Assembly (NCBI GenBank): GCA_017647795.1
Contig: JAGCJX010000025.1
Location: 1 to 64,000 of the forward strand
Reading direction: 5' to 3'
DNA length: 64,000 nucleotides
Source: Bacteroidales bacterium
GTDB taxonomy: Bacteria; Bacteroidota; Bacteroidia; Bacteroidales; UBA932
Part shown: positions 1 to 64,000 of the stretch, piece by piece
How the letters are laid out: the number at the start of each line of letters is the position of its first letter
Numbering within the stretch: the stretch's first letter is position 1
Made by a program: the position numbers and the translations under genes
The notes under the pieces: generated by a model
Databases searched by the model: none
The model's input: only the letters and a program-made list of their open reading frames with translations
Told to the model about the DNA's origin: nothing

Positions 1-358
1 ACGAAAACCACCGCCCATCCACGAAACGGGCCTCTGACATGGACACCCGCCACAAAAACCACCGCCCATCCACAAAAACCGCCTCTGGCATGGACACCCG
101 CCAAGAAAACCACCGCCCATCCACGAAAACCGCCTCTGGCATGGACACCCGCCACAAAAACCACCGTCCATCCACAAAAACCGCCTCTGGCATGGACACG
201 CGCCGAAAATTGCACCGTCTGTCCACAAAACGGGCCTCTGACATGGACACAAACCGAGAAATGCACCGCCCATCCACGAAAACCGCCTCTGGCATGGACA
301 CCCGCCACGAAAACCACCGCCCATCCACGAAACGGGCCTCTGACATGGACACAAACCC
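1..358. repeat. 51-bp tandem repeat array (about 7 units)
   Basis: A 51-bp unit repeats head to tail. The marker ATGGACAC recurs at 39, 90, 141, 192, 243, 294 and 345, exactly 51 bp apart each time. Units alternate between ends reading CCTCTGGC and CCTCTGAC, with a few substitutions between units. Because 51 is a multiple of 3, one plus-strand frame stays open through the array and would encode a 17-residue repeat beginning MDTR. That frame is also open at the window edge, so the array starts outside the window. The frame runs on into a dispersed palindromic repeat and stops near 428, which argues for a non-coding minisatellite, but a repetitive protein cannot be excluded. Confidence 0.85.
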
Positions 359-415
359 CGTCACGCCCGGCCCCGACCGGGCGTCTATGAGATTGCCGGT
401 CAAGCCGGCAATGAC
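359..415. repeat. 57-bp dispersed palindromic repeat, left copy
   Basis: This segment recurs at 1371-1427 with a single difference. It contains two hairpins: CGCCCGG/CCGGGCG around a six-base loop, and ATTGCCGG/CCGGCAAT around a five-base loop. It resembles REP-type intergenic repeats. The two copies lie in the same orientation on either side of the small-ORF/GNAT pair. From 416 to 560 I see only further fragments of the same repeat (CAATGACGGCCTCA near 432) and no gene. Confidence 0.8.
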
Positions 416-560
416 AGCCTTATCATAGTGACAATGACGGCCTCAACACGTCGGCAATGACAGTCTCAGCGGTAGAGCGCAGATATTTTTTGGATTTCTG
501 TGGATAGCAAGTTATATTTGCGAATCACAAGGTTTATATAACCTAATAAATGAAATAGTT

Positions 561-725
561 ATGGCGATGTCGATTAAAACAATTCCAGTGTTGACGGGGC
601 GGTGTGCGGTTGATTTTGTATCTGCGGCAAACGCCAACAGTCAAAACAAAACTCCAAAGCTTTCATCTCAAGAAGCGAAACGTATCAAAGACGTATTAGA
701 AAAATCCAAGTCCTTTACCTTCTGA
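561..725 (+). CDS. Small protein upstream of GNAT acetyltransferase (possible antitoxin)
   Basis: A 54-residue frame starts at ATG 561 (MAMSIKTIPVL) and ends with TGA at 723-725, only 11 bases before the acetyltransferase start. The C-terminal half is basic and helical in character (SSQEAKRIKDVLEKSK). Small ORFs of this type often sit directly upstream of GNAT-family genes in Bacteroidetes, and such pairs elsewhere act as toxin-antitoxin modules. That role is inferred from position and size only. I recognise no named DNA-binding motif. Confidence 0.6.
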   Translation: MAMSIKTIPVLTGRCAVDFVSAANANSQNKTPKLSSQEAKRIKDVLEKSKSFTF

Positions 726-736
726 TTCAACGCGTG

Positions 737-1333
737 ATGACAGATGGATTTTCACTGTATGACGATTGCGTAATGGTGCAGTTGTCTGACGAAGTCTTTG
801 CTAATTGTGAACAATTTACCTGTGGAAATGCAGATTTGGACGATTTCTTTGTAAATGATGCCCAGAAATATGCTGAAGAGCTTATGGGAAAGACCTATTG
901 TTGGATTACTGATGTTCGCCCTCATAAGATTGTCGCATTTTTCACATTATCCAATGACAGTATTAAGACGACTCATTTGGAAGGAGCCACAAGAAATCGG
1001 ATTAGCCGAGCGATTAGGAATCGGAAGCGTGGACGAAGTTATCCAGCAACGCTGATAGGGAGATTAGGTATTAGCCAGGAATTTCAAGGGATGAATTTGG
1101 GAAGTCAATTGATGCGATTTGTTAAGGATTGGTTTCGAGCAGAAGATAACAAAACGGGTTGCCGTTTTTTAGTTGTTGATGCCTACAATTCTCCGAGAAC
1201 ATTGAACTTTTACCAGAGGAATGGCTTTAGGTTTTTACACAGGGATGACGAAGAAGAGAAAAGTTACTATCAGATAAATAGTACTCGCATCTCTACCCGA
1301 CTGATGTACTTTGATTTGAAGGTCAAGGGATGA
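737..1333 (+). CDS. GNAT family N-acetyltransferase
   Basis: A 198-residue protein starting at ATG 737; a GTG one codon earlier and a later ATG at 773 are alternatives. The GNAT fold is supported by the acetyl-CoA-binding segment LGISQEFQGMNLGSQLM around residues 113-130, followed by a helix and the LVVDAYNSPRTLNFYQRNGF segment typical of motif B. The substrate is unknown. It follows a 54-residue ORF and the pair is bracketed by near-identical 57-bp repeats. This suggests a mobile or laterally acquired cassette, possibly a GNAT toxin with its antitoxin, but no tRNA-acetylating activity can be read from the sequence. Confidence 0.85.
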   Translation: MTDGFSLYDDCVMVQLSDEVFANCEQFTCGNADLDDFFVNDAQKYAEELMGKTYCWITDVRPHKIVAFFTLSNDSIKTTHLEGATRNRISRAIRNRKRGRSYPATLIGRLGISQEFQGMNLGSQLMRFVKDWFRAEDNKTGCRFLVVDAYNSPRTLNFYQRNGFRFLHRDDEEEKSYYQINSTRISTRLMYFDLKVKG

Positions 1334-1370
1334 CAACTGGACACCCTGTCACGCCCGGCCCCCAGTACTA

Positions 1371-1427
1371 CGTCACGCCCGGCCCCGACCGGGCGTCTAC
1401 GAGATTGCCGGTCAAGCCGGCAATGAC
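1371..1427. repeat. 57-bp dispersed palindromic repeat, right copy
   Basis: Same orientation as the copy at 359-415, with one base difference (GTCTACGAG here, GTCTATGAG there). A partial extra copy of its first segment (GTCACGCCCGGCCCC) lies just upstream at 1348-1362. No gene is seen between 1334 and 1530 apart from these repeats. Confidence 0.8.
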
Positions 1428-1530
1428 GGCCTCAGCACGTCATCAATAACCCACCACAATCAGCTCATCGTTAGAAGTCTCTCCGAGACGTTCTTTCTCT
1501 GAGCTTTTTGTCTATGTTTTTATTTTAAAC

Positions 1531-3591
1531 TTAGGGGAGCAAAACCAAACGGAACCCGTAGAAGTAGTACCAGTTGGAGGGGTAGTTGAAGCTCCGATCG
1601 GATACGCGACAGTACCTTGCGCTGCGGTACCAACTACCCCCGCGAAGCACACGGTACGAACCACTGGCAGGACCCGAGGGGTTCGTTTGGGAGGAAGAGT
1701 TATAATTCCCATACCAATCCTGACACCATTCCCACACGTTTCCACTCATATCATACAGGCCCAGTTCGTTCGGTTGCTTTTGACCGACAGGATGGGTCTC
1801 ATAGCCGCTGTTACTATCATACCAAGCAACCTCTCCAATACTATTGCTGCCCGCATATTTGTACCCCTTGCTCTTCTTTCCGCCACGGGCTGCATATTCC
1901 CATTCCGCCTCAGTCGGCAGACGATACCTCTTGCCGGTAAGTCGGTTCAATTTCTTGATAAACTCTTGAATATCGTTCCAGGAAACATTCTCAACAGGAA
2001 GATTATCTCCTTGGAAACGGCTCGGATTCTTTCCCATCACCGCCTTCCACTGAGCCTGGGTTACTTCGTACTTGCCGATGTAGAAATCACTTAACGTCAC
2101 CGAATGAACAGGTTTCTCGTCATCGTACGCATCCGAACCTTGCTCGGAAGTCGCTCCCATCTGGAAAGTTCCCCCTTCCACAAAGACCATCTCAATGCCG
2201 TAATCAGCTGTAAAATTGGTTTTTCCCTTGGATGATGCTGATTGTCCCGATGAAGGAGCAACTACGGTCCGTTTCTTCAACTCCTTTTGTTGAACCAACT
2301 GCTGGTTATGGGCAATCATCACATCAAAACTCAGGTCTTCGTAGCCATCTTTTTTTAACACGATTTTGTGTTCTCCGACCAAAAGTTGGGATGCTTTAGG
2401 ACTGGTACCTGCCTTTTTACCATCTATCCAAATCTCACAAAGGCTGGGGGTACTTTCCAAAACCAGTGTTCCGTACATCGGCACAGGTGCACCAACGGTA
2501 ATCGTCCGGGTCTCCCCATCCTGCAGGGTAAAGGAGACGCTCTGCGACTTGTGACCGGCCTTACGGGCCTCCAAGATGTGCGGTGTCCGGCTACTCACCT
2601 TTCCTGTCCAGGAACCCACACCCTTATATTCATTATCTACCCAAATTTCTGCATCCGCCATCTCGCTGCGACAAGTAACGGTTCCAAACTGCGGCACCAA
2701 CCTGTAGTGATGTGACTGCACCTGAGCATTGGCCTCAACCATCACCATCTCCTCCATCAATGCATAATTCTCTGCCTGCAAGCGGATACGATGCGAACCC
2801 GCCGCATATTTCTCATCCAGTTCCAGCGGTGTATTTCCCACCAACTTACCGTCAATGGCCACGCGAGCTCCCGACGGTTCGCTGGTAATTTTCAAGTAGC
2901 CGTATGTCGGCTTCAACCGCACCGTAAAAAGATCATCCGGACCGGACAACTGCACCCTTCCGGTAGCGGTTTCGTAAAACTCGCTCTCGACCTTGTAATA
3001 ATAGGTCCCATAATCCAACCCTTGGGTATAGACTCCGTCTTGAACATAGTCTCCCCCCAACTCATAATCCGCTGTCCGACCAACCGATACAAATGCACCA
3101 ACCGCATCCTCCGGCAATACCTGAACCTTCAGATAACCAAAATTCAAGGCCGCATTCATCACCGTCTCCACCTGCGCATCTGTCCGCAGGGTCAGGCGAT
3201 AGACCTTGCCTTCTTGCAAACGCACCGGAATTGGGGACATTGCCTTGTACTCGGAACAACTGAAATGCAGGTTCCGCACCTGTGCCGGTACCCAAAACCA
3301 GATCTCGCCATTCTCCCGCTCCATCCGTTGCTGCACGGCCAAGCCACCCGTCTCCAAAACCAGCGGGTTCTTCAGTTTGTTCGTCACCGACACCTTGATT
3401 AACGCACAAAGGTTGTCATTCTGGTCCTTAACCGGGAAATAAGCCGTCGCATCCATATCATCAGGTTGCAACTTTACCTCGCCCTCCAAGGACATCGTCA
3501 TCGACTGCGCTCCCACCGTCGGAGCCCACCAACCCTGCACGGCCAACACCAGGGCCATCGCCACGAGTGAAAACAAAAATTTACCTTTCAT
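1531..3591 (-). CDS. Secreted PEGA-repeat and SUMF1 (formylglycine-enzyme-like) protein, paralogue 1
   Basis: A 686-residue exported protein. A Sec signal peptide covers about residues 1-28. Next comes a beta-rich N-terminal part, then at least two PEGA-type modules (ITSEPSGARVAIDGKLVGNTP near 235 and LESTPSLCEIWIDGKKAGTSP near 380). The C-terminal 220 residues are a SUMF1/FGE-sulfatase domain (VEGGTFQMGA, YEVTQAQWKAVMG, RLPTEAEWEYAARGG, SGNVWEWCQDWYG, VLRGGSW). In catalytic FGEs two cysteines follow RGGS. Here only the second is kept (SARYC), so sulfatase activation is doubtful and a binding role is likelier. A paralogue lies at 4589-6583. It lies 37 bases downstream of the DUF3990 cassette and may share its transcript. 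Confidence 0.9.
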   Translation of the reverse strand: MKGKFLFSLVAMALVLAVQGWWAPTVGAQSMTMSLEGEVKLQPDDMDATAYFPVKDQNDNLCALIKVSVTNKLKNPLVLETGGLAVQQRMERENGEIWFWVPAQVRNLHFSCSEYKAMSPIPVRLQEGKVYRLTLRTDAQVETVMNAALNFGYLKVQVLPEDAVGAFVSVGRTADYELGGDYVQDGVYTQGLDYGTYYYKVESEFYETATGRVQLSGPDDLFTVRLKPTYGYLKITSEPSGARVAIDGKLVGNTPLELDEKYAAGSHRIRLQAENYALMEEMVMVEANAQVQSHHYRLVPQFGTVTCRSEMADAEIWVDNEYKGVGSWTGKVSSRTPHILEARKAGHKSQSVSFTLQDGETRTITVGAPVPMYGTLVLESTPSLCEIWIDGKKAGTSPKASQLLVGEHKIVLKKDGYEDLSFDVMIAHNQQLVQQKELKKRTVVAPSSGQSASSKGKTNFTADYGIEMVFVEGGTFQMGATSEQGSDAYDDEKPVHSVTLSDFYIGKYEVTQAQWKAVMGKNPSRFQGDNLPVENVSWNDIQEFIKKLNRLTGKRYRLPTEAEWEYAARGGKKSKGYKYAGSNSIGEVAWYDSNSGYETHPVGQKQPNELGLYDMSGNVWEWCQDWYGNYNSSSQTNPSGPASGSYRVLRGGSWYRSARYCRVSDRSFNYPSNWYYFYGFRLVLLP

Positions 3592-3628
3592 TTACGTTCA
3601 TTTTCAATATCTTGATGAGGTTGATAAG

Positions 3629-3841
3629 CTACTTTGAAAACTCCTCCTTGATGAACTCAAAAACATAAACAGCGCCTTGGTAGTACAGCCCCGTCTGAGG
3701 ATCTTCCAATTTTGAAAAGGTATTGGACCGATACAATCTGTCCAAAGCCTCCCGATCTGTCAGATGATACTCTTCCATAATCATCGGTACCAGATCTTCA
3801 CAAAGAGTCTCTATAAGAAATTGTCGTTCTTCTTGTGTCAT
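3629..3841 (-). CDS. Small acidic protein, third gene of the DUF3791/DUF3990 cassette
   Basis: A 70-residue protein (begins MTQEERQFLIETL) with a helical acidic N-terminus and a C-terminal YYQGAVYVFEFIKEEF segment. Its start overlaps the stop of the DUF3990 gene by four bases (ATGA-type), so the two are translationally coupled. I do not assign a family with certainty. It resembles small partner proteins that accompany DUF3990 genes and is a candidate antitoxin or accessory subunit. Confidence 0.75.
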   Translation of the reverse strand: MTQEERQFLIETLCEDLVPMIMEEYHLTDREALDRLYRSNTFSKLEDPQTGLYYQGAVYVFEFIKEEFSK

Positions 3842-4308
3842 AATTTTCTAAGATATTTAACAGCCGCCTCAGATCCAAAAAAGTACTGATAGGTCACCTG
3901 CGTATGTTTCAATGATTCAAGAAAGACATCAAAAGTAATATATCCCCGAAGCAAACGACGTATCTGTACACCGACCCCATCATCCGCAATGGGACCAATC
4001 ACAACATCATAGGAGTGCATCGGGGCTTCAGTATGATTATTTCTATTCAATAGCACAAACTCTGCCCACTCTCGCGAATAACCATCAAAGCGCTTCACGT
4101 TCAATTTTTCCAAAGAGGATTCGTCAAACTCAAAGGCAGTAACCGTTGGAACCCCTTGCCCCTCACGTCGCACCACATTTGAACAAAATTCCACCGCTTG
4201 CTTATAATCCGGATTTGCATAGAAACCCCGTCCGAAATCCTTCCCCCGCCGGCCCCGATTCAAATCAATGACCTCAATTTCTACGTTTGATCCATGGTAA
4301 AGTCTCAT
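3838..4308 (-). CDS. DUF3990 protein, ADP-ribosyltransferase-like candidate toxin
   Basis: A 156-residue protein that opens with LYHGSN and continues with GKDFGRGFYANPDYKQA and EWAEFVLLNR. This order fits the His...Tyr...Glu layout of ADP-ribosyltransferase-fold enzymes, and the family is DUF3990. It overlaps both neighbours: its start overlaps the stop of the 74-residue DUF3791 gene, and its stop overlaps the start of the 70-residue gene. Tight coupling of a putative ART with small flanking genes is typical of toxin-antitoxin operons. Target and toxicity are inferred. Confidence 0.8.
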   Translation of the reverse strand: MRLYHGSNVEIEVIDLNRGRRGKDFGRGFYANPDYKQAVEFCSNVVRREGQGVPTVTAFEFDESSLEKLNVKRFDGYSREWAEFVLLNRNNHTEAPMHSYDVVIGPIADDGVGVQIRRLLRGYITFDVFLESLKHTQVTYQYFFGSEAAVKYLRKL

Positions 4309-4529
4309 ACCAACTCTCCTCCATTACGACGACAAATTAGAAACATATCATCCACAGCATCTTCTATTGACATCGTGTGCTCGGACTCATAGCAGCTGTA
4401 AATAAAGTCCAAGCCGCTATATTTGAGCAGATAGCTATATGCAAACGCATTACTAACAGAGAACCTCTCAGCAAATGCACCAATACAGGCAATGTAATAC
4501 GCAATTCTATTCTTTTCTTCCTGACTCAT
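4305..4529 (-). CDS. DUF3791 family small protein (candidate antitoxin)
   Basis: A 74-residue protein (MSQEEKNRIAYYIACIGAFA...) matching the DUF3791 pattern: a helical N-terminus, the YLLKYSGLDFIYSCYESEH core, then DAVDDMFLICRR. DUF3791 genes commonly precede DUF3990 genes. It is the first gene of the three-gene operon, with TATCTTTG 17 bases upstream of the start codon as a promoter candidate. Confidence 0.8.
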   Translation of the reverse strand: MSQEEKNRIAYYIACIGAFAERFSVSNAFAYSYLLKYSGLDFIYSCYESEHTMSIEDAVDDMFLICRRNGGELV

Positions 4530-4545
4530 ACCAATTCTGTTTCCA

Positions 4546-4553
4546 CAAAGATA
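4546..4553 (-). promoter_or_regulatory. -7 element TATCTTTG for the DUF3791/DUF3990 operon
   Basis: Perfect match to the Bacteroidetes TAnnTTTG consensus on the minus strand, 17 bases from the start at 4529. No clear -33 TTTG at the usual spacing. Confidence 0.55.
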
Positions 4554-4588
4554 ACCAAAAACACACCATTTTCGAAAATGGAGAATCC

Positions 4589-6583
4589 CTATTTCACCAT
4601 CACCACGCGGAAGCCGCTGATGCTCAGGCCAACGCTGCTGTTGGGGCTGTTGTAGTCTCGGAAGGTCGCACGACAGAAGCCGGAGTTGCTGACCATGCAG
4701 CCGCCACGTACGACATAGCCCATGCCGCGTTCCGCACCAATGGGATTTGTCTGTGCCTCATCCGAATAGGCCCCATAAATATCCTGGCACCATTCCCAGA
4801 CATTGCCGCTCATATCGTAGAGACCCAGTTCGTTGGGCAACTTCAAACCGGCCGGATGCGTCCGGTTACCGGCATTGCCCTCAAACCAAGCCACCGCCGA
4901 CAAATCATTGGACCCCGCATAGGTCGTTCCTTGACTCAGACGTCCGCCCCGTGCGGCGTATTCCCACTCGGCTTCGGTCGGCAGGCGGTAGGTCTTGCCC
5001 GTCGTAGCAGACAGGCGTTCCAGGAACTGCTGGATCTCCTGCCAGCTCACATTTTCCACCGGCAAGGCATCCCCTTTCAAACCGCTGGGGTTGTAGCCCA
5101 TGACCGCCATCCACTGCGCTTGGGTCACTTCGTATTTGCCCATATAAAAATCCGAAACGGTCACGGCATGCACCGGACCTTCGTTCTCCCGGGCCTCGGC
5201 ATCCTGTTCGACCGATGCACCCATCTGGAAGGTACCTCCCTGTACATAAACGAGTTCAATACCGTAATCTGCCTGGCTCGTCACCAACGTCCGACGCTCT
5301 TCCACAGTCTGGTTGTGTGCGACGTTGATCTCAAAGGCCTGGTCCGTATAGCCGTATTTCTTCAAGACAACGCGGTGTTTGCCTACCAGAAAATGACTCA
5401 CAAACGGCGTGCTCCCCTTGCTCTCACCATCGATCCACACCTCACATTCGTCCGGCACACTCTCCAGCACAAGGTTGCCCAACAACGCCACCGGCGCACC
5501 GACTTTCACAGTCTTGACCTCATTTTTGGCAACGGTGAACGACACACTCTGCGGCTGATGACCGGCCTTGCGGGACTCCAGCAAGTGCGACGACTGGCTG
5601 CTCAACGGACCGGTCCACGTACCCAGTCCTACCTGCTGACCGTCCACCCAAATCTCGGCATCAGCCCGGTCACAAACACAGGTCACCGTCGCAAACTCCG
5701 GCACCAAAGCAAAATGACAAGTCTGCAACTGGCCATTGCCCTGCACCGTCACGGTCTCCTCCAACAATGCATAATCAGTGGCCTGCAGACGGACCTTCAA
5801 CGGTCCTGCCGCACAACGGTCCTTGGACTCGTAGGGCGTCGATCCCACCACCTTGCCGTTGATGGCCACACGGGCACCACTCGGCTCACTGGTGATCTTC
5901 AGATAGGCATAATTCGGCTCCAATACAAACTTGTGCGTCTGGTTCTCCTCGGACACACGCACCTTGCCGGTCACCGTCTTGTAAAACTCGTGCTCTATCT
6001 TGTAATAGTATTCGCCATAATCCAGGCGTTTGGAATACTTGCCATTGGAAACGTATTCACCCCCCAACTCACAAGCAGCCGTCTTGCCCACCGACACAAA
6101 CGCATTGTCGGCATCCGCCGGTTCCAGTTGAAATTTCAGAAAATTATAGGCCGCCACCGCATTGGTAATCGTCTGCACCTGCGCATCTGTGCGCAAAGTC
6201 AGCCGGTAGACCTTTCCCTTTTCCAAACGGACAGGAATCGGATTCATCGGTTGATATTCGGAACAAAGAAATGTCAGGTTCCGTACCTGATAAGGCAACC
6301 AGAACCAGATCTCACCCGACTCTTGCTCCTGGCGCTTGACCACGCCCAGCCCTCCGGTCTCCAAAACCAGGGGATGCTTCAATTTGTTGGTCACCGTCAC
6401 CTTCAACAAGGCACACAAATGATCGTTTTGGTCGCGCACCGGGTAATAAGAAAGGGCATCCGCATCCTGGGGTTGCAGAACCACCTCACCATCCAAAGAC
6501 ATACGCATCGTCTGCGCCCCAACCGGTGGTACAAAAACTATAGAAAATACAACCAGAATTATTGAAAATAAAAGTCGTTTCAT
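4589..6583 (-). CDS. Secreted PEGA-repeat and SUMF1 protein, paralogue 2
   Basis: A 664-residue protein with a signal peptide over residues 1-23 and the same architecture as the protein at 1531-3591: an N-terminal beta domain (SLDGEVVLQPQDADALSYY), PEGA modules (ITSEPSGARVAINGKVVGSTP and LESVPDECEVWIDGESKGSTP), then a SUMF1 domain (VQGGTFQMGA, RLPTEAEWEYAARGG, SGNVWEWCQDIYG). After RGG the sequence is RGGCMVSNSGFC, so the catalytic FGE cysteine spacing is not conserved. The paralogues probably arose by tandem duplication, with the DUF3990 cassette inserted between them. A cell-surface binding or sensing role is inferred. Confidence 0.9.
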   Translation of the reverse strand: MKRLLFSIILVVFSIVFVPPVGAQTMRMSLDGEVVLQPQDADALSYYPVRDQNDHLCALLKVTVTNKLKHPLVLETGGLGVVKRQEQESGEIWFWLPYQVRNLTFLCSEYQPMNPIPVRLEKGKVYRLTLRTDAQVQTITNAVAAYNFLKFQLEPADADNAFVSVGKTAACELGGEYVSNGKYSKRLDYGEYYYKIEHEFYKTVTGKVRVSEENQTHKFVLEPNYAYLKITSEPSGARVAINGKVVGSTPYESKDRCAAGPLKVRLQATDYALLEETVTVQGNGQLQTCHFALVPEFATVTCVCDRADAEIWVDGQQVGLGTWTGPLSSQSSHLLESRKAGHQPQSVSFTVAKNEVKTVKVGAPVALLGNLVLESVPDECEVWIDGESKGSTPFVSHFLVGKHRVVLKKYGYTDQAFEINVAHNQTVEERRTLVTSQADYGIELVYVQGGTFQMGASVEQDAEARENEGPVHAVTVSDFYMGKYEVTQAQWMAVMGYNPSGLKGDALPVENVSWQEIQQFLERLSATTGKTYRLPTEAEWEYAARGGRLSQGTTYAGSNDLSAVAWFEGNAGNRTHPAGLKLPNELGLYDMSGNVWEWCQDIYGAYSDEAQTNPIGAERGMGYVVRGGCMVSNSGFCRATFRDYNSPNSSVGLSISGFRVVMVK

Positions 6584-6622
6584 ATTGATTCAGCGTCCAT
6601 TAGCAAAATCCAAAATATCTTA

Positions 6623-6630
6623 CAAATATA
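6623..6630 (-). promoter_or_regulatory. -7 element TATATTTG for PEGA-SUMF1 paralogue 2
   Basis: Perfect TAnnTTTG match on the minus strand, 39 bases upstream of the start codon at 6583. Confidence 0.55.
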
Positions 6631-6632
6631 GC

Positions 6633-6666
6633 AAAAAAAAGAGGCAAACCCTAAGGGTCTGCCTCT
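6633..6666 (-). terminator. Rho-independent terminator of the ferredoxin gene
   Basis: On the minus strand AGAGGCA pairs with TGCCTCT (6660-6666 with 6640-6646), followed by a run of eight T. It lies 19 bases beyond the ferredoxin stop. Confidence 0.85.
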
Positions 6667-6685
6667 ACAAATTTCTGGTTGCGTA

Positions 6686-6853
6686 TTATTCTTCGCTAAT
6701 TGCTCCTACAGGGCAAGCTTCTGCGCAAGTACCGCAAGAAGTACACATTTCAGGATCAATTTTGTAGATGTCGCCTTCAGAGATAGCTCCAACGGGGCAT
6801 TCACCTTGGCAAGTTCCGCAAGCAGCGCAATCTTCACTAATTTTGTAAGCCAT
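6686..6853 (-). CDS. 2[4Fe-4S] ferredoxin
   Basis: A 55-residue protein (starts MAYKISEDC). It carries two CxxCxxxC-type clusters, CAACGTCQGECP and CTSCGTCAEACP, each followed by VGAIS. Size and duplicated symmetry are those of clostridial-type ferredoxins, soluble low-potential electron carriers used by pyruvate:ferredoxin oxidoreductase and hydrogenases. It is monocistronic, with a TACATTTG promoter element upstream and a strong terminator downstream. Confidence 0.95.
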   Translation of the reverse strand: MAYKISEDCAACGTCQGECPVGAISEGDIYKIDPEMCTSCGTCAEACPVGAISEE

Positions 6854-6890
6854 TGTTGTAATGTTTAAATGTTAATATCGATATCGACGG

Positions 6891-6898
6891 CAAATGTA
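6891..6898 (-). promoter_or_regulatory. -7 element TACATTTG for ferredoxin
   Basis: Perfect TAnnTTTG match on the minus strand, 37 bases upstream of the ferredoxin start. Confidence 0.6.
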
Positions 6899-6943
6899 GC
6901 AAAAAGAAACGACCGAGCAAGAATATCCACGTCATTTTTTTAT

Positions 6944-6951
6944 TAAATTTG
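6944..6951 (+). promoter_or_regulatory. -7 element TAAATTTG for the DUF1573 gene
   Basis: Perfect TAnnTTTG match, 25 bases upstream of the ATG at 6977. Confidence 0.55.
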
Positions 6952-6976
6952 TGGTTTAATAAGCCTATAGAGCACC

Positions 6977-8086
6977 ATGAGAATGCGATTTCATACGACA
7001 ATACTACTGATAGTGTGCGCCTTACACCTCAACGCCCAACTCGCTGCCCAAAATTCATTTTCGGGCATCATCGAGTTCGACAAAACGGTGCACGATTTCG
7101 GAGACCTGATGGTATCCGACGGCAAGCAGCACTGCAGTTTCTCATTCAAAAACACCAGCAACGAGCCCATCGTCATCCACGACGTCATCACATCCTGCGG
7201 TTGTACGGATCCCGAATGGACCCACCAACCCATCCTCCCCGGCAAAACGGGCAAAATTGACGTCACCTTCAACAACGACCTGGGTCCCTATCCCTTTGAC
7301 AAGTCCCTGACAGTCTATGTCTCCAACGTGAACAAACCCCTGATTCTACGCATCCGCGGCAATGTCCACGAAAAGGCCAAAAGTCTGGAAGAACTCTTCC
7401 CGATCCGAATCGGCAACCTGGCCCTGCGGGAACTCCCGCTGAACTTGGGTCAAATTGAACAAGGTCTCAGCCGCACCGAAACCATCGAAGTGGCAAACCT
7501 CTCACACAAGGCTCTCCGCATTGAATTTCTGGAAATCACCCCGGGACTCTACCTCCGTCTGGCCGACAACCCCATTCCGGGTCGTGGCAAAACGTCACTG
7601 ACCTACAGCATCGAGACGGCCAAAACCCGGGAACAGCTTTGGGGAAAGAGCACATTTTCTGCCGTTGTCTCAACCAATGGCACTAGCCAGAAACAAGCAC
7701 TGAACGTCGAAGCCCTGATCAAAGAGAACTTCACAACGTACAACGAACAACAACGCAGGAACGGTTCCCTACCGCAGTTCAAGACCTCAACAGCCACCTT
7801 CAACCGCGTCAAAGCCGGAACAACGACGACCGTCACCTACACCTGCAAAAACGGAGGAAAAGAGAAACTTCTCCTTTACAAAATTGACGGAAGCATCCCA
7901 GGCATTCAATTTGAATACCCGAAAGAAATAGCTCCGGGAGCGAGCGGCACAATCAAAGCCACCTTCCAAGCCGAACTTCAAAACGATGTACCGGCCGGTG
8001 AGGAAGCCTTGATCATCCTGACCGTCATCACCAATTCCCCGGTTCGTCCGATCCTGTCCCTGTTCATCTCTGGCATCATCGAATAA
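6977..8086 (+). CDS. DUF1573 domain-containing exported protein
   Basis: A 369-residue protein with a Sec signal peptide (about residues 1-25). Its first mature domain carries the DUF1573 signature VHDFGDL...FSFKNTSNEPIVI, then TSCGCTDPEW and LPGKTGKIDVTF. This is an Ig-like ASPM/SPD-2/Hydin-type fold common in Bacteroidetes envelopes. The remaining 240 residues look like further beta-sandwich domains (LPLNLGQIEQGLSRTETIEV; TATFNRVKAGTTTTVTYTC). The molecular role is not established. It lies 40 bases upstream of meaB. Confidence 0.85.
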   Translation: MRMRFHTTILLIVCALHLNAQLAAQNSFSGIIEFDKTVHDFGDLMVSDGKQHCSFSFKNTSNEPIVIHDVITSCGCTDPEWTHQPILPGKTGKIDVTFNNDLGPYPFDKSLTVYVSNVNKPLILRIRGNVHEKAKSLEELFPIRIGNLALRELPLNLGQIEQGLSRTETIEVANLSHKALRIEFLEITPGLYLRLADNPIPGRGKTSLTYSIETAKTREQLWGKSTFSAVVSTNGTSQKQALNVEALIKENFTTYNEQQRRNGSLPQFKTSTATFNRVKAGTTTTVTYTCKNGGKEKLLLYKIDGSIPGIQFEYPKEIAPGASGTIKATFQAELQNDVPAGEEALIILTVITNSPVRPILSLFISGIIE

Positions 8087-8126
8087 CCGGCTACCTTAAT
8101 TGAAGAACAAAATAAAACACGATACC

Positions 8127-9239
8127 ATGCAACACCAAGGCGACTTTTTCGACGAATACGACAACAAAGACACGGCTCTCGTCATCAACGACGGCGTTGA
8201 ACAACCCCCGATCGTCAACCCTTACCGCAAACGGTTCATCAAAAGAAGACCTGCCCTGCTTTCCGTTGAAGAATACATGGAAGGCATTACTTCGGGCAAC
8301 CGGACTATTTTGAGTCAGGCCATCACACTGGTGGAAAGCTCATTGCCGGAACACCGAGAGTTGGCGCGCAAGATCATCCAACAATGCCAAAGTCTGTCAC
8401 ACCAAGCCAAGACCATCCGCATCGGCATTACCGGAGTCCCGGGTGCTGGCAAGAGTACTTTCATCGAATCCTTTGGTGGCATCGTAACCCAAGACGGCCA
8501 CAAACTCGCCGTCCTCGCCATTGACCCGAGTTCCGAAAAGAGCAAGGGCAGCATCTTGGGCGACAAGACCCGGATGGAGACCCTGACCAACAATCCCGAT
8601 GTCTTCATCCGACCCAGTCCAAGCGCCGGATCCCTGGGTGGGGTTGCCCGCAAAACCCGTGAAACCGTCCTGCTTTGCGAGGCCGCAGGTTTTGACGTCA
8701 TCTTCATCGAAACTGTCGGTGTCGGCCAATCCGAGATTGCCGTTCACTCAATGAGCGACTTCTTCCTCCTGCTGATGCTCTCCGGAGCCGGAGACGACCT
8801 CCAAGGCATCAAACGCGGTATCATGGAAATGTCCGACCTGATTGCCATCACCAAGGCTGACGGCACCAACGTGGACAAAGCCAACATGGCCCGTGCCCTA
8901 TATGCCAATGCCCTGCACCTCTTCCCGCCCACCGAATCCACCTGGGTGCCGACCGCGATGATTTCTTCCGCTGTTACCCGCGTGGGGCTCAACGAAATCT
9001 GGGCAAAAATCAAAGAATACTTCGACTTGGTACGAAGCAACGGCTACTACGAAAAGAAACGTCGCGAACAGGCCCGTTTCTGGATGTACGAAAGCATCAA
9101 CGAATCCTTGAAAGAAATGTTCTACGAGAACCCGGCCATTGAAAAACTCCTTGCTGACTACGAAGACCAAGTGCTCCAAGGTAACCTGGAGTCGTTCACT
9201 GCCGCCGGTGAATTGTTAGACCTGTACAAACGCAACTAA
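8127..9239 (+). CDS. meaB: Methylmalonyl-CoA mutase-associated GTPase MeaB
   Basis: A G3E-family P-loop GTPase that protects and reloads the B12-dependent methylmalonyl-CoA mutase. Visible motifs are the Walker A ITGVPGAGKSTFIE, the AIDPSSEKSKGSILGDKTRM switch region, FIETVGVGQSE and the base-recognition ITKADG. ATG 8127 is chosen (370 residues); an in-frame TTG at 8100 would add nine residues. The N-terminal 35 residues are an extension rich in Asp. No mutase subunits are in the window. Confidence 0.93.
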   Translation: MQHQGDFFDEYDNKDTALVINDGVEQPPIVNPYRKRFIKRRPALLSVEEYMEGITSGNRTILSQAITLVESSLPEHRELARKIIQQCQSLSHQAKTIRIGITGVPGAGKSTFIESFGGIVTQDGHKLAVLAIDPSSEKSKGSILGDKTRMETLTNNPDVFIRPSPSAGSLGGVARKTRETVLLCEAAGFDVIFIETVGVGQSEIAVHSMSDFFLLLMLSGAGDDLQGIKRGIMEMSDLIAITKADGTNVDKANMARALYANALHLFPPTESTWVPTAMISSAVTRVGLNEIWAKIKEYFDLVRSNGYYEKKRREQARFWMYESINESLKEMFYENPAIEKLLADYEDQVLQGNLESFTAAGELLDLYKRN

Positions 9240-9250
9240 GTTCCCCTGCG

Positions 9251-10477
9251 ATGGCTCACCTGCTCACCGAAGTTCTCCGAAACTCGATCCTCATTACCTG
9301 CCTGGTCATCATCATGATGCTCGGCATTGAATACATCAACGTCGGCTCTGGCGGCAAGTGGTTTTCCCGTCTACAAGGCTCCAAACCCAAACAAGTCCTG
9401 CTGGGCTCCCTTTTGGGACTGGTCCCGGGCTGTATCGGAGGGTTTGCCGCGGTATCCTTGTATTCCCACCGGCTGCTGAGTTTTGGTGCTTTGGTCGCTA
9501 TGATGATCTGCTCCTCAGGAGACGAGGCCTTTGTAATGCTGGCCATGATTCCCAAACAAGCGATCTTCATTTTCCTTGGTCTGTTTGCCATTGCGCTGAT
9601 AGCCGGTCTGCTGGTCGACAAGATTTTCAAAAAACCCTTGCCCATTGTAGGTTGTGACCAGGACTTTGAGATCCATCACCACGACGAACACCACCACACC
9701 GACGTTTCCTCCCCGTGGAAACTGGACTCCTACCGCAAATTGCGCCAGGCCAGCCGGCACAAAATCATCTTACTGGTTGGCATTACCGCCTTCATCGTTG
9801 CCATGTTTGCCGGTCTCTTGGAACACGACCACAGCGCCCACGTTCACGGGATTGTCGAACACGACCACGCAGCTCACGTGCATGAAGCACACGCCACCGA
9901 AGCGCACGTCCACACCGCCGACTGCCACCACGAAGGGCACCATTACGAAGCGGAGACCCACTCGCACACACACACCGAGCTACACGCACACGAGCACACG
10001 ATGGACATCTTCAGCGAACGTTGGCTGAACATTGCCTTTGCCATCCTGTCGTTGGGGGTTTTGTTCCTGACGATGACCGCCAGCGAACATTTTGTAGAAG
10101 AACACATCTGGAACCACGTGATTCGCAAACACTTCCTGTCCATTTTCCTGTGGACCTTCGGTGCCTTGGCCCTGATTCAGATCGGTTTGCAATACTTGGA
10201 CATTGAACATTGGATCCGTTCCAATACCTTGTTCATGATCATACTGGCTGCCTTGATCGGCATCATCCCCGAATCCGGTCCGCACATGATCTTCATCTCG
10301 CTTTACGCCAGCGGCATGGTTCCGGTTTCCGTCCTGTTGGCCAGCTCCATCTCCCAAGACGGACACACCACATTACCCCTGTTGGCCCAAAGCAAACGCA
10401 GCTTTGTCCGCGCCAAACTCATCAACATTGTGGTGGCTATTGTTGTAGGTGCGCTATTCTTGCTTCTTGGATATTAG
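9251..10477 (+). CDS. Putative manganese/heavy-metal exporter (ArsP_2-like, 10 TM)
   Basis: A 408-residue polytopic membrane protein. The N-terminal half contains LLGSLLGLVPGCIGGFAAVSLY and the C-terminal half the related IILAALIGIIPESGPHMIFISLYASG, an internal repeat typical of the putative manganese transporter family once labelled arsenic efflux. A long hydrophilic loop at about residues 192-255 is packed with His (HDHSAHVHG, HHEGHHYE, HSHTHTELHAHEH), and a second His cluster lies near residue 140 (HHHDEHHH). These loops could bind metal. It lies 11 bases after meaB and may be co-transcribed. Metal specificity is inferred from family. Confidence 0.85.
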   Translation: MAHLLTEVLRNSILITCLVIIMMLGIEYINVGSGGKWFSRLQGSKPKQVLLGSLLGLVPGCIGGFAAVSLYSHRLLSFGALVAMMICSSGDEAFVMLAMIPKQAIFIFLGLFAIALIAGLLVDKIFKKPLPIVGCDQDFEIHHHDEHHHTDVSSPWKLDSYRKLRQASRHKIILLVGITAFIVAMFAGLLEHDHSAHVHGIVEHDHAAHVHEAHATEAHVHTADCHHEGHHYEAETHSHTHTELHAHEHTMDIFSERWLNIAFAILSLGVLFLTMTASEHFVEEHIWNHVIRKHFLSIFLWTFGALALIQIGLQYLDIEHWIRSNTLFMIILAALIGIIPESGPHMIFISLYASGMVPVSVLLASSISQDGHTTLPLLAQSKRSFVRAKLINIVVAIVVGALFLLLGY

Positions 10478-10487
10478 ACCGTCGAGA

Positions 10488-11276
10488 TTACAGTTGCTCG
10501 TTCAAGCTATCGCGTTCATAGGATTGGTGCGCATCATTCACCCATAATGCCAAGCCCCCTAATGTTGAGGTCTTGGTGGCCATGTATTTGCCAATAGCTA
10601 CTGCAACTCTCAGCCGAGAAAGCTCATCATTGCTTTTCAAGTTGTTCTTCTGCTCAAACAACTTCCAAAGTGCTAAATCATAGTTCTGCTTCACCGTATG
10701 TTTATCAAGCAAGTCGACTAAGATGTTGTGGACTAGCAGATAAGCTCGCCCCTGATAGGTGAGTTGTAAGTCCATAGGCGTATCCGGCGTGTAAATTTTC
10801 TTGGGATCAATCAAACTGGGATTTTGCCTGGCATAATCAGAAATATACCGTTCTATTTGCCCAAAGATCGCTTTACTTCGTTCCAAATCATTGTTTTTCT
10901 GCCACTTTCCTTTCAGGACTATCATCACCGCAAACAGCGCCCCAAATACGATATCAATGTATCTCATACCAAAGAACGCAACCTTAGTCATGACTACTAA
11001 ACGAGTCAAGAATACAGACAACAACGCGAGGACAGAGATTGCAATCCACGTCCACAATCTTCTATTAATTTGCCCTGTCTCAGGCAAGATCTTTTTCCAT
11101 GCGAGATAACGCTCAGAATCTTTGCTGGGAGTATTGTAGATACCATAGTAAACATACAATGAAAACAACCAAAACACCACACCAGCTGTCAATCCTAACC
11201 ACTCTTTGTCACCAATCACTGCAACCGAACAAACAACCAGCAATGCAGTGGTTATCAATGTATTTATATGTTTCAT
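10488..11276 (-). CDS. Uncharacterised inner-membrane protein with cytosolic C-terminus
   Basis: A 262-residue protein with four predicted membrane segments (about 6-23, 26-45, 74-95, 103-121), followed by a 140-residue soluble tail (ERSKAIFGQIERYISDY... TYQGRAYLLVHNILVDLLDKH). I recognise no family. It lies 29 bases downstream of the Sel1-repeat gene on the same strand, so the two probably form an operon. Its 3' end is 10 bases from the end of the convergent exporter gene. The coding sequence looks more AT-rich than the flanking meaB and rho genes. Confidence 0.75.
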   Translation of the reverse strand: MKHINTLITTALLVVCSVAVIGDKEWLGLTAGVVFWLFSLYVYYGIYNTPSKDSERYLAWKKILPETGQINRRLWTWIAISVLALLSVFLTRLVVMTKVAFFGMRYIDIVFGALFAVMIVLKGKWQKNNDLERSKAIFGQIERYISDYARQNPSLIDPKKIYTPDTPMDLQLTYQGRAYLLVHNILVDLLDKHTVKQNYDLALWKLFEQKNNLKSNDELSRLRVAVAIGKYMATKTSTLGGLALWVNDAHQSYERDSLNEQL

Positions 11277-11305
11277 AATTCTTTATTGTTTCTAGTCAAT
11301 CAGAC

Positions 11306-12754
11306 TTATTCTTCTCCAATTAAAACAAGGATTTTCTTGGATAAAGCCTTACCCTGAGCAGCAGATTTCTTAAACAAAGCGATTGCTTTCGGAAGATCTC
11401 GCGTTACTCCAAGGCCATCCAAATAACAAAGTCCCAAAAAATACTGAGCATCAGAATCCCCCTGCTCAGCCAAAGGACGAAAGTATTTAACCGCCGCAAC
11501 ATAATCCTTTTCAATGCCTGCTCCGCTATAGTAACGGCAAGCCAGATTGTATTGGGCCGTCTTATCTCCTTGCTCCGCTGACTTCTGATACCATTGAACC
11601 GCCTCCTGTGCATTAGATTTGACTCCGATACCTTGTGCGTAGCAATATCCAAGTTTCCCCTGTGCTTTGGCGTGACCCTGGTCTGCAGCCTTGCGATACC
11701 ACTTTACAGCCTCTTCCGGATGAGCCTTAACACCAAGACCTTTTTCAATGCAAATACCCAGATTAAATTGGGCCCGGGCAAGACCTTGATCCGCAGCCTT
11801 CTGATACCACTTAACAGCCTCTTCAAGATTCGCCACAACACCGAGTCCCCGTTCATAGAGCAAAGCCAAGTCATATTGAGCATCAGCATACCCCTGTTCA
11901 GCAGATTTAAGATACCATCTGGCAGCCTCTGCATAATCCTTTTCAACCGCCTGACCAAAATAGTAACATTCACCCATTTGATATTGAGCTCGAGACAAAC
12001 CTTGCTCCGCAGATTTTCGAAACCACTTAACGGCCTCATTCAGATTGACCTGAACACCAATACCTTTTTTATAACAAATACCCAGAAAATATTGGGCCCG
12101 GGCAAGACCTTGATCAGCAGCCTTTTGATACCACTTAACAGCCTCTTCAATGTTCTGTTTGACCCCATACCCCCTTTCATAGCAAAAAGCCAAGTCACAT
12201 TGGGCATCGGCACAGCCTTGCTCAGCAGACAAGAGATACCATTTTACCGCCTCCGCATAATCCTTTTCAACAGCCTTGCCAAAATAATAACACTCTCCTA
12301 TTTGGTGCTGGGCCTTGGCTACACCTTGGTCTGCAGCCTTCCGGAACCAATGAAGTGCTTCTTCCGGATTTGCCTTTACCCCAACGCCCCTACTATAACA
12401 AAGGGCCAGAAGGTATTGGGCTCGGGCAAGACCTTGATCTGCGGCCTTGCGATACCACTTAACAGCCTCTTCTGGATTCGCCTTACCTCCAAGACCTCTT
12501 TCATAACAAAAGGCGATATCACATTGTGCATCTGCATAACCTTGTGTGGCAGACAAGAAATACCATCTAGTAGCCTCCGCATAATCCTTTCCAACACCCT
12601 GACCATAATAGTAAGCCTCTCCCATTTGGTATTGTGCTTGGATATGACCTAACTCAGCTGCCTTGCGAAACAGGGAAACTGCCTCGGTGTGATCACCCCG
12701 CTGCAGAGCTCTGACAGCCATATCAAACGCCAATGATTCTTGCTTTGCGTCCAT
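11306..12754 (-). CDS. Sel1-like repeat (SLR) protein
   Basis: A 482-residue protein built almost wholly of 36-residue Sel1 repeats (pattern AxxWYxKAADQGLARAQYxLGxCYxxGxGV), about twelve of them. There is no signal peptide, so it is probably cytosolic. Sel1 proteins are alpha-solenoids that scaffold protein-protein contacts. The partner may be the membrane protein encoded downstream (29-base gap). It begins 19 bases after the rho stop codon and could be read through from rho. Confidence 0.92.
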   Translation of the reverse strand: MDAKQESLAFDMAVRALQRGDHTEAVSLFRKAAELGHIQAQYQMGEAYYYGQGVGKDYAEATRWYFLSATQGYADAQCDIAFCYERGLGGKANPEEAVKWYRKAADQGLARAQYLLALCYSRGVGVKANPEEALHWFRKAADQGVAKAQHQIGECYYFGKAVEKDYAEAVKWYLLSAEQGCADAQCDLAFCYERGYGVKQNIEEAVKWYQKAADQGLARAQYFLGICYKKGIGVQVNLNEAVKWFRKSAEQGLSRAQYQMGECYYFGQAVEKDYAEAARWYLKSAEQGYADAQYDLALLYERGLGVVANLEEAVKWYQKAADQGLARAQFNLGICIEKGLGVKAHPEEAVKWYRKAADQGHAKAQGKLGYCYAQGIGVKSNAQEAVQWYQKSAEQGDKTAQYNLACRYYSGAGIEKDYVAAVKYFRPLAEQGDSDAQYFLGLCYLDGLGVTRDLPKAIALFKKSAAQGKALSKKILVLIGEE

Positions 12755-12773
12755 AACGAAAATTTTACCAGGA

Positions 12774-14687
12774 TTATTCTCCGTTCATCGAAATGAGGAA
12801 CTCGTCGTTGTCGCGAGTTTTTTCCATACGTCCTTTGAGGAAGTCCATGGCTTCTACGCAGGTCATATCGGCCAGGTAGTTGCGCAAGATCCACAAACGG
12901 TTCAACTTGTCTTTTTCCAAGAGCAAGTCGTCGCGACGGGTACTGCTCAAAGTTACATCGACTGCCGGGAAGATGCGTTTGTTGGAGAGTTTGCGATCCA
13001 ATTGCAACTCCATGTTACCGGTACCCTTGAATTCTTCGAAGATTACTTCGTCCATCTTAGAACCGGTCTCGGTCAAGGCGGTGGCCAAGATGGTCAAGGA
13101 ACCACCGTTCTCAATGTTCCGTGCAGCACCAAAGAAGCGTTTCGGTTTGTGGAGAGCATTGGCATCCACCCCACCGGAAAGCACTTTACCGGAAGCCGGT
13201 TGTACGGTATTGAAGGCACGGGCCAGACGGGTAATGGAGTCGAGGACGATGACCACATCGTGACCACATTCAACCATCCGTTTGGCTTTTTCCAAAACGA
13301 TGCTGGCCACTTTTACGTGTTTTTCTGCGGGCTCGTCAAAGGTAGAAGCCACCACTTCGGCTTTTACCGAACGGGCCATGTCGGTCACCTCTTCCGGGCG
13401 TTCGTCGATCAGGAGAACGATCATATACACTTCCGGGTGGTTATCGGCAATAGCATTGGCAATTGCCTTGAGCAACATGGTCTTACCTGTCTTCGGCTGA
13501 GCAACGATCAAACCCCGTTGACCTTTCCCGATCGGTGTAAACAGGTCTACGATACGGGTAGAAAGGTTGTTGTGACCTTTGTCCGTGATGTTGAATTTCT
13601 CTTCCGGGAACAAAGGGGTCAGGTAGTCAAAAGGAATACGGTCACGGATGAATTCCGGAGATCGTCCGTTGATGGTATTGATGCGCACCAACGGGAAATA
13701 TTTGTCACCTTCACGCGGCGGACGGATTTCACCAAATACGGTATCCCCCGTTTTCAAAGCATAGGTCTTGATTTGGTTTTGAGAGACGTAAATGTCGTCC
13801 GGAGAGTTGAGGTAATTGTAATCGGAGGAACGAAGGAAACCATAACCATCGGGCATGATTTCAAGAACACCTGAAGCCTCAATGACTGCTTCAAATTCAA
13901 TTTTGTGGTGTTTTTGTTTGGGTTCTTCACGTACTTCTTCCGAGGTAGCTACGGGCTCTTCCCCTTCTACGGCAGCAGCCTGTTCCTCAACCGGTTGTGC
14001 TGCGGCTGCCTCATTTTTCTTTTTCCGATTCCGTTTACGGGCTTGGGCACCTTCGGTTTTAGGAGCCTCTGCTTGCACTTCAGCAGGTTCGGCTACGGTT
14101 TCAGCCGGGGCCGCTGCCACCGATTCGGCTACCGGCTCCACGATGGTTTCACCCTGGATTTCGGGATTTTCGGCATTTTCAGTTACTTTCTTTCCTTTGC
14201 GTTTCCTGTCGTTGTTCCGTTCACGACGACGGTCCTGTTGCGCAGGCTTGTCGGCCGCAACTTCAGCAGAAGATTGGTCCGCTTTCGGCTCCACTGTCGA
14301 TTCCTGACGAGGTTCCTCGTTCGCCACAGTCTCTATGGAAGAGCCCCCTTCTTGTTGCTTCTTGGCCGGACGTCCACGACGTTTTTGGGCTTTTTCTGCA
14401 ACAGGAGTCTCTTGCACTTGAGCCGGCTTTTCCGATTCAGCAACAACCTCTACAGCCTTGGCCGGAGCCTCTGCCGTGGAAAATACAGGTACGGGAGCGC
14501 CATCTCGTTGGATGCGGGTACGACGACGCGGAGCCGGTTGGTTGGCACCTTGAATCGCTTGTTCATCCAAAATCTGGTAAATCAAATCTTCGCGGGACAT
14601 GGAATCTGCTTTCTTAATTTGCAGATTGCGCGCAATGGCTACCAAGTCCTCTTGGCTTTTGCCATTCAGTTGAATAATATCGTACAT
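12774..14687 (-). CDS. rho: Transcription termination factor Rho with long charged insert
   Basis: A 637-residue RNA helicase. It has an N-terminal Rho_N helical domain ([20 protein letters not shown]), a roughly 200-residue low-complexity insert rich in Glu, Ala, Pro, Lys and Gln, and an RNA-binding OSB domain ([20 protein letters not shown]). The ATPase core carries Walker [15 protein letters not shown], Walker [16 protein letters not shown], and the Q/R-loop region. Such inserts are standard in Bacteroidetes Rho; in Bacteroides thetaiotaomicron the disordered region supports condensate formation. A TATCTTTG promoter and a leader hairpin precede it. Confidence 0.97.
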
Positions 14688-14736
14688 TCTTTAGAATGTT
14701 TAGGACAGAAAGTATAGAATAAATAAGAAAAAGTGC

Positions 14737-14768
14737 GTCGGAGTATAGCGGAGTCGCGTTTCTCCGAC
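14737..14768 (-). other. Hairpin in the rho 5' untranslated leader
   Basis: GTCGGAG pairs with CTCCGAC across an 18-base loop that itself contains CGACTCCGC, in the leader between the -7 element (14772-14779) and the rho start. Position is compatible with regulation of rho expression; function is inferred. Confidence 0.5.
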
Positions 14769-14771
14769 ACA

Positions 14772-14779
14772 CAAAGATA
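14772..14779 (-). promoter_or_regulatory. -7 element TATCTTTG for rho
   Basis: Perfect TAnnTTTG match on the minus strand, 84 bases upstream of the rho start codon, leaving a leader of roughly 75 bases. Confidence 0.6.
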
Positions 14780-14806
14780 GGAAACTTTTCAGAAAGTTCC
14801 AATAAC

Positions 14807-15187
14807 TTATTTCACGGCGATCACGTCAGCTTCTGCCAAAGCTCCTTTCGGGAGAGCAGCTACTGCGTAAGCGACACGTGCAGGGAAGGGTTCGCAGTAG
14901 TATTTTGCATACACTTCGTTCAACACTGCAAAATCCTTCATATCGGTCAAATAAACGGTAGTTTTCACTACGTTCGAAAAATCGTATCCAGCTTCGCGGA
15001 GGATGTGACCTACGTTTTGGAAAATTTGTTCCAATTGTTCACGTACACCACCTTCCGGGAATTCTCCGGTTTTGGCATCGATCGGAAGTTGACCCGATAC
15101 ATACAAAGTGCCGTTAGCTTCAATAGCTTGGCTGTAAGGTCCTACAGCTGCGGGAGCCAAAGGACTTGCGATAACACGTTTGCTCAT
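14807..15187 (-). CDS. ridA: RidA family reactive intermediate/imine deaminase
   Basis: A 126-residue protein. It hydrolyses reactive enamine/imine intermediates made by PLP enzymes such as threonine dehydratase. The YjgF/RidA signature is clear: GPYSQAIEANGTLYVSGQLP, VVKTTVYLTDMKDF, and the carboxylate-binding Arg in PFPARVAYAVAALPKGALAE. ATG 15187 (MSKRVIASPLAP) is chosen over longer in-frame readings because it gives the family length. It follows lptD by 19 bases on the same strand. Confidence 0.95.
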   Translation of the reverse strand: MSKRVIASPLAPAAVGPYSQAIEANGTLYVSGQLPIDAKTGEFPEGGVREQLEQIFQNVGHILREAGYDFSNVVKTTVYLTDMKDFAVLNEVYAKYYCEPFPARVAYAVAALPKGALAEADVIAVK

Positions 15188-15206
15188 AGTAATATTATTA
15201 TTAGGG

Positions 15207-18089
15207 TTAGAAATTATCTCGGTAAGACGCGTTCTTCTTGTACTGCAACAAGTCTGCCAAAGCGGCCGCTTTCGCATTGATTCGGAAGCTCCAACTCTTC
15301 CATTGACCGGTAGGCACCCAAGAGAACGATATCTGGAAGCAGTGCAAATCGTAGTTCGCACTGATTTGAGAAGTGGACATCTGCATTTTGATCACGTCAA
15401 AGTTGGCATTGGCCGAGATGCTCAAATCCTTGGTCAACCGAACTTGACCCGCCATGTTCATCGTCAACGTATGCGCATTCTTTTCAATCAGACGCTCGTT
15501 GGAATACTGATACGTCTTGCTGTACGAATACGAAGCCGACATGTTCAACGACCACGGCACGTTGGGATTCATGTAATACACCCACCCCCCGGGTATGTAC
15601 TCTCCCGTTACGGGATGGTAATATACCCGATAATATTGTTGGTTGCCACTGGCGCCACCACCTCGGTTACCTCCACGGGCATTGCCTCCACGACCGGCAG
15701 GTGCGTTATTGCCCCGGGGACTCGCCCCCATTCCCGCATCATTGCCGCCCTGATCCATCGAACCATCGTTGCCCAACATCCGTCCTTCTCCAGAAATTGT
15801 ATAAGACAAAGAAGCACTGGCACGGGTCAAACGGACCAATTGCTTCAGACCGTTTCGTACCACACTGTATTCGTTGATGCGCTGTCCACGTTCGTTGATG
15901 GCATAGGGGTCAAAGTTCATGTTACCGCTAAGGTTGATTTTGCTGAGGATGGTTGTATTCATCGTCAACCCGATGTTCTCAAAGTTCATGGAGTCGGCCA
16001 GGAAGTTGTAACCCGAACGCAGGGTCAGCTGGTCAATGAGTTTGATCTTCTTGGTTCCAACACCGGTCGTATCCTGCTCGTCCTTCAACTTCGCCTCCAA
16101 GTTGTTCCCGATTTCAAACGAGAGACGGGCCGTTTTTCCTTTGGACGGAGGATTGTACACCCCACCGGAATAACGGTTGTATTCCACGGTCTTGATCTCA
16201 CCGTTCTTGTCCTCGTAAGTGTAGGTGGTGAAACCGTTGCCCGGCGTTCCCATTTCCGGCTTATAACTGAAGGACACGGAAGGGGTGATCATGTGACGGA
16301 TGGCCTGCATCTTGCGGTCGGGACGGAAGTTGAACATCCCGTAAATCCGGGTACTCATGGAGATCCCCGCCGAGAAGTCCTGGGTCAAACCGAAGGAACT
16401 GAAGGCATCGGTCATCTTCGTATCCACACGGTTGGTTTCAGGGTTGTATTCCCGGTAGCTTTCCTGGAAATACCAGTTCATACCGTAGTTGACCGAGGGC
16501 GAGAAGTTCAAGTATTTCAACAGCGTAAACGAAGGCAGGGCAATGCTAAACTTGTGGTTCATCCCGTTCTTCATCTTGCTCCAGAAATCCGGATCATTGA
16601 CCTCGCTGGCCTTGAAACTAATCTTGTTCTGGAAGGTAGTGTTGTAGGTCAAGGCAATTTTTTCGTAGAACCGCTCCTTGCCGACACGTATCTGACGTTT
16701 GAACGGATAAAAACGGTTCACGTTGAACGTCAAGTTCGGGAGGGTGATGTTGTACGAACTGTCGCGGGAGTTCTGGCTGTGCAAGGCGTTGATAGACATA
16801 CTCATCTTGCTCCAAGTCTTCGAATAGGAGATGGACGAAGAAACCTGGCTCTGCAAGGCTTCGTTGATGGAAGTCGAGTTGTACCGGTTGTTGGAGGGGC
16901 TGGAGAAGTTCACCGAAGCCCGGAAGGAGGTTCCCGGACGGGCCTTCGGATCCTGAGCATGCGACCATTTCACCGAGAAGTTGCGTGACTCCGAGAAGTC
17001 CGTACTTCCCCGTTCGCCAGCCACATCGGCCGAATAAGTCAATCCAAAACTACCGTTGTATTTGTAACGCACCTTGTAGCGTGAGTTCAAGTCAATGGCC
17101 CAGGAACCTTTGGTATAAATATCCCCAGTCAAGGCGATGTCAAAATAATCCCCCAACACAAAATAATACCCCAAGTCCTTCAAGTAAAAACCGCGGGCCA
17201 CCTCTTCCCCGTACGAAGGGAACAACAAACCGCTGGCTCGATCCGGACGTTTCGGCACAAAACCAAAAGGCAGCCCCAAAGGCAGGGGTACGTCCGCCAA
17301 CACCAGGTAAGCCGGACCGAAGACCGTTTTTTGTGTAGGCTGGGTCACCGTCTTGGCAACCGTCATTTGCAAATAATAGTGGGGGTGCTCGTGTTCACAA
17401 ACGGTGTATTTGCCCTGTTGGATGTTGATGGACTTGTCCGGCATCATCTTCATTTTCTCCCCGTGCAGGAAACCTTCTTCCTCCTGGGTAATCATGTTCC
17501 AGATCCGCATCTTGTTCGTCTCAAAATTGTACAAGATGGATTCCATCGTATAAGTCTTGCCGTTGTCCTGCATTTCCGGCTTGCCATCCCATTTCCCGGT
17601 CGAATCCCGGAAACCGCTGGCGAAAACCGTCTTCGAATCCACATCGTAGGCCATGTAACCCGCCTTCAGCGACATGCTTCCGTAGGTCACCTGTACGTCA
17701 CCATAATAATACAGCATCTTCTTGCCGTTCGAAAAATCTTCGATGATGGAGTCCCGGGCCGTGGAGAAAGCCGGCATCTGCAGCATCCCCGTCGGCTGTT
17801 GGATGGCCTGCTGCACCGAAGACGTATCTTCCCAAGGCGTCGATAGCGCGGCTGAGTCAATCAGGGCTGCAGACACAGCCGACGAATCCAGTCCCACTCG
17901 GGTGGACAAGCTGTCGGGACGTACAACCCGGCTTTGCAAGCTATCAGGACGGGGCATCCGCAACGGGAGGCTGTCAAGCTGCTTTTGGAGCAGGGTGCGT
18001 GCAACGCCAGCCGTAGCTCCTGCTTGCGGCAACAAACAGAGCGACAGAAGGAGAATCAGGATTCTATGACGAAGATGCGTTTTGGACAT
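15207..18089 (-). CDS. lptD: LPS-assembly protein LptD (OstA-like outer-membrane barrel)
   Basis: A 960-residue outer-membrane protein that inserts lipopolysaccharide into the outer leaflet. It has a signal peptide (HRILILLLSLCLLPQAGA) and an N-terminal OstA/beta-jellyroll region (MLYYYGDVQVTYGSMSLKAGYM). The long C-terminal barrel (YFDIALTGDIYTKGSWAI, PSVSFSYKPEMG) ends in ISFSWVPTGQWKSWSFRINAKA. A low-complexity Gly/Arg/Asn stretch (GRGGNARGGNRGGG) lies near residue 830. ATG 18089 is preferred to an in-frame TTG at 18119. It is divergent from the amidase gene. Confidence 0.9.
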   Translation of the reverse strand: MSKTHLRHRILILLLSLCLLPQAGATAGVARTLLQKQLDSLPLRMPRPDSLQSRVVRPDSLSTRVGLDSSAVSAALIDSAALSTPWEDTSSVQQAIQQPTGMLQMPAFSTARDSIIEDFSNGKKMLYYYGDVQVTYGSMSLKAGYMAYDVDSKTVFASGFRDSTGKWDGKPEMQDNGKTYTMESILYNFETNKMRIWNMITQEEEGFLHGEKMKMMPDKSINIQQGKYTVCEHEHPHYYLQMTVAKTVTQPTQKTVFGPAYLVLADVPLPLGLPFGFVPKRPDRASGLLFPSYGEEVARGFYLKDLGYYFVLGDYFDIALTGDIYTKGSWAIDLNSRYKVRYKYNGSFGLTYSADVAGERGSTDFSESRNFSVKWSHAQDPKARPGTSFRASVNFSSPSNNRYNSTSINEALQSQVSSSISYSKTWSKMSMSINALHSQNSRDSSYNITLPNLTFNVNRFYPFKRQIRVGKERFYEKIALTYNTTFQNKISFKASEVNDPDFWSKMKNGMNHKFSIALPSFTLLKYLNFSPSVNYGMNWYFQESYREYNPETNRVDTKMTDAFSSFGLTQDFSAGISMSTRIYGMFNFRPDRKMQAIRHMITPSVSFSYKPEMGTPGNGFTTYTYEDKNGEIKTVEYNRYSGGVYNPPSKGKTARLSFEIGNNLEAKLKDEQDTTGVGTKKIKLIDQLTLRSGYNFLADSMNFENIGLTMNTTILSKINLSGNMNFDPYAINERGQRINEYSVVRNGLKQLVRLTRASASLSYTISGEGRMLGNDGSMDQGGNDAGMGASPRGNNAPAGRGGNARGGNRGGGASGNQQYYRVYYHPVTGEYIPGGWVYYMNPNVPWSLNMSASYSYSKTYQYSNERLIEKNAHTLTMNMAGQVRLTKDLSISANANFDVIKMQMSTSQISANYDLHCFQISFSWVPTGQWKSWSFRINAKAAALADLLQYKKNASYRDNF

Positions 18090-18101
18090 CAAAATTTTAC
18101 T

Positions 18102-18109
18102 TAACTTTG
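18102..18109 (+). promoter_or_regulatory. -7 element TAACTTTG for the amidase gene
   Basis: Perfect TAnnTTTG with an upstream TTTG at 18081-18084, 17 bases away, close to the Bacteroidetes -33/-7 spacing. Start codon at 18144. Confidence 0.65.
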
Positions 18110-18143
18110 CAAACTGCAAAACTAAAAAAATTTTGCAAGAAAT

Positions 18144-19211
18144 ATGCCATCCAATACAAGAAGATTTCTGTTGACGCTCCTCTTGGGACTTATTTTAATC
18201 CCAACAGCCCCGCTGTTTGCCCAAAGCACCGGAGTCCGAATCAACACCATCGTCATTGACCCCGGACACGGAGGGAAAGATGCCGGTTGTGTCAGCCGGG
18301 ATGGCAAAACCCTGGAAAAGAACGTAGTACTGGACGTCGCCCTCAAGTTGGGCAAACGCATTGAAGAGGCCTATCCCGATGTCAAGGTCATCTACACCCG
18401 GTCCACTGACAAATTCATCCCGTTGGACCAACGTGCCGCCATCGCCAACAAGAACAACGCAGACCTGTTCATTTCCATCCACGTCAATTCCGTCAAAAAC
18501 AACGCCTCGGCCCGCGGCACCGAAACCTGGGTCATGGGGATGCACAAAAGTGCTTCGAACTTCGAGGTCTGTAAACTGGAAAACTCGGTGATTGTGCTGG
18601 AAGAAGATTATTCCTCCAACTACCAGGGATTTGATCCCAACAATCCCGAATCTTATATCATCTTCTCACTCCTACAAAATGCCCACCTGGAACAAAGCCT
18701 CGACCTAGCAGACAAAATGCAGACCCAGTTCCGGGCCGGAGCCATCAAGAAGGACCGTGGCATCAAGCAAGGAGGGCTCCTCGTGCTGTGGAAATGCACC
18801 ATGCCCGCCGTTTTGACCGAAATCGGCTTCATGTCCAATGCGGAAGACCTCAAGGTAATGCGCAGTGCTGCCCAACGCGACAAAATGGCCGGCAGCATCT
18901 TTGAGGCCATCAAAAAATACAAACAAGCCTACGAGCGCGACTTGGACGTGGTCACCTCCCCGACAACGATCAAACCCCAAGGCGAACAGAACGAACAAGG
19001 CAAATACCGGATCCAGATTTTTGCCTCAACCAAACAGCTTTCGCCGAACGATCCAGCCTTCAAAGGACTGAAGGACTGCGAAGCGATTACCGCCAACTCG
19101 ATGTTCAAATACACCTTTGGCCGCTACGCTTCCGAAACCGAAGCCCGAAAAGACCTCCCTTATGTGCGTCAATACTTCCCAGAGGCCTTTGTAACGCAGA
19201 TTTCGAAATAA
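18144..19211 (+). CDS. N-acetylmuramoyl-L-alanine amidase with SPOR-like C-terminus
   Basis: A 355-residue exported Amidase_3 zinc hydrolase that cleaves the peptide stem from muramic acid during cell separation. Motifs are VIDPGHGGKDAG (Zn-His), KNVVLDVALKLG (Glu helix), LFISIHVNSVKN (Zn-His) and VLTEIGFMSNAEDL (catalytic Glu). A signal peptide covers about residues 1-26. The last 75 residues (GKYRIQIFASTKQLS... FGRYASETEARKDLPYVR) form a SPOR-type peptidoglycan-binding domain. It is divergent from lptD. Confidence 0.93.
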   Translation: MPSNTRRFLLTLLLGLILIPTAPLFAQSTGVRINTIVIDPGHGGKDAGCVSRDGKTLEKNVVLDVALKLGKRIEEAYPDVKVIYTRSTDKFIPLDQRAAIANKNNADLFISIHVNSVKNNASARGTETWVMGMHKSASNFEVCKLENSVIVLEEDYSSNYQGFDPNNPESYIIFSLLQNAHLEQSLDLADKMQTQFRAGAIKKDRGIKQGGLLVLWKCTMPAVLTEIGFMSNAEDLKVMRSAAQRDKMAGSIFEAIKKYKQAYERDLDVVTSPTTIKPQGEQNEQGKYRIQIFASTKQLSPNDPAFKGLKDCEAITANSMFKYTFGRYASETEARKDLPYVRQYFPEAFVTQISK

Positions 19212-19409
19212 GACCAAAAAAAATCCTCTTTTTCTGCTCAAAAAATTTGAAAAATTGGGATTTTTGACTTCAAAAATTGGCCTAAAAATTATTCTTCTTC
19301 TGTATGAGTGAGTTAGGATTTTTCGAGCATTTTTACGTCAATTTTATTTTCATTTCAAGAAAAATTGCCTCAACTTTGCAGACCGAACCCAATTGAAACT
19401 TTCAATTAA

Positions 19410-20831
19410 ATGACCGATCAAAATCACAAACAAGTATGGGCTAAGTGCCTGGAAATCATCAAGGACAACCTTGGTGAGTCCCGCTATTCCACTTGGTTCA
19501 AGCCGATCGAAGTCATTTCCTTGGAAGACAAAACCCTGACGTTGGGCATTCCTTCCGAATTCTTCAAAGAATACATCGAAGAACACTTCCTTTCACTGCT
19601 CAGCAGCGTCCTTCAACGCGAAATCGGTCCTGATGCAAAATTATACTATCAGGTCAACACCGTTCAAGATGCTTCTGTCACTTATCCCCAAAAAACCTAC
19701 CGGGATTTGAGCAATCCGACCATCCCGGCTCCGGTCAATCCCGACGAAGTGGATTCCCGTGTTGCTCCCGGATTGAGAAGAATGGAAGTAAACCCGAATT
19801 TGAACCCCAATTACACCTTTGAAAATTTCATCCAAGGCGAATGCAACTTGCTGGGAAGAAGTGCTGGGGTACAAATTTCCGAAAAACCGGGTAACAACGC
19901 CTTCAACCCGTTGTTCCTGTTTGGAGGCCCGGGACTTGGAAAAACCCACTTGGCACAAGCCATCGGTATCGGCATCAAAGAAAAACATCCGGAAAAAGTT
20001 GTGCTCTATGTGAGCGCCAACAAATTCCAAACCCAATATGTGGATGCAGTCAAATTCAAAAACAAATTGAACGACTTCCTCCACTTCTACCAATCCATTG
20101 ACGTTTTGATCTTGGACGACGTGCAAGAATTTGCGGAGAAACCGGGTACCCAAAATGCCTTCTTCCACATCTTCAACCACCTGCACATGTCCGGCAAACA
20201 GCTCATCCTCACTTGCGACCGCCCGCCGGTGGAACTCCAAGGTTTGGAAGCCCGCCTGCTGTCCCGATTCAAATGGGGATTGACAGCCGAATTGACAAAA
20301 CCGGATTACAAAACCCGTCTTGCCATTTTGAAGGCAAAATGCAGCCGCGAAGGCATCGCCCTCTCGGAAGATGTGTTGCATTACCTTGCATCCGCCATCA
20401 CCAGCAACGTTCGCGAACTCGAAGGATCGTTGATTTCCTTGATGGCCAATGCAACCTTGATGCACCGCCCCATCACCGTAGAGTTGGCTCGCACCTTGAC
20501 AGGCGCCCTGGTTCCTACCGAAGAAAAGGAGGAACTCACGATGGATACCATCAACGAAAAGGTTTGCCAATACTTCGGTTTGACTTCCGAAACCTTCCTT
20601 TCTGCTTCCCGCAAACGGGAAATCTCACAAGCCCGCCAAATTGCCATGTACCTCGGTCGCCAATACACCGAACAATCCTTGGCTGAGATTGGTGCCAGCT
20701 TGGGAGGCAAGACGCATGCAACGGTTCTTCACTCTTGCAAGACCGTTCGGGACTTGATGCACACGGACGATTTGTTCCGTACCTACGTTCGAGACATAGA
20801 GAAGTCCCTCCATCTGAACACCAACAACTAA
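19410..20831 (+). CDS. dnaA: Chromosomal replication initiator DnaA
   Basis: A 473-residue AAA+ initiator. It has domain I (VWAKCLEIIKDNLGESRYSTWFKP), a linker, Walker A LFGGPGLGKTHLAQAI, Walker B VLILDDVQEFA, and the arginine-finger region LEARLLSRFKWGL. C-terminal domain IV contains the DnaA signature GGKTHATVLHSCKTV. The 198 bases upstream are AT-rich with runs of A and T, but I find no cluster of TTATNCACA boxes, so an origin here is not supported. CAACTTTG at 19372-19379 is a near-consensus -7 element. Confidence 0.98.
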   Translation: MTDQNHKQVWAKCLEIIKDNLGESRYSTWFKPIEVISLEDKTLTLGIPSEFFKEYIEEHFLSLLSSVLQREIGPDAKLYYQVNTVQDASVTYPQKTYRDLSNPTIPAPVNPDEVDSRVAPGLRRMEVNPNLNPNYTFENFIQGECNLLGRSAGVQISEKPGNNAFNPLFLFGGPGLGKTHLAQAIGIGIKEKHPEKVVLYVSANKFQTQYVDAVKFKNKLNDFLHFYQSIDVLILDDVQEFAEKPGTQNAFFHIFNHLHMSGKQLILTCDRPPVELQGLEARLLSRFKWGLTAELTKPDYKTRLAILKAKCSREGIALSEDVLHYLASAITSNVRELEGSLISLMANATLMHRPITVELARTLTGALVPTEEKEELTMDTINEKVCQYFGLTSETFLSASRKREISQARQIAMYLGRQYTEQSLAEIGASLGGKTHATVLHSCKTVRDLMHTDDLFRTYVRDIEKSLHLNTNN

Positions 20832-20837
20832 CCCGAT

Positions 20838-22280
20838 ATGGACAGTAAACAAGTACTCGCCTATTTCAGCGAGATTATGGCCGTTCCGAGAGAATCCGGC
20901 CACGAGGAGCTTATTATCCAATATCTCCAAGATTTTGCCCGCAAAAACAACCTGGAATGCAAAACCGACGAAGCCGGCAACGTGTTGATCACCAAACCTG
21001 CTTCCCAAGGTTGCGAAAAAGCACCCGTCGTTGTCCTCCAAAGTCACTCCGATATGGTATGTGAGAAAAACAACGGGGTGGAGCACGACTTTGCCAAAGA
21101 CCCGATCCGTGCGGTCATCGAAGATGGCTGGTTGATTGCCAAAGACACCACCCTTGGAGCCGACTGCGGCATTGGTATGGCAGCCCAAATGGCAGCCTTG
21201 ACCGATGAAAGCCTGCAACACGGACCCCTCGAAGCCTTGTTTACCGTTTCAGAAGAAACCGGTTTGGACGGGGCATTTGCCTTGAAACCGGATTTCCTGC
21301 AAGGCCGTATGTTGATCAACCTGGACTCCGAAGACGAAGGAGAACTCTTCATCGGCTGCGCAGGTGGTATCGACACCACTGCGGTCTTTGATTACCAAGC
21401 CATCCAACCGGCAGCCGGTTTGCAATACTTCAAACTGGGCTTCAAAGGCGGTATGGGCGGCCACAGCGGTGACGACATCAACAAGAACCGCTCCAACGCA
21501 GTCCAACTCATCGCACGTGTGTTGTTCGATTTGAACGACCGTTTCGAAATGACGCTCTGTACCCTCAACGGCGGTAACAAACGCAACGCCATTGCCCGTG
21601 AATCCGAAGCCATCATCGGTCTGCCGGCAGCAGCCGTAGCAGAAGCCTCCGCCTTGGCACAACTGCGTGGTCAAGAAATTCAAGACGAATTTGCGACCAG
21701 CGATCCTGACGTACGCTTCTACTGGGAAGCTTGCGAGGCTCAAAACGAAGCCATTGATGCCGACACCACCGGTCGTCTCATCCTGGCCTTGAATGCAGTA
21801 GCGCACGGTGTCCTCGATATGAGCGCTGACATCGCCGGCCTGGTAGAAACCTCCACCAACCTGGCTTCGGTCAAAATGCAACCCGAGCACAAGATCCGCA
21901 TCGGCACCAGCCAACGCAGTTCTACCAACAGTGCCCGCTACTACGCATCCCGCCGCGTGGAATCTGCGTTCCGCCTGGCCGGTGCAACCGTCACCCACGA
22001 ATCAGAATACCCGGGCTGGAAACCGAGATTGACCTCTCCCCTCTTGGAAGTCTGCAAAAACAGCTACCAGGAACTCTTCCACCAAGAACCCGTTGTTCGC
22101 GCCATCCACGCCGGACTGGAATGCGGCCTGTTCTTGGACAAATACCCCGATATGGATATGATTTCCTTTGGACCGACCATCCGTGGCGTACACGCTCCTG
22201 GCGAACGTCTGGATCTCGCATCCTTGGATAAATTTGTTGATCACCTCACCGACGTCATTGAAAAATTAGCACGCGTATGA
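20838..22280 (+). CDS. pepD: Beta-Ala-Xaa/Xaa-His dipeptidase PepD (M20)
   Basis: A 480-residue M20 zinc aminoacyl-histidine dipeptidase. Metal and catalytic motifs are VVVLQSHSDMVCEK (His, Asp), TLGADCGIGMAAQMA (bridging Asp), VSEETGLDGAF (catalytic Glu), NLDSEDEGELFIGCAGG, and the lid GFKGGMGGHSGDDINKNR. It starts six bases after the dnaA stop, and its stop overlaps the rpe start by four bases. Confidence 0.95.
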   Translation: MDSKQVLAYFSEIMAVPRESGHEELIIQYLQDFARKNNLECKTDEAGNVLITKPASQGCEKAPVVVLQSHSDMVCEKNNGVEHDFAKDPIRAVIEDGWLIAKDTTLGADCGIGMAAQMAALTDESLQHGPLEALFTVSEETGLDGAFALKPDFLQGRMLINLDSEDEGELFIGCAGGIDTTAVFDYQAIQPAAGLQYFKLGFKGGMGGHSGDDINKNRSNAVQLIARVLFDLNDRFEMTLCTLNGGNKRNAIARESEAIIGLPAAAVAEASALAQLRGQEIQDEFATSDPDVRFYWEACEAQNEAIDADTTGRLILALNAVAHGVLDMSADIAGLVETSTNLASVKMQPEHKIRIGTSQRSSTNSARYYASRRVESAFRLAGATVTHESEYPGWKPRLTSPLLEVCKNSYQELFHQEPVVRAIHAGLECGLFLDKYPDMDMISFGPTIRGVHAPGERLDLASLDKFVDHLTDVIEKLARV

Positions 22281-22924
22281 TAGTAGCTCCCTCTATGCTT
22301 TCTGCCGACTTCGGCAATTTGAAGCGCGACGTAGAAATGGTGAACGAATCGGAAGCCGGTTTGTTCCACCTCGACATCATGGACGGCGTTTTCGTCCCGA
22401 ACATTTCTTACGGTTTCCCCGTGGTAAAATCCATTGCCAAAGCAGCCCGCAAACCGATGGATGCCCACCTGATGATTGTGGACCCGGACCGTTATGTGAG
22501 CCAGTTCGCTGACATGGGAGTGGAATACCTGAGCGTTCACTACGAAGCTTGTACCCACTTGCACCGTTCCTTGACCAACATCCGAAACCTGGGAATGAAA
22601 GCCGGGGTGGCCCTCAATCCACATACCAACGTCCAACTCATCGAAGACGTGTTGGATTGCTGTGACTTTGTCCTGATCATGTCCGTAAATCCGGGCTTTG
22701 GCGGTCAGTCCTTCATTCCCCGTGCCGTGGAAAAGGTACGCCAACTCAAGGCCATGATCCAAGCCCAAGGTTTGAACACCTTGATTGAAGTGGATGGTGG
22801 TGTCAACTTTGAAAATGTGAAAGTATTGGCAGAAGCAGGTGCCGACATCGTCGTAGCCGGCAGCACGGTATTCTCTGCACCGGACCCGACCGAAGCCATC
22901 AGCCGCCTGACTTACCTCAAGTAG
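22277..22924 (+). CDS. rpe: Ribulose-phosphate 3-epimerase
   Basis: A 215-residue TIM-barrel enzyme of the pentose phosphate pathway. It shows APSMLSADFGNLKRDVEMV, the metal-binding FHLDIMDGVFVPNISYG, DAHLMIVDP, SVNPGFGGQSFIP and IEVDGGVNFEN. Its ATGA start overlaps pepD. Its 3' end overlaps the convergent birA 3' end by 13 bases. Confidence 0.97.
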   Translation: MIVAPSMLSADFGNLKRDVEMVNESEAGLFHLDIMDGVFVPNISYGFPVVKSIAKAARKPMDAHLMIVDPDRYVSQFADMGVEYLSVHYEACTHLHRSLTNIRNLGMKAGVALNPHTNVQLIEDVLDCCDFVLIMSVNPGFGGQSFIPRAVEKVRQLKAMIQAQGLNTLIEVDGGVNFENVKVLAEAGADIVVAGSTVFSAPDPTEAISRLTYLK

Positions 22925-23688
22925 GCGATCTCCTGAAACGAAAATACACGCTCTTGCCCGCGTTCTTCATCCAAGACACGTAGGCAAGAGCGTTTGTCTA
23001 TGCCCAGGATGCGACCGGTAAAACGACGGGGCGGAGTCACCGTCTTGTCCTCGTAAAGCGCAGACACTCCCAACCGATACAAACGATCCAGGTAAGCGGT
23101 TCCCAACGCAGTTGCACCCGACTCTGTATCAATCAGGGAACGGAATGCGTGCAAATGGCCCAGCAAGCTGACAAGTTCTTCCTTCGGGTCCAACTCCGGG
23201 AGCGGACGGTCCGGAAAATGTTCGGCCAAGGCCAGGCGCAGAGAAGTCGGATTCGGCAAGGAGGCCGGGAACTCGGTCTGCGACAAGTTGAGTCCGATGC
23301 CCACCACCGTAGACAAGATGCGTTCGGAAGTCAGGCTGTGTTCAATGAGGATTCCACAGATTTTTTTGTCGCCGAGGTAGATATCGTTCGGCCATTTGAT
23401 TTGGGGTGCAAGCCCCCACTCCGCCAAATAAGCACAAATGCCCAAGGCCGTCGCTTGGGAAATCAGGAACTGACGGGAGGGTGACAAATTGGCGGGTTTG
23501 ATCAAACAGGAGAATGTCAGATTTTTACCCCGGTCACTCGTCCAGGTATTGCCCCGCTGACCCCTGCCAGCCGTCTGCATATCAGCCGCCCAAACCGTTG
23601 AATCCGAAGCATTTGCAGCTTCTTCTTTCGCCAACCGATTGGTCGAGTCAACGACCTCGTACCAATGAATGATGACATCCTTTCCCAT
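22912..23688 (-). CDS. birA: Biotin-[acetyl-CoA-carboxylase] ligase
   Basis: A 258-residue biotin protein ligase without the N-terminal winged helix of E. coli BirA, so not a repressor. Motifs are VVDSTNRLAKEEA, the biotinoyl-AMP loop MQTAGRGQRGNTWTSDRGKN, IKWPNDIYLGDKKICGILIE and VVGIGLNLSQ. A C-terminal SH3-like domain follows (ALYEDKTVTPPRRFTGRILGI). It is divergent from rsfS. Confidence 0.95.
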   Translation of the reverse strand: MGKDVIIHWYEVVDSTNRLAKEEAANASDSTVWAADMQTAGRGQRGNTWTSDRGKNLTFSCLIKPANLSPSRQFLISQATALGICAYLAEWGLAPQIKWPNDIYLGDKKICGILIEHSLTSERILSTVVGIGLNLSQTEFPASLPNPTSLRLALAEHFPDRPLPELDPKEELVSLLGHLHAFRSLIDTESGATALGTAYLDRLYRLGVSALYEDKTVTPPRRFTGRILGIDKRSCLRVLDEERGQERVFSFQEIAYLR

Positions 23689-23696
23689 AATTGCAC

Positions 23697-23704
23697 TATA
23701 TTTG
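23697..23704 (+). promoter_or_regulatory. -7 element TATATTTG for the rsfS-ftsH operon
   Basis: Perfect TAnnTTTG, 26 bases upstream of the rsfS start and inside the birA-rsfS divergent gap. Confidence 0.6.
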
Positions 23705-23730
23705 CAGGGACAAATGTAAACAAAAAACAG

Positions 23731-24078
23731 ATGAAAGAATTAGAAACAATTGCAAACGCAATGCTGGAGAAAAAAGGCCAGCACGTTTGTTCCTTGGATT
23801 TGAGAAGTGTAGGTACCGCTATTTCCGACTATTTTGTGATCTGCAACGCGGATTCAACCACCAACGTATCCGCCATTTGCGATAATGTAGAAGAATGCAT
23901 GCACCGGGAATGCAACCGCAAAGTAATGCGGATGCAAGGCCGTGAGAACTCCTTCTGGATCATCCTCGATTACTCCGACATCGTGGTCCACATTTTCCAA
24001 ACCGAATACCGCAATTTCTACCGCCTCGAAGACCTCTGGGCAGATGCTCCTAGAACCGAATACGAAGACTACGAATAA
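23731..24078 (+). CDS. rsfS: Ribosomal silencing factor RsfS
   Basis: A 115-residue RsfS/Iojap protein that binds uL14 and blocks subunit joining in starvation. The conserved core is LDLRSVGTAISDYFVICNADS, with QGRENSFWIILDYSDIVVHIF and YRLEDLWADAP. ATG 23731 (MKELETIANAM) is chosen over a longer in-frame reading that begins inside the birA promoter region. First gene of a tight operon; four bases precede ftsH. Confidence 0.95.
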   Translation: MKELETIANAMLEKKGQHVCSLDLRSVGTAISDYFVICNADSTTNVSAICDNVEECMHRECNRKVMRMQGRENSFWIILDYSDIVVHIFQTEYRNFYRLEDLWADAPRTEYEDYE

Positions 24079-24082
24079 TCCC

Positions 24083-26044
24083 ATGGCCCCTACAAACACG
24101 AAAAAGACACCCAACAAAACCAACGCTAAAAAGAAAACCGGCAAACCGATGCAACGCAAACCCGTCTTCAATTCGATGTGGTTTTATTTGTTGCTGGTCG
24201 TCGGTACTTTTTATGTGGCCAACACCTATACGCAGACCGATCCGGTCCAAAGTGAGTTGTATGTATTTGAAGAACAAATGGTTCCTGCTGGCGACGTAGA
24301 AAAACTCACCTACATCACCAACCAAAACCGGTGTGAGGTAACCATCAAACAAGACAGCCTCGAAAAATACGCAGAATACTTCCCGGGACGCCTTCCCAAA
24401 TACGGTCCCCATTTCTATTTCCAAGTATCTTCTGCATTTGAAGGTGAGAAGCAACTCGGCGAACTTCGCCGCAGCCTGCCCGAGGACAAACGCTTTTCCA
24501 TCACCACCGAAACCCGCAAAGACTACTTCGGCAGCATCCTGGAATGGTTGCTCTTCCCCCTGCTGATGTTCGGTCTGCTGTACTTCATCATGTTCCGACC
24601 GATGCAAAAAGGCATGGGTGGCGGTGCACAAGGAGGAGGAGGCTTCTTCAATGTGGGAAAATCACAAGCCAAGCTGTTTGACAAAGACAACAATACAAAA
24701 GTCACCTTCAAAGATGTGGCAGGTCTGGACGAAGCAAAGATCGAAGTGATGGAAATTGTGGACTTCCTGAAAAATCCGGCCAAATACACAGCCTTGGGTG
24801 GAAAAATCCCCAAAGGTGCCTTGCTGGTAGGCCCTCCGGGTACTGGTAAGACCTTGCTGGCCAAAGCCGTTGCCGGCGAAGCCAACGTTCCTTTCTTCTC
24901 CATCTCGGGTTCTGACTTTGTTGAAATGTTTGTCGGCGTGGGTGCGTCCCGCGTACGTGACCTCTTCCGCCAAGCGAAAGAGAAAGCCCCGTGCATTGTC
25001 TTCATCGATGAAATCGACGCTGTTGGCCGTGCCCGTGGCAAAAACACCGGTTTCTCGTCCAACGACGAACGGGAAAACACCTTGAACCAATTGCTGACCG
25101 AAATGGACGGCTTCGGTTCGAACTCCGGTGTCATCATCTTGGCCGCTACCAACCGGGCAGATATCCTAGACAAAGCGTTGATGCGTGCCGGCCGTTTTGA
25201 CCGTCAGATCCACGTGGACCTGCCGGAACTGAAAGAACGCGAAGCCATTTTCAACGTGCACTTGCGCAAGCTCAAACTGAATCCGGAATTGCAAATCGAC
25301 TTCCTGGCCAAACAAACACCGGGCTTCTCGGGTGCGGACATCGCCAATGTCTGCAACGAGGCCGCCTTGATTGCGGCCCGTCGGGACAAAGCCGCCATCG
25401 AAAAACAAGATTTCCTGGATGCCATCGACCGCATCGTCGGCGGTTTGGAACGTCGCAACAAAATCATTTCGCCCGAAGAAAAACGGACCATCGCCTTCCA
25501 CGAAGCCGGACACGCTACCGTCAGCTGGCTCTTACCAAATGCCAATCCCCTGCTCAAGGTTACCATCATCCCGCGTGGAAAAGCCCTGGGTGCAGCCTGG
25601 TACCTCCCGGAAGAACGCCAACTGACCACGACCGAACAAATGATGGATGAAATGGCAGCAACCTTGGGGGGACGTGCCGCTGAAGAAATCATCAACGGCC
25701 GTATCTCCACCGGAGCCTTGAGCGACCTGGAAAAGGTAACCAAACAAGCCTATGCCATGGTAACCTACTTCGGTATGAGTGAACAGGTGGGCCACCTCTC
25801 CTTCTACGATTCTACCGAAAGCGGATACAACTTCAACAAACCCTACAGCGAAAAAACGGCGGAACTGATTGACCGGGAGGCACGCTCCTTCATCGACCAG
25901 GCTCACGAAACCGCTTTGCGCATCCTGCGTGAAAACCGCGAAGGGTTTACTGCCTTGGCAGAATTGCTCTTGGAACGCGAAGTTATCTTCAGCGAAGACC
26001 TTGAAAACATATTTGGACCCCGCAAAAAGCAAGTAACGGAATAA
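24083..26044 (+). CDS. ftsH: ATP-dependent zinc metalloprotease FtsH
   Basis: A 653-residue membrane AAA+ protease. Two membrane segments (about 33-51 and 151-170) bracket a periplasmic domain, followed by a Gly-rich linker ([15 protein letters not shown]-like). The AAA module has Walker [17 protein letters not shown], Walker [14 protein letters not shown] and [23 protein letters not shown]. The M41 zinc site is [15 protein letters not shown] 24083 (MAPTNTKK) starts four bases after rsfS; a longer frame overlapping rsfS is rejected. Confidence 0.97.
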
Positions 26045-26047
26045 ACT

Positions 26048-26881
26048 ATGAAGAACTTTTTGGTAAGAACCGCCAGCAGTGTGGTGTTTGTACTCTTGAT
26101 GTTGTTGGCCACCCTGTGGCACCCCATTGCGTTTGCAGCCGTTTTTGGCTTCATCCTTGTAGTCATGGAATACGAATACTGGAACATCACTGTCGGCGCT
26201 CGCTTCCGAAAAGAAAAGCTCCTCATTGCAGCCGCTTCGCTTTTCCTTTTTGGCGCGGCCTTCTTACAACGCTACGGCTGTCCCCTGGACTTGGGACAGC
26301 TGTTGCTGTTTGTACTCTTTCCCGTAGGATTCTTCATCCTACAACTCTACAACAAAGATCAAGAGGCCTTCAAACAATACCCGTACCTGCTGCTTCCCAT
26401 CTTGTACATGGCCCTGCCATTCAGCCTGTTCCACCTCTTCTGGGATATCAATGCATCGGGGTATAGCGGCGTCATTGTCTTGGGAATCCTCATCCTATTG
26501 TGGTGTTCGGATGCCGGAGCGTACATTTTCGGCACCCTCTTCGGTCAAAAAAACGGACACCGCCTCTTCCCGTCGATCTCCCCGAAAAAATCCTGGGAAG
26601 GTTTCTTTGGAGGACTGGCCACCTCCGTTCTGGCCGGCTTTGTAATGCACAAAATCAACATCTTCCCTTTTGGTCTGATTCATAGCATGGTACTGGGTGC
26701 TTTGGTTGCCTCGTTCGGAACCTGGGGGGATTTGGTGGAATCACAAATAAAGCGTAATTTTGGGGTCAAAGATTCGGGTAAGATTATGCCCGGCCACGGA
26801 GGCATGCTCGACCGTTTTGACGGGGCACTGCTTGCCATCCCGGTCGTGGCTGTTTACCTGGCTTGCTTTGGACTCATTTAA
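26048..26881 (+). CDS. cdsA: Phosphatidate cytidylyltransferase
   Basis: A 277-residue integral membrane enzyme making CDP-diacylglycerol. It has several hydrophobic segments and the CdsA signature SQIKRNFGVKDSGKIMPGHG followed by GMLDRFD. GTLFGQKNGHRLFPSISPKK and SWEGFFGGL are also typical. Three bases separate it from ftsH; the downstream psd uses the same lipid pathway. Confidence 0.96.
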   Translation: MKNFLVRTASSVVFVLLMLLATLWHPIAFAAVFGFILVVMEYEYWNITVGARFRKEKLLIAAASLFLFGAAFLQRYGCPLDLGQLLLFVLFPVGFFILQLYNKDQEAFKQYPYLLLPILYMALPFSLFHLFWDINASGYSGVIVLGILILLWCSDAGAYIFGTLFGQKNGHRLFPSISPKKSWEGFFGGLATSVLAGFVMHKINIFPFGLIHSMVLGALVASFGTWGDLVESQIKRNFGVKDSGKIMPGHGGMLDRFDGALLAIPVVAVYLACFGLI

Positions 26882-26893
26882 AACCTATAAACT

Positions 26894-27562
26894 ATGAAAT
26901 TACACAAGGAAGGCCGTACCATCATATACGGATCTTATTTTATCTGTATTGCGTTGACCCTCGGCTTGTTCCTCCTCTACGGTTTCGACTCGTTCGGCGC
27001 CTGGGCTTGGTTTGTCGTTTCGTTCGTCTTTGCCGCCTTCAATACCATCTTCTTCCGCGACCCGGTCCGTCACCCCATCGGTACTGACCGCAAAGTCTGC
27101 GCTCCCGCAGATGGTAAAATCGTCATTATCAAGGAAGTTGTTGAAAAAGAATACTTCAAGGAAAAAATGATGCAAGTCTCCATTTTCATGTCGCCACTGA
27201 ATGTACACGTCAACTGGTACCCGATTCGTGGCGTCGTGGAATTCTTCCGCTACCATGCTGGGGAGTATTTGGTTGCTTGGCATCCCAAATCCTCGGAAAA
27301 GAACGAACGGACCACCATCGTTCTGCGCAACGAACACGGACAACGCCTGTTGATGCGCCAAATTGCCGGCTTCGTAGCCCGACGCATCGTTTGCTATGCA
27401 GAATTTGAAAAAGCAGTGGATCCGGCCCGCGAACAAGCCGGCTTTATCAAGTTCGGTTCCCGCGCAGACCTCTTCTTGCCTTTGGATGCCAAAATCCTTG
27501 TCAAAACCGGAGACAAAGTACGGGGCGGCGAGACCCTGATTGCAGAACTTCCTGAAAATTAG
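26894..27562 (+). CDS. psd: Phosphatidylserine decarboxylase proenzyme (short type)
   Basis: A 222-residue archaeal/short-type decarboxylase that forms phosphatidylethanolamine. Two N-terminal hydrophobic segments are followed by PVRHPIGTDRKVCAPADGKI and the MSPLNVHVNWYPIRG core. The self-cleavage site is the Gly-Ser in IKFGSRADLFLP, where Ser becomes the pyruvoyl group. It follows cdsA by 12 bases. Confidence 0.95.
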   Translation: MKLHKEGRTIIYGSYFICIALTLGLFLLYGFDSFGAWAWFVVSFVFAAFNTIFFRDPVRHPIGTDRKVCAPADGKIVIIKEVVEKEYFKEKMMQVSIFMSPLNVHVNWYPIRGVVEFFRYHAGEYLVAWHPKSSEKNERTTIVLRNEHGQRLLMRQIAGFVARRIVCYAEFEKAVDPAREQAGFIKFGSRADLFLPLDAKILVKTGDKVRGGETLIAELPEN

Positions 27563-27582
27563 CCTGATACTACTTATTCGTT

Positions 27583-28929
27583 ATGAAACAATACATTGCT
27601 GAAAACCAAGAAAGATTCTTGAACGAACTCTTCGAAGTACTGCGGATTCCCTCCATCAGTTCTTCGTCTGAACACAAACCTGATATGTACCGCTGCGCAG
27701 AAAAGCTCAAAAGCCTCTTGCTCGAAGCTGGCGCAGAACGTGCCGAGGTGTACGAAACCACTGGTCACCCGGTTGTTTACGGTGAAAAAATCGTGGATCC
27801 TTCGTGGAAGACCATCCTGATCTATGGTCACTACGATGTACAACCCGTTGACCCCATTGAATTGTGGCACTCTGCCCCCTTCGAACCCGAAATTCGCAAC
27901 GGAGCCATCTACGCCCGTGGCGCCAACGACGACAAAGGACAAGCCTTTATGCACATCAAGGCGTTTGAATACCTCGTCCGCAAAGGTCTGATGCGTCACA
28001 ACATCAAATTCATCCTCGAAGGTGAAGAAGAAATCGGTTCTCCGAGCTTGGCACAATGGGCCAAAGACCACAAAGACTTGTTGGCCTGCGACATCATGCT
28101 CGTATCAGATACCACAATGATCGGAGAAAACACCCCGTCCATCAACTGCGGTATGCGCGGTTTGGCGTATGTGGAAGTGGAAGTCACCGGTCCCAACAAA
28201 GACCTGCACTCCGGCCACTACGGCGGTGCCGTGGTCAACCCGATCAACGCCTTGTGTTCAATGATCGACCAACTCATTGACGAAAATGGTCGCATCACCG
28301 TCAAAGGCTTCTACGACGACGTTGTAGAACTCAGCCAAGCGGACCGCGAACAACTCGGCCGTGCTCCCTTCGATATGGAAGAATACAAAGAGTTCCTGGA
28401 CATCGACGATGTAAATGGCGAAGCCGGCTACACCACCCAAGAACGTACCGGCATCCGTCCGTGCCTGGACGTAAACGGTATTTGGGGCGGTTTCACCGGC
28501 GAAGGTGCGAAAACCGTACTCCCTTCCAAAGCACATGCAAAGATTTCCATGCGTTTGGTACCCAACCAAAACTGTGAAACCATTGCTCGCCTGTTTGAAG
28601 AACATTTCTTGTCCATTGCCCCCAAAGGCGTTCGCGTGAAAGTAACCCCGCACCACGGTGGCAACGGCTTCCTGATTCCGATTTCCTCACCGGCTTACCA
28701 AGCAGCCTCCCGCGCCATCGGCGAAGTATATGGCATTGAGCCCGTTCCGAGCCGCGGTGGTGGTAGCATTCCGATTTTGGCTGACTTGCAACAAATCCTC
28801 AACGTGGATCCGTTGTTGATGGGCTTCGGTTTGGAACGTGACACCATCCACTCTCCGAACGAAAGTTACCTGCTTTCCCAATTCTACAAGGGAATGGAAT
28901 CCATCGCTTTGTTCTACCGTTATTTTTAA
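27583..28929 (+). CDS. M20 family dipeptidase
   Basis: A 448-residue zinc dipeptidase of the M20 (ArgE/DapE/CNDP) group. It carries ILIYGHYDVQPVDPIELWHS (metal His and catalytic Asp), YARGANDDKGQAFMHIKA (bridging Asp), LEGEEEIGSPSL (catalytic Glu), DLHSGHYGGAVVNPINAL and RGGGSIPIL. The substrate is not readable. It sits 20 bases after psd and 11 before pyrF, within the same operon. Confidence 0.94.
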   Translation: MKQYIAENQERFLNELFEVLRIPSISSSSEHKPDMYRCAEKLKSLLLEAGAERAEVYETTGHPVVYGEKIVDPSWKTILIYGHYDVQPVDPIELWHSAPFEPEIRNGAIYARGANDDKGQAFMHIKAFEYLVRKGLMRHNIKFILEGEEEIGSPSLAQWAKDHKDLLACDIMLVSDTTMIGENTPSINCGMRGLAYVEVEVTGPNKDLHSGHYGGAVVNPINALCSMIDQLIDENGRITVKGFYDDVVELSQADREQLGRAPFDMEEYKEFLDIDDVNGEAGYTTQERTGIRPCLDVNGIWGGFTGEGAKTVLPSKAHAKISMRLVPNQNCETIARLFEEHFLSIAPKGVRVKVTPHHGGNGFLIPISSPAYQAASRAIGEVYGIEPVPSRGGGSIPILADLQQILNVDPLLMGFGLERDTIHSPNESYLLSQFYKGMESIALFYRYF

Positions 28930-28940
28930 GGCTTACGACT

Positions 28941-29744
28941 ATGCAACTGATTGAAACCATCCGTAAAAAGAAAAGTTTTTTGTGCGTCGGCTTGGACAGT
29001 GATCCCAAGTTGCTCCCCGCTCATTTGGCAGGTGAGAAAGATGCCATCTTCCAATTCAACAAGGCCATCATTGATGCAACGGCTCCTTATGCCATAGCCT
29101 ACAAACCCAACACCGCCTTCTACGAAGCCGAAGGTGCTGCTGGTTGGGAACAATTGGAAGCCACCGTAGCCTACATCAAAAAGAACTATCCCGAATGCTT
29201 CGTCATCGCGGATGCCAAACGCGGCGACATCGGAAATACCGCCCAACGCTACGCCAAAGCCTTCTTTGAAAGAATGGACTGCGACGCAGTTACCTTGGCT
29301 CCATACATGGGCAAAGACTCCATCGCCCCGTTCCTGGCGTACGAAAACAAATATGCCATCGTATTGGCCTTGACCTCCAACCCTTCTGCTGAAGAATTGG
29401 AAACCCAAGCCCTCGCCAACGGCGGCCAACTCTACGAACAAGTGATCCGCCAATGCCTCAGCTACGAAGGCAGCGAACGCATCATGTTTGTTGTCGGTGC
29501 AACCCGTCCTGAAAAACTGGCGGACATCCGCCAGCTGGCACCGGAATCATTCTTCTTGGTACCGGGTGTCGGTGCACAAGGTGGTACCGTAGAAGAAGTG
29601 GCCAAATACGGTTTGAACAAAGACTGTGGTTTGCTCGTAAACTCCTCCCGCGGCATCATCTTCGCTTCCAAAGGAGAAGACTTCGCCGAAGCTGCCGGCC
29701 GCGAAGCCCGCATCCTCGCCGAAAAAATGGCTGCGTACTTGTAG
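28941..29744 (+). CDS. pyrF: Orotidine 5'-phosphate decarboxylase
   Basis: A 267-residue type-2 OMP decarboxylase, last step of UMP synthesis. Landmarks are SFLCVGLDSDPKLLPAHL, the catalytic VIADAKRGDIGNTAQRYAKA (Lys-Asp array), VTLAPYMGKDSIAPF, LVPGVGAQGGTVEEVAKYG and VNSSRGIIFAS. It ends the rsfS operon; a strong terminator follows 35 bases later. Confidence 0.97.
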   Translation: MQLIETIRKKKSFLCVGLDSDPKLLPAHLAGEKDAIFQFNKAIIDATAPYAIAYKPNTAFYEAEGAAGWEQLEATVAYIKKNYPECFVIADAKRGDIGNTAQRYAKAFFERMDCDAVTLAPYMGKDSIAPFLAYENKYAIVLALTSNPSAEELETQALANGGQLYEQVIRQCLSYEGSERIMFVVGATRPEKLADIRQLAPESFFLVPGVGAQGGTVEEVAKYGLNKDCGLLVNSSRGIIFASKGEDFAEAAGREARILAEKMAAYL

Positions 29745-29779
29745 CCACTACAATCCCTTGAGAACAAACTAACAAGAAT

Positions 29780-29817
29780 AAGAACGAAGGAGTAACATCT
29801 CTTTCGTTCTTTTTTTG
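29780..29817 (+). terminator. Rho-independent terminator after pyrF
   Basis: AAGAACGAA (29780-29788) pairs with TTCGTTCTT (29803-29811), followed by a T run. It closes the rsfS-ftsH-cdsA-psd-M20-pyrF operon and marks the left edge of the AT-rich island. Confidence 0.9.
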
Positions 29818-29841
29818 TACAGATGGATATTAGTCTACCTT

Positions 29842-29996
29842 CTATTGTTTTACTGTTTGAATTTTGGTGTGATATCCAGGAAGATTTTATGGTTGAATAA
29901 TATTTTGTATTTTAGCTGAAAATAAGTTTTTTTTTAGAAATCTACACGCTGCAAATGAAACGATTTTTTTATCTAGTACTATTGATTCTCAGTTAT
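29842..29996 (+). repeat. Island leader repeat, copy 1
   Basis: 155 bases covering the upstream region and first 14 codons of the small lipoprotein gene. They recur at 34325-34478 with one substitution and one T fewer in the poly-T run. The region contains a TAATATTTTG stretch (29898-29907) that may be the promoter. Confidence 0.9.
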
Positions 29997-30293
29997 TCTT
30001 GTGTGGATCATTCAATGGATCCACAATATTTGGATGAGCAGGAAAAAACGGGAGGCCTTCGCTCATTGATAACGAAATCACCCTCAACTCCTCAAGAAGA
30101 CAGCTTGACCATTATGAGCAAGCTTCAATCTGATGTTGACAATCTTATGATGGGGCGAGTGATCAAAAAGGACAGCCTATTTGTTCTTGCTATAAAAAGG
30201 GAAGACGCTCTATTTCTTGGTGTCAGTGAGGATGTATATGACAAATATCTTGACTATATCGATAGATTGAATGAACATTTAAAGGAAAAATAA
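29955..30293 (+). CDS. Small lipoprotein, island gene 1
   Basis: A 112-residue protein with a lipoprotein signal peptide: MKRFFYLVLLILSYSC, modified Cys at 16. The mature part is charged and helical (STPQEDSLTIMSKLQSDVDN; VSEDVYDKYLDYIDRLNEHL). I recognise no family. It begins an AT-rich group that continues with the 191-residue protein after an 11-base gap containing an AAGGAGG ribosome-binding site. A shortened copy lies at 34437-34601. It may be an accessory or immunity-type partner of the downstream hydrolase; this is inferred from position only. Confidence 0.8.
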   Translation: MKRFFYLVLLILSYSCVDHSMDPQYLDEQEKTGGLRSLITKSPSTPQEDSLTIMSKLQSDVDNLMMGRVIKKDSLFVLAIKREDALFLGVSEDVYDKYLDYIDRLNEHLKEK

Positions 30294-30303
30294 GGAGGTA
30301 AAT

Positions 30304-30879
30304 ATGAAACTTAGGATTATCGCATTATTGATATCTTGTTGTATACTTTTGATGTCTATGTCAGAGTGTGAGAAAAACAATCTCGTTCATCATACGGTGG
30401 AAAATCCCGTCTCGTGTATTATCGATGACGTCATATATGAGAGCTCTCCTGAAGTGATTTTGAATGTTGGTGGTGATATTCACCATTTGATAGAGCACGA
30501 TTGGGGATTCGCATTTGACATTCGCCGTCGTATCAATTCCAAGTTAAAATCGTACATATTATACCTTAATGTGGAAAGTCGAGAGCCATTGGAGATAGGA
30601 AAGAGGTATCCCATTGTTATATCAAAAGGAGAAGATGGGACAACTGGTGAATATTTAGGGCCTAGCAGCTTATTGGATAATTTTACAGATACTTCCAATT
30701 GGATTTATCATTATGCAATATCTGGATGGGTGGAATTTACCGATTTTTCACAAGGTAATCATTACTATGTATCAGGAATATTTGAGATGGAATGCATTGA
30801 TCACGACGATTCTCCTATAATTCTACGAAATGGCCAATTTGGACCAGTAAGAGTGTATTATGATAACATGAACGATTGA
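30304..30879 (+). CDS. Exported protein, island gene 2 (paralogue of 34612-35169)
   Basis: A 191-residue protein preceded by a strong AAGGAGGTAAAT ribosome-binding site. The N-terminus (MKLRIIALLISCCILLMSMS) is identical to the downstream paralogue, but here it ends SEC instead of SGC. The -1 residue of the lipobox is therefore Glu, which lipoprotein signal peptidase should not accept. Mature regions are diverged yet share EHDWGF, SGWVEFTDF, YYVSG and RNGQFGPV. No family recognised. It lies 17 bases before the large hydrolase gene. Confidence 0.8.
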   Translation: MKLRIIALLISCCILLMSMSECEKNNLVHHTVENPVSCIIDDVIYESSPEVILNVGGDIHHLIEHDWGFAFDIRRRINSKLKSYILYLNVESREPLEIGKRYPIVISKGEDGTTGEYLGPSSLLDNFTDTSNWIYHYAISGWVEFTDFSQGNHYYVSGIFEMECIDHDDSPIILRNGQFGPVRVYYDNMND

Positions 30880-30896
30880 GAAACACATAGATCACT

Positions 30897-33800
30897 ATGA
30901 AAGCAACAAAACACATTATACTTTGCTTGATTACTCTATGTCTTTTTCTGATTAAATCTCAAGCGCAAACAATAACGAGCAATGAGGTAGTCCGTTCTTC
31001 ATTAGATGAAATGTTTGAAGATCTGGATAAATCCAAAGTACCTACAGGGTACTTGCTTGATTATGCTATGGACTTGGTGGAGTTCGATCGCTACAATGGC
31101 ATGGAACTTACTGATAGCAATTATGTTACATCTCCCATTTTTGAAGAGATTTTATTAAGTATAAAATCTGCATCCGTTGGGTCTTCTCCATACAATGATG
31201 TTGGTCAGATAATGACAGATTTCTCTACATCTACTACAAGTAACGATATTAACATTGCCTATGTTGGCTATAAATATAACTTTATCAAAGAAAATGCTCT
31301 TGAAAACAATCTAATTTCATATGTATCAGGGAAAGTGTCCGATGTGTATGTGAATGGCGTTTGGCGGAATCCATATGATGAGGCTTATGTCTTTGCTTTT
31401 ACTCCGAGTAGGCATGTGTGTAAAGTAGGGGCTATTAATTTTAAGTTTTCGGAAACATATGCCTTTTATAATATCTCCCGAGCATTAATAAAGTTCGATG
31501 CCGGTGATGGTGTTGGTTATAGAGAATTGGGGCCAACACATACTATTACCGTTAATTATATTACGCCGGGTAGGAAAGAATTGAAATTTTATATTAAAAC
31601 TACTGATGGAGTTGTTCTGGAAACTCATTCTTCCATATATGTTTTGGATTCAACAGCCGGAACATCTGGTAATCAACAGCAAGCTAGTCTTATAGGGTGT
31701 CAGGTTGATTCCACCAATGTTACTACGGCTGAAACTTATACTGGAACAAGCGTGACTGCACAAGTTACAACTTACCTGAGAAGTGGGTACAATGTAATTA
31801 CAAAACCGTTTATTGTCGTTGAAGGGTTTGACCCTTGGCGTGTTACAAGTTCACTAGACAACTCATCTAAGAAACATGAATTAGGGAGTACGTACCATAA
31901 GAGATTTTTTGAGTATCATTTAACACCATCTTTTAGTAATGATTATGATATCATATATGTAGATTGGTACGATTCAACAGAAGACATTAGAGATAACGCG
32001 CATTTACTTATTAAGATAATCAAGGAAATCAATCAACGTAAGGCAGCAGATGGATGTACAGAGAGGACTATAATTATGGGGCAGAGTATGGGAGGATTAG
32101 TGACTCGTCTTGCTTTATGTATGATGGAAGAAGAAGGAGAAGCGCACGGAATATCCACATACATATCTCATGACTCCCCACATTTAGGAGCTAACGTTCC
32201 ATTAGGTGCTTTATATTTTGTCCACCATGCATTATCATATATATATGGTTATCAGAATGCAATTGACTTAGCGGATATCTTCTTGACAAAAGATATTGAT
32301 GATGCAAAAAGAATATTCTGGGAAATGATTCATTCCCCAGCAGTACAACAAATGTTAGTGAATCATCTTGATACTGACGGAACACTTGACAACTCTAATC
32401 ACGATTATTGGCAACAGGTTCTTGATGAGACAGGCTTTCCTTTAGGGGATGTTGGATATCCTTTAGAACGCTTGGCCATTGTTAATGGCGCCCCTAACAA
32501 TCAGTCTGATATTTTCGCTGAATTAGGACAGCATTATTTGTATTTAGATGGATATGCTAAAACTACAGTGTTAACAGACATTCTCGCTCCATTTGTAGCG
32601 GCTACGGGGATAGATCTTATTTTCGTAATTCTAGGAGCAGAACATTTGGCTAATGCTATTTCTTTTTGGGGAACAACAAAATTTGACATACATGCCGAAG
32701 TAAACCCATTTATGAGTTACGGGACGCTCCTCTCTGATTTAACGATTACGTATACAAAGAAGTTTTTATGGTGCAATAATAAAACTTATACAATCTTTTC
32801 AGAGAAAGCGTTTGCACCTCCTTCTGGTTTACGCTACGATACTTTCGCAGGTTCAAAATTTAATGTCGCAGATACTCTTGAAATGAAACGCCCACATGCT
32901 GACACGTGGTTTTATAAATATGATTTTGAATATGGATTAACCGATCGTATTATGTTCATCCCGTCAGCAAGTGCTCTCAGTATTTATGATGCCACGGAAT
33001 CAGATTATTTGCGAGACTATTATATATACCCTCCTGTTCCGGAAGTTGAATGTCCATTTGATGCCTACTCTTTGACCAATACGGTACAAAATCACATACA
33101 TATAGATGATGATATATATAATTGGCTTAAGAACCAGTTATCAGCTTATATAATAGGTCCTAATAATGCTTGGAACGGGAGTGCATATACGCTGTCCGAT
33201 TATGATGGCGCTGTAACATGGGGCACCTCAGACAGTAACGTAGCAACGATTGATGATTCCGGAAGACTTACGGCCCATGGAAATGGTTTTGTTACGATAA
33301 CAGCCCAATCTTATAATGATGGCCAATTATTGCGAAAGAAAAAAACCATCTTTGTCGGTTTCCCTGATATTGTCATTAAAAGTGCATATTCTGCTGGTGT
33401 TGGCTATCAGTTCGTCGCAGAGAGCACCAATAATGATATGACACAAATACTGAATCGAATGGTTGCCAAAGGGGGCTTTCAATATGAATGGTCACTGATT
33501 GATGGTGATGGAAAACTGGTAACAAAAACAACTTCTTCCAATGTGTTTTCATATTTACCGAGTGTGGATGAAGAAATTACCATAGTTGCCCGTCTTGTAA
33601 ATGTGGAAGGAGATAAAGGTCCCGTCAAAAGTCTGTCTTATAACTTGAGAACCCCCATGTCTGTGAATTATCGATATGTTGTTGTCGATGCAGAACACAA
33701 TATTTATTTCATAACAGACGATAACACCTATGAAATAGGACTTCCTTCCGAGGAGTTTTCAGCAACATTTAGAAATCTCCTAATGAATTCAGTAGACAAA

Positions 33801-34103
33801 ATGAATGTTGTTTATCTGAGACAGAAATACCTAAAAGGTAGAGATTGCTATATATCTTATCCGTACGGCATTAGAATGACTGGGTATATGAAAGGAATCC
33901 TTCAGCCGGCCCATAGCCGGTGGGTATTTGACTTCTTCAATCATGCATTGTTTTTGGATGAGTTGGAAGATGCTCTTGTGCAAACAAACCAAAATGAGAG
34001 GATAATCAAAGATTTCCACTTGGCAATATGTAATACGAATCAAGAAAAGCTACAGGAAATTCCATTTGTAATTATCTACAAACCAAATTTCCCGGAGAAT
34101 TAA
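30897..34103 (+). CDS. Large secreted alpha/beta-hydrolase (lipase/esterase-like) with Ig-like domain
   Basis: A 1068-residue protein with a Sec signal peptide ending SQAQ (residue 23). Residues 295-460 form an alpha/beta-hydrolase: an oxyanion-type strand FIVVEGFDPWRV, DIIYVDWYDS, and the nucleophile elbow IIMGQSMGGLVTRLAL (GxSxG, Ser about 400), then YISHDSPHLGANVPLGA as in PGAP1/triacylglycerol-lipase relatives. Residues 760-820 resemble a BIG2 Ig-like domain (VTWGTSDSNVATIDDSGRLTAHGNGFVTITAQS, split here only by naming). The C-terminus lacks a recognisable T9SS sorting domain. It is strongly AT-rich compared with core genes. Substrate is unknown; it may be a secreted lipase or a toxin-like effector with the neighbouring exported proteins as partners. 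Confidence 0.8.
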   Translation: MKATKHIILCLITLCLFLIKSQAQTITSNEVVRSSLDEMFEDLDKSKVPTGYLLDYAMDLVEFDRYNGMELTDSNYVTSPIFEEILLSIKSASVGSSPYNDVGQIMTDFSTSTTSNDINIAYVGYKYNFIKENALENNLISYVSGKVSDVYVNGVWRNPYDEAYVFAFTPSRHVCKVGAINFKFSETYAFYNISRALIKFDAGDGVGYRELGPTHTITVNYITPGRKELKFYIKTTDGVVLETHSSIYVLDSTAGTSGNQQQASLIGCQVDSTNVTTAETYTGTSVTAQVTTYLRSGYNVITKPFIVVEGFDPWRVTSSLDNSSKKHELGSTYHKRFFEYHLTPSFSNDYDIIYVDWYDSTEDIRDNAHLLIKIIKEINQRKAADGCTERTIIMGQSMGGLVTRLALCMMEEEGEAHGISTYISHDSPHLGANVPLGALYFVHHALSYIYGYQNAIDLADIFLTKDIDDAKRIFWEMIHSPAVQQMLVNHLDTDGTLDNSNHDYWQQVLDETGFPLGDVGYPLERLAIVNGAPNNQSDIFAELGQHYLYLDGYAKTTVLTDILAPFVAATGIDLIFVILGAEHLANAISFWGTTKFDIHAEVNPFMSYGTLLSDLTITYTKKFLWCNNKTYTIFSEKAFAPPSGLRYDTFAGSKFNVADTLEMKRPHADTWFYKYDFEYGLTDRIMFIPSASALSIYDATESDYLRDYYIYPPVPEVECPFDAYSLTNTVQNHIHIDDDIYNWLKNQLSAYIIGPNNAWNGSAYTLSDYDGAVTWGTSDSNVATIDDSGRLTAHGNGFVTITAQSYNDGQLLRKKKTIFVGFPDIVIKSAYSAGVGYQFVAESTNNDMTQILNRMVAKGGFQYEWSLIDGDGKLVTKTTSSNVFSYLPSVDEEITIVARLVNVEGDKGPVKSLSYNLRTPMSVNYRYVVVDAEHNIYFITDDNTYEIGLPSEEFSATFRNLLMNSVDKMNVVYLRQKYLKGRDCYISYPYGIRMTGYMKGILQPAHSRWVFDFFNHALFLDELEDALVQTNQNERIIKDFHLAICNTNQEKLQEIPFVIIYKPNFPEN

Positions 34104-34132
34104 AGGTTGGCCAGACAAATTTGGTTTTCTCC

Positions 34133-34226
34133 TTAGAACCGTAAACCGAAGGCAAGCAGCAGGTGCATGTTGCGGGAGACTTGCCATAAATACAGATATG
34201 CGCTTACCGTGAATTTAAAACAAAAC
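34133..34226 (-). pseudogene. C-terminal remnant of an outer-membrane beta-barrel gene
   Basis: Between hydrolase stop and the 93-bp repeat, the minus strand reads 28-30 codons: FKFTVSAYLYLWQVSRNM then HLLLAFGLRF and stop at 34133-34135. Alternating residues with a terminal Phe (GLRF) are the hallmark of a barrel's last strand. A stop codon lies just upstream and the fragment ends where the repeat begins at 34229, so the rest of the gene has been lost. Confidence 0.5.
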
Positions 34227-34228
34227 TT

Positions 34229-34321
34229 CATAACAAAACCCCGAAAGTTTTTTGTCTAACTTTCGGGGTTCATGTCGGATCTTTCGGCTTCATGTTAGAG
34301 TCTGATGACTGATTAGTCATC
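34229..34321. repeat. 93-bp perfect direct repeat, copy 1 (right arm truncated)
   Basis: Identical over 93 bases to 35229-35321. It contains a perfect 13-bp hairpin (34237-34249 with 34258-34270, AACCCCGAAAGTT) and a second hairpin whose right arm stops after AGTCATC. In the other copy that arm is complete. Copy 1 therefore ends at a recombination junction. Confidence 0.95.
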
Positions 34322-34324
34322 CTA

Positions 34325-34478
34325 CTATTGTTTTACTGTTTGAATTTTGGTGTGATATCCAGGAAGATTTTATGGTTGAATAATATTTTGTATTTTAGCT
34401 GAAAATAAGTTTTTTTTAGAAAGCTACACGCTGCAAATGAAACGATTTTTTTATCTAGTACTATTGATTCTCAGTTAT
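34325..34478 (+). repeat. Island leader repeat, copy 2
   Basis: Near-identical copy of 29842-29996, beginning three bases after the truncated 93-bp repeat. It ends at the point where the small lipoprotein copy loses 58 codons. Confidence 0.9.
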
Positions 34479-34601
34479 GATAGCCTATTTGTTCTTGCTA
34501 TAAAAAGGGAAGATGCCTTGTTTCTCGGAGTCAGTGAGGATGTATATGACAAATATCTTGACTATATCGATAGTTTGAATGAACATTTAAAGGAAAAATA
34601 A
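34437..34601 (+). pseudogene. Internally deleted copy of the small lipoprotein gene
   Basis: The ORF starts MKRFFYLVLLILSYD and rejoins the parent at SLFVLAIKRE. Fifty-eight codons (174 bp) are missing compared with 29955-30293, yet the frame is kept, giving 54 residues that end LNEHLKEK. The deletion removes the lipobox cysteine, so the product would keep a hydrophobic N-terminus but not be lipidated. It still precedes its downstream neighbour by the same AAGGAGG site. It may be a decayed gene or may serve only for translation coupling. Confidence 0.7.
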
Positions 34602-34611
34602 GGAGGTAAAT

Positions 34612-35169
34612 ATGAAACTTAGGATTATCGCATTATTGATATCTTGTTGTATACTTTTGATGTCTATGTCTGGATGTGAAAGGAATAATCTAATATACCA
34701 CACTGAAGATAATCCTGTGTCGTGTACAATTGACGGCATCGAATATAAGAGTTCTCCAGAAAGAGTATTGAATTGGGGGGGGGTCGCTCATGAATTCTCT
34801 GAACATGATTGGGGATTCTTCTTTGAGTTGCGACGATATGTGGATTCTGATAAGAAATCATACCTCATAGTCCTCAATGTAGAAATCAGTGAGTCCTTTG
34901 AGTTAGGGAAGAAGTATCCCATCAATGTCAGGACAGAAGAATATGAATATCTCGGTGCTGGCTATTTGAGAGAATATTCCTCAGCTTCTACAACACATTA
35001 TGTAATCTCCGGATGGGTGGAATTCACAGATTTCTATAAAGAGTATAGCAACTACTATGTATCGGGAGTATTTGAAATGGATTGCTTGGATTCCGACGAT
35101 TCTCCCCTGAGGGTCCGAAATGGTCAATTCGGTCCTGTGATAGTAGGGTATAGCAATTTTAAAGAGTAA
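34612..35169 (+). CDS. Lipoprotein, island gene 2 paralogue
   Basis: A 185-residue lipoprotein: MKLRIIALLISCCILLMSMS then GC, a proper lipobox with Cys at 22. It is a diverged paralogue of 30304-30879. The signal peptide is the same at nucleotide level, while the mature part shares only blocks (NPVSCTIDGI, EHDWGF, ISGWVEFTDF, YYVSGVFEM, DDSPLRVRNGQFGPV). No hydrolase follows it. It lies 10 bases after the shortened lipoprotein copy. Function unknown; an orphan immunity-type gene is one possibility. Confidence 0.8.
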   Translation: MKLRIIALLISCCILLMSMSGCERNNLIYHTEDNPVSCTIDGIEYKSSPERVLNWGGVAHEFSEHDWGFFFELRRYVDSDKKSYLIVLNVEISESFELGKKYPINVRTEEYEYLGAGYLREYSSASTTHYVISGWVEFTDFYKEYSNYYVSGVFEMDCLDSDDSPLRVRNGQFGPVIVGYSNFKE

Positions 35170-35228
35170 AAACACCTGAATCTTAATATGATAGAAACAA
35201 TCAAACGCATATTCGTTGAGACTGTAAA

Positions 35229-35326
35229 CATAACAAAACCCCGAAAGTTTTTTGTCTAACTTTCGGGGTTCATGTCGGATCTTTCGGCTTCATGTTAGAG
35301 TCTGATGACTGATTAGTCATCAGACT
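35229..35326. repeat. 93-bp direct repeat, copy 2 (complete double hairpin, probable terminator)
   Basis: Bases 35229-35321 equal 34229-34321. The second hairpin here is complete: AGTCTGATGACT (35299-35310), loop GATT, AGTCATCAGACT (35315-35326), followed on the plus strand by TTCTTTAAT. On the minus strand the 13-bp hairpin is followed by TTTTGTT. It probably terminates both the island and the clpX operon. Confidence 0.85.
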
Positions 35327-35351
35327 TCTTTAATGATTAAGTAGTTAATCA

Positions 35352-36602
35352 TCACAAGGTACCGGTGAATCGGGTGACCTTTTCTTGTGCAAATTCCAAG
35401 GTTACAACGAATTCCTTGGCATCGCTGCCCGGCAGATCGTACATCGGATCCAACATGATGGCCTCGCAGATAGAACGTAGACCACGGGCTCCTAGGTTGT
35501 ACTTCAAGGCCGTATCGACGATGAATTCCAAGACCGGTTGTTCGACCGTCAATTGGACACCGTCCAAGGCAAAGATCCGTTCATATTGCTTCATCAACGC
35601 GTTCTTCGGCTCGGTCAGGATCCGCAACAAGGCTTCGCGGTCCAAGGGATTCAGATAGGTCAACACCGGCATACGACCGATGATTTCCGGAATCAGACCG
35701 TACGAACGCAAGTCTTGCGGAGCAATGTATTGCAGCAAATTTTCCTTGTCAATGCGCTCGTTTTTCTGTTGGGCACCGTAACCCACTACCCGGGTATTCA
35801 AGCGTTGGGCGATCTTGCGCTCAATGCCTTCAAAAGCACCGCCACAGATGAACAGGATGTTTTGGGTGTTCACGGCCACCATCGCTTGTTCCGGGTGCTT
35901 GCGTCCCCCTTTCGGCGGCACATTCACCACACTGCCTTCCAGCAGTTTCAACATCGCCTGTTGCACACCTTCTCCAGAGACATCCCGGGTAATCGAAGGG
36001 TTGTCGCTCTTGCGGGCAATCTTGTCAATCTCATCGATGAAAACAATACCGCGTTCGGCACGTTCTACGTCGTAATCGGCCTCCTGCAGCAGGCGGGTCA
36101 AAATGCTTTCCACGTCTTCGCCGACATAACCGGCCTCGGTCAGAACCGTGGCATCGACAATGGCAAAGGGCACATTCAACATTTTGGCAATACTCTTGGC
36201 CAGCAAGGTCTTGCCCGTACCGGTAGCACCAACAAGCAGGATGTTGGACTTCTCAAGTTCCACTTCCGACTTACCCGCATTTTTCGCTGCCTGGATGCGT
36301 TTGTAGTGGTTGTACACCGCCACCGACAGAAATTTCTTCGCATCATCCTGACCGATGACATAGTCATCCAAGAAGGTCTTGATTTCACGCGGACTCATCA
36401 ACAAAGCCTCGGTTGCATCGGCTTTCTTTGATTTCTTTTTGCCCGGCTTCGGGAGGTCGTCTCCGAAATAACCACGCACGTGGTCGGAGATGGTCATTGC
36501 GCATTCTACACAAAGAAAAGCGGAGTTTGTTCCGAGGAACATCTCCACTTGATCTTCAGTTCTGCCGCAAAAAGAACAACGGTTTTTGCTATCTTTTGCC
36601 AT
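35352..36602 (-). CDS. clpX: ATP-dependent Clp protease ATP-binding subunit ClpX
   Basis: A 416-residue AAA+ unfoldase that feeds ClpP. N-terminal zinc-binding domain [16 protein letters not shown] with CVECA, Walker [19 protein letters not shown], Walker [15 protein letters not shown], pore loop region [16 protein letters not shown], and the AAA+ lid near [11 protein letters not shown]. Its 5' end overlaps the clpP 3' end by 14 bases. Confidence 0.98.
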
Positions 36603-37275
36603 TTACTTTGTTTGCCTTGGTCAAAATTTCATCAATCATACCGTATTTCACAGCTTCTTCCGCCGTCATCCAATAATCGCGGTCGGCATCCTTCTCAATT
36701 TGTTTGAGGGTCTGACCGGAGTGGTTGGAGATGATGGTGTACAAGTCGTTCTTCAATTTCTTGATTTCACGCGCTGTGATTTCGATGTCCGATGCTTGTC
36801 CTTCCACACCCCCCATCGGCTGGTGAATCATCACCCGAGCGTGGGGCAAGGCGGAACGCTTGCCGGTAGCACCTGCGGTCAGCAGAACAGCGGCCATGGA
36901 AGCAGCCATCCCTGTACAGATCGTCGCCACATCCGGTGTCACCAACTGCATCGTATCATAAATTCCCAGGCCGGCATACACTACGCCGCCCGGGGAATTG
37001 ATGTAAATCTGAATGTCGGATTCGGAATCAGTTGATTCCAAGAAAAGCAACTGAGCCTGAACAATGTTTGCTACATCGGTGTCAATGCCCACCCCCAAGA
37101 AGATGATGCGATCCATCATCAGACGTGAGAACACATCCATGGTTGCAATGTTCAATTGACGTTCTTCGATGATCGAAGGATTGATGTATCCAGCTGTCAC
37201 ACGGGCATATTGGTGCAAAGCCAACGAACTTACCCCCGGACAACATCTTGCAAATTTTTCAAAATCTGTTGCCAT
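36589..37275 (-). CDS. clpP: ATP-dependent Clp protease proteolytic subunit ClpP
   Basis: A 228-residue serine protease. Nucleophile in [19 protein letters not shown], catalytic His in [13 protein letters not shown], and the processing/axial region [20 protein letters not shown]. The N-terminal 30 residues before EERQL form a longer leader than in E. coli, as usual in Bacteroidetes. It sits between tig and clpX in the classic order. Confidence 0.97.
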
Positions 37276-37292
37276 AAATCAAAGATTGACGA

Positions 37293-38621
37293 TTATTCTT
37301 CGTTCATTTTACGCAATTTGTCGATCGTAGCTTTTTTCTTTTCGATCGTTACAGTTGCGCGTACATAATCCAAAACCAAGTTTTCTTCTACTTTTTCGTA
37401 GATACGACGGCCTTCTTTTTCGTTGGCCAACAAGGTTTCTGCATATTTGGTCAAGTGTTCTTCCGGAACATTGTTCAAACCATACATAGCGAATTGGTAA
37501 GCAGCCAAACGGCAAGCTTGTTGCACCAACGCTTCACGAGTTACTTCCAAGTTTTGTTCTTTCATGATGCGTTGAGCGATGCTTTGCCAACGGAAGTCTT
37601 TCAAGAAGAGCGGGAAATCTTTTTCGATTTCTTCCATGGTGAATTTGCCTTCGTTAGCCATGTACAACCAACGTTTCATGAATTCTTCCGGCAATTGGAT
37701 GTTGGTTTTGTCCAACAAGTATTGACGTGCATCCAACATGAAGCGGTAGTCGCTTTCTTGTTTGTTTTCTTCTTCCAAACGTTCTTTCAATTTTGCGTCG
37801 AAAGCAGCTTCGTCAGCTACGTTGCCAGCACCGAACATTTGATCGAACAATTCTTGGTTGGCTTCTGCTGCCACAAAGCATTTGGTTTCTTTGATTTCGA
37901 TGGTGAAGTTGGGGTCGATGCCTGCCAATTCTTCTTTCTTCATCTTCAACATCGCAGCACGGTCAGTTTCGTTGGTGAACACTTCGTTCACGTTTACTGA
38001 CAAAGTATCACCTACTTTCTTGCCAATGAACAAGTCTTTTGCCACTTCTTCAGCCAAGGTTTGGAGGGAAATGTAGGTATTTTCAATGCGGGTTTCACCT
38101 TGAACGAAATCAGCTACGATGAATCCGTCTTTCACTACTTTTGCGCAGTTGTCCAATTTACCGTATTGTTTCAAAACGGTGTTTTTGTATTCCTTGAAGG
38201 CTTTGTCAGTAGCAGATACTTCGTAATAAGTAATTTTGTCATCAGCGCTCAAGTTCAATTCAAATTTGGGAGCCAAAGCGATGTCGAATACGAATTCGAA
38301 GTTTTCGCCGTTGATCCAGTCGTTTTGCGCTTCTTTTTCTTCGTTCGGAAGGGGTTCGCCGATTACAGTCAAGTTGTTGTCTTGGATGTATTTGTTCAAA
38401 CCTTCTGAAATCAATTCGTTGATCGCGTCAGACAAAGCTGCTTGTCCGTGCATTTTTTCGATCAAAGAAAGGGGTGCTTGACCTTTGCGGAAACCGCGGA
38501 TGTCTGCATCTTTTCTGAATTTGTTCAGGGCTTTTTTCTTTCTATCGGCATAATCTTCTTTGCCAAATTGCAATGCGACTTGAGCTACCAAACCGTCATT
38601 TTTGAGTTCTTGAATGTTCAT
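37293..38621 (-). CDS. tig: Trigger factor
   Basis: A 442-residue ribosome-associated chaperone. The N-terminal ribosome-binding domain holds the signature RGFRKGQAPLSLIEKMHG. The middle PPIase-like region (VVKDGFIVADFVQGETRIEN... FIGKKVGDTLSVN) looks reduced relative to E. coli. The rest is the helical arm domain. First gene of tig-clpP-clpX. Confidence 0.93.
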   Translation of the reverse strand: MNIQELKNDGLVAQVALQFGKEDYADRKKKALNKFRKDADIRGFRKGQAPLSLIEKMHGQAALSDAINELISEGLNKYIQDNNLTVIGEPLPNEEKEAQNDWINGENFEFVFDIALAPKFELNLSADDKITYYEVSATDKAFKEYKNTVLKQYGKLDNCAKVVKDGFIVADFVQGETRIENTYISLQTLAEEVAKDLFIGKKVGDTLSVNVNEVFTNETDRAAMLKMKKEELAGIDPNFTIEIKETKCFVAAEANQELFDQMFGAGNVADEAAFDAKLKERLEEENKQESDYRFMLDARQYLLDKTNIQLPEEFMKRWLYMANEGKFTMEEIEKDFPLFLKDFRWQSIAQRIMKEQNLEVTREALVQQACRLAAYQFAMYGLNNVPEEHLTKYAETLLANEKEGRRIYEKVEENLVLDYVRATVTIEKKKATIDKLRKMNEE

Positions 38622-38670
38622 ATCAGTGTATTTAAATATTGTCCTACCTTTATTTTATAATATAAGCGCG

Positions 38671-38678
38671 CAAAGTTA
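38671..38678 (-). promoter_or_regulatory. -7 element TAACTTTG for tig-clpP-clpX
   Basis: Perfect TAnnTTTG on the minus strand, 49 bases upstream of the tig start. Confidence 0.6.
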
Positions 38679-38821
38679 GCAAAAAAACAGAGAATGGAAA
38701 GCTCTTTATAAAAAATACACATATTTGTTAGAATTTGAAGAAAATTCTCTATCTTGGACCGTTTTTTCATAAACTAAAAACCTATACTGCAAAAGTTTTA
38801 ACATCATTAATACCAAAACAA

Positions 38822-41542
38822 ATGCGAAAAAGAAGTTTTCTTTATGCCCTCCTCGCGTGCTCAGCAGCCTTCACAATGGGTTCCTGCAGCCATGAGACGG
38901 AAGTGGAAATCGGTCAACCGGATCAGGAAGAATTGACCTCAGCTGCCTTCAAACAAGGGTTTGTCATTCTTCAAGTGTCTGAAGAACTGGCCGCCCGACT
39001 CGAAGAAAAAACCGATACCAAAGGCGAAGTAGCCAGCATCGGAGTAAAATCTTCTGACGACATTCTCATGAGCATGGGTGTAAAATCCATGACCCGTACC
39101 TTCCCGTACGCCGGCAAATTCGAACCCCGTACCCGCAAAGCCGGACTGCACCTCTTCTACGACGTAACTTTTGACGAAAAAGTTCCGTTGACCCGTGCCC
39201 AAAGCGACTTCACCAAGATCGACGGTGTCGTAGCGGTTGAATTGCGTCCCCAAGCCACCCGTGGCAATTTCCAAGTCATCGACGCAGAAACCGTTGCTAC
39301 TCCGGAACGCATGGGTGGTAGTACCTTCTTCAATGACCCGAAACTCAAACAACAATGGCACTACTACAACGACGGCACCTACCGCGGTGAAGCCGGTTGC
39401 GACGTGAACGTTGAACCTGTATGGAGAAACTACACCGTAGGTAGCCAAGACGTGATTGTCTGCGTTGTGGACGGTGGTGTAGATTTGGACCACGAAGACT
39501 TGGAATACAACATTTGGGTGAACGAAGCAGAGTTGAACGGTTCTGACGGTGTGGACGACGACCGCAACGGTTTTGTTGATGACATCAACGGATACGACTT
39601 CGTGGACAACAAAGAAATCATCGGTGACAGCCACGGTACCCACGTAGCCGGTACCATCGGTGCAGTCAACAACAACGAAATCGGTGTCTGCGGTATCGGT
39701 GGTGGTGACTACCTCAACAACATCCCGGGTGTCCGCATCCAATCTGCCCAAGTATTTGCCGGTAGCAAAAGTGCCTCCAACTTCGGTAAGGCTATCAAAT
39801 ACGGTGCCGATGCCGGTGCCGTGATTTCACAAAACAGCTGGGGTTACCAAGATGCTGAAGGAAACAGTATCAGCACCATCTACCCCTCTGACGAAGCAGC
39901 GGTTGACTACTTCAATATGAATGCAGGTATGGACGAAAACGGCAATCAAGTTGGTCCGATGGCCGGTGGTCTCGTCATCTTCGCTGCCGGAAACAGCAAC
40001 CTGCCTTACGGCTCGCCGGGTATGATTGACGACGTCATCGCTGTATCTTCTGTCGGTGCTGACTACACCCGTGCCTACTACTCCAACTACGGTACTTGGA
40101 CAGACATCGCTGCTCCGGGTGGTGGAAACAACGACATCTTGAGTACCGGTCCGAACAACACCTACACGATGGCACAAGGTACCTCCATGGCCTGCCCGCA
40201 CGTATCGGGTGTAGCTGCCTTGATCGTATCCCGCCACGGTGGTCCTGGCTTTACCCGCGAACAATTGTGGGACATGTTGTTGGACAACGCCAACCCCGTT
40301 ATCTACGAAAACGGTCGCAACGAAAAATTCATTGACAAATTGGGTAAAGGTCTCGTTGATGCCAACGCATCCATCGCTGCCGGCAGCAAAATTGCCCCGG
40401 ATCCGGTAACCGACCTCGCTGTGGAAACCAAAGGCCGCAACCTGTTGTTGACCTGGACCGTTCCCGCAGACGAAGACGACTTGAAACCCGGTTTCTTCAA
40501 CGTATATTACAGCACCACCGAATTCTCGAACGACTTTGACCGTGCTGCCAAACCGGAACACATCCAAACCGTCCGCGTAAGCAACCTGTTGGAAGCCAAC
40601 GAAAGCACCAGCTACCTGCTCTCCGGTCTGAATGCCGGTACAAAATACTACGTGACCATCGATGCACAAGACAACTCCAAGAACGCGTCTGCAATGCACG
40701 AAGTATTGAACGCCACCACAGCGGACAACAACGCACCGGTAATCGACAGAGAACCCATCGATTTGCAAATTCGTTATGCGGACGTGATCAAAGAAGTGGT
40801 GAACTTCAGCGACCCGGATATGGACGAAATGACCTGGGAATTGCAAAAGACCAGCCCCGCCCTGATGGCCAAAGAAGACGAATATGGCCAAGTAACCTTG
40901 ACCTTCACCGGTATGAACGACGTGGCAGGTGAATACAATGCTACCTTCTTGGTAACCGACGCTTACGGCGCTGCTACCACCTTGGATATCCACTTCACCA
41001 TTGTGACCAACCAAGCTCCCGTATTGAACGGTGCTATTCCTGCTGTTATCTTGGAAAACACCGGTAAGACCGTAGAATTCGACGCAACTCCTTACATCTT
41101 CGATGCTGACGGAGAAACCTTGAATTACACCTTTGCAATGAACCCGTCCGGTGTTGTCCGCGTAACCAACAACGGCAACAACATCAGCATCTATGCAATC
41201 AAATATGGTAACACCAAAGTAACCGTAACCGCTTCTGACAAAGCTGGTGAACGCGTACAAACCGAATTTGATGTTGTAGTCTTGAACCCGGGAAAAGAGG
41301 TAACCTGCTACCCGAACCCGGTAACCAACGGCACTTTGTACGTTCGCACTTCAACCCTGGCCAGTCAAACCGTTGAAGTAATTTTGTCAAATGCCAACGG
41401 AGCAACCGTACACGAAAACAACTACCAAATTTCAGCCACTGAACCGGCTGCAATCGACATGAGTGCAATGGCCGCTGGTGCATACACCGTGACCTTGAAC
41501 TTCGATGGCAAAACCATTACTGAAAACATCGTTAAATTGTAA
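38822..41542 (+). CDS. S8 subtilisin-like peptidase with fibronectin-like domains and T9SS sorting domain
   Basis: A 906-residue protein from ATG 38822 (MRKRSFLYALLACSAAFTMG); the in-frame upstream extension is not signal-like. The catalytic triad is VVDGGVDLDHEDLEYN (Asp), GDSHGTHVAGTIGA (His) and GTSMACPHVSGVAALI (Ser). A fibronectin type III-like domain follows near 555-640, then cadherin-like repeats. The last 80 residues (CYPNPVTNGTLYVRT... AAGAYTVTLNFDGKTITENI) are a type A type IX secretion C-terminal signal. The signal peptide ends MGSC, a plausible lipobox, which is unusual for a T9SS cargo. A PorV-like gene follows by eight bases. Confidence 0.92.
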   Translation: MRKRSFLYALLACSAAFTMGSCSHETEVEIGQPDQEELTSAAFKQGFVILQVSEELAARLEEKTDTKGEVASIGVKSSDDILMSMGVKSMTRTFPYAGKFEPRTRKAGLHLFYDVTFDEKVPLTRAQSDFTKIDGVVAVELRPQATRGNFQVIDAETVATPERMGGSTFFNDPKLKQQWHYYNDGTYRGEAGCDVNVEPVWRNYTVGSQDVIVCVVDGGVDLDHEDLEYNIWVNEAELNGSDGVDDDRNGFVDDINGYDFVDNKEIIGDSHGTHVAGTIGAVNNNEIGVCGIGGGDYLNNIPGVRIQSAQVFAGSKSASNFGKAIKYGADAGAVISQNSWGYQDAEGNSISTIYPSDEAAVDYFNMNAGMDENGNQVGPMAGGLVIFAAGNSNLPYGSPGMIDDVIAVSSVGADYTRAYYSNYGTWTDIAAPGGGNNDILSTGPNNTYTMAQGTSMACPHVSGVAALIVSRHGGPGFTREQLWDMLLDNANPVIYENGRNEKFIDKLGKGLVDANASIAAGSKIAPDPVTDLAVETKGRNLLLTWTVPADEDDLKPGFFNVYYSTTEFSNDFDRAAKPEHIQTVRVSNLLEANESTSYLLSGLNAGTKYYVTIDAQDNSKNASAMHEVLNATTADNNAPVIDREPIDLQIRYADVIKEVVNFSDPDMDEMTWELQKTSPALMAKEDEYGQVTLTFTGMNDVAGEYNATFLVTDAYGAATTLDIHFTIVTNQAPVLNGAIPAVILENTGKTVEFDATPYIFDADGETLNYTFAMNPSGVVRVTNNGNNISIYAIKYGNTKVTVTASDKAGERVQTEFDVVVLNPGKEVTCYPNPVTNGTLYVRTSTLASQTVEVILSNANGATVHENNYQISATEPAAIDMSAMAAGAYTVTLNFDGKTITENIVKL

Positions 41543-41550
41543 TTGAGACT

Positions 41551-42489
41551 ATGAAGAGCTTTAAAATATTCGCAATTGCAGCCTTGTTTGCTGCGACCTC
41601 TGCGATGGCACAAACCGGTGGATTCTTGAATCAACCGGACGACGCCCGCAGCATGGCAATGGGTGGTGCTACCATGGGGCTGACCGGTGACGCAGGTACC
41701 ATCACTGTAAACCCTGCTTCCATGGCATTGAGCGACTACTCAACCTCCATCAACGTAGGTTATTTGGGACTCAAACCGATGAGCGGCATGACCAACCAAT
41801 TCAACTTGGCTGGTTTCACCAAACTCTCTGACAACTTCAGCTTGTCCATCTTTGGTAAATACTCCATGATGCCGGGCTATGACATCAACGACAAAAATGG
41901 CAACGTATTGAGCCACTTCAACCCGAGCGAATTGGCTGCCGGTATTGGCTTTGCATTCCGCATGGGTGACAACCTGGCTTTGGGTATCAACGCAAAATTC
42001 ATCAACTCTGCTTTGTCAGATGCTGAATTTGTGGATATTTACCAAAACGGAACCGCCTTTGCCGGTGACGTATCCTTGATGTACCAATTGAACGCTTTGC
42101 AATTCTCTGCAGGTGTAACCAACATCGGTACCAAAATGGCGTATGTAATTGATGGCGAAGGCTATCAATTGCCCGCTGCTGGCCGCGTAGGCGTAGGTTA
42201 CGGCGCACAATTCTCTGATTTCACCTTGAACGCAGCTGCAGAAGTGGACTACTACTTGTTCCACGCTACCGTTGGTGCGGGCTTGGGTCTGGAATTGGGT
42301 TACCGTGAGACCGGTTTCGTTCGCGCAGGTTTCCACTACGCAACTGCTGAAGCAACCCTCCCGACCTATGCATCTGCTGGTTTGGGCTGCAAATTCGGCC
42401 AACACAATGTAGGTATTTCTTACCTGCTTCCCTTGGGAACTGAAGTATTGAAAAACACCTTCATGATCAGCTACAGCTGGTCCTGGTAG
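41551..42489 (+). CDS. PorV/PorQ-family outer-membrane protein
   Basis: A 312-residue beta-barrel with a signal peptide (residues 1-20, ending AMA). The family hallmark follows directly: LNQPDDARSMAMGGATMGL and TITVNPASMALSD, as in PorV/PorQ (FadL-like) proteins of the type IX system. It ends in FMISYSWSW, a barrel-type terminal strand. Eight bases separate it from the T9SS-cargo subtilisin, and a terminator follows, so the two form an operon. A dedicated attachment or shuttle role for that peptidase is inferred. Confidence 0.88.
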   Translation: MKSFKIFAIAALFAATSAMAQTGGFLNQPDDARSMAMGGATMGLTGDAGTITVNPASMALSDYSTSINVGYLGLKPMSGMTNQFNLAGFTKLSDNFSLSIFGKYSMMPGYDINDKNGNVLSHFNPSELAAGIGFAFRMGDNLALGINAKFINSALSDAEFVDIYQNGTAFAGDVSLMYQLNALQFSAGVTNIGTKMAYVIDGEGYQLPAAGRVGVGYGAQFSDFTLNAAAEVDYYLFHATVGAGLGLELGYRETGFVRAGFHYATAEATLPTYASAGLGCKFGQHNVGISYLLPLGTEVLKNTFMISYSWSW

Positions 42490-42507
42490 TTTTTCCTGCC
42501 TCATACA

Positions 42508-42545
42508 AGAAGAGGGCACTCCGCGGGAGCTGCCCTCTTTTATTT
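42508..42545 (+). terminator. Rho-independent terminator after the PorV-like gene
   Basis: AAGAGGGCA pairs with TGCCCTCTT around a GC-rich loop, followed by TTTATTTTT. Confidence 0.9.
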
Positions 42546-42571
42546 TTCCTATCTTTACAAAAAATTTCACC

Positions 42572-43408
42572 ATGAAACTCCGTTTTTCGATCCTACTGAC
42601 GTCCTTACTCGTCCTCTGCCTGAACAGCTGCCACCAACCCCAACCCACCAAAATCATCTCCTACAACATTCGGCTCAGCACCGTGGACGACGGCCCCAAC
42701 CACTGGAAACTCCGCAAACAAGCAACCCTGCGCATGATTGAAAGTGAGCAACCGGCAGCCTTTGGCTTGCAAGAAGCCATGCCGGAACAATTGGCCTACC
42801 TGGACAGCAACCTGACCGCCTACAAACGGGTCGGTGTCGGAAGGGATCTGGGGGACGAAAGCGGCGAACACTGTGACATCTACTACCGAGCTGCAGATTT
42901 TGAATGTCTGGAGCACAAGACCCTCTGGTTGAGCGAAACGCCGGAGCAGCCGAGCTTCGGCTGGGATGCAGCCTGCAAACGGACCGCTACCTGGATCAAA
43001 CTGAAAAACAAAACGTCGGGCGAGTGTTTCTGGTACATCAACACCCACCTTGACCACATTGGGAAAACAGCCCGCAAGGAATCCGTTCTCCTGCTGACTC
43101 AATGGATTGAAAAACTTTTGGAAGAAGAAAAATTACCGGTGATCTTGAGTGGAGACATGAATTCCACCCTCGAAGATCCGATCTTTGAACCCCTGCTGGC
43201 GATCCTGCAGGTGGCCCAACAAACCGCCTCGCAAACAGACGTTCCCTATACGTACAACGGCTGGGGAAAAGTAAATCCTCCCTCAGCCATTGACCACATC
43301 TTCTACACAGGAGTCAAGCCTCTTGTTTTTGACAATTTAGACCACGATTTCGGCGTTCCGTTCATCTCGGACCACTATCCCATCGCCTTCGTCTGGAAAA
43401 GCAAATAA
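42572..43408 (+). CDS. Endonuclease/exonuclease/phosphatase family lipoprotein
   Basis: A 278-residue protein with a lipoprotein signal (LLVLCLNSC, Cys 19). The DNase I-like fold shows ISYNIRLSTVDDGPNHW, FGLQEAMPEQLAYL (metal Glu), NTHLDHIGKTARKES (His), LSGDMNSTLEDP (Asp-x-Asn) and SDHYPIAFVW (catalytic His). Relatives act on sugar phosphates, lipids or nucleic acids; the substrate is not readable. It is surface- or periplasm-anchored. TATCTTTA at 42550-42557 is a near-consensus -7 element. Confidence 0.9.
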   Translation: MKLRFSILLTSLLVLCLNSCHQPQPTKIISYNIRLSTVDDGPNHWKLRKQATLRMIESEQPAAFGLQEAMPEQLAYLDSNLTAYKRVGVGRDLGDESGEHCDIYYRAADFECLEHKTLWLSETPEQPSFGWDAACKRTATWIKLKNKTSGECFWYINTHLDHIGKTARKESVLLLTQWIEKLLEEEKLPVILSGDMNSTLEDPIFEPLLAILQVAQQTASQTDVPYTYNGWGKVNPPSAIDHIFYTGVKPLVFDNLDHDFGVPFISDHYPIAFVWKSK

Positions 43409-43412
43409 AGGC

Positions 43413-44288
43413 TTAATTTCCACGTTGCACCGGCGCTTGCGGCTGACTCAATTTCTTGGGGTCTCCGTAGTATTTGATTTTTGAGTTGGAACTGCTCTTC
43501 AAGTTCAACGATTGACTGCCATAGATTCGTACCGACGAAAGTCCCGAAGCATTGGCCGTACCGTCCTCAGCAATCATTTCTGCAGCCTCGACCGTCGATG
43601 CTCCCGAACAGTCGACAACAATTTCACGGGTCTTTCCCGTCAAACGGGTAGCCGATGCGCCCGAACAATCGACCTTGATCCGTTCGGAGACATCGCCAGC
43701 ATACACCACATTGGATGCCCCACTGCACTCAATGTCCAATTCGTCTGCATCACCGTATAAATAGAAGGAAGACGCACCTGACACCTCTCCACGAACCACA
43801 TCAAAGTCACCACGAACAGACGCCTCGCTGGCCCCACTCAACGCATAATCAAAGCGATCTGCATCGATCTGCAACTCACCCTCAACTTGACTGGCTCCCG
43901 ACAAATCCAATGTAAATCGGTCTGCCTCATATTCCCCCTCTACCGAAATAGAAGCGGCTCCGGAAAGGACAACAGATGTAAGTTCGTTTGTCTGCACCTT
44001 TACCTGAATTTTCTCTTCCGAGAGCAGCAGGTGCTTGGAAAGCAAGGGCAAATCCAAACGCAGATACAAAGTACCGTTGGACACATAAACCTCCAGGTAA
44101 GATTGCAACTTCTCAGAATAGACCAAATCAACAGCGCGAGAAGAACCCTGTTGTACCTCTATGTGATAAATGGAGCTGGCATCAATCCGATTGAACGAAG
44201 CGACCTGGATCTGTTTTTCCAAGGTTTCCGCATGCAGCAGGAAGGTGGAACCAAGTAAGCAAAGCAGGATGGCATACAATTTTTTCAT
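43413..44288 (-). CDS. Head GIN domain (DUF2807) protein
   Basis: A 291-residue exported protein (signal peptide MKKLYAILLCLLGSTFLLHA). DUF2807 is a right-handed beta-solenoid typical of Bacteroidetes. Its repeats are obvious: a SGAS motif recurs at each turn (VLSGAASISVEGE, DLSGASQVEGEL, ALSGASEASVRG, CSGASNVVYAGD, CSGASATRLTG, CSGASTVEAAE). Function unknown; it is probably envelope-located. ATG 44288 is chosen over an upstream in-frame ATG at 44303. Convergent with the endonuclease-family gene, 4 bases apart. Confidence 0.9.
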   Translation of the reverse strand: MKKLYAILLCLLGSTFLLHAETLEKQIQVASFNRIDASSIYHIEVQQGSSRAVDLVYSEKLQSYLEVYVSNGTLYLRLDLPLLSKHLLLSEEKIQVKVQTNELTSVVLSGAASISVEGEYEADRFTLDLSGASQVEGELQIDADRFDYALSGASEASVRGDFDVVRGEVSGASSFYLYGDADELDIECSGASNVVYAGDVSERIKVDCSGASATRLTGKTREIVVDCSGASTVEAAEMIAEDGTANASGLSSVRIYGSQSLNLKSSSNSKIKYYGDPKKLSQPQAPVQRGN

Positions 44289-44381
44289 CGTGTATTCAAT
44301 CAAGGGTTATTAAATTTTGCACAAGGTACAAATTATTCGCCAGAATCTGTACGAATGGAGGAAAAGAGGGTCGGGATAAAT

Positions 44382-44414
44382 AAAAAAAAGAGGCCAGCGA
44401 TTTGCTGACCTCTT
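44382..44414 (-). terminator. Rho-independent terminator of tRNA-Asp
   Basis: AGAGGTCAGC pairs with GCTGGCCTCT (one G-T pair), then a T run, on the minus strand directly after the tRNA. Confidence 0.9.
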
Positions 44415-44415
44415 G

Positions 44416-44489
44416 CGGTGCGGACGGGACTCGAACCCGCGACCCCCGGCGTGACAGGCCGGTATTCTAACCAGCTGAACTACCGCACC
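44416..44489 (-). tRNA. tRNA-Asp (GTC)
   Basis: On the minus strand the sequence folds as a cloverleaf. Acceptor GGTGCGG/CCGCACC with discriminator G, D-arm with AGCTGGTTAGA, anticodon loop CTGTCAC giving GTC, T-arm GGGTTCGAGTCCC. The 3' CCA is not encoded. A terminator follows at once, so it is a single tRNA transcript. Confidence 0.97.
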
Positions 44490-44563
44490 AATTCGTCTGG
44501 TTCCCGTTTGGGATTGCAAATATAGATACTATTTTTCAAACTCCAAAAAAAATCGCACTTTTT

Positions 44564-45106
44564 TTAAACTTTTTTCTCAAAAAAAGTGAAGTGGACATTT
44601 CCATATTTTCGTTCTTTAATGAAAAACGGATGATTATCAAAGCAATACATCTCCGGATGCTCTAAAATAAATTGTCCCCCTTCTTTGAGCAAATTGGCAG
44701 AAAAAATTTTTTCAGGAATCAATTCCAACTGATCCAAGTCGTACGGAGGGTCTGCAAAAATCAAATCATACTGCATCCGGCAGAGTGGAATGAAATCAAA
44801 AACATTGTTTCGGACCACTTGCACCACCTTGTCCAAACCCAGTATGCCGACATTTTTCCGCAGGGTTGTCGCATGCAGACTGTTCATCTCAATGGCGTAA
44901 ACCGGATTTGCTCCCCGAGAAGCAAACTCAAACGAAATGGCGCCGGTTCCGGCAAATAGATCCAATACAGCACATCCCTCCAGATCCCACTCATTGGAGA
45001 CAATGTTAAACAAACCTTCCTTCGCAAAGTCCGTCGTCGGACGCGATCCGAAGCGCGCCGGGGGATCAAACGACCGGCCTTTTAATTTACCTCCTACAAT
45101 TCGCAT
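44564..45106 (-). CDS. rsmD: 16S rRNA (guanine(966)-N2)-methyltransferase RsmD
   Basis: A 180-residue Rossmann methyltransferase acting on 16S rRNA. It begins MRIVGGKLKGRSF, with RPTTDFAKEGLFNIV, SAM-binding VLDLFAGTGAISFE, and catalytic DLIFADPPYDL. Overlaps the DUF3822 gene by 13 bases, so the two are coupled. Confidence 0.96.
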   Translation of the reverse strand: MRIVGGKLKGRSFDPPARFGSRPTTDFAKEGLFNIVSNEWDLEGCAVLDLFAGTGAISFEFASRGANPVYAIEMNSLHATTLRKNVGILGLDKVVQVVRNNVFDFIPLCRMQYDLIFADPPYDLDQLELIPEKIFSANLLKEGGQFILEHPEMYCFDNHPFFIKERKYGNVHFTFFEKKV

Positions 45107-45834
45107 CGTTGTACTCCTGAAAAATAACGTTTCAACAAAGTCTCTCTATTTTCGGAAAGAGGACCGTAGTACTGCAGGGTGGTCAGACCCGGGTTGAACA
45201 TCACTTCACGCATTACGGCAAAAAGGTAATAGCAGGCCGTCTCAAAGTCTGCAACCGGATAGGATACCGCCATTCGCAAAGCGCCACCCTCGGAAGCCAC
45301 TACGTGAACAAAATTTCCATCATAAGCGCACAAAACCCGGTTGTGGTCGGAGGCATGTACCACATCCTGCAACAAGCCTGCAATGACCGGATAAAACTCA
45401 AATTGCTCCGAGTTCAACCGGTTTCGCAAAGAAGTCACAGCAGCCGGCAGGGCATACAACAACGCTGCCTCAGACTCCGGCACTGGAAGGTGGTTCACTT
45501 CGTCATGCTCGTGGATATCAAACAAAGTTTGCAGTTGGGGCAATTCGGGTTGCGCAGCATCCACCGGGACCAAGGTATGTTTCTCGGTATCGAGGTACAC
45601 CTTAATTGACCCATAGGGCTGACGCAACAGGGGATGGGAAACAACCGCCTTCTTCAAAGGCAGTTCCACATCCATCAAAGAATACACCCGATGCGGATAT
45701 TGAACAGTCTCGTGGTGGAGCAAATTCCCCTTACGGTCCCTTACCTTAAAAGAAAAACCACTCAAGCCGACTTGAATGGTTAATCCGTATTGGACCGTAT
45801 CCTTGCTCAACCGTTTGGTTAGCAGTACAGCCAT
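45094..45834 (-). CDS. DUF3822 family protein
   Basis: A 246-residue protein of the Bacteroidetes-specific DUF3822 family, with an actin-like/ASKHA appearance: LTIQVGLSGFSFKVRDRKGN near the N-terminus, YDGNFVHVVASEGGALRMA and NSEQFEFYPVIAGLL. The position directly upstream of rsmD is the usual context for this family. Function unknown. It follows the 203-residue membrane-anchored protein by 12 bases. Confidence 0.85.
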   Translation of the reverse strand: MAVLLTKRLSKDTVQYGLTIQVGLSGFSFKVRDRKGNLLHHETVQYPHRVYSLMDVELPLKKAVVSHPLLRQPYGSIKVYLDTEKHTLVPVDAAQPELPQLQTLFDIHEHDEVNHLPVPESEAALLYALPAAVTSLRNRLNSEQFEFYPVIAGLLQDVVHASDHNRVLCAYDGNFVHVVASEGGALRMAVSYPVADFETACYYLFAVMREVMFNPGLTTLQYYGPLSENRETLLKRYFSGVQRCEL

Positions 45835-45846
45835 TGTATTTCTTGA

Positions 45847-46458
45847 TTATTCCCAGTTACCGGCGTTGTTGTTCGGACTGGTTACGCTACCTACCATCAA
45901 ACCGGTGTAACGGTGCATAGCTTCTTGATCAGCATTCAAGTTAATGATCAATTGTTCATCCATGCCTTTCAACAACAATTGGTAAGGCATACGAGCTTCA
46001 AACAAAGGAACGTTCACACCAGAAACGATACGAACCAAAGCTTCGAGTTGAACAGGTTCTTTGCCAGAGAAAGGAATGTAACGCAAAGAGTCAGCGATGA
46101 AGTTGGTACGGCTGTTGAACAAGGTATCCTTGATTGCGATTTTCACGCTGTCACGGAACACGCGTTTTTGAGCCACAGCCAAAGAGTCGTCCATAGAACC
46201 AATTTGGCGAACAACGGTCATTTGACCATTGTTGTAAAGGTCAATCAAACTGTCAACATCAGCAGTGTAGCGACCATTTACAGATTTGAACATCACTTGC
46301 AAGTCACGAATGTCTTTCAAGCGTTGGATTGCTACTTCTTCCCTACGATCCAATTCGCTTTCGAAACGAACGGGAGTCATGATACTGTCAAAAATCAAAT
46401 AAGCCAAAACTACGATGATGGCCGGGAAGATCAAATAAGTAAGTAATTTCTTTAACAT
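45847..46458 (-). CDS. Membrane-anchored periplasmic protein of unknown function
   Basis: A 203-residue protein starting at ATG 46458. One N-terminal membrane segment (LLTYLIFPAIIVVLAYLIF) is followed by a coiled-coil-like stretch (ESELDRREEVAIQRLKDIRDL) and a soluble domain (MFKSVNGRYTADVDSLIDLY; ADSLRYIPFSGKEPVQLEAL). The FKSVNGRYTADVDSL segment recalls the post-helix part of type IV pilin-like or type II secretion G-like proteins, but there is no prepilin cleavage motif. First gene of an operon with DUF3822 and rsmD. Confidence 0.75.
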   Translation of the reverse strand: MLKKLLTYLIFPAIIVVLAYLIFDSIMTPVRFESELDRREEVAIQRLKDIRDLQVMFKSVNGRYTADVDSLIDLYNNGQMTVVRQIGSMDDSLAVAQKRVFRDSVKIAIKDTLFNSRTNFIADSLRYIPFSGKEPVQLEALVRIVSGVNVPLFEARMPYQLLLKGMDEQLIINLNADQEAMHRYTGLMVGSVTSPNNNAGNWE

Positions 46459-46542
46459 ATTGTGAATCAATTATCTATATTTCAGTATTATCAAAAGGAC
46501 CTACAAAAGTAAAAATAATAATTAGCACTTGCAATATATTTT

Positions 46543-46550
46543 TAATTTTG
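46543..46550 (+). promoter_or_regulatory. -7 element TAATTTTG for the DHH phosphoesterase operon
   Basis: Perfect TAnnTTTG, 18 bases upstream of the start at 46569. Confidence 0.55.
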
Positions 46551-46568
46551 CATCAGAAAAACAAGAAG

Positions 46569-47576
46569 ATGAAAGAACAAAACCTCCGGATTACCCTCCT
46601 TACCCACACCCATCCTGATGGGGATGCCGTCGGTTCCACAACCGGTCTCTACCACTATTTGGAACACCTGGGACACCGACCTACACTCGTGCTACCCGAC
46701 GCTTGCCCGGAAAATTTGCAACACTTATTGCCGGAACGATTGTGCATACACAACCAAGATCCCGAACAAGGCGACGCTCTCCTGGAAAATTGCGATTTAC
46801 TCGTTTGTTTGGACTTCAATCAGTTAAAACGAAGCGGCAGCGCAGAAGCCGCAGCGACGCGCTCCCAAGCGAAGAAGATCCTGGTGGATCATCACATCAA
46901 TCCGGAACGGACGGCCTTTGAGGAAGTGTATTCGGAACCCGTACGTTCTTCTACCTGCGAACTCGTCTATTACTTGTTGTTGCAACAGCCGGACGTAAAT
47001 GGAAAGGCCCAAAACCTCCCCTTCCAAACCTTGTACAGCCTCACGACCGGCCTGCTGACCGATACCAACAACTTCAACAACTCCACCACCCCGGCCACCT
47101 TCCGGATGGCCGCCGATGTTTGCGAACAAGGCATCGACCTGGATGAAATTACCGGCCGTCTCTACCGGTCCAGCCGCCCCAACCGTTTGGACCTGATGGG
47201 TTACCTGCTGAACGAACGCAGACTCCGTTTCCCGGAATTGGGTGCCGAAATCATGACATTCTCCCTGGCGGATCAGAAAAAGTTCGATTATTTGTCGGGA
47301 GAATCCGAGGGTTTTGTAAATTTGCCCCTGCAAACAAAACAAGTACATCTTTCGGGCTTGTTTACCGAAACAACCGAAGGATATGTCCGCGTTTCCCTTC
47401 GCTCCAAACGAGGTTTTTCAGCCAACCGGCTGGCGCAACAATACTTCAACGGAGGAGGCCACGAAAATGCAGCAGGAGGCCGCTTGTACCTGCCGATTCA
47501 AGAGGTACCCGCCTATTTTGAAAATGCAGTTCGTGCCTTTATGGAGCAGTCGGAAAACCGGGCACAAGTTTTGTAG
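46569..47576 (+). CDS. DHH/DHHA1 phosphoesterase, NrnA-like
   Basis: A 335-residue phosphoesterase of the oligoribonuclease/pAp-phosphatase (NrnA) type. The DHH core shows LLTHTHPDGDAVGSTTGLYH, LLVCLDFNQLKRSG, KKILVDHHINPERTAF (DHH motif) and TGLLTDTNNFNN. The DHHA1 domain contributes VRVSLRSKRGFSANRLAQQ and the GGGHENAAGG loop. It turns over short oligoribonucleotides or pAp. ATG 46569 fits the promoter element. Followed by FKBP genes. Confidence 0.92.
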   Translation: MKEQNLRITLLTHTHPDGDAVGSTTGLYHYLEHLGHRPTLVLPDACPENLQHLLPERLCIHNQDPEQGDALLENCDLLVCLDFNQLKRSGSAEAAATRSQAKKILVDHHINPERTAFEEVYSEPVRSSTCELVYYLLLQQPDVNGKAQNLPFQTLYSLTTGLLTDTNNFNNSTTPATFRMAADVCEQGIDLDEITGRLYRSSRPNRLDLMGYLLNERRLRFPELGAEIMTFSLADQKKFDYLSGESEGFVNLPLQTKQVHLSGLFTETTEGYVRVSLRSKRGFSANRLAQQYFNGGGHENAAGGRLYLPIQEVPAYFENAVRAFMEQSENRAQVL

Positions 47577-47601
47577 GTGGAACCCCGTTGACTTGTAAAA
47601 G

Positions 47602-48153
47602 ATGCGTTTAAAATTGTTTCGATACCTTCCCCTCCTCGTAGTGGCGTTGTTGGCTTCCTGCTCCAAACAAGAGCTGGAAACAAAATATGCTACCCAAGAG
47701 GAACAAATCGAACGGTTCGTCACCAGTCAGCAAAACCGTTTTCGTGTCGTTCGGAACCAAGGCTCCAGCCGCATCGTCATGAACGAAGGTCTGGATCAAA
47801 ACCGGGAACTGCTCCGAGATTCCCTGCAATACAACGACTCCGTCCGCTTTTATTATGCCGGCTATATTTTCAGCAATGGACCCGGCACCTTGTTTACCAC
47901 CAACCACGAACAAACGGCTGCCGCGAAAAACTTCAAAGTCACCGACCCCAATTTTGACATTGAAGCCTGGTTGTACCAACGGGATCAATGGATTCCCGGT
48001 TTCGAAAGAGGCATGTACGGAGTCCGTACCGGGGAGCACGGCTACATTGTATTCTCAGCAAAATACGGATTTGGCAACGAATCCCTTTATAGCATACCCA
48101 AACTCTCGGCTTTGATTTTTGAATATTGGATCGAAGACGTGAAGAAAAATTAG
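47602..48153 (+). CDS. FKBP-type peptidyl-prolyl isomerase lipoprotein, single domain
   Basis: A 183-residue lipoprotein (LLVVALLASC, Cys 18). An N-terminal helix (YATQEEQIERFVTSQQ) is followed by an FKBP fold: YNDSVRFYYAGYIFSNGPG, WIPGFERGMYGVRTGEHGYI and FSAKYGFGNESLYSIPKLSAL. Such lipoproteins assist folding in the periplasm; GldI of gliding bacteria is a relative. It sits 25 bases after the DHH gene and 8 before the second FKBP gene. Confidence 0.9.
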   Translation: MRLKLFRYLPLLVVALLASCSKQELETKYATQEEQIERFVTSQQNRFRVVRNQGSSRIVMNEGLDQNRELLRDSLQYNDSVRFYYAGYIFSNGPGTLFTTNHEQTAAAKNFKVTDPNFDIEAWLYQRDQWIPGFERGMYGVRTGEHGYIVFSAKYGFGNESLYSIPKLSALIFEYWIEDVKKN

Positions 48154-48161
48154 ACAAACCT

Positions 48162-49163
48162 ATGAAGATGAATAAATATCTCAACACCCTGTGGCTCGTC
48201 CTGTTCGGACTGATGGCAGTTGGCTGCGCAGAAGAAGTGAGCGAAACCGAAGAGGAAGTACAACGCCGCATCCTGGAAGCATACATCAAAACCACTTACG
48301 GTGACATGTACCAACCTACACAATCAGGCATGTACATCATTCCGATTACAACAGGTTACGGCAACGTAGTCCTTTACGACTCGTGCTACGTACTAGTCCA
48401 ATACGAAGTTCGTACCTTGAACAATGCTATTTTGGAGACCTCCTACGAATCCACCGCCATGGAAATGGGCTCCTATGCACCCAATGCATACTACGGAAGG
48501 CATTTGTGGAAACTTGGTGAAGATGGCGTGAACGACGGCTTGGACGAATTGATCCGCACCATCCGTGTCGGCGGCAAGAGCCGGGGCATCATCCCCCCGT
48601 GGTTGGCTTCGGACAACGATGACGCCAACATCACCGTCTCAGGCAGCGAATCCATCATCATCTATGACATCCAATTGGACAGCATCATCCGCGACCGCCA
48701 ATTGTATGAAATCAACCGATTGGCCCGATATTCTTACCTGAACCACAACAATTTGGATTCCCTGAAAAAAGGATTCTACTTCCAACGGATTGGGGAAGAC
48801 CGTTCTCACGACACCATTCCTGACAACTCCCAAGTACACGTACGTTACGTAGGCCGCTATCTCTCCGGCAAAGTATTTGACACCAACGTTGCCGATACAG
48901 CAAAACGCTACCGCTTTAACTTGGATGGCGAATTCGAAACCTTGGACTTGACCTACCGTGATTCCCTGGAAGCGATGTACGAAGAGAACGAAATGGTCAA
49001 AGGGTTTGTCAAAGCCATTCACAACATGAACTACGGTGAACGCGCCATCACCTTCTTCTCCTCGGATTGGGGATATGGAAGTACCAGCAGCGCATCCACC
49101 GGTGGTGTACCCGCTTGGGAACCGTTGTTCTTCGAAATCTGGGTAGAAGACACTTCGCTTTAA
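48162..49163 (+). CDS. FKBP-type peptidyl-prolyl isomerase lipoprotein, two FKBP-like domains
   Basis: A 333-residue lipoprotein (signal VLFGLMAVGC, Cys 20). Two FKBP-like regions can be traced. The first runs about 75-150 (YDSCYVLVQYEVRTLNNAIL; LIRTIRVGGKSRGIIPPWLA). The second is about 222-333 (NSQVHVRYVGRYLSGKVFDT; MVKGFVKAIHNMNYGERAI; SSDWGYGS). ATG 48162 is chosen; a longer in-frame start lies inside the previous gene. Its 3' end overlaps the convergent gene by four bases. Confidence 0.88.
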   Translation: MKMNKYLNTLWLVLFGLMAVGCAEEVSETEEEVQRRILEAYIKTTYGDMYQPTQSGMYIIPITTGYGNVVLYDSCYVLVQYEVRTLNNAILETSYESTAMEMGSYAPNAYYGRHLWKLGEDGVNDGLDELIRTIRVGGKSRGIIPPWLASDNDDANITVSGSESIIIYDIQLDSIIRDRQLYEINRLARYSYLNHNNLDSLKKGFYFQRIGEDRSHDTIPDNSQVHVRYVGRYLSGKVFDTNVADTAKRYRFNLDGEFETLDLTYRDSLEAMYEENEMVKGFVKAIHNMNYGERAITFFSSDWGYGSTSSASTGGVPAWEPLFFEIWVEDTSL

Positions 49164-49762
49164 TCGTGAAGCAAACTCTGAATCAGTTCAACCGTTTTCT
49201 CAACACCCAAAAGAGACGTATTGAAGCAGAAGTCATAGGACGAAGCTGCTCCCCATTTCTTAAAGGTGTAGAAGTTATAATAGGCAGCACGCTTGCGATC
49301 TCCCTTTTCGATCAGCTCGCGTGCTTCTTTTTCGTTCACACCCAAGGTCCGGACCAAACGCTCCACGCGGTCTTCCAACTTGGCGGTCAAGAAAACAGAA
49401 ATCACATCCGAGCGATCCCGCAAGACATAATCGGCACAACGGCCTAAAAAGATGGCCGGACCCTCCTCTGCAATCGACGCAATGGTCTGACTTTGCAGTT
49501 GAAAAAGATGGTCTTCCGACAAAACTGTGGCTTGTTCGCGACCGTCCATACCCCCCTGCAACCATCCGCGCAGGGTACTCAAAAACGTGCGTTCGTCGGT
49601 ATTTTCAAAAAACTCCGTTGCCAAACCACTTTCTTCGGAAGCACGGGACAAGAGTTCCCGGTCGTAACAAGGGATGCCCAAACGTTCCGACAACAGGCGA
49701 GCCACTTCGCGCCCCCCACTACCCAGTTCGCGACCGATGCAAATGCATTTACACGTTTTCAT
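49160..49762 (-). CDS. Cytidylate kinase-like family protein
   Basis: A 200-residue P-loop protein of the AAA_26/cytidylate-kinase-like group. ICIGRELGSGGREVARLLSE takes the place of Walker A, then PCYDRELLSRASEESGL, FLGRCADYVLRDR and VISVFLTAKLEDRVERL. Unlike true Cmk it is short and its substrate is unknown. It begins one base after the MATE gene ends, so the two are co-transcribed. Confidence 0.88.
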   Translation of the reverse strand: MKTCKCICIGRELGSGGREVARLLSERLGIPCYDRELLSRASEESGLATEFFENTDERTFLSTLRGWLQGGMDGREQATVLSEDHLFQLQSQTIASIAEEGPAIFLGRCADYVLRDRSDVISVFLTAKLEDRVERLVRTLGVNEKEARELIEKGDRKRAAYYNFYTFKKWGAASSYDFCFNTSLLGVEKTVELIQSLLHD

Positions 49763-49763
49763 A

Positions 49764-51107
49764 TTATTCGGTTTTAAAGTTTTTCAAAAATCTACAAAGA
49801 AGAATAATCGCCACGATACACGAGATGGTATCGGAAACCGGCAAAGACAACCAAACGCCGCGGATTTCAAAGAACTGCGGCAGGAAAATCAACAACGGCA
49901 AAAGGAAAAGCAACTGACGGGACAACGACAAGAAGGTGGCACGTCCGACATAACCCAAACTTTGGAAGAAGTTTCCGATTACCACCTGAATCCCTACCAA
50001 AGGAAAGGTCATCATAACGGTCCGCAAACCGATGGCCGCATTCTGAATCAATTCGTCGTCGGTGGTAAAGATTGCTACCACGGTCTTCGGAAAAAGTTCA
50101 CAGATCACAAAGCCGATGCACATCACGCCAAAAGCGAAGCCCAAGGTCTTCCACAAGACTTCCTTGACGCGATCGTACTGCTTGGCCCCAAAGTTATAAC
50201 CGGCAATCGGCTGCATACCTTGGGTCAAGCCCATGCAAATCATCAGGAACAAAAATATGATGCGGTTGACAATACCATAGGCTCCAATGGCCAGGTCTCC
50301 TCCGTATTTCTTCAAACTTTGGTTCAGGAAAATGACGATGAAACAAGAAACAAAGTTCATCAGGAAGGGGGCCAAACCGATGGACATGGATCGTTTGGCA
50401 ATCTGCCAGTCCAAACCAAACTTGCCTTTCTCAAAGTGAATGAGTTCGTTGCGATCCATAAAGCGGCGCACAATCCAAGCCAAAGAAACACATTGAGCCA
50501 ATACGGTTGCAATCGCAGCCCCTTGGATACCCCAACCCAAACCGAAGATGAAAATCGGGTCGAGGACAGCATTCAGCAACACCGTCAAAATCGTGGCTAC
50601 CATCGCCTGCTTGGGATGGCCGGATGAACGGAGCAACGAGTTCAAACCGAAATAAATGTGTGTAACCACGTTCCCCAACAGGATGATGACCATGTAGTCC
50701 CGCGCATAACCGATGGTCTGGTCACTGGCCCCAAAGAAATACAGAATCGGATCCAGGAAGATCAAGGTAAAGGTTGCAAACACAACCCCGATGATGCAGT
50801 TCAGAATAACCACATTGCCCAACACGCGGCGGGCGACCTCGTAGTTCTTCTGTCCCAGCAGCACTGACAACAAGGTTGAGGCCCCGACACCCACCAGGGT
50901 CCCAAAGGCAGTTGCCAGGTTCATCAACGGGAAGGTCAAAGCCAATCCTGAAATTGCATAGGGTCCCACACCTTGCCCAATGAAGATGCTGTCCACCATG
51001 TTGTAAAGAGAAGATGCCGTCATTGCAATGATGGCAGGGATCGCATACTGACGAAGCAGCTTACCAATCTTAGCGGTCCCTAATTCAGAAGGAATTTTGC
51101 CGTTCAT
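49764..51107 (-). CDS. MATE family efflux transporter
   Basis: A 447-residue, 12-segment exporter. It opens ELGTAKIGKLLRQYAIPAII, with SSLYNMVDSIFIGQGVGPYA, the family-typical LRSSGHPKQAMVATILTVLLNAVLDPIF, and its C-terminal counterpart QGMQPIAGYNFGAKQYDRV. It moves cationic drugs or metabolites against Na+ or H+. ATG 51107 is chosen; the upstream frame overlaps the divergent patatin gene. The divergent gap holds two promoters. Confidence 0.94.
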   Translation of the reverse strand: MNGKIPSELGTAKIGKLLRQYAIPAIIAMTASSLYNMVDSIFIGQGVGPYAISGLALTFPLMNLATAFGTLVGVGASTLLSVLLGQKNYEVARRVLGNVVILNCIIGVVFATFTLIFLDPILYFFGASDQTIGYARDYMVIILLGNVVTHIYFGLNSLLRSSGHPKQAMVATILTVLLNAVLDPIFIFGLGWGIQGAAIATVLAQCVSLAWIVRRFMDRNELIHFEKGKFGLDWQIAKRSMSIGLAPFLMNFVSCFIVIFLNQSLKKYGGDLAIGAYGIVNRIIFLFLMICMGLTQGMQPIAGYNFGAKQYDRVKEVLWKTLGFAFGVMCIGFVICELFPKTVVAIFTTDDELIQNAAIGLRTVMMTFPLVGIQVVIGNFFQSLGYVGRATFLSLSRQLLFLLPLLIFLPQFFEIRGVWLSLPVSDTISCIVAIILLCRFLKNFKTE

Positions 51108-51111
51108 GCCA

Positions 51112-51119
51112 CAAAGGTA
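51112..51119 (-). promoter_or_regulatory. -7 element TACCTTTG for the MATE gene
   Basis: Perfect TAnnTTTG on the minus strand. It is only four bases from the ATG, so the transcript would be nearly leaderless. Confidence 0.45.
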
Positions 51120-51131
51120 TGATTTTTTCAG

Positions 51132-51139
51132 TACTTTTG
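51132..51139 (+). promoter_or_regulatory. -7 element TACTTTTG for the patatin gene
   Basis: Perfect TAnnTTTG, 17 bases upstream of the ATG at 51157. Confidence 0.55.
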
Positions 51140-51156
51140 ACCAAAGCTTACGAATT

Positions 51157-51945
51157 ATGATTCCTAATAAAAAGTATAAAATTGGATTGGTACTCAGCGG
51201 CGGCGGTGCCAAAGGATTTGCCCACGCTGGAGTACTACAAGCCTTGGAGGAAGCAGGTATCCGTCCGGACATCATTGCGGGTACCAGTGCCGGATCCATT
51301 GTTGGCGCATTCTATGCGGCAGGGCTGTCTCCCAAACAAATCTGCGAGGAGTTTATCAAGCACGACAAAAAAGATTTCTTGAACCTCTCGGGCCTACGGC
51401 TCGGAGCGGGTATCTTCTCCCACAAAGACACCCTCAACTTCCTTCAGCATAGCCTTCCGGTGCAAAATTTTGAAGACCTGCAACTGCCCTTGCGCATCGT
51501 TGCTACGGATTTCGACAACGGCACCTACCACGTGTTTGACCAAGGAGAGTTAGCCCCGCGCATCATGGCCTCCTGCTGCGTCCCTATTTTCTTTGAACCG
51601 ATCGTGATCGACGGGGTGCACTACGTCGACGGAGGACTTTTCAAAAACTTTCCGGTTTCCGTCATCCGTGAGGAATGCGACTTCATCATCGGAGTAAACG
51701 TCAGTCCGCTCGTATCGGAATACAAAGACAACTTGAAATTCATTGCCGAACGCTCGTACCAATACATATCCAAAGCCAATACGGTGGACGACAAGGCGGC
51801 CTGCGACCTTCTCATTGAAGTGGAAGAAGCCTTGAAATACGGTATGTTCGACTTGGAAAATGCCCTGCAGATTTTCGAAATCGGCTACCAGGACATCATA
51901 CGCGACATCGACAACGGGACCATCGACCTGTCGCGCATGAAGTAG
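51157..51945 (+). CDS. Patatin-like phospholipase (RssA-like)
   Basis: A 262-residue Ser/Asp-dyad hydrolase without a signal peptide. Oxyanion loop LVLSGGGAKGFAHAGV, nucleophile elbow IAGTSAGSIVGAF, and catalytic Asp in YVDGGLFKNFPVSVIRE. This short form resembles cytosolic RssA/YchK-like proteins acting on phospholipids. ATG 51157 (MIPNKKYKIG) is chosen over an upstream in-frame start within the promoter region. Confidence 0.93.
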   Translation: MIPNKKYKIGLVLSGGGAKGFAHAGVLQALEEAGIRPDIIAGTSAGSIVGAFYAAGLSPKQICEEFIKHDKKDFLNLSGLRLGAGIFSHKDTLNFLQHSLPVQNFEDLQLPLRIVATDFDNGTYHVFDQGELAPRIMASCCVPIFFEPIVIDGVHYVDGGLFKNFPVSVIREECDFIIGVNVSPLVSEYKDNLKFIAERSYQYISKANTVDDKAACDLLIEVEEALKYGMFDLENALQIFEIGYQDIIRDIDNGTIDLSRMK

Positions 51946-51965
51946 TGGTGAAGGAAAAGAGCAAC

Positions 51966-52080
51966 GAGATGACGGAGGAGGACTCCGTTCGCTTTGCTCA
52001 CTCCGGCCCTCCCACCGCTACGCGGCGGGCCCCTCCCGCTATACGGGTCCGCGGGTGGACACGCCTCCTCCTGTCATCTC
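51966..52080. repeat. 115-bp nested inverted repeat
   Basis: The ends pair as GAGATGAC-GGAGGAGG with CCTCCTCC-TGTCATCTC, one base unpaired. Inside are smaller stems: CCGC-TAC-GCGG, CCCG-CTATA-CGGG, and CCACC with GGTGG. It would fold as a branched structure in DNA or RNA. It codes for nothing visible, is GC-rich, and lies between the patatin stop and the buk terminator. Candidates are a MITE/REP-like repeat or a structured RNA. The rest of 51946-52182 holds only the buk terminator. Confidence 0.7.
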
Positions 52081-52125
52081 ATTGCATCACCACCACTATT
52101 GCATTCGCGACGAGAAAAGTATAAA

Positions 52126-52159
52126 AAGAAAAAAGGGAACTGAAAAAAATCAGCTCCCT
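52126..52159 (-). terminator. Rho-independent terminator after buk
   Basis: On the minus strand AGGGAGCTGA pairs with TCAGTTCCCT (one G-T pair) around a T-rich loop, followed by a T-rich run. It ends the ackA-ptb-buk cluster. Confidence 0.85.
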
Positions 52160-52182
52160 TATTTATGATGGTATCGAATGGA

Positions 52183-53247
52183 CTAGTATTCTTTCGGAGT
52201 TTCTTGGCCATCCAAAACAGCTTGTGCATTGCCAGCCAAAGCAGCCATTTCATCTTCACCCGGGTAAACAAATACCGGAGCGATGAAACCTACGCGAGCT
52301 TTGATGTCTTCGCACAATTTCTTACCGTAAGCGATACCACCGGTAATCAGGATTGCATCTACCTTACCAGAAAGGACGGTAGCAGCAGCACCGATGTATT
52401 TGGCCACGTTGTAAACGTAAGCTTGGGTAAAGAAGATTGCTTCAGGATCACCTGCTTCTTCACGTTTTTCAACTTCGAGGAAGGAGTTGGTGCCCATCAA
52501 AGCAACCAAACCACCTTTACCAGCAATCATAGCTTTGATGTCTGCCAAGGTGTATTTACCAGAGAAGCAAGCTTTTGCCAATGCAAAGGCAGGCAATGTA
52601 CCAGAACGTTCCGGGCTGAAGGGACCTTCACCGTTCAAGGCGTTGTTCACATCAATGACGCGACCGCCGCAGTGCGTACCTACAGAAACACCACCACCCA
52701 TGTGGACAACGATGAGGTTCAAATCTTCGTAAGCCTTTTGTTGTTCACGAGCAAATTGTTTTGCAATGGCTTTTTGGTTCAATGCGTGGAAAATGGAAAG
52801 TCTCGGGAATTCGGGGTGACCGGAAACACGGGCTACATCATCCAATTCATCCACCACAACCGGGTCTGCAATGTATGCTTTGCAACCGGCTTCTTTGGCC
52901 AGGGCATCTGCAATGATACCACCCAAGTTGCTGGCGTGTTCTCCGTATTGTGCAGAACGCAAGTCAGCCATCATGGCTTCGTTCACTTCGTACACACCGG
53001 AGGGAATCGGACGCAAAAGACCACCGCGACCTACCACAGCAGCCAAATCCGATACTTCAATTTGATTTTCCTTCAAAGCAGCCAAGATGGTTCCTTTGCG
53101 GAAATCATATTGTTCGATGACAGATGCATAAGGTGCCAACTCTTCGTTAGAGTGACGCAAGGTCTTGGTAAACACTTCTTTTCCACTTTCAAAGATGGAA
53201 ATTTTGGTAGAAGTGGATCCCGGGTTGATGGCAAGAATGTATCTCAT
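52183..53247 (-). CDS. buk: Butyrate kinase
   Basis: A 354-residue ASKHA-fold kinase that converts butyryl-phosphate and ADP to butyrate and ATP. Signatures are ILAINPGSTSTKISIFE, VVGRGGLLRPIPSGVYEV, LIVVHMGGGVSVGTHCGGRV and ILITGGIAYGKKL. ATG 53247 is chosen over a TTG nine bases upstream. It follows ptb on the same strand. Confidence 0.95.
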   Translation of the reverse strand: MRYILAINPGSTSTKISIFESGKEVFTKTLRHSNEELAPYASVIEQYDFRKGTILAALKENQIEVSDLAAVVGRGGLLRPIPSGVYEVNEAMMADLRSAQYGEHASNLGGIIADALAKEAGCKAYIADPVVVDELDDVARVSGHPEFPRLSIFHALNQKAIAKQFAREQQKAYEDLNLIVVHMGGGVSVGTHCGGRVIDVNNALNGEGPFSPERSGTLPAFALAKACFSGKYTLADIKAMIAGKGGLVALMGTNSFLEVEKREEAGDPEAIFFTQAYVYNVAKYIGAAATVLSGKVDAILITGGIAYGKKLCEDIKARVGFIAPVFVYPGEDEMAALAGNAQAVLDGQETPKEY

Positions 53248-53256
53248 CTTTGTCAA

Positions 53257-54165
53257 TTATTTTGCGGTTAATGCTGCCAAAGCAATAGAGTTCAACTTGG
53301 TGTCGATGCTGTCTGCACGGCTAGAAAGCACGCACGGAGCTTTTGCACCAGCTACGATTGCTGCTTGACGTACGCCTACGCTCATTTGGGTATTCACTTT
53401 GTAGAATACGTTTGCAGATTCGATGTTGGGGAACAACAAGCAGTCAGCGTCACCAGCCACTTCGCTCTTGAGTTTCTTGATTTGAGCCGCTTCTTTGGAA
53501 ATAGCAACGTCCAAAGCCAAGGGACCATCAGCCAAGCAACCGCCACCGAGTTGGCCACGTTCTACCATTTTTGACAAAATTGCTGCATCTACGCAAGCGG
53601 GCATACCCGGCAACATTTGTTCGGTTGCAGTGATGAGAGCCACTTTCGGTTGTTTGATTCCCAATGCTTTTGCAGTGTTCACCAAGTAACCCATGATAGC
53701 TTGTTTTTGTTTCAAATCCGGTGCAGGAATAACAGCCATATCACTGATCACCAACAATTTGTGGTAGTTCGGGTTTTGCATAACTGCAACGTGTGACAAC
53801 ACAGCTTTTGCAGGCAACAAACCACGTTCTTTGTTCAAGATACCACGCATGTATTTGTCAGTTGAGCAAAGACCTTTCATCAAGATGTCACCTTCGCCTG
53901 CGTTGATCAAATCCACTGCAGTAGAGATTGCCTTCATTTCTTCTGCCACGTTCACGATCTTGAAAACAGACATATCAATATTTTCAGCTTCGCAAACCGC
54001 TTTGATCATGTTTTCATCACCTACCAAAGTAGCTTCAACAATACCCAACTGTACAGCTTGGTAAGCTGCTTGAATGGTGTGATCATCAACGGCCCAAGCC
54101 GCTACCAATCTTTTTTTAGTTTTTGAACGCAATTGTTCAAAGATTTCTTCAAAAGTAGTAATCAT
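53257..54165 (-). CDS. ptb: Phosphate butyryltransferase
   Basis: A 302-residue phosphate acyltransferase that makes butyryl-phosphate from butyryl-CoA. PTA_PTB features include RLVAAWAVDDHTIQAAYQAV, LMKGLCSTDKYMRGILNKE, LSHVAVMQNPNYHKLLVISD and GGGCLADGPLALDVAIS. Length and the adjacent buk favour the butyryl over the acetyl form; branched or other acyl-CoAs are possible substrates. Confidence 0.93.
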   Translation of the reverse strand: MITTFEEIFEQLRSKTKKRLVAAWAVDDHTIQAAYQAVQLGIVEATLVGDENMIKAVCEAENIDMSVFKIVNVAEEMKAISTAVDLINAGEGDILMKGLCSTDKYMRGILNKERGLLPAKAVLSHVAVMQNPNYHKLLVISDMAVIPAPDLKQKQAIMGYLVNTAKALGIKQPKVALITATEQMLPGMPACVDAAILSKMVERGQLGGGCLADGPLALDVAISKEAAQIKKLKSEVAGDADCLLFPNIESANVFYKVNTQMSVGVRQAAIVAGAKAPCVLSSRADSIDTKLNSIALAALTAK

Positions 54166-54193
54166 ATCTTTATAAGACTTTTAGGTTAATATT

Positions 54194-55399
54194 CTATTTT
54201 ACCAGGTGTTTGGTTTCACGTGCAATTACGAGTTCTTCGTTGGTGGTTACCAAGGCAACTTTCACGCGTGAAGTCGGTTTGCTCAAAATTTGGTCTTTAC
54301 CACGGAGGCCTTCGTTGACAGCTTCGTCAAATTCAACTCCCAAGAATTCCAAACCTTTGCAAACTTCACGACGGGTGAGGTAGTCGTTTTCACCGATACC
54401 ACCGGTGAAGATGATCATATCCAGACCCCCCATGGCAGCGGCATAAGCACCTACGTATTTCTTCACGCCGTAGTAGAACATTTCTTGCACCAAACGAGCT
54501 TTTTCATTGCCGGCTGCTGCAGCGTTCACCAAGTCACGGCTGTCTGAAGAAAGTTCTGAAACGCCCAAGAAACCGCTCTTCTTGTTCAACAAAGCGTTGA
54601 TGCCGTTAGCATCCAAACCTTCTTTTTCTTGCAGGAAAGTTACCAGACCAGCATCTACGTTACCGGCACGGGTACCCATGATCACACCTTCCATCGGGGT
54701 GAAACCCATAGAAGTATCGATGGATTTGCCGTTCAATACCGCAGCAACAGAACCTCCGTTACCCAAGTGGCAAGTTACCACCTTGCTGTTGTGGAAGTCC
54801 AAACCTGCCAATTCGCAACCTTTTTCAGCAACGAACTTGTGGCTGGTTCCGTGGAAACCGTAACGACGGATTTTGTATTTGTCGTAGTATTTGTAAGGAA
54901 TTGCGTACATGTAGGCATAATCCGGCATGGTTTGGTGGAATGAAGTGTCAAACACAGCTACTTGAGGAGTTTGAGGCATCAATTTCTCAACCGCGCGGAT
55001 ACCCAAGAGGTTGGCCGGGTTGTGCAAGGGTGCCAATTCGCACAAACGTTCGATACCGGCGATTACTTCTTCGTCCACCAGGCGGGATACCGGGAAGGTT
55101 TCACCACCGTGAGCAACACGGTGACCAACGGCTTGAATATCGTTCAACGAAGCCAAAACGCCCCATTGGGAATCCACCAACAAATCCAAGACGGTCTTAA
55201 TACCTTCGGTATGATCCGGAATGGGTTTTTCCAACTCATATTTGTCTTTGCCAGTGGCTCTGTGAGAAACAGCGCCCATGTCCAAGCCAATGCGTTCAAC
55301 CAAACCTTTTGCCAAAAGATCAAAATCATTGTCTCCCTTCATATCAAGTACTTGGTACTTCAAAGAAGAGCTACCGCAATTCAATACAAGAATAATCAT
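54194..55399 (-). CDS. ackA: Acetate kinase
   Basis: A 401-residue ASKHA kinase. LVLNCGSSSLKYQVLDM, VAHGGETFPVSRLVDEE, FDTSFHQTMPDYAYMYAIP, RRYGFHGTSHKFVAEKG, CHLGNGGSVAAV, TPMEGVIMGTRAGNVD and IFTGGIGENDYLTR are all diagnostic. It leads ptb-buk by 28 bases. No pta lies next to it, so acetyl-phosphate must come from a pta elsewhere or from ptb. Confidence 0.97.
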   Translation of the reverse strand: MIILVLNCGSSSLKYQVLDMKGDNDFDLLAKGLVERIGLDMGAVSHRATGKDKYELEKPIPDHTEGIKTVLDLLVDSQWGVLASLNDIQAVGHRVAHGGETFPVSRLVDEEVIAGIERLCELAPLHNPANLLGIRAVEKLMPQTPQVAVFDTSFHQTMPDYAYMYAIPYKYYDKYKIRRYGFHGTSHKFVAEKGCELAGLDFHNSKVVTCHLGNGGSVAAVLNGKSIDTSMGFTPMEGVIMGTRAGNVDAGLVTFLQEKEGLDANGINALLNKKSGFLGVSELSSDSRDLVNAAAAGNEKARLVQEMFYYGVKKYVGAYAAAMGGLDMIIFTGGIGENDYLTRREVCKGLEFLGVEFDEAVNEGLRGKDQILSKPTSRVKVALVTTNEELVIARETKHLVK

Positions 55400-55445
55400 C
55401 TGAATTTATATTTTTAGTTAATTTTTAAATCTCTCACTAATCTCG

Positions 55446-55453
55446 CAAATATA
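55446..55453 (-). promoter_or_regulatory. -7 element TATATTTG for ackA-ptb-buk
   Basis: Perfect TAnnTTTG on the minus strand, 46 bases upstream of the ackA start. Confidence 0.6.
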
Positions 55454-55539
55454 CAAAGAATAGGGCCGAGGACAAAATATTTATGATTATTCCTTGCCGT
55501 TCGTTCCAAAAGCCCTTCCTTCGCAGGAAAAGCGAGCTC

Positions 55540-56670
55540 ATGAAAACGTCTCAGACCCCCTTTCCCAATCTCTTCCATTTCACCTGGATCTGTCTTCTCT
55601 CCCTGCTGGTCGCACACCGCATCACCTCCTCCTCCCTCGCCTGGATTGGAACGCCGTTGTTCCTATTGGCCGGGGGTGTGCTCATGCTCTTGCGAAAGGT
55701 CCCAAAACAACACCGAATCTTCTTGTTGGCCCTCCTCTGCGGAGGGGTATTCGGCTGCCAGGCTCGGCTGTCCGAGCTCCTTCCTGAAGAAGCCTCTACA
55801 ATCGAGCAGCACTTTGAAAGGATTCACCAGCAAACCTGCCATTACCTTAAGGAACAACTTTCTCATTTTCAATGTTCTCCATCAGAAACCGGGGTCATCA
55901 TTGCCCTAACCTGCGGCGACAGGACCCACCTGCAACCCGAGACAAAAAAAGACTTTCAAACGACCGGCGTTGCCCACCTGCTCGCCCTTTCCGGCCTGCA
56001 CATCGGCATCCTGTATAAGTTCCTGCAAAAACTTCTATTCTTCCTGCCGGGACGGGGCGGCCGTGCCGCAAAAATCCGAGGCGGCTGCACCCTCCTACTC
56101 TTGTGGTTGTATGCCTTGGTGACCGGCCTGAGCCCCTCGATTGCAAGAGCCGTACTCATGTGCACCTGCTACGAAATTTCCGGCTGGCAAGAGGAACCGA
56201 AAAACGGCCTGCAAGCCCTTTCCATCAGCGCTCTCGTACTGATCTGCAGCAACCCAACGGCACCTTTGGACCTGGGATTTCAGCTATCATACCTAGCCAT
56301 GCTCGGCATCTTCCTCATCCATCCGATCCTGGAGAAACTGTTGGAAAAACAAGTCAACATCGAGGCTTGCAACCGCTGGCAAAACCGACTGTTTCAAGGA
56401 GCAAACCATCTTTGGAAAACACTGAGCATCACCTTATCCTGCCAATTTTCCACCCTACCCATTCTCCTCCTAAGATTCCATTCCATCCCCCTAGCCTTCC
56501 AACTGGCCAACCTGCTGGCAGCACCCCTCACCGCCTGGGTCATCCAATGCCTCCCCTTGGTTCTTCTACTAAAAAAATTGGTTCCCACTTGGGACGGCTA
56601 CTTTGTTGTGTTACAATTTCCTCTGAATTTGCTCCTAAAAATTGTCGCCATCATCCGACAATTTTCCTAA
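55540..56670 (+). CDS. ComEC/Rec2-family membrane protein, short form
   Basis: A 376-residue polytopic protein with the Competence domain: ALTCGDRTHLQPETKKDFQT, GVAHLLALSGLHIGILYKFL, TGLSPSIARAVLMCTCYEIS, NGLQALSISALVLI and PLDLGFQLSYLAMLGIFL. ComEC forms the inner-membrane DNA channel. There is no C-terminal metallo-beta-lactamase domain, and the protein ends soon after the Competence domain. I chose ATG 55540; in-frame extension to 55483 is possible. Transport of DNA is inferred. Confidence 0.85.
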   Translation: MKTSQTPFPNLFHFTWICLLSLLVAHRITSSSLAWIGTPLFLLAGGVLMLLRKVPKQHRIFLLALLCGGVFGCQARLSELLPEEASTIEQHFERIHQQTCHYLKEQLSHFQCSPSETGVIIALTCGDRTHLQPETKKDFQTTGVAHLLALSGLHIGILYKFLQKLLFFLPGRGGRAAKIRGGCTLLLLWLYALVTGLSPSIARAVLMCTCYEISGWQEEPKNGLQALSISALVLICSNPTAPLDLGFQLSYLAMLGIFLIHPILEKLLEKQVNIEACNRWQNRLFQGANHLWKTLSITLSCQFSTLPILLLRFHSIPLAFQLANLLAAPLTAWVIQCLPLVLLLKKLVPTWDGYFVVLQFPLNLLLKIVAIIRQFS

Positions 56671-56701
56671 AGAATCCCCACCCATTTTACGCATCTTTTT
56701 C

Positions 56702-56709
56702 TATCTTTG
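56702..56709 (+). promoter_or_regulatory. -7 element TATCTTTG for the PurF-like gene
   Basis: Perfect TAnnTTTG, 27 bases upstream of the ATG at 56737. Confidence 0.6.
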
Positions 56710-56736
56710 CCACCTAACATTTAAAGAATCACACCC

Positions 56737-58161
56737 ATGGGAGGATTATTTGGCGTAGTTTCCAAAAAAAATTGCCGGAATGACTTGTTCTACGGTACTG
56801 ATTATCATTCACATTTAGGAACAAAACGGGGCGGGATGGCTGTTTACAACGGCAACGGCGTTTTTGCCCGCGACATCCACAACATCGAAAACTCCTACTT
56901 CCGCATCAAGTTTGAGGAAGACCTACCCAAATACATCGGGAACTCCGGCATCGGAGTCATCAGTGACACGGATGCCCAACCCATCTTGCTAAATTCCCAC
57001 TTGGGACGCTACGCAGTAGCAACCGTCGGTAAGATTGCCAACATCGAAGCGCTCGAAAAAGAAATGCTCTCTCGGGGCAAAGCCTTCACCGAACTGAGTT
57101 CCGGCAAGACCAACCCGACAGAAATGATTTCCCGTTTGATCTCCGAGTCGGCTACCTTTGAAGAAGGCATTGTGAACGTTCAGAACTCAGTCAAAGGTTC
57201 CTGCTCGTTCTTGATTCTGACTGAGAACGGCATCATTGCCAGCCGCGACCGCTACGGACGCACCCCGCTCATTTTGGCCGAGAAAGTCACCGAAGAGGGC
57301 AAAGACTACGCCATTGCTTCGGAGACCTGCAGTTTACTCAACCTGGGTTATGAACAATGCTACATCTTAGGCCCGGGCGAAGCGGTTCACATCACCTCCG
57401 AAGGATACAAGACTTGTGTTCCGGCCCGCAAAGAAATGCAAATCTGCTCGTTCATGTGGGTGTACTACGGTTATCCTGCGAGCTCGTACGAAAACATCAA
57501 CGTGGACCAAGTCCGCTACCATTTGGGATATAGTTTGGGTTGCCAAGACAAAGCAGACATCGATGTTGCCGCCTCCATTCCGGACTCAGGAACCTGCATG
57601 GCCATCGGTTTTGCCCAAGGAAAAGGCATTCCCTTCCGCAATGCAATTGTAAAATACACCCCGACCTGGCCGAGAAGCTTTACTCCCCAAGATCAAAGCG
57701 TTCGGAAACTCATTGCCAAAATGAAACTGATTCCGAACATCTCGCTGCTGCGTGAAAAGAAAATCGTCTTCTGCGACGACTCCATTGTTCGCGGTACCCA
57801 ACTTAAGGACAACGTCAACCACTTGTACGAATACGGTGCCAAGGACATCCACATCCGCATCAGTTGTCCGCCCCTGTTGCATCCTTGTCCCTTCCTCAAC
57901 TTCTCCTCTTCCAAAGGACCGCTGGAACTCATTGCCCGCCGGTTCATCGAAAGCAAAGAAGGGGCCCACGACCGCAACTTGGACCGCTATGCCACCCCCG
58001 GCACTCCGGAATACAACAGTTTGGTGGAACACATCCGCGAAGAATTGAAGGTTGCAACCTTGGAATTCAACACCGTAGAACACATCGTAGAAGCCATCGG
58101 TCTCCCGAAATGCAGCATCTGTACCCACTGCTTTGACGGCAGCAGCTACGGTCACGAATAG
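56737..58161 (+). CDS. Amidophosphoribosyltransferase homologue lacking the N-terminal cysteine
   Basis: A 474-residue PurF-family protein. The Ntn glutaminase domain begins MGGLFGVVSKKNC rather than the usual MCGI, so the nucleophile at position 2 is Gly. HLGTKRGGMAVYN replaces the usual HRGQESAG. The phosphoribosyltransferase domain is intact: PDSGTCMAIGFAQ and PRPP loop IVFCDDSIVRGTQLKD. C-terminal CSICTHCFDG could ligate part of an Fe-S cluster. It may use free ammonia or have another role. Related Cys-less PurF-like proteins occur in Bacteroidetes. Confidence 0.85.
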   Translation: MGGLFGVVSKKNCRNDLFYGTDYHSHLGTKRGGMAVYNGNGVFARDIHNIENSYFRIKFEEDLPKYIGNSGIGVISDTDAQPILLNSHLGRYAVATVGKIANIEALEKEMLSRGKAFTELSSGKTNPTEMISRLISESATFEEGIVNVQNSVKGSCSFLILTENGIIASRDRYGRTPLILAEKVTEEGKDYAIASETCSLLNLGYEQCYILGPGEAVHITSEGYKTCVPARKEMQICSFMWVYYGYPASSYENINVDQVRYHLGYSLGCQDKADIDVAASIPDSGTCMAIGFAQGKGIPFRNAIVKYTPTWPRSFTPQDQSVRKLIAKMKLIPNISLLREKKIVFCDDSIVRGTQLKDNVNHLYEYGAKDIHIRISCPPLLHPCPFLNFSSSKGPLELIARRFIESKEGAHDRNLDRYATPGTPEYNSLVEHIREELKVATLEFNTVEHIVEAIGLPKCSICTHCFDGSSYGHE

Positions 58162-58199
58162 CACATTGCTCCTGACAAGAATACAAAAGAAGAGGCTGA

Positions 58200-59321
58200 T
58201 TACTCAGCCTCTTCTTTTATGTTTTCCGTCAAGCGTTGGACCAGTTTGAATTGCGAGAAAAATTCAGCGGCAAATACCCGGATGACCGTATAGGAAGGAA
58301 TGGCCACGAGCATACCGATGATTCCGCCAATGTTGGCTGCCAAAAGGATGACAATGAAAATTTCCAGGGGATGGGCCTTGACGCTATTCGCATAGATATA
58401 AGGCTGGAACACAAACACATCCACCAAGTGAGTTACCACAAAAATGGCCACCAAGGTCAGGAAATAAAAGACCATCGAAGTATCGGTCAGCTGGCTGTAT
58501 TGAGAAACAAAACCGATGATGGATCCAAAGGCACCTCCGGTCAACGGACCGACATAGGGAATGACATTGACCACCCCGGAAATAAAAGCCAGCACCACCG
58601 ACATGGAAAAATCCAAACCGGCAATGTAATACAATCCCACCGTATTCAACAGCGTAATCAGGACGGTCTCCAACGAAATCCCCAAGAAATAACGGATCAA
58701 GAGGTTGTTGATGGAATCCAAGGCCCGGGAAATGTTCTGTTCAAACTTGTCGGGCACCAGCGCCTGCAACATCCGGGTAAAGGTATTTTCATCCAACAGA
58801 AAGAAATAGGAGATGAAGATTACCGAGAACAAACCAATGGCAAAATCCATCAGGAAGGTCGCAGCCCCACCGATCACATCGGAAAGCATCGAAAACGAGA
58901 GCGATCCCCGAATGGCCTCCACCACAGAGGAAACCACTGAAAAATCAGCCGGCAAAGACGGAATGAGGGCCTTCAACGTTGCATTGAGCTCTGCCAACGG
59001 ACCGGTTGTATCCTGTACCAGCACGTCCAGGTTCAAGCCGTGTATCTGTTGAAACAGGCTGACCACCATCGGAGTCAGGAAGACGAAGAAACCGGTCAAC
59101 ACGCCAAAAATCAACACCAGCGCGACAAAGGCCGCCAACGGTGCCGGGATCTGGAACTTACCGATGTTCAAGCGGCGCATGTAACGGACCAAGGGTTTTC
59201 CAATCAAGGAAATGACCACGGAAATGACGATGTACACCAGGACAGAACTGAAGTACCACGCCAAAAACGCAATGACAGCGACCGCGAGGGCGACGACAAT
59301 ATAACGTGAAAGTTTGTTCAT
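58200..59321 (-). CDS. AI-2E family transporter
   Basis: A 373-residue membrane protein of the AI-2E (TqsA/YdiK/PerM) family with about eight segments. YIVVALAVAVIAFLAWYFSS at the N-terminus, a hydrophilic middle with HGLNLDVLVQDTTGPLAELN, and the C-terminal signature ISGVVNVIPYVGPLTGGAFG plus HPLEIFIVILLAANIGGIIG. Members act as autoinducer-2 exporters or Na+/H+ antiporters; the substrate here is unknown. Confidence 0.92.
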   Translation of the reverse strand: MNKLSRYIVVALAVAVIAFLAWYFSSVLVYIVISVVISLIGKPLVRYMRRLNIGKFQIPAPLAAFVALVLIFGVLTGFFVFLTPMVVSLFQQIHGLNLDVLVQDTTGPLAELNATLKALIPSLPADFSVVSSVVEAIRGSLSFSMLSDVIGGAATFLMDFAIGLFSVIFISYFFLLDENTFTRMLQALVPDKFEQNISRALDSINNLLIRYFLGISLETVLITLLNTVGLYYIAGLDFSMSVVLAFISGVVNVIPYVGPLTGGAFGSIIGFVSQYSQLTDTSMVFYFLTLVAIFVVTHLVDVFVFQPYIYANSVKAHPLEIFIVILLAANIGGIIGMLVAIPSYTVIRVFAAEFFSQFKLVQRLTENIKEEAE

Positions 59322-59340
59322 ACTCGTTTATTTTGATGAC

Positions 59341-59348
59341 CAAAATTA
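59341..59348 (-). promoter_or_regulatory. -7 element TAATTTTG for the AI-2E transporter
   Basis: Perfect TAnnTTTG on the minus strand, 19 bases upstream of the start at 59321. Confidence 0.5.
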
Positions 59349-59369
59349 GAGATTATAATTGAAAAATGC

Positions 59370-59377
59370 TATTTTTG
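59370..59377 (+). promoter_or_regulatory. -7 element TATTTTTG for the S46 peptidase
   Basis: Perfect TAnnTTTG, 38 bases upstream of the ATG at 59416. Confidence 0.5.
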
Positions 59378-59415
59378 TACGATATATTAACACCTATCCA
59401 GACACCCGAAAATCA

Positions 59416-61497
59416 ATGAAAAAAAGCCTTTGCTTCCTCTTTTCACTCCTTCTGTCGTTGCCATTGATTGCCGACGAAGGTATGTGGCTTCCCTCCCTGA
59501 TTTCCCAACGAATCCAAGACATGCAAGCCAAAGGATTCAAATTGGATGCCAACGACATTTACAGCATCAACCAAGCCTCCCTCAAAGACGCCGTCGTGCT
59601 GTTCGGAAGGGGCTGCACGGGCGAACTGATTTCTGACGAAGGCCTGCTGTTGACCAACCACCACTGCGGTTACGGTCAGATCCAATACCACAGTTCCGTT
59701 GAACACGACTACTTGAAAGACGGATTCTGGGCCATGACCCGTGATGAAGAATTGCCGAACCCGGGACTGAGCGTCAGCTTCCTGGACCGTATGGAAGACG
59801 TAACCAACCAAGTCCTGGTCGGCACGAATTCCTCCATGAACGATATCCTTCGCGACTCCATCATCCGGTCCAACTCCAAACGGTTGATCCGCCAAGCCAC
59901 GGCCGAAGGCAACGGCCTCCGCGCAACCGTGGAAGCCATGTACTATGGCAACCAATACTTTTTGTTTGTATACCGTGAATTCCGCGACGTACGTCTGGTA
60001 GGAGCTCCCCCGTCTTCCATCGGTAAGTTTGGGGGCGATACCGACAACTGGATGTGGCCGCGTCATACCGGCGACTTCTCGATCTTCCGGATTTATGCCG
60101 ATGCCAACAACAACCCGGCAGAATACGCAGCGGACAACGTGCCCTACCAACCCAAACGCCATTTCAAAATCTCCCTCAAAGGGGTAAAAGAAGGCGATTT
60201 CACATTTGTCTATGGATTCCCGGGCAGCACCCGTGAATACATCCACTCCAGCGAAGTACATTACATCGCGGAAGTATCCAACCCCCACAAGATCAAACTC
60301 CGCACCCTGCGTCTGGATATCCAGAAACGCTACATGGATGCAGACCAAGCCGTTCGCATCCAATACTCTTCCAAAAATGCAGGAGTTGCCAATGCCTGGA
60401 AAAAATGGCAAGGCGAAATGAAAGGCATCCGCAAGATGAACACCATCTCCAACAAGAAGGTCTACGAAAAACGTTTCCAACTCTGGGCCCGCGGTACCCG
60501 CTATGCTCCGATTGTGAACAAGCTTGATTCGTTGTACCAAATCTTGGAACCCTATTCTTTCGCAACCGATTATTACAACGAAACCGTCCGCACCGTGGAA
60601 TTGATCCGTTTTGCGCAAACCTGCCAAAACACCCTCAACCAACATCCGGAAGATCTCGCCAACCAAATCGAAGCTTTCTACAAGGATTACTACCTGCCCA
60701 TCGACAAGGACTGTTTTGTGGCCATCATGAACGAATACCACCAATCGGTACCGGACAACTTCAAACCGGAGTACTACCAAGCCTTGTACAAAAAACACGG
60801 ATCCATCGAAGCTTGGGCGGAACACCTCTTCTCCCAATCGGTGTTTATTGACCGGGAACGCACCGCAGCCCTCACTCCACAATGGGATTTAAGCTCTGAT
60901 CCGGCTTTGGAAATGGGCATTGCCTTCCAAACCTGGTACAACGAAGAAATCCTTCCGGTAACCCGCCGCATCCAAGGCGAAATTCGCGACTTGTACAGCA
61001 GTTACATGCGTGGTCAAATGGAATACGAGCCCCTGAAAGCTTTCTATCCGGATGCCAACCTGACCCTCCGCGTTGCCTACGGAAAGATCCAAGGTTACTC
61101 ACCGTCTGATGGCGTGTATTTCCAACCCGTTTCCACCGTCGACGGCATCATGGAAAAAGACAATCCGAACATTTTTGACTACAACATACCGCAACGTCTG
61201 CGCGACATTTACGCCACCAAAGACTACGGACGCTGGGCAGAGAATGGCCGTGTTCCGGTCTGCTTCATTGCCGACAACCACACTTCCGGTGGCAACTCGG
61301 GCAGCCCGGTCATCAACGCAGAAGGCCACCTCATCGGTCTGAACTTCGACCGCGTCTGGGAAGGAACCATGAGCGACATTGTCTTCGACCCCGAAGTTTG
61401 CCGCAACATCTCTTTGGACATCCGCTACGTCCTGTTCATCATCGACAAGGTTGCTGATGCCGATCACCTGTTGGAAGAAATGGATTTTGTTGAATAA
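59416..61497 (+). CDS. S46 dipeptidyl-peptidase, DPP11-type (Asp/Glu-specific)
   Basis: A 693-residue periplasmic exopeptidase releasing dipeptides. Signal peptide MKKSLCFLFSLLLSLPLIA. The mature N-terminus DEGMWLPSLI is typical of the family. Catalytic His is in LLTNHHCGYGQI and Ser in GGNSGSPVINAEGHLIG. The residue 18 after Ser is Arg (LNFDRVWEGTMSD). In the family this position is Arg in DPP11 and Gly in DPP7, so acidic P1 specificity is predicted. It supports peptide-based growth. ATG 59416 is chosen for the signal peptide. Confidence 0.93.
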   Translation: MKKSLCFLFSLLLSLPLIADEGMWLPSLISQRIQDMQAKGFKLDANDIYSINQASLKDAVVLFGRGCTGELISDEGLLLTNHHCGYGQIQYHSSVEHDYLKDGFWAMTRDEELPNPGLSVSFLDRMEDVTNQVLVGTNSSMNDILRDSIIRSNSKRLIRQATAEGNGLRATVEAMYYGNQYFLFVYREFRDVRLVGAPPSSIGKFGGDTDNWMWPRHTGDFSIFRIYADANNNPAEYAADNVPYQPKRHFKISLKGVKEGDFTFVYGFPGSTREYIHSSEVHYIAEVSNPHKIKLRTLRLDIQKRYMDADQAVRIQYSSKNAGVANAWKKWQGEMKGIRKMNTISNKKVYEKRFQLWARGTRYAPIVNKLDSLYQILEPYSFATDYYNETVRTVELIRFAQTCQNTLNQHPEDLANQIEAFYKDYYLPIDKDCFVAIMNEYHQSVPDNFKPEYYQALYKKHGSIEAWAEHLFSQSVFIDRERTAALTPQWDLSSDPALEMGIAFQTWYNEEILPVTRRIQGEIRDLYSSYMRGQMEYEPLKAFYPDANLTLRVAYGKIQGYSPSDGVYFQPVSTVDGIMEKDNPNIFDYNIPQRLRDIYATKDYGRWAENGRVPVCFIADNHTSGGNSGSPVINAEGHLIGLNFDRVWEGTMSDIVFDPEVCRNISLDIRYVLFIIDKVADADHLLEEMDFVE

Positions 61498-61513
61498 ATA
61501 ATTGATAAAAGAT

Positions 61514-62824
61514 ATGCTATCACAAGCACGCAAAGAGGAGATCCTCGAACTCATCAAGAAAGAAGTAAAACCGGCGTTGGGTTGTACGGAACCCATCGCA
61601 GTATCCTTGGCCGTTGCCAAAGCCTGCGAAATCCTCCGGGAACACGGAAGCGAACCGGAAAACATCGAAGTGGAAGTCAGTGCCAACATCCTGAAAAACG
61701 GGATGGGTGTCGGTATTCCCGGTACGGGCATGGTCGGTCTGCACATTGCTGCAGCCCTCGCCCTGGCCTGCGGAAAATCCGAATACCGTCTGGAAGTCCT
61801 CAAAGACCTGACTCCGGAAGCTGTTGAAACAGCCAAACAACTCGTTGCAGACAAACGGGTACGGATCCAACTTGCCAAAACACCGCTGAAGCTCTACATT
61901 CTGGCTCGCGTTAACGGTCAAGGTCATCAAGCAGAAACCTTGATTCAGACCAACCACGACTCCATCATCTACACCTCCTATGACGGAACGGTCCTGATGG
62001 ATCTCCGCGCCCAAAATGAGAACAGCAACGAACAACCGGCCCAACAAGAGAAAGAAACCCTCGATTACAAGCTGAACATGCAAACCATTTGGGACTTCGC
62101 AGCAGAAGCCCGCATGGACGAAATAGAATTCATCTTGGAAGCTGAGACCCTCAACCATCGCCTGGCCGAAGAAGGTCTGAACGGTTACGGTCTCCGCGTC
62201 GGAAAAACCTTGATGGACAACCTGCACTCCGGCACCTTTGGAGATGGCTTGATGGTCTACGCCATGGCACTGACCGCAGCGGCATCGGATGCACGTATGG
62301 CCGGTTGCACCTTGCCCGCAATGTCCAATTCTGGCAGTGGTAACCAAGGTATCACCGTGACCATGCCGGTAGTAGCAACTGCCCAAAAAGTAGGAGCTGA
62401 CCGCGAAGCCTTGGCTCGTGCCTTGATCCTGGCTCACCTCACAGCCATCCACATCAAAGGCTACCTGGGAAAATTATCCGCCCTCTGTGGTTGTGTCATC
62501 GCTTCTACGGGAGCTGCCTGCGGCATTGTCCGTTTGAAAGGTGGCAACTTTGAACAAGCATGCTACGCCATCAAAAACATGATTGGTAACATCACCGGTA
62601 TGCTCTGCGACGGTGCCAAAGAAGGATGTGCCTTGAAAGTCGGTTCCGGTGTTTCCTCCGCTGTCCAATCTGCCGTTCTCGCGTTGGAAAACATCTGCAT
62701 CTCCGAAAGCGACGGTATCATTTACCGCGACATCGAAGACACCATCCGCAACCTGGGCCACATTGGCAGCAAGGGTATGGAAAATACCGATGCGGTGATT
62801 CTTGACATCATGATTTGTAAGTAA
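61514..62824 (+). CDS. UPF0597 / CyuA-like L-cysteine desulfidase family protein
   Basis: A 436-residue protein of the UPF0597 (YhaM/CyuA) family, related to Fe-S serine dehydratase alpha chains. VKPALGCTEPIAVSLAVAKA, LKNGMGVGIPGTGMVGLHIA, SNSGSGNQGITVTMPV, GCVIASTGAACGIVRLKGG and GMLCDGAKEGCALKVGSG hold conserved cysteines for the cluster. Members release sulfide and pyruvate from cysteine. ATG 61514 is preferred to TTG 61502. It follows the peptidase by 16 bases. Confidence 0.9.
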   Translation: MLSQARKEEILELIKKEVKPALGCTEPIAVSLAVAKACEILREHGSEPENIEVEVSANILKNGMGVGIPGTGMVGLHIAAALALACGKSEYRLEVLKDLTPEAVETAKQLVADKRVRIQLAKTPLKLYILARVNGQGHQAETLIQTNHDSIIYTSYDGTVLMDLRAQNENSNEQPAQQEKETLDYKLNMQTIWDFAAEARMDEIEFILEAETLNHRLAEEGLNGYGLRVGKTLMDNLHSGTFGDGLMVYAMALTAAASDARMAGCTLPAMSNSGSGNQGITVTMPVVATAQKVGADREALARALILAHLTAIHIKGYLGKLSALCGCVIASTGAACGIVRLKGGNFEQACYAIKNMIGNITGMLCDGAKEGCALKVGSGVSSAVQSAVLALENICISESDGIIYRDIEDTIRNLGHIGSKGMENTDAVILDIMICK

Positions 62825-62841
62825 GCCGTATTGACAAAAAC

Positions 62842-62877
62842 AAAAAGAGTTGACTCCGCGGAGTCAACTCTTTTTTT
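62842..62877. terminator. Bidirectional terminator
   Basis: AAAGAGTTGACTC with GAGTCAACTCTTT around CGCG is a near-perfect palindrome with A and T runs on each side. It serves both convergent genes. Confidence 0.92.
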
Positions 62878-62896
62878 GTACAATCAAGCAAGAGAC

Positions 62897-64000
62897 TTAT
62901 TGAGCGTTGAAAGCTGCTGCGTTGTCTTGCAAGAATTTGTTGTATTTTTCGTAACCAGCAGCGTATTCTTCGCCTTTATCACGGAAACGGAAGTAGATTT
63001 GTTTCAAACCGTCAGCGATCGGGTATTGGAAATCCAAAGTGGTTGCCAATGAGAACGCAGTTTCGAAGGGTTGAATTGCTTGTTGCAAATAAGATTCAAA
63101 CTCTTTGCTTACGGCTTCGTAACCTTTCACGTCAGAGAAATCCAATGCATCCATGCGGTTTTGAGCGTCGATTGCCATTTCAAAGTAGGTGTTACCTACA
63201 GAGTAGATACCGAAGAGGTAAGTGGGATCCACTTCGAAAGATTTGTTGTAGCAAGCGATAGCTGCTTGGTAGTCTTTCATGTTCAAGTAAACGTTACCTT
63301 CTGCATAGTACAAAGATGCATTTTGAGGTTCGTTGGCTTGAGCAGCACGGATCAATTCCAAAATCTTGTTCGGGTCATCGTTGGTGTCGATGTAAAGGTT
63401 AATCAAAGAAACCAAGATGTTTTGGTTGCCAGGGAATTCTTGGAAACCTTTGTTCAACAAAGTTTTAGCTTCGTCAATGCGGTTCAATTGTTTCAAGATT
63501 TCAGCTTGGTTTGCGTAAATCGCACCTTCTTGTACGTTACCCAATTCGATGCAACGGTCAAAAAGTTTGATTGCGCGTTCCAATTGACCTGCAAATTGAG
63601 CAGTCAAAGCAGCGTTATAGATAGCCATTGCGTCAACTGCGTTCAAGAGCGGACTTTCGCCGATAATAGCAGTCTTTTCGAATTTTTCAGATGCAGAAGC
63701 GAAGTCACCCAACATGTAAGCGGTAACTGCGTCGTTCATTGCATCGTCTTTCAGTTTTTGAGCAACTTCAGCCAATTCTTCACGTTTTGAACCTTTGGTG
63801 TCCAATTCGTAAGCCTTCATGTATGCTTCAAAAGCCAATTGGAGCAAATCGCCTTCTGCTACCGGTTTGGTAACAACGATCATTTCCAACACACCTGCTT
63901 GGTTGTAGTAAGCTTCTTTGTCTTCGTAGATGTCAACAAAGAACGGAACACCTTGTACTTCGCGTTGTTCGTTGCTGATCACGCGTTGGCTACCCCAGAT
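62897..64000 (-). CDS. Tetratricopeptide-repeat protein, 5' end outside window
   Basis: At least 367 codons; the frame is open to the window edge (IWGSQR precedes the GTG codon at 63982), so the start lies outside. TPR-type helices are seen: AVTAYMLGDFASASEKFEKT, AIYNAALTAQFAGQLERAIK, LIRAAQANEPQNASLYYAEG and VYLNMKDYQAAIACYNKSFE. No function can be assigned. Many Bacteroidetes homologues are exported; the signal region is not visible here. Confidence 0.85.
   Translation of the reverse strand: MWGSQRVISNEQREVQGVPFFVDIYEDKEAYYNQAGVLEMIVVTKPVAEGDLLQLAFEAYMKAYELDTKGSKREELAEVAQKLKDDAMNDAVTAYMLGDFASASEKFEKTAIIGESPLLNAVDAMAIYNAALTAQFAGQLERAIKLFDRCIELGNVQEGAIYANQAEILKQLNRIDEAKTLLNKGFQEFPGNQNILVSLINLYIDTNDDPNKILELIRAAQANEPQNASLYYAEGNVYLNMKDYQAAIACYNKSFEVDPTYLFGIYSVGNTYFEMAIDAQNRMDALDFSDVKGYEAVSKEFESYLQQAIQPFETAFSLATTLDFQYPIADGLKQIYFRFRDKGEEYAAGYEKYNKFLQDNAAAFNAQ

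Follow-up and report, generated by a model that had tools for sequence, protein, structure and literature searches.

Two stretches of 93 bp, identical to the last base, lie exactly 1000 bp apart between pyrF and clpX in a Bacteroidales bacterium (assembly GCA_017647795.1, contig JAGCJX010000025.1). What are these repeats, and how did they come to stand twice at one locus? The initial annotation of the window, by which we mean the whole stretch of 64,000 nucleotides analysed here, treated them as the terminator of an operon duplicated in tandem. We find it probable that each copy is instead a fossil insertion point of an IS3-family element, carried in a duplicated and partly decayed cassette. 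In place of a duplicated terminator, the locus then tells a legible story of an IS that inserted and decayed and of a cassette that was duplicated. The locus itself is ordinary IS archaeology; the interesting part is the targeting of terminator loops, to which it leads.

The block between pyrF and clpX

In the window, pyrF and clpX are separated by 5.6 kb; in a sister species (G001), the two genes are convergent and only 40 bp apart, and the cassette is absent. The GC content of the block is 0.37, against 0.49-0.50 around it. Its order is lipoprotein A, lipoprotein B, hydrolase, copy 1 of the repeat, leader 2, A', B' and copy 2, as follows (P being a dispersed palindrome described below; P arms are given without strand):

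28941-29744, plus strand: pyrF (Pfam OMPdecase), left flank of the block; adjoins clpX in the sister species
29821-29841: decayed arm of P in front of unit 1, GATGGATATTAGTCTACCTTC, with a homologue where copy 1 meets leader 2
29842-29954, plus strand: leader 1, 99% identical to leader 2
29955-30293, plus strand: lipoprotein A, 112 aa, an ORF with homologues in genome G065 and on a B. ovatus plasmid
30304-30879, plus strand: lipoprotein B, 191 aa, distantly Riean_0653-like (NCBIfam, 30.3 bits, below cut-off); paralogue on contig C28 of the same genome (G000)
30897-34103, plus strand: secreted alpha/beta hydrolase, 1068 aa, PGAP1/DUF676-like with a Big_2 domain (Pfam, above gathering scores)
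34216-34276, minus strand: IS3-family left end relic of copy 1, with the left inverted repeat (TGACATGAACCCCGAAAGTTAGACA type), a subterminal hairpin, the orfA start codon and about 13 bp of type-B orfA
34277-34298, minus strand: probable second, decayed IS left end of copy 1, abutting the first; ACATGAA-GCCGAAAG against ACATGAACCCCGAAAG
34299-34325: half of the terminator-like palindrome P, copy 1, with a 7-bp stem, GATGACT-GATT-AGTCATC
34325-34436, plus strand: leader 2, homologous to leader 1
34437-34601, plus strand: lipoprotein A', 54 aa, shortened in frame by 58 internal codons, the lipobox cysteine among them
34612-35169, plus strand: lipoprotein B', 185 aa, 60% identical to B
35188-35228, plus strand: what is probably left of the hydrolase start of unit 2, running directly into the IS relic
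35229-35276, minus strand: IS3-family left end relic of copy 2, 48/48 to dispersed IS ends; homology stops at the orfA start codon
35277-35298, minus strand: the same probable decayed second end, copy 2, identical to copy 1
35299-35326: the same half palindrome P, copy 2, extended to a perfect 12-bp hairpin
35352-36602, minus strand: clpX (Pfam), right flank of the block

The three genes of unit 1 have a counterpart on the mobilizable B. ovatus plasmid NZ_CP041396.1, where a small lipoprotein, a lipoprotein and an Ig-like hydrolase form a module (81853-85998) of the same gene order. The two hydrolases share 32% identity over 84%, and A is clearly related. The plasmid module differs from the block in the weak similarity of its gene B and in that no duplicated second unit is seen in the annotated stretch. 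Genome G065 holds an A-B pair without a hydrolase, and a lone B paralogue lies elsewhere in the window's own genome. The same cassette was found neither in other strains or species by a lipoprotein B search of genome contigs nor by DNA in 393 genomes of the order, and a protein search of 300 genomes of the family returned only the lone B paralogue and the distant pair. The window belongs to a fragmented draft assembly (33 contigs, 86% complete), and the two-unit form was read in this assembly alone.

The repeat carries an IS3-family left end

As the initial annotation had stated, 34229-34321 and 35229-35321 agree base for base (93/93 in a comparison within the window) at a distance of 1000 bp. 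A chance origin of 93 identical bases is excluded; the roundness of the spacing is a coincidence. The flanks of the two copies differ, on the left and right alike. Each copy begins with a 48-bp IS left end, continues with 22 bp resembling a second such end, and closes with the half palindrome AGTCTGATGACTGATTAGTCA.

The first 48 bp recur at unrelated loci in the same genome (contigs C25, C18 and C22:97806) and, at 98-100% identity, in several further genera of the family, with complete elements among the matches. Many of these copies lie about 90 bp from contig ends, as is expected for a multicopy element. Reading outward from them, one meets a transposase start on the minus strand, either of type A (MSKKRKK...) or of type B (MKFSFEIKLEAVKS...). 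Copy 1 matches the complete type-B elements L147 and L148 at 98.3% over 60 bp, and L092 and L140 at 100% over 48 bp. Thus, the window copies hold the left inverted repeat and the orfA start of IS3 elements (48/48; 60 bp at 98.3%). The reading of the repeat as the operon's terminator does not agree with this picture, since more than half of it (48 of 93 bp) is an IS3-family end found at many unrelated loci; recurrence there as a mobile element is what the initial annotation itself had named as evidence against its view.

In copy 1, the IS homology extends leftward beyond the repeat to 34216, so that 34229 is not an element boundary there. Type-B orfA is consequently retained 13 bp further in copy 1 than in copy 2, and copy 1 therefore does not derive from copy 2 in its present form. 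The spacer upstream (34104-34215) gave no match when compared as IS interior. Both window copies are devoid of a transposase gene and of a right inverted repeat. Because no type-B transposase (OrfA) start is detectable in the window's own genome either, they are relics rather than elements, with the left end only.

A complete relative, L092 (G032:C10), consists of the left inverted repeat TGACATGAACCCCGAAAGTTAGACA, OrfA (180 aa) and OrfB (263 aa) in separate reading frames, and the right inverted repeat TGATGTGACCCCCAAAAGTTGGACGG. Its OrfB is an IS3-family transposase (NF033516, transpos_IS3, 312 bits against a cut-off of 160), and the OrfB proteins of the complete relatives carry an rve integrase core together with HTH_21, making them DDE transposases of the IS3 type. 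The terminal inverted repeats are imperfect, start with TG and end with CA (TGACATGAACCCCGAAAGTTAGAC / TGATGTGACCCCCAAAAGTTGGAC); we take them to be of the IS150-like subgroup. Complete relatives thus share with the IS3 family the OrfA/OrfB pair with an rve core, the TG...CA ends and target duplications of 3-4 bp, from all of which the window copies differ in preserving a left end without transposase.

In the folded left end of L092 (1655-1720), the orfA start codon lies inside a stem. When the transcribed left end of complete elements is folded, the AUGUC at the orfA start forms base pairs with GACAU, and such a fold at the 5' end of the RNA would likely guard against expression of transposase from read-through transcripts.

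The 22 bp outside the 48-bp core probably represent a second, decayed IS left end: only 0.2% of shuffles resemble one as well. This second end is absent from the sister-species locus L016, as the alignment shows. A search of 10 IS-end loci against Rfam gave no match, so that an rRNA or an already known RNA terminator is rejected as the identity of the repeat. Other remains of these elements were also met with. A third decayed relic, L023 (G000:C22:97806-97937), keeps about 29 transposase codons and lies directly 3' of an nqrF-like gene. At L007 (G000:C14:1303-1338) and L014 (G027:C15), two facing IS ends form miniatures of about 48 bp, gene-free between the ends, which are possibly a MITE form of the IS.

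Complete relatives insert into terminator loops

We retrieved 80 relatives of the element and read both ends where they could be found; 33 loci (L140-L217) were analysed, all of this IS clade. They belong to gut Bacteroidales, Prevotella and Fibrobacter, and the terminators at these sites are of unrelated sequence. The flanking arms pair as a hairpin above the 95% level of re-paired flanks at 20 of the 33 loci. A 3-bp target duplication was present at 18/33 sites, against 2.4% expected, and some sites had 4 bp. When the insertion sites were rebuilt, 26/33 resembled intrinsic terminators, compared to 146 of 792 random stretches (18%) taken from the same loci (Fisher p 4e-13). Since the flanks pair, target duplications are present and most rebuilt sites are terminator-like, we conclude that these elements insert in the loops of terminator-type hairpins of many different sequences.

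Group IIC introns also insert at intrinsic terminators, but they are retroelements with another mechanism, whereas a DDE transposase is at work here. Among IS3-family elements, IS1397, ISKpn1 and ISPsy8 insert in REP palindromes (PMC1525189). These share with our elements the family and the palindromic hairpin target (PMC1525189); the difference is that the targets here are mostly terminator hairpins of unrelated sequence, P palindromes being a subset. Insertions in P palindromes were seen at L148, L016 and L019, the one at L148 being a complete element with the target duplication GAC; most of the others sit in unrelated terminators. The target thus seems to be recognised by structure rather than as one repeat family. 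Our literature search found no account of IS3 elements targeting terminators; it did not extend to subscription papers, so novelty is unproven.

We would tentatively go one step further and suppose that, in gut Bacteroidales, Prevotella and Fibrobacter, one clade of IS3-family elements finds the loops of intrinsic terminators by their structure and not by sequence, which gives it safe intergenic sites, and that the fossil ends and palindromes become seams for the duplication or exchange of lipoprotein cassettes, possibly of immunity partners of the hydrolase. If true, a DDE transposase clade that seeks out terminator loops of many different sequences would offer a natural example of insertion guided by structure, at safe sites between genes. 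Targeting of this kind would also explain repeats between genes that break short-read assemblies.

The half palindrome and termination at the locus

The closing part of the repeat is itself dispersed. The pattern GACTNNTTAGTCA occurs at 33 places in five genomes, against 5 for a reversed control, often in facing pairs that form a hairpin of about 40 bp. The right half of the repeat, AGTCTGATGACTGATTAGTCA, is found again at the unrelated locus L016 of the sister species, directly against a type-B IS end and beside a TonB receptor gene. The terminator of clpX was considered as the source of the hairpin and rejected, because 40 bp is all that separates pyrF from clpX in the sister species, and because this half of the hairpin also stands at the TonB receptor gene.

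A dispersed palindrome, GGTGACTAA(AA or TC)AGTC-n4-6-GACT(TT or GA)TTAGTCACC, was observed at G000:C11:17530, C22:134528 and C28:22113 and at G001 and G007 loci (L100-L126); in the majority of its complete copies, an arm of the AA/TT form faces one of the TC/GA form.

The perfect 12-bp hairpin initially described at copy 2 is indeed there (35299-35326, AGTCTGATGACT-GATT-AGTCATCAGACT) and folds in computation. In copy 1, unbroken pairing covers only 7 bp (AGTCATC, then CTACT), and from this it had been argued that copy 1 breaks off mid-arm and is hence the product of the duplication. The half hairpin of copy 1 is, however, not a simple break. The arms of related palindromes elsewhere follow the consensus AGTCA[CT]CCT, which the flank of copy 1 (AGTCATCCT) fits and that of copy 2 (AGTCATCAG) does not; the arm-fit scores (P 0.08 for copy 1, 0.51 for copy 2) are a weak comparison of 7-mers, in which copy 1 fits at least as well. 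The hairpin alone thus leaves the polarity of the copies undecided.

As to termination, the terminator scan flagged the large hairpin only on the minus strand; on the plus strand it is followed by TTCATGTC, with no T-run. The outer hairpin of copy 2 has a weak tail, TCTTTAAT, and that of copy 1 has none. The repeat therefore does not combine a GC-rich stem and a T-run in operon direction as an intrinsic terminator does. Unit 2 may still be terminated by the hairpin of copy 2 and the weak T-tract behind it. No such stop is likely at copy 1, where transcripts of unit 1 would probably continue into unit 2. In their present state, both copies are probably structural remains.

Origin of the second unit

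The stretch following copy 1 (34321-34478) is 98% identical to that before unit 1 (29838-29996), and the two units then form a mosaic: 99% identity in the leader, 93% in the 3' part of A and 100% in the final 93 bp. Beyond a sharp boundary near codon 21, B and B' share only about 72% of their DNA, with dS ~1.9 and dN 0.34. One recent clean duplication does not fit such values, as B and B' have diverged (60% aa identity, dS ~1.9) beside a leader at 99% and a repeat at 100%; the mosaic needs gene conversion or the import of a divergent allele. Downstream of B', about 40 bp (some 10 codons) resemble the hydrolase start, an alignment matched or beaten by 2/1000 shuffles. Because this remnant ends at the IS orfA start codon, a deletion reaching the IS relic probably removed the hydrolase of unit 2, although, given the A-B pair of G065, the unit might never have had a full one.

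The initial proposal, in which a tandem duplication was followed by the loss of the hydrolase from the second unit, is plausible in outline. The homologous leaders (99%), the same gene order, the same 93-bp ends, the hydrolase-start remnant and the 13 bp of additional orfA in copy 1 agree with it; what falls away is the repeat as a native terminator and the single recent clean event.

We propose the following history. An IS3-family element inserted into the loop of a terminator-like palindrome near an A-B-hydrolase cassette, as is shown by its homology to complete elements that occupy targets of this class; that it did so at exactly this place we infer, since each copy is without an IS right end and offers no target duplication for comparison. 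The element then lost its body and its right end, as is evident from the left end and the half palindrome being all that remains. The cassette with its fossil end presumably became two tandem units between pyrF and clpX, most likely by recombination between the short P palindromes bounding the unit. We favour this route because the degenerate P arm before leader 1 has its homologue in the seam that joins copy 1 to leader 2; the seam can be read, and the event is deduced from it. Against the route stand the shortness and decay of the P homology in front of leader 1 (~71% over 21 bp). Unit 2 would next have lost its hydrolase, in a deletion that reached the start codon of the IS orfA, and also the central part of gene A; the sequence supports both losses. 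Finally, a divergent allele may have replaced gene B or been exchanged for it, with the leader and the fossil end staying or becoming identical, as the identity mosaic implies.

Other scenarios account for part of these data. It is possible, though rather doubtful, that unit 2 arrived separately, brought in from another strain as a related cassette of leader, A', B' and fossil IS end. Linear or circular, this cassette would have recombined with the fossil end or P already present, the repeats being identical because they served as the crossover site. Such an arrival explains how 93 bp at 100% and a leader at 99% can stand beside B and B' proteins differing at 40% of residues, with dS ~1.9 past codon ~21, and the module is mobile elsewhere, on the mobilizable B. 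ovatus plasmid. No donor, however, appears in the 393 genomes of the order (DNA) or the 300 of the family (protein), and the apparent remnant of the hydrolase start suggests that unit 2 came from a full unit. That remnant, like the tandem order and the common leader and 3' end, also agrees with the initial view of a native leader-to-terminator unit duplicated in tandem, with a junction that cut the hairpin of copy 1 and made this copy the product. We nevertheless regard that view as improbable: the common 3' end is an IS end present at unrelated loci, the flank of copy 1 fits the arm of the dispersed palindrome no worse than that of copy 2, and copy 1 holds more of the IS than the present copy 2, from which it thus cannot descend.

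We give equally little credence to an assembly chimera, in which the two units would be alleles of one locus from two co-occurring strains, misjoined through the 93-bp repeat and P. Identical flanks around divergent bodies are typical of alleles, and the assembly is a fragmented draft; but the seam between copy 1 and leader 2 needs a join of fossil end and leader, for which single-unit alleles would offer only ~20 bp of P, and the degenerate remnants (the deletion in A' and the hydrolase start) are specific to unit 2. Duplication and decay of a cassette bearing a fossil IS3-family end remains the reading we prefer.

One more observation concerns A' (34437-34601): its conserved C-terminal 40 codons are kept with mostly synonymous changes (dS 0.39, dN 0.01), and its lipobox cysteine is gone.

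Follow-up and report, generated by a model that had tools for sequence, protein, structure and literature searches.

Mobile intragenic palindromes are best known from Rickettsia. The Rickettsia palindromic elements (RPEs) are palindromes about 100-150 bp long and dispersed in the genome, in part located in frame in unrelated genes; according to the available part of a review, they encode one conserved peptide (PMC10969869), and the available text of another paper says that they lose their repeat identity over time (PMC6649704). The GTAG/CGTC REPs (20-40 bp, one 5-13 bp stem, a tag at one end) are described, in the sections available of their source, as high-copy palindromes found mostly after genes, with some copies within genes (uvrA, uvrD), probably in linkers, and with CGTC repeats reported in some Bacteroidetes (PMC3733652). 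Two further systems are known in which arms change together. In yeast, template switching is described, in the excerpted part of the study, to homogenise the arms of inverted repeats and to invert their spacer, the repeats being native and short, with spacers of a few bases, and located within coding sequence (PMC8604942). Nematomorpha mitochondria carry palindromes inside genes, perfect repeats whose arms are seemingly actively maintained, and the available portion of that account mentions no shared inserted core (PMC6649704).

Here we analyse a branched inverted repeat in the window, that is, the whole stretch of 64,000 nucleotides of Bacteroidales DNA under study. We conclude that it probably (probability about 0.6) belongs to a non-autonomous, RPE/REP-like family of mobile palindromes of Bacteroidales, in which template switching during replication remodels the arms and the orientation. 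Like the RPEs, it is a member of a dispersed palindromic repeat family of that size class, and copies in relatives are inserted in frame in unrelated genes (the window copy itself follows a stop codon). It departs from the RPEs, with which it was compared by description, in its phylum, in its arms, which differ between loci and stay complementary, and in its presence in both orientations in one gene among sister species (L258/L265, L125/L349), so that no single conserved peptide is encoded. Compared with the single 20-40 bp hairpin of the GTAG/CGTC REPs, it is longer (over 115 bp), branched and provided with long variable arms; GTAG- or CGTC-like letters can be seen by eye at the core ends of several copies of genus g22, not at those of the window copy. 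In contrast to the yeast repeats, it is inserted, repeated and has a spacer of about 100 bases, and it carries the shared inserted core that is not mentioned for the Nematomorpha palindromes. In its behaviour the element comes closest to RPEs and intragenic REPs; since it lacks a tested feature of each, we file it as neither. No description of it was found in the open-licence PMC literature, and the PMC papers that contain GGGCCCCTCCC seem unrelated, judging by their titles.

Results

The window copy is a branched palindrome between convergent genes

The preliminary description, made from the sequence alone, had proposed a 115-bp branched inverted repeat at 51966-52080, and this structure is real: over 51950-52100 the predicted fold reaches -64.7 kcal/mol on the plus strand (z -4.56) and -72.8 kcal/mol on the minus strand (z -4.08), and none of 200 shuffles equalled this on either strand. 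The outer arms of 16-17 bases that it had reported correspond to GAGATGACGGAGGAGG and CCTCCTCCTGTCATCTC, which pair with one bulge, and arm pairing extends slightly further on both sides (Table 1), a gap separating the GCAA/TTGC pairing from the outermost TAGTGGTG/CACCACTA pairing. The stop codon of the patatin-like gene (TAG, 51943-51945) sits within TAGTGGTG. Three smaller stems had been claimed between the arms; two of them, hairpins B and C, fit a covarying model of the core, and the third, upstream, is regular in many relatives and irregular in the window copy.

Table 1. Coordinates of the element and of its neighbours in the window
Feature	Position	Strand	Remarks and basis
Outermost left arm TAGTGGTG	51943..51950	+	pairs with 52091-52098; sequence; short, may be chance
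Outermost right arm CACCACTA	52091..52098	+	sequence; short, may be chance
Left outer arm GCAA	51961..51964	+	pairs with TTGC 52082-52085; fold, sequence
Right outer arm TTGC	52082..52085	+	sequence
Left inner arm GAGATGACGGAGGAGG	51966..51981	+	largely common to other own-genome copies
Right inner arm CCTCCTCCTGTCATCTC	52064..52080	+	pairs with the left inner arm
Conserved core	52004..52062	+	match to covariance model R1, 65.2 bits; window copy among the 15 training cores of R1
Core hairpin B (CCC-A-CCGC / GCGG-C-GGG)	52011..52029	+	covariation in relatives, alignment
Core hairpin C (CC-T-CCCGC / GCGGG-T-GG)	52032..52058	+	covariation in relatives, alignment
Patatin-like phospholipase gene, neighbour	51157..51945	+	ends at the element; ORF, Pfam
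Terminator-like hairpin, neighbour	about 52126..52165	-	separate from the element, on the buk side; sequence
Acetokinase-family gene (buk of the preliminary description), neighbour	52183..53256	-	convergent; Pfam Acetate_kinase

The copy is intergenic, between convergent genes, directly after the patatin stop codon. As had been noted, no T run adjoins its arms, so that this feature of an intrinsic terminator is missing from the window copy, and the terminator-like hairpin on the buk side is indeed distinct from it. The other genome of the genus (G001) has the equivalent gene pair without the element, at a divergence too great to show the ends of an insertion. The window copy most likely has no host function; nothing that was found links it to one. 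No Rfam family matched the element over threshold: a gathering scan of the window returned one tRNA elsewhere, and a local scan two sub-threshold matches, both outside the element. A patatin gene at locus L020 was considered as a neighbour shared with the window and rejected, its ORFs showing chance likeness.

A slowly changing core is dispersed in the genome and across the family

The repeated unit consists of a slowly changing core around GGGCCCCTCCC, set within long arms. Covariance analysis, which had been suggested as a check, was run on alignment A3 (15 short-type cores from 7 genomes), from which model R1 was also built: 94.6% of 204 paired cells pair, and 20 paired cells are changed on both sides versus 0 on one side. 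Sliding the partners lowers core pairing to 40-53%. None of 500 shuffles reached the observed cells paired, cells with double changes or covariation score; the number of pairs with double changes and the number of pair types were equalled in 146/500 and 268/500 shuffles, respectively, and are therefore not special.

A search for further copies had also been proposed, and the feature is not single-copy. BLAST with 126 bases finds 7 places in the own genome, including the window's and a fragment with which a contig begins, and R1 finds 7 cores, one of which (contig C10) is additional to BLAST. Two convergent genes (Pfam: TPP enzyme/4Fe-4S and formiminotransferase) flank this copy, which carries its own arms (arm score 26). 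Four of the own-genome cores are near contig ends, and since this genome is 86% complete, further copies may be missing from it. The L005 copy is flanked by 51-bp tandem arrays (L005:163-293 and 515-832), and L002, L003, L004 and L006 share array-like sequence with L005. Own-genome copies other than the window's are found in or beside 51-bp tandem arrays, several of them at contig ends, and the arrays may break the assembly. Beside the array, an 86-bp tandem repeat (L005:915-1078, 1.9 copies) resembles, by its look, a duplicated tRNA gene.

Relatives share the element as well. R1 matches occur in 234/398 genomes of the family and in 12/25 genera, with up to 14 candidates scored per genome, so that copy numbers are at least those counted; the lack of conservation in relatives that would have spoken against a repeat was thus not found. 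In an order-wide scan of 294 genomes (up to 18 candidates scored per genome), 6 had matches, 2 of them in the family (G000, G006) and 4 in other families, three strong (G550, G689, G715) and one weak (G623, E 7e-4). The exact core pattern was matched 61 times in six genomes and its reversal never; G230, which is among these six, contributed no pattern match despite an R1 match. The named relatives are Bacteroidales assemblies, including Candidatus Coprenecus.

We also observed the core motif outside the order, in intergenic palindromes of alphaproteobacteria (L096-L146: Caulobacter, Sphingomonas, Azospirillum and other records). Selection of these loci was by pattern, and the likeness may reflect descent or convergence; 41 R1 matches were seen in 26 of them, some not used to pick the loci, often with a second match nearby in opposite orientation and mostly lacking long matching arms. 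In IMG/VR, GC-rich contigs that are similar to each other (L217, L222, L224, L232, L243, L244, L256) carry the core pattern 4-6 times on the same strand, mostly at intervals of some 1-2.5 kb; in the viral control, the reversed pattern was slightly shorter than the forward one.

Related copies sit in frame within housekeeping genes

Copies in relatives sit in frame within housekeeping genes. Among 161 copies, 31 fall inside open frames that span 200 codons or more and leave 60 or more on either side; some of these frames are spurious opposite strands. Pfam matched 16 of 20 chosen frames, and two of the four unmatched ones (L258, L104) are the other strand of a matched gene. According to these matches, the insert lies between or within domains in an E2 acyltransferase (L125), RibF (L298), a tyrosine recombinase (L258), UvrD (L306), PmbA/TldD (L263), a radical SAM protein with a sub-threshold HemN_C match (L296), a Radical_SAM_N protein (L308) and an HI0933-like protein (L149). 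It directly precedes DsbD_TM (L272), follows domain III of DnaX in two species (L124, L104) as well as MazG (L142), falls in the second half of UvrA (L119), precedes HHH motifs (L280), lies upstream of a GntP permease, possibly before the true start (L161), and separates GreA_GreB from NUDIX matches (L011). In this last case a single open frame (L011:663-2153) joins GreA_GreB and NUDIX via the element, perhaps as a gene fusion.

Orthologous sites can hold either orientation or none

For orthologous sites, the flanks of eight sites were searched in 200 genomes of genus g22 (2 candidates scored per genome) and 20 regions were fetched. Five sites, read by eye, show filled, empty, remnant and composite or nested states: L333, L338, L339, L341, L346 and L348 are empty and L343 is also without the core, L334 and L347 hold remnants, and L307 (about 1980-2180) and L352, both at the dsbD site, are composite or nested: there, an older unit contains a second one or has been partly replaced by it. 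Measured against the reference copy, each of the 25 length differences is a multiple of 3 (L336 being left out as its right flank was not found). Flank identity in the empty-site comparisons is about 74-90%, and no target duplication, as would be expected of a MITE, was identified in the filled/empty pairs, which are too diverged to show one.

Both orientations occur at 8 of the 14 orthologous sites with at least two filled species (L040, L055, L113, L125, L258, L272 through the composite L352, L298 and L290/L306), and a single one at L062, L095, L102, L104, L117 and L274; the count leaves out L009/L326 (two elements) and L005/L007 (one stretch). The clearest case, and the only clean inversion, is L040/L314, where flanks 87.8% identical surround elements in opposite orientation whose arms differ at 2/39 and 2/43 bases: the arms travel with the core, and hence the whole unit was inverted. 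At the other both-orientation sites, the arms are too diverged to tell an inversion from a second, opposite insertion (the comparison lacks L258/L335, L272/L340, L125/L350 and, for an indel, L298). Orthologue alignments also place L301 in the opposite orientation. The element is dispersed, and a given orthologous site may carry it one way round, carry it the other way round, or lack it.

These orientations were observed between species, as would also be seen with a site-specific inverton, in which a dedicated recombinase flips the DNA between inverted repeats and so switches expression or protein linkers. Against an inverton, the arms have no common sequence across loci, so that no common recombinase site is apparent, and several host genes are housekeeping genes; we regard it as the least probable of the readings weighed here.

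Arms change fast and in concert

Arms differ from locus to locus, yet remain complementary within each copy. In a comparison with arms swapped between copies, 148 of 161 copies taken as Bacteroidales scored above the 95th percentile of the swaps (median 22 vs 10), the corresponding figure being 23 among 87 copies set aside. This set was drawn from 248 copies, those 87 being alphaproteobacterial by list or above a GC of 0.635 (GC-rich Bacteroidales may be included), and it omits copies with less than 100 bases of flank, several own-genome copies among them, as well as 2x44 and 5 viral loci. Both this control and the arm identities below cover fetched copies, chosen by core similarity. Median arm identity is 0.86 where core identity is at least 0.97 (39 copy pairs, six genomes) and 0.64-0.68 where it is below 0.97 (random control: median 0.55, 95% 0.64): near-identical cores share arms, and diverged cores mostly do not. 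In G075, seven copies at different loci have nearly identical arms.

Double, compensatory changes also occur within groups of related copies, and in both sets of orthologous coding copies they exceed the single ones. Alignment A4 (genus g16) has them in 11/38 pairs (14 double, 4 single and 16 broken cells) and A5, from the same genus, in 9/47 pairs (12 double, 6 single and 35 broken cells, the latter mostly from two diverged rows). Counts are small in the orthologue sets, which hold 4 sequences for dsbD (8/49 pairs; 12 double, 4 single and 5 broken cells) and 3 for E2 (10/40 pairs; 10 double, 2 single and 5 broken cells). Altogether, the arms belong to the unit and change faster than the core, but in concert.

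That arms differ between loci, and that extra complementarity extends into the flanks in some copies, would also be expected if the element entered pre-existing hairpins, or duplicated its target inverted upon insertion, and thereby acquired locus-specific arms. The empty sites L338 and L339 speak against this, with 13 bases between the flanks and neither arm present, in comparisons where the flanks are about 74-90% identical, and so do the arms common to several G075 loci. Because of these arm-free empty sites and shared arms, we gave up this origin of the arms, which we consider unlikely.

The preliminary description had offered a structured RNA as an alternative to a mobile repeat. Selection on such an RNA, or on an mRNA 3' element acting in stability or termination, would explain the compensatory changes, and the strong fold, the covariation and the position of the window copy directly after a stop codon agree with it. 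This reading is nevertheless distinctly improbable, and it is not supported by the comparisons, given the two orientations at orthologous sites, the coding positions in relatives, the absence of one-sided changes from the core set and the lack of a T run and of an Rfam match over threshold. In 148 copies with an arm score of at least 15, moreover, 5731 of 6818 aligned positions are Watson-Crick, 153 are G-T and 188 A-C, in an alignment that rewards Watson-Crick pairs and with copies not oriented by transcription; this lack of a wobble (G-U) excess among arm mismatches fits pairing at the DNA level. The mobile palindromic repeat that had also been suggested is instead borne out by the dispersed copies, the filled and empty orthologous sites and the near-identical arms at several loci of G075.

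Y1 transposase genes do not cleanly follow the element

A partner search among Y1 genes identified no transposase that moves the element. Y1 transposase genes are present in 20/21 element-rich vs 10/15 element-free genomes. The first figure, and the resemblance of the hairpin clusters to REP dimers, would suit a RAYT-mobilised REP/BIME of a known family, which we hold to be very unlikely: the presence of Y1 genes in element-free genomes leaves no clean co-occurrence, the unit is far longer than 20-40 bp, and the Y1-like gene of the own genome is flanked by other, 212-bp direct repeats, not by the element as expected of a RAYT and its REPs. This RAYT-like gene (L033:587-2100, contig C22, weak Pfam match) lies between direct repeats that are 92% alike and unlike the element, perhaps a REP family of its own.

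Discussion

Our preferred reading, a mobile palindrome reshaped by template switching, involves a mechanism that would act on DNA. The hairpin would make the polymerase switch template between the arms; such a switch would copy one arm onto the other and could also invert the sequence between them. An excess of double over single changes together with inversion of the body is the expected product of template switching between arms, to judge from the available part of the yeast study (PMC8604942). The compensatory changes could alternatively stem from selection acting on a hairpin, be it in DNA or in RNA. Some arm pairs are broken and not compensated (16 cells in A4, 35 in A5 and 5 in each of the two orthologue sets).

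We tentatively propose, as a possibility that we rate below even odds, a class of mobile elements fit for intragenic life: a compact structured core would travel with its own self-complementary arms, these being continually rewritten in concert by template switching while the body turns around at its site; housekeeping proteins across the family may thereby continually gain, invert and lose linker peptides. If this is true, and if the core motif of the alphaproteobacterial palindromes is the same, the family would span phyla. This element family offers many copies in hundreds of sequenced species, and shared sites occur filled, empty, as remnants, nested or flipped. Two questions thereby become testable: whether compensatory changes in long stems arise through stepwise selection or through a single template-switching step, and how small repeats can enter important genes and leave them intact.
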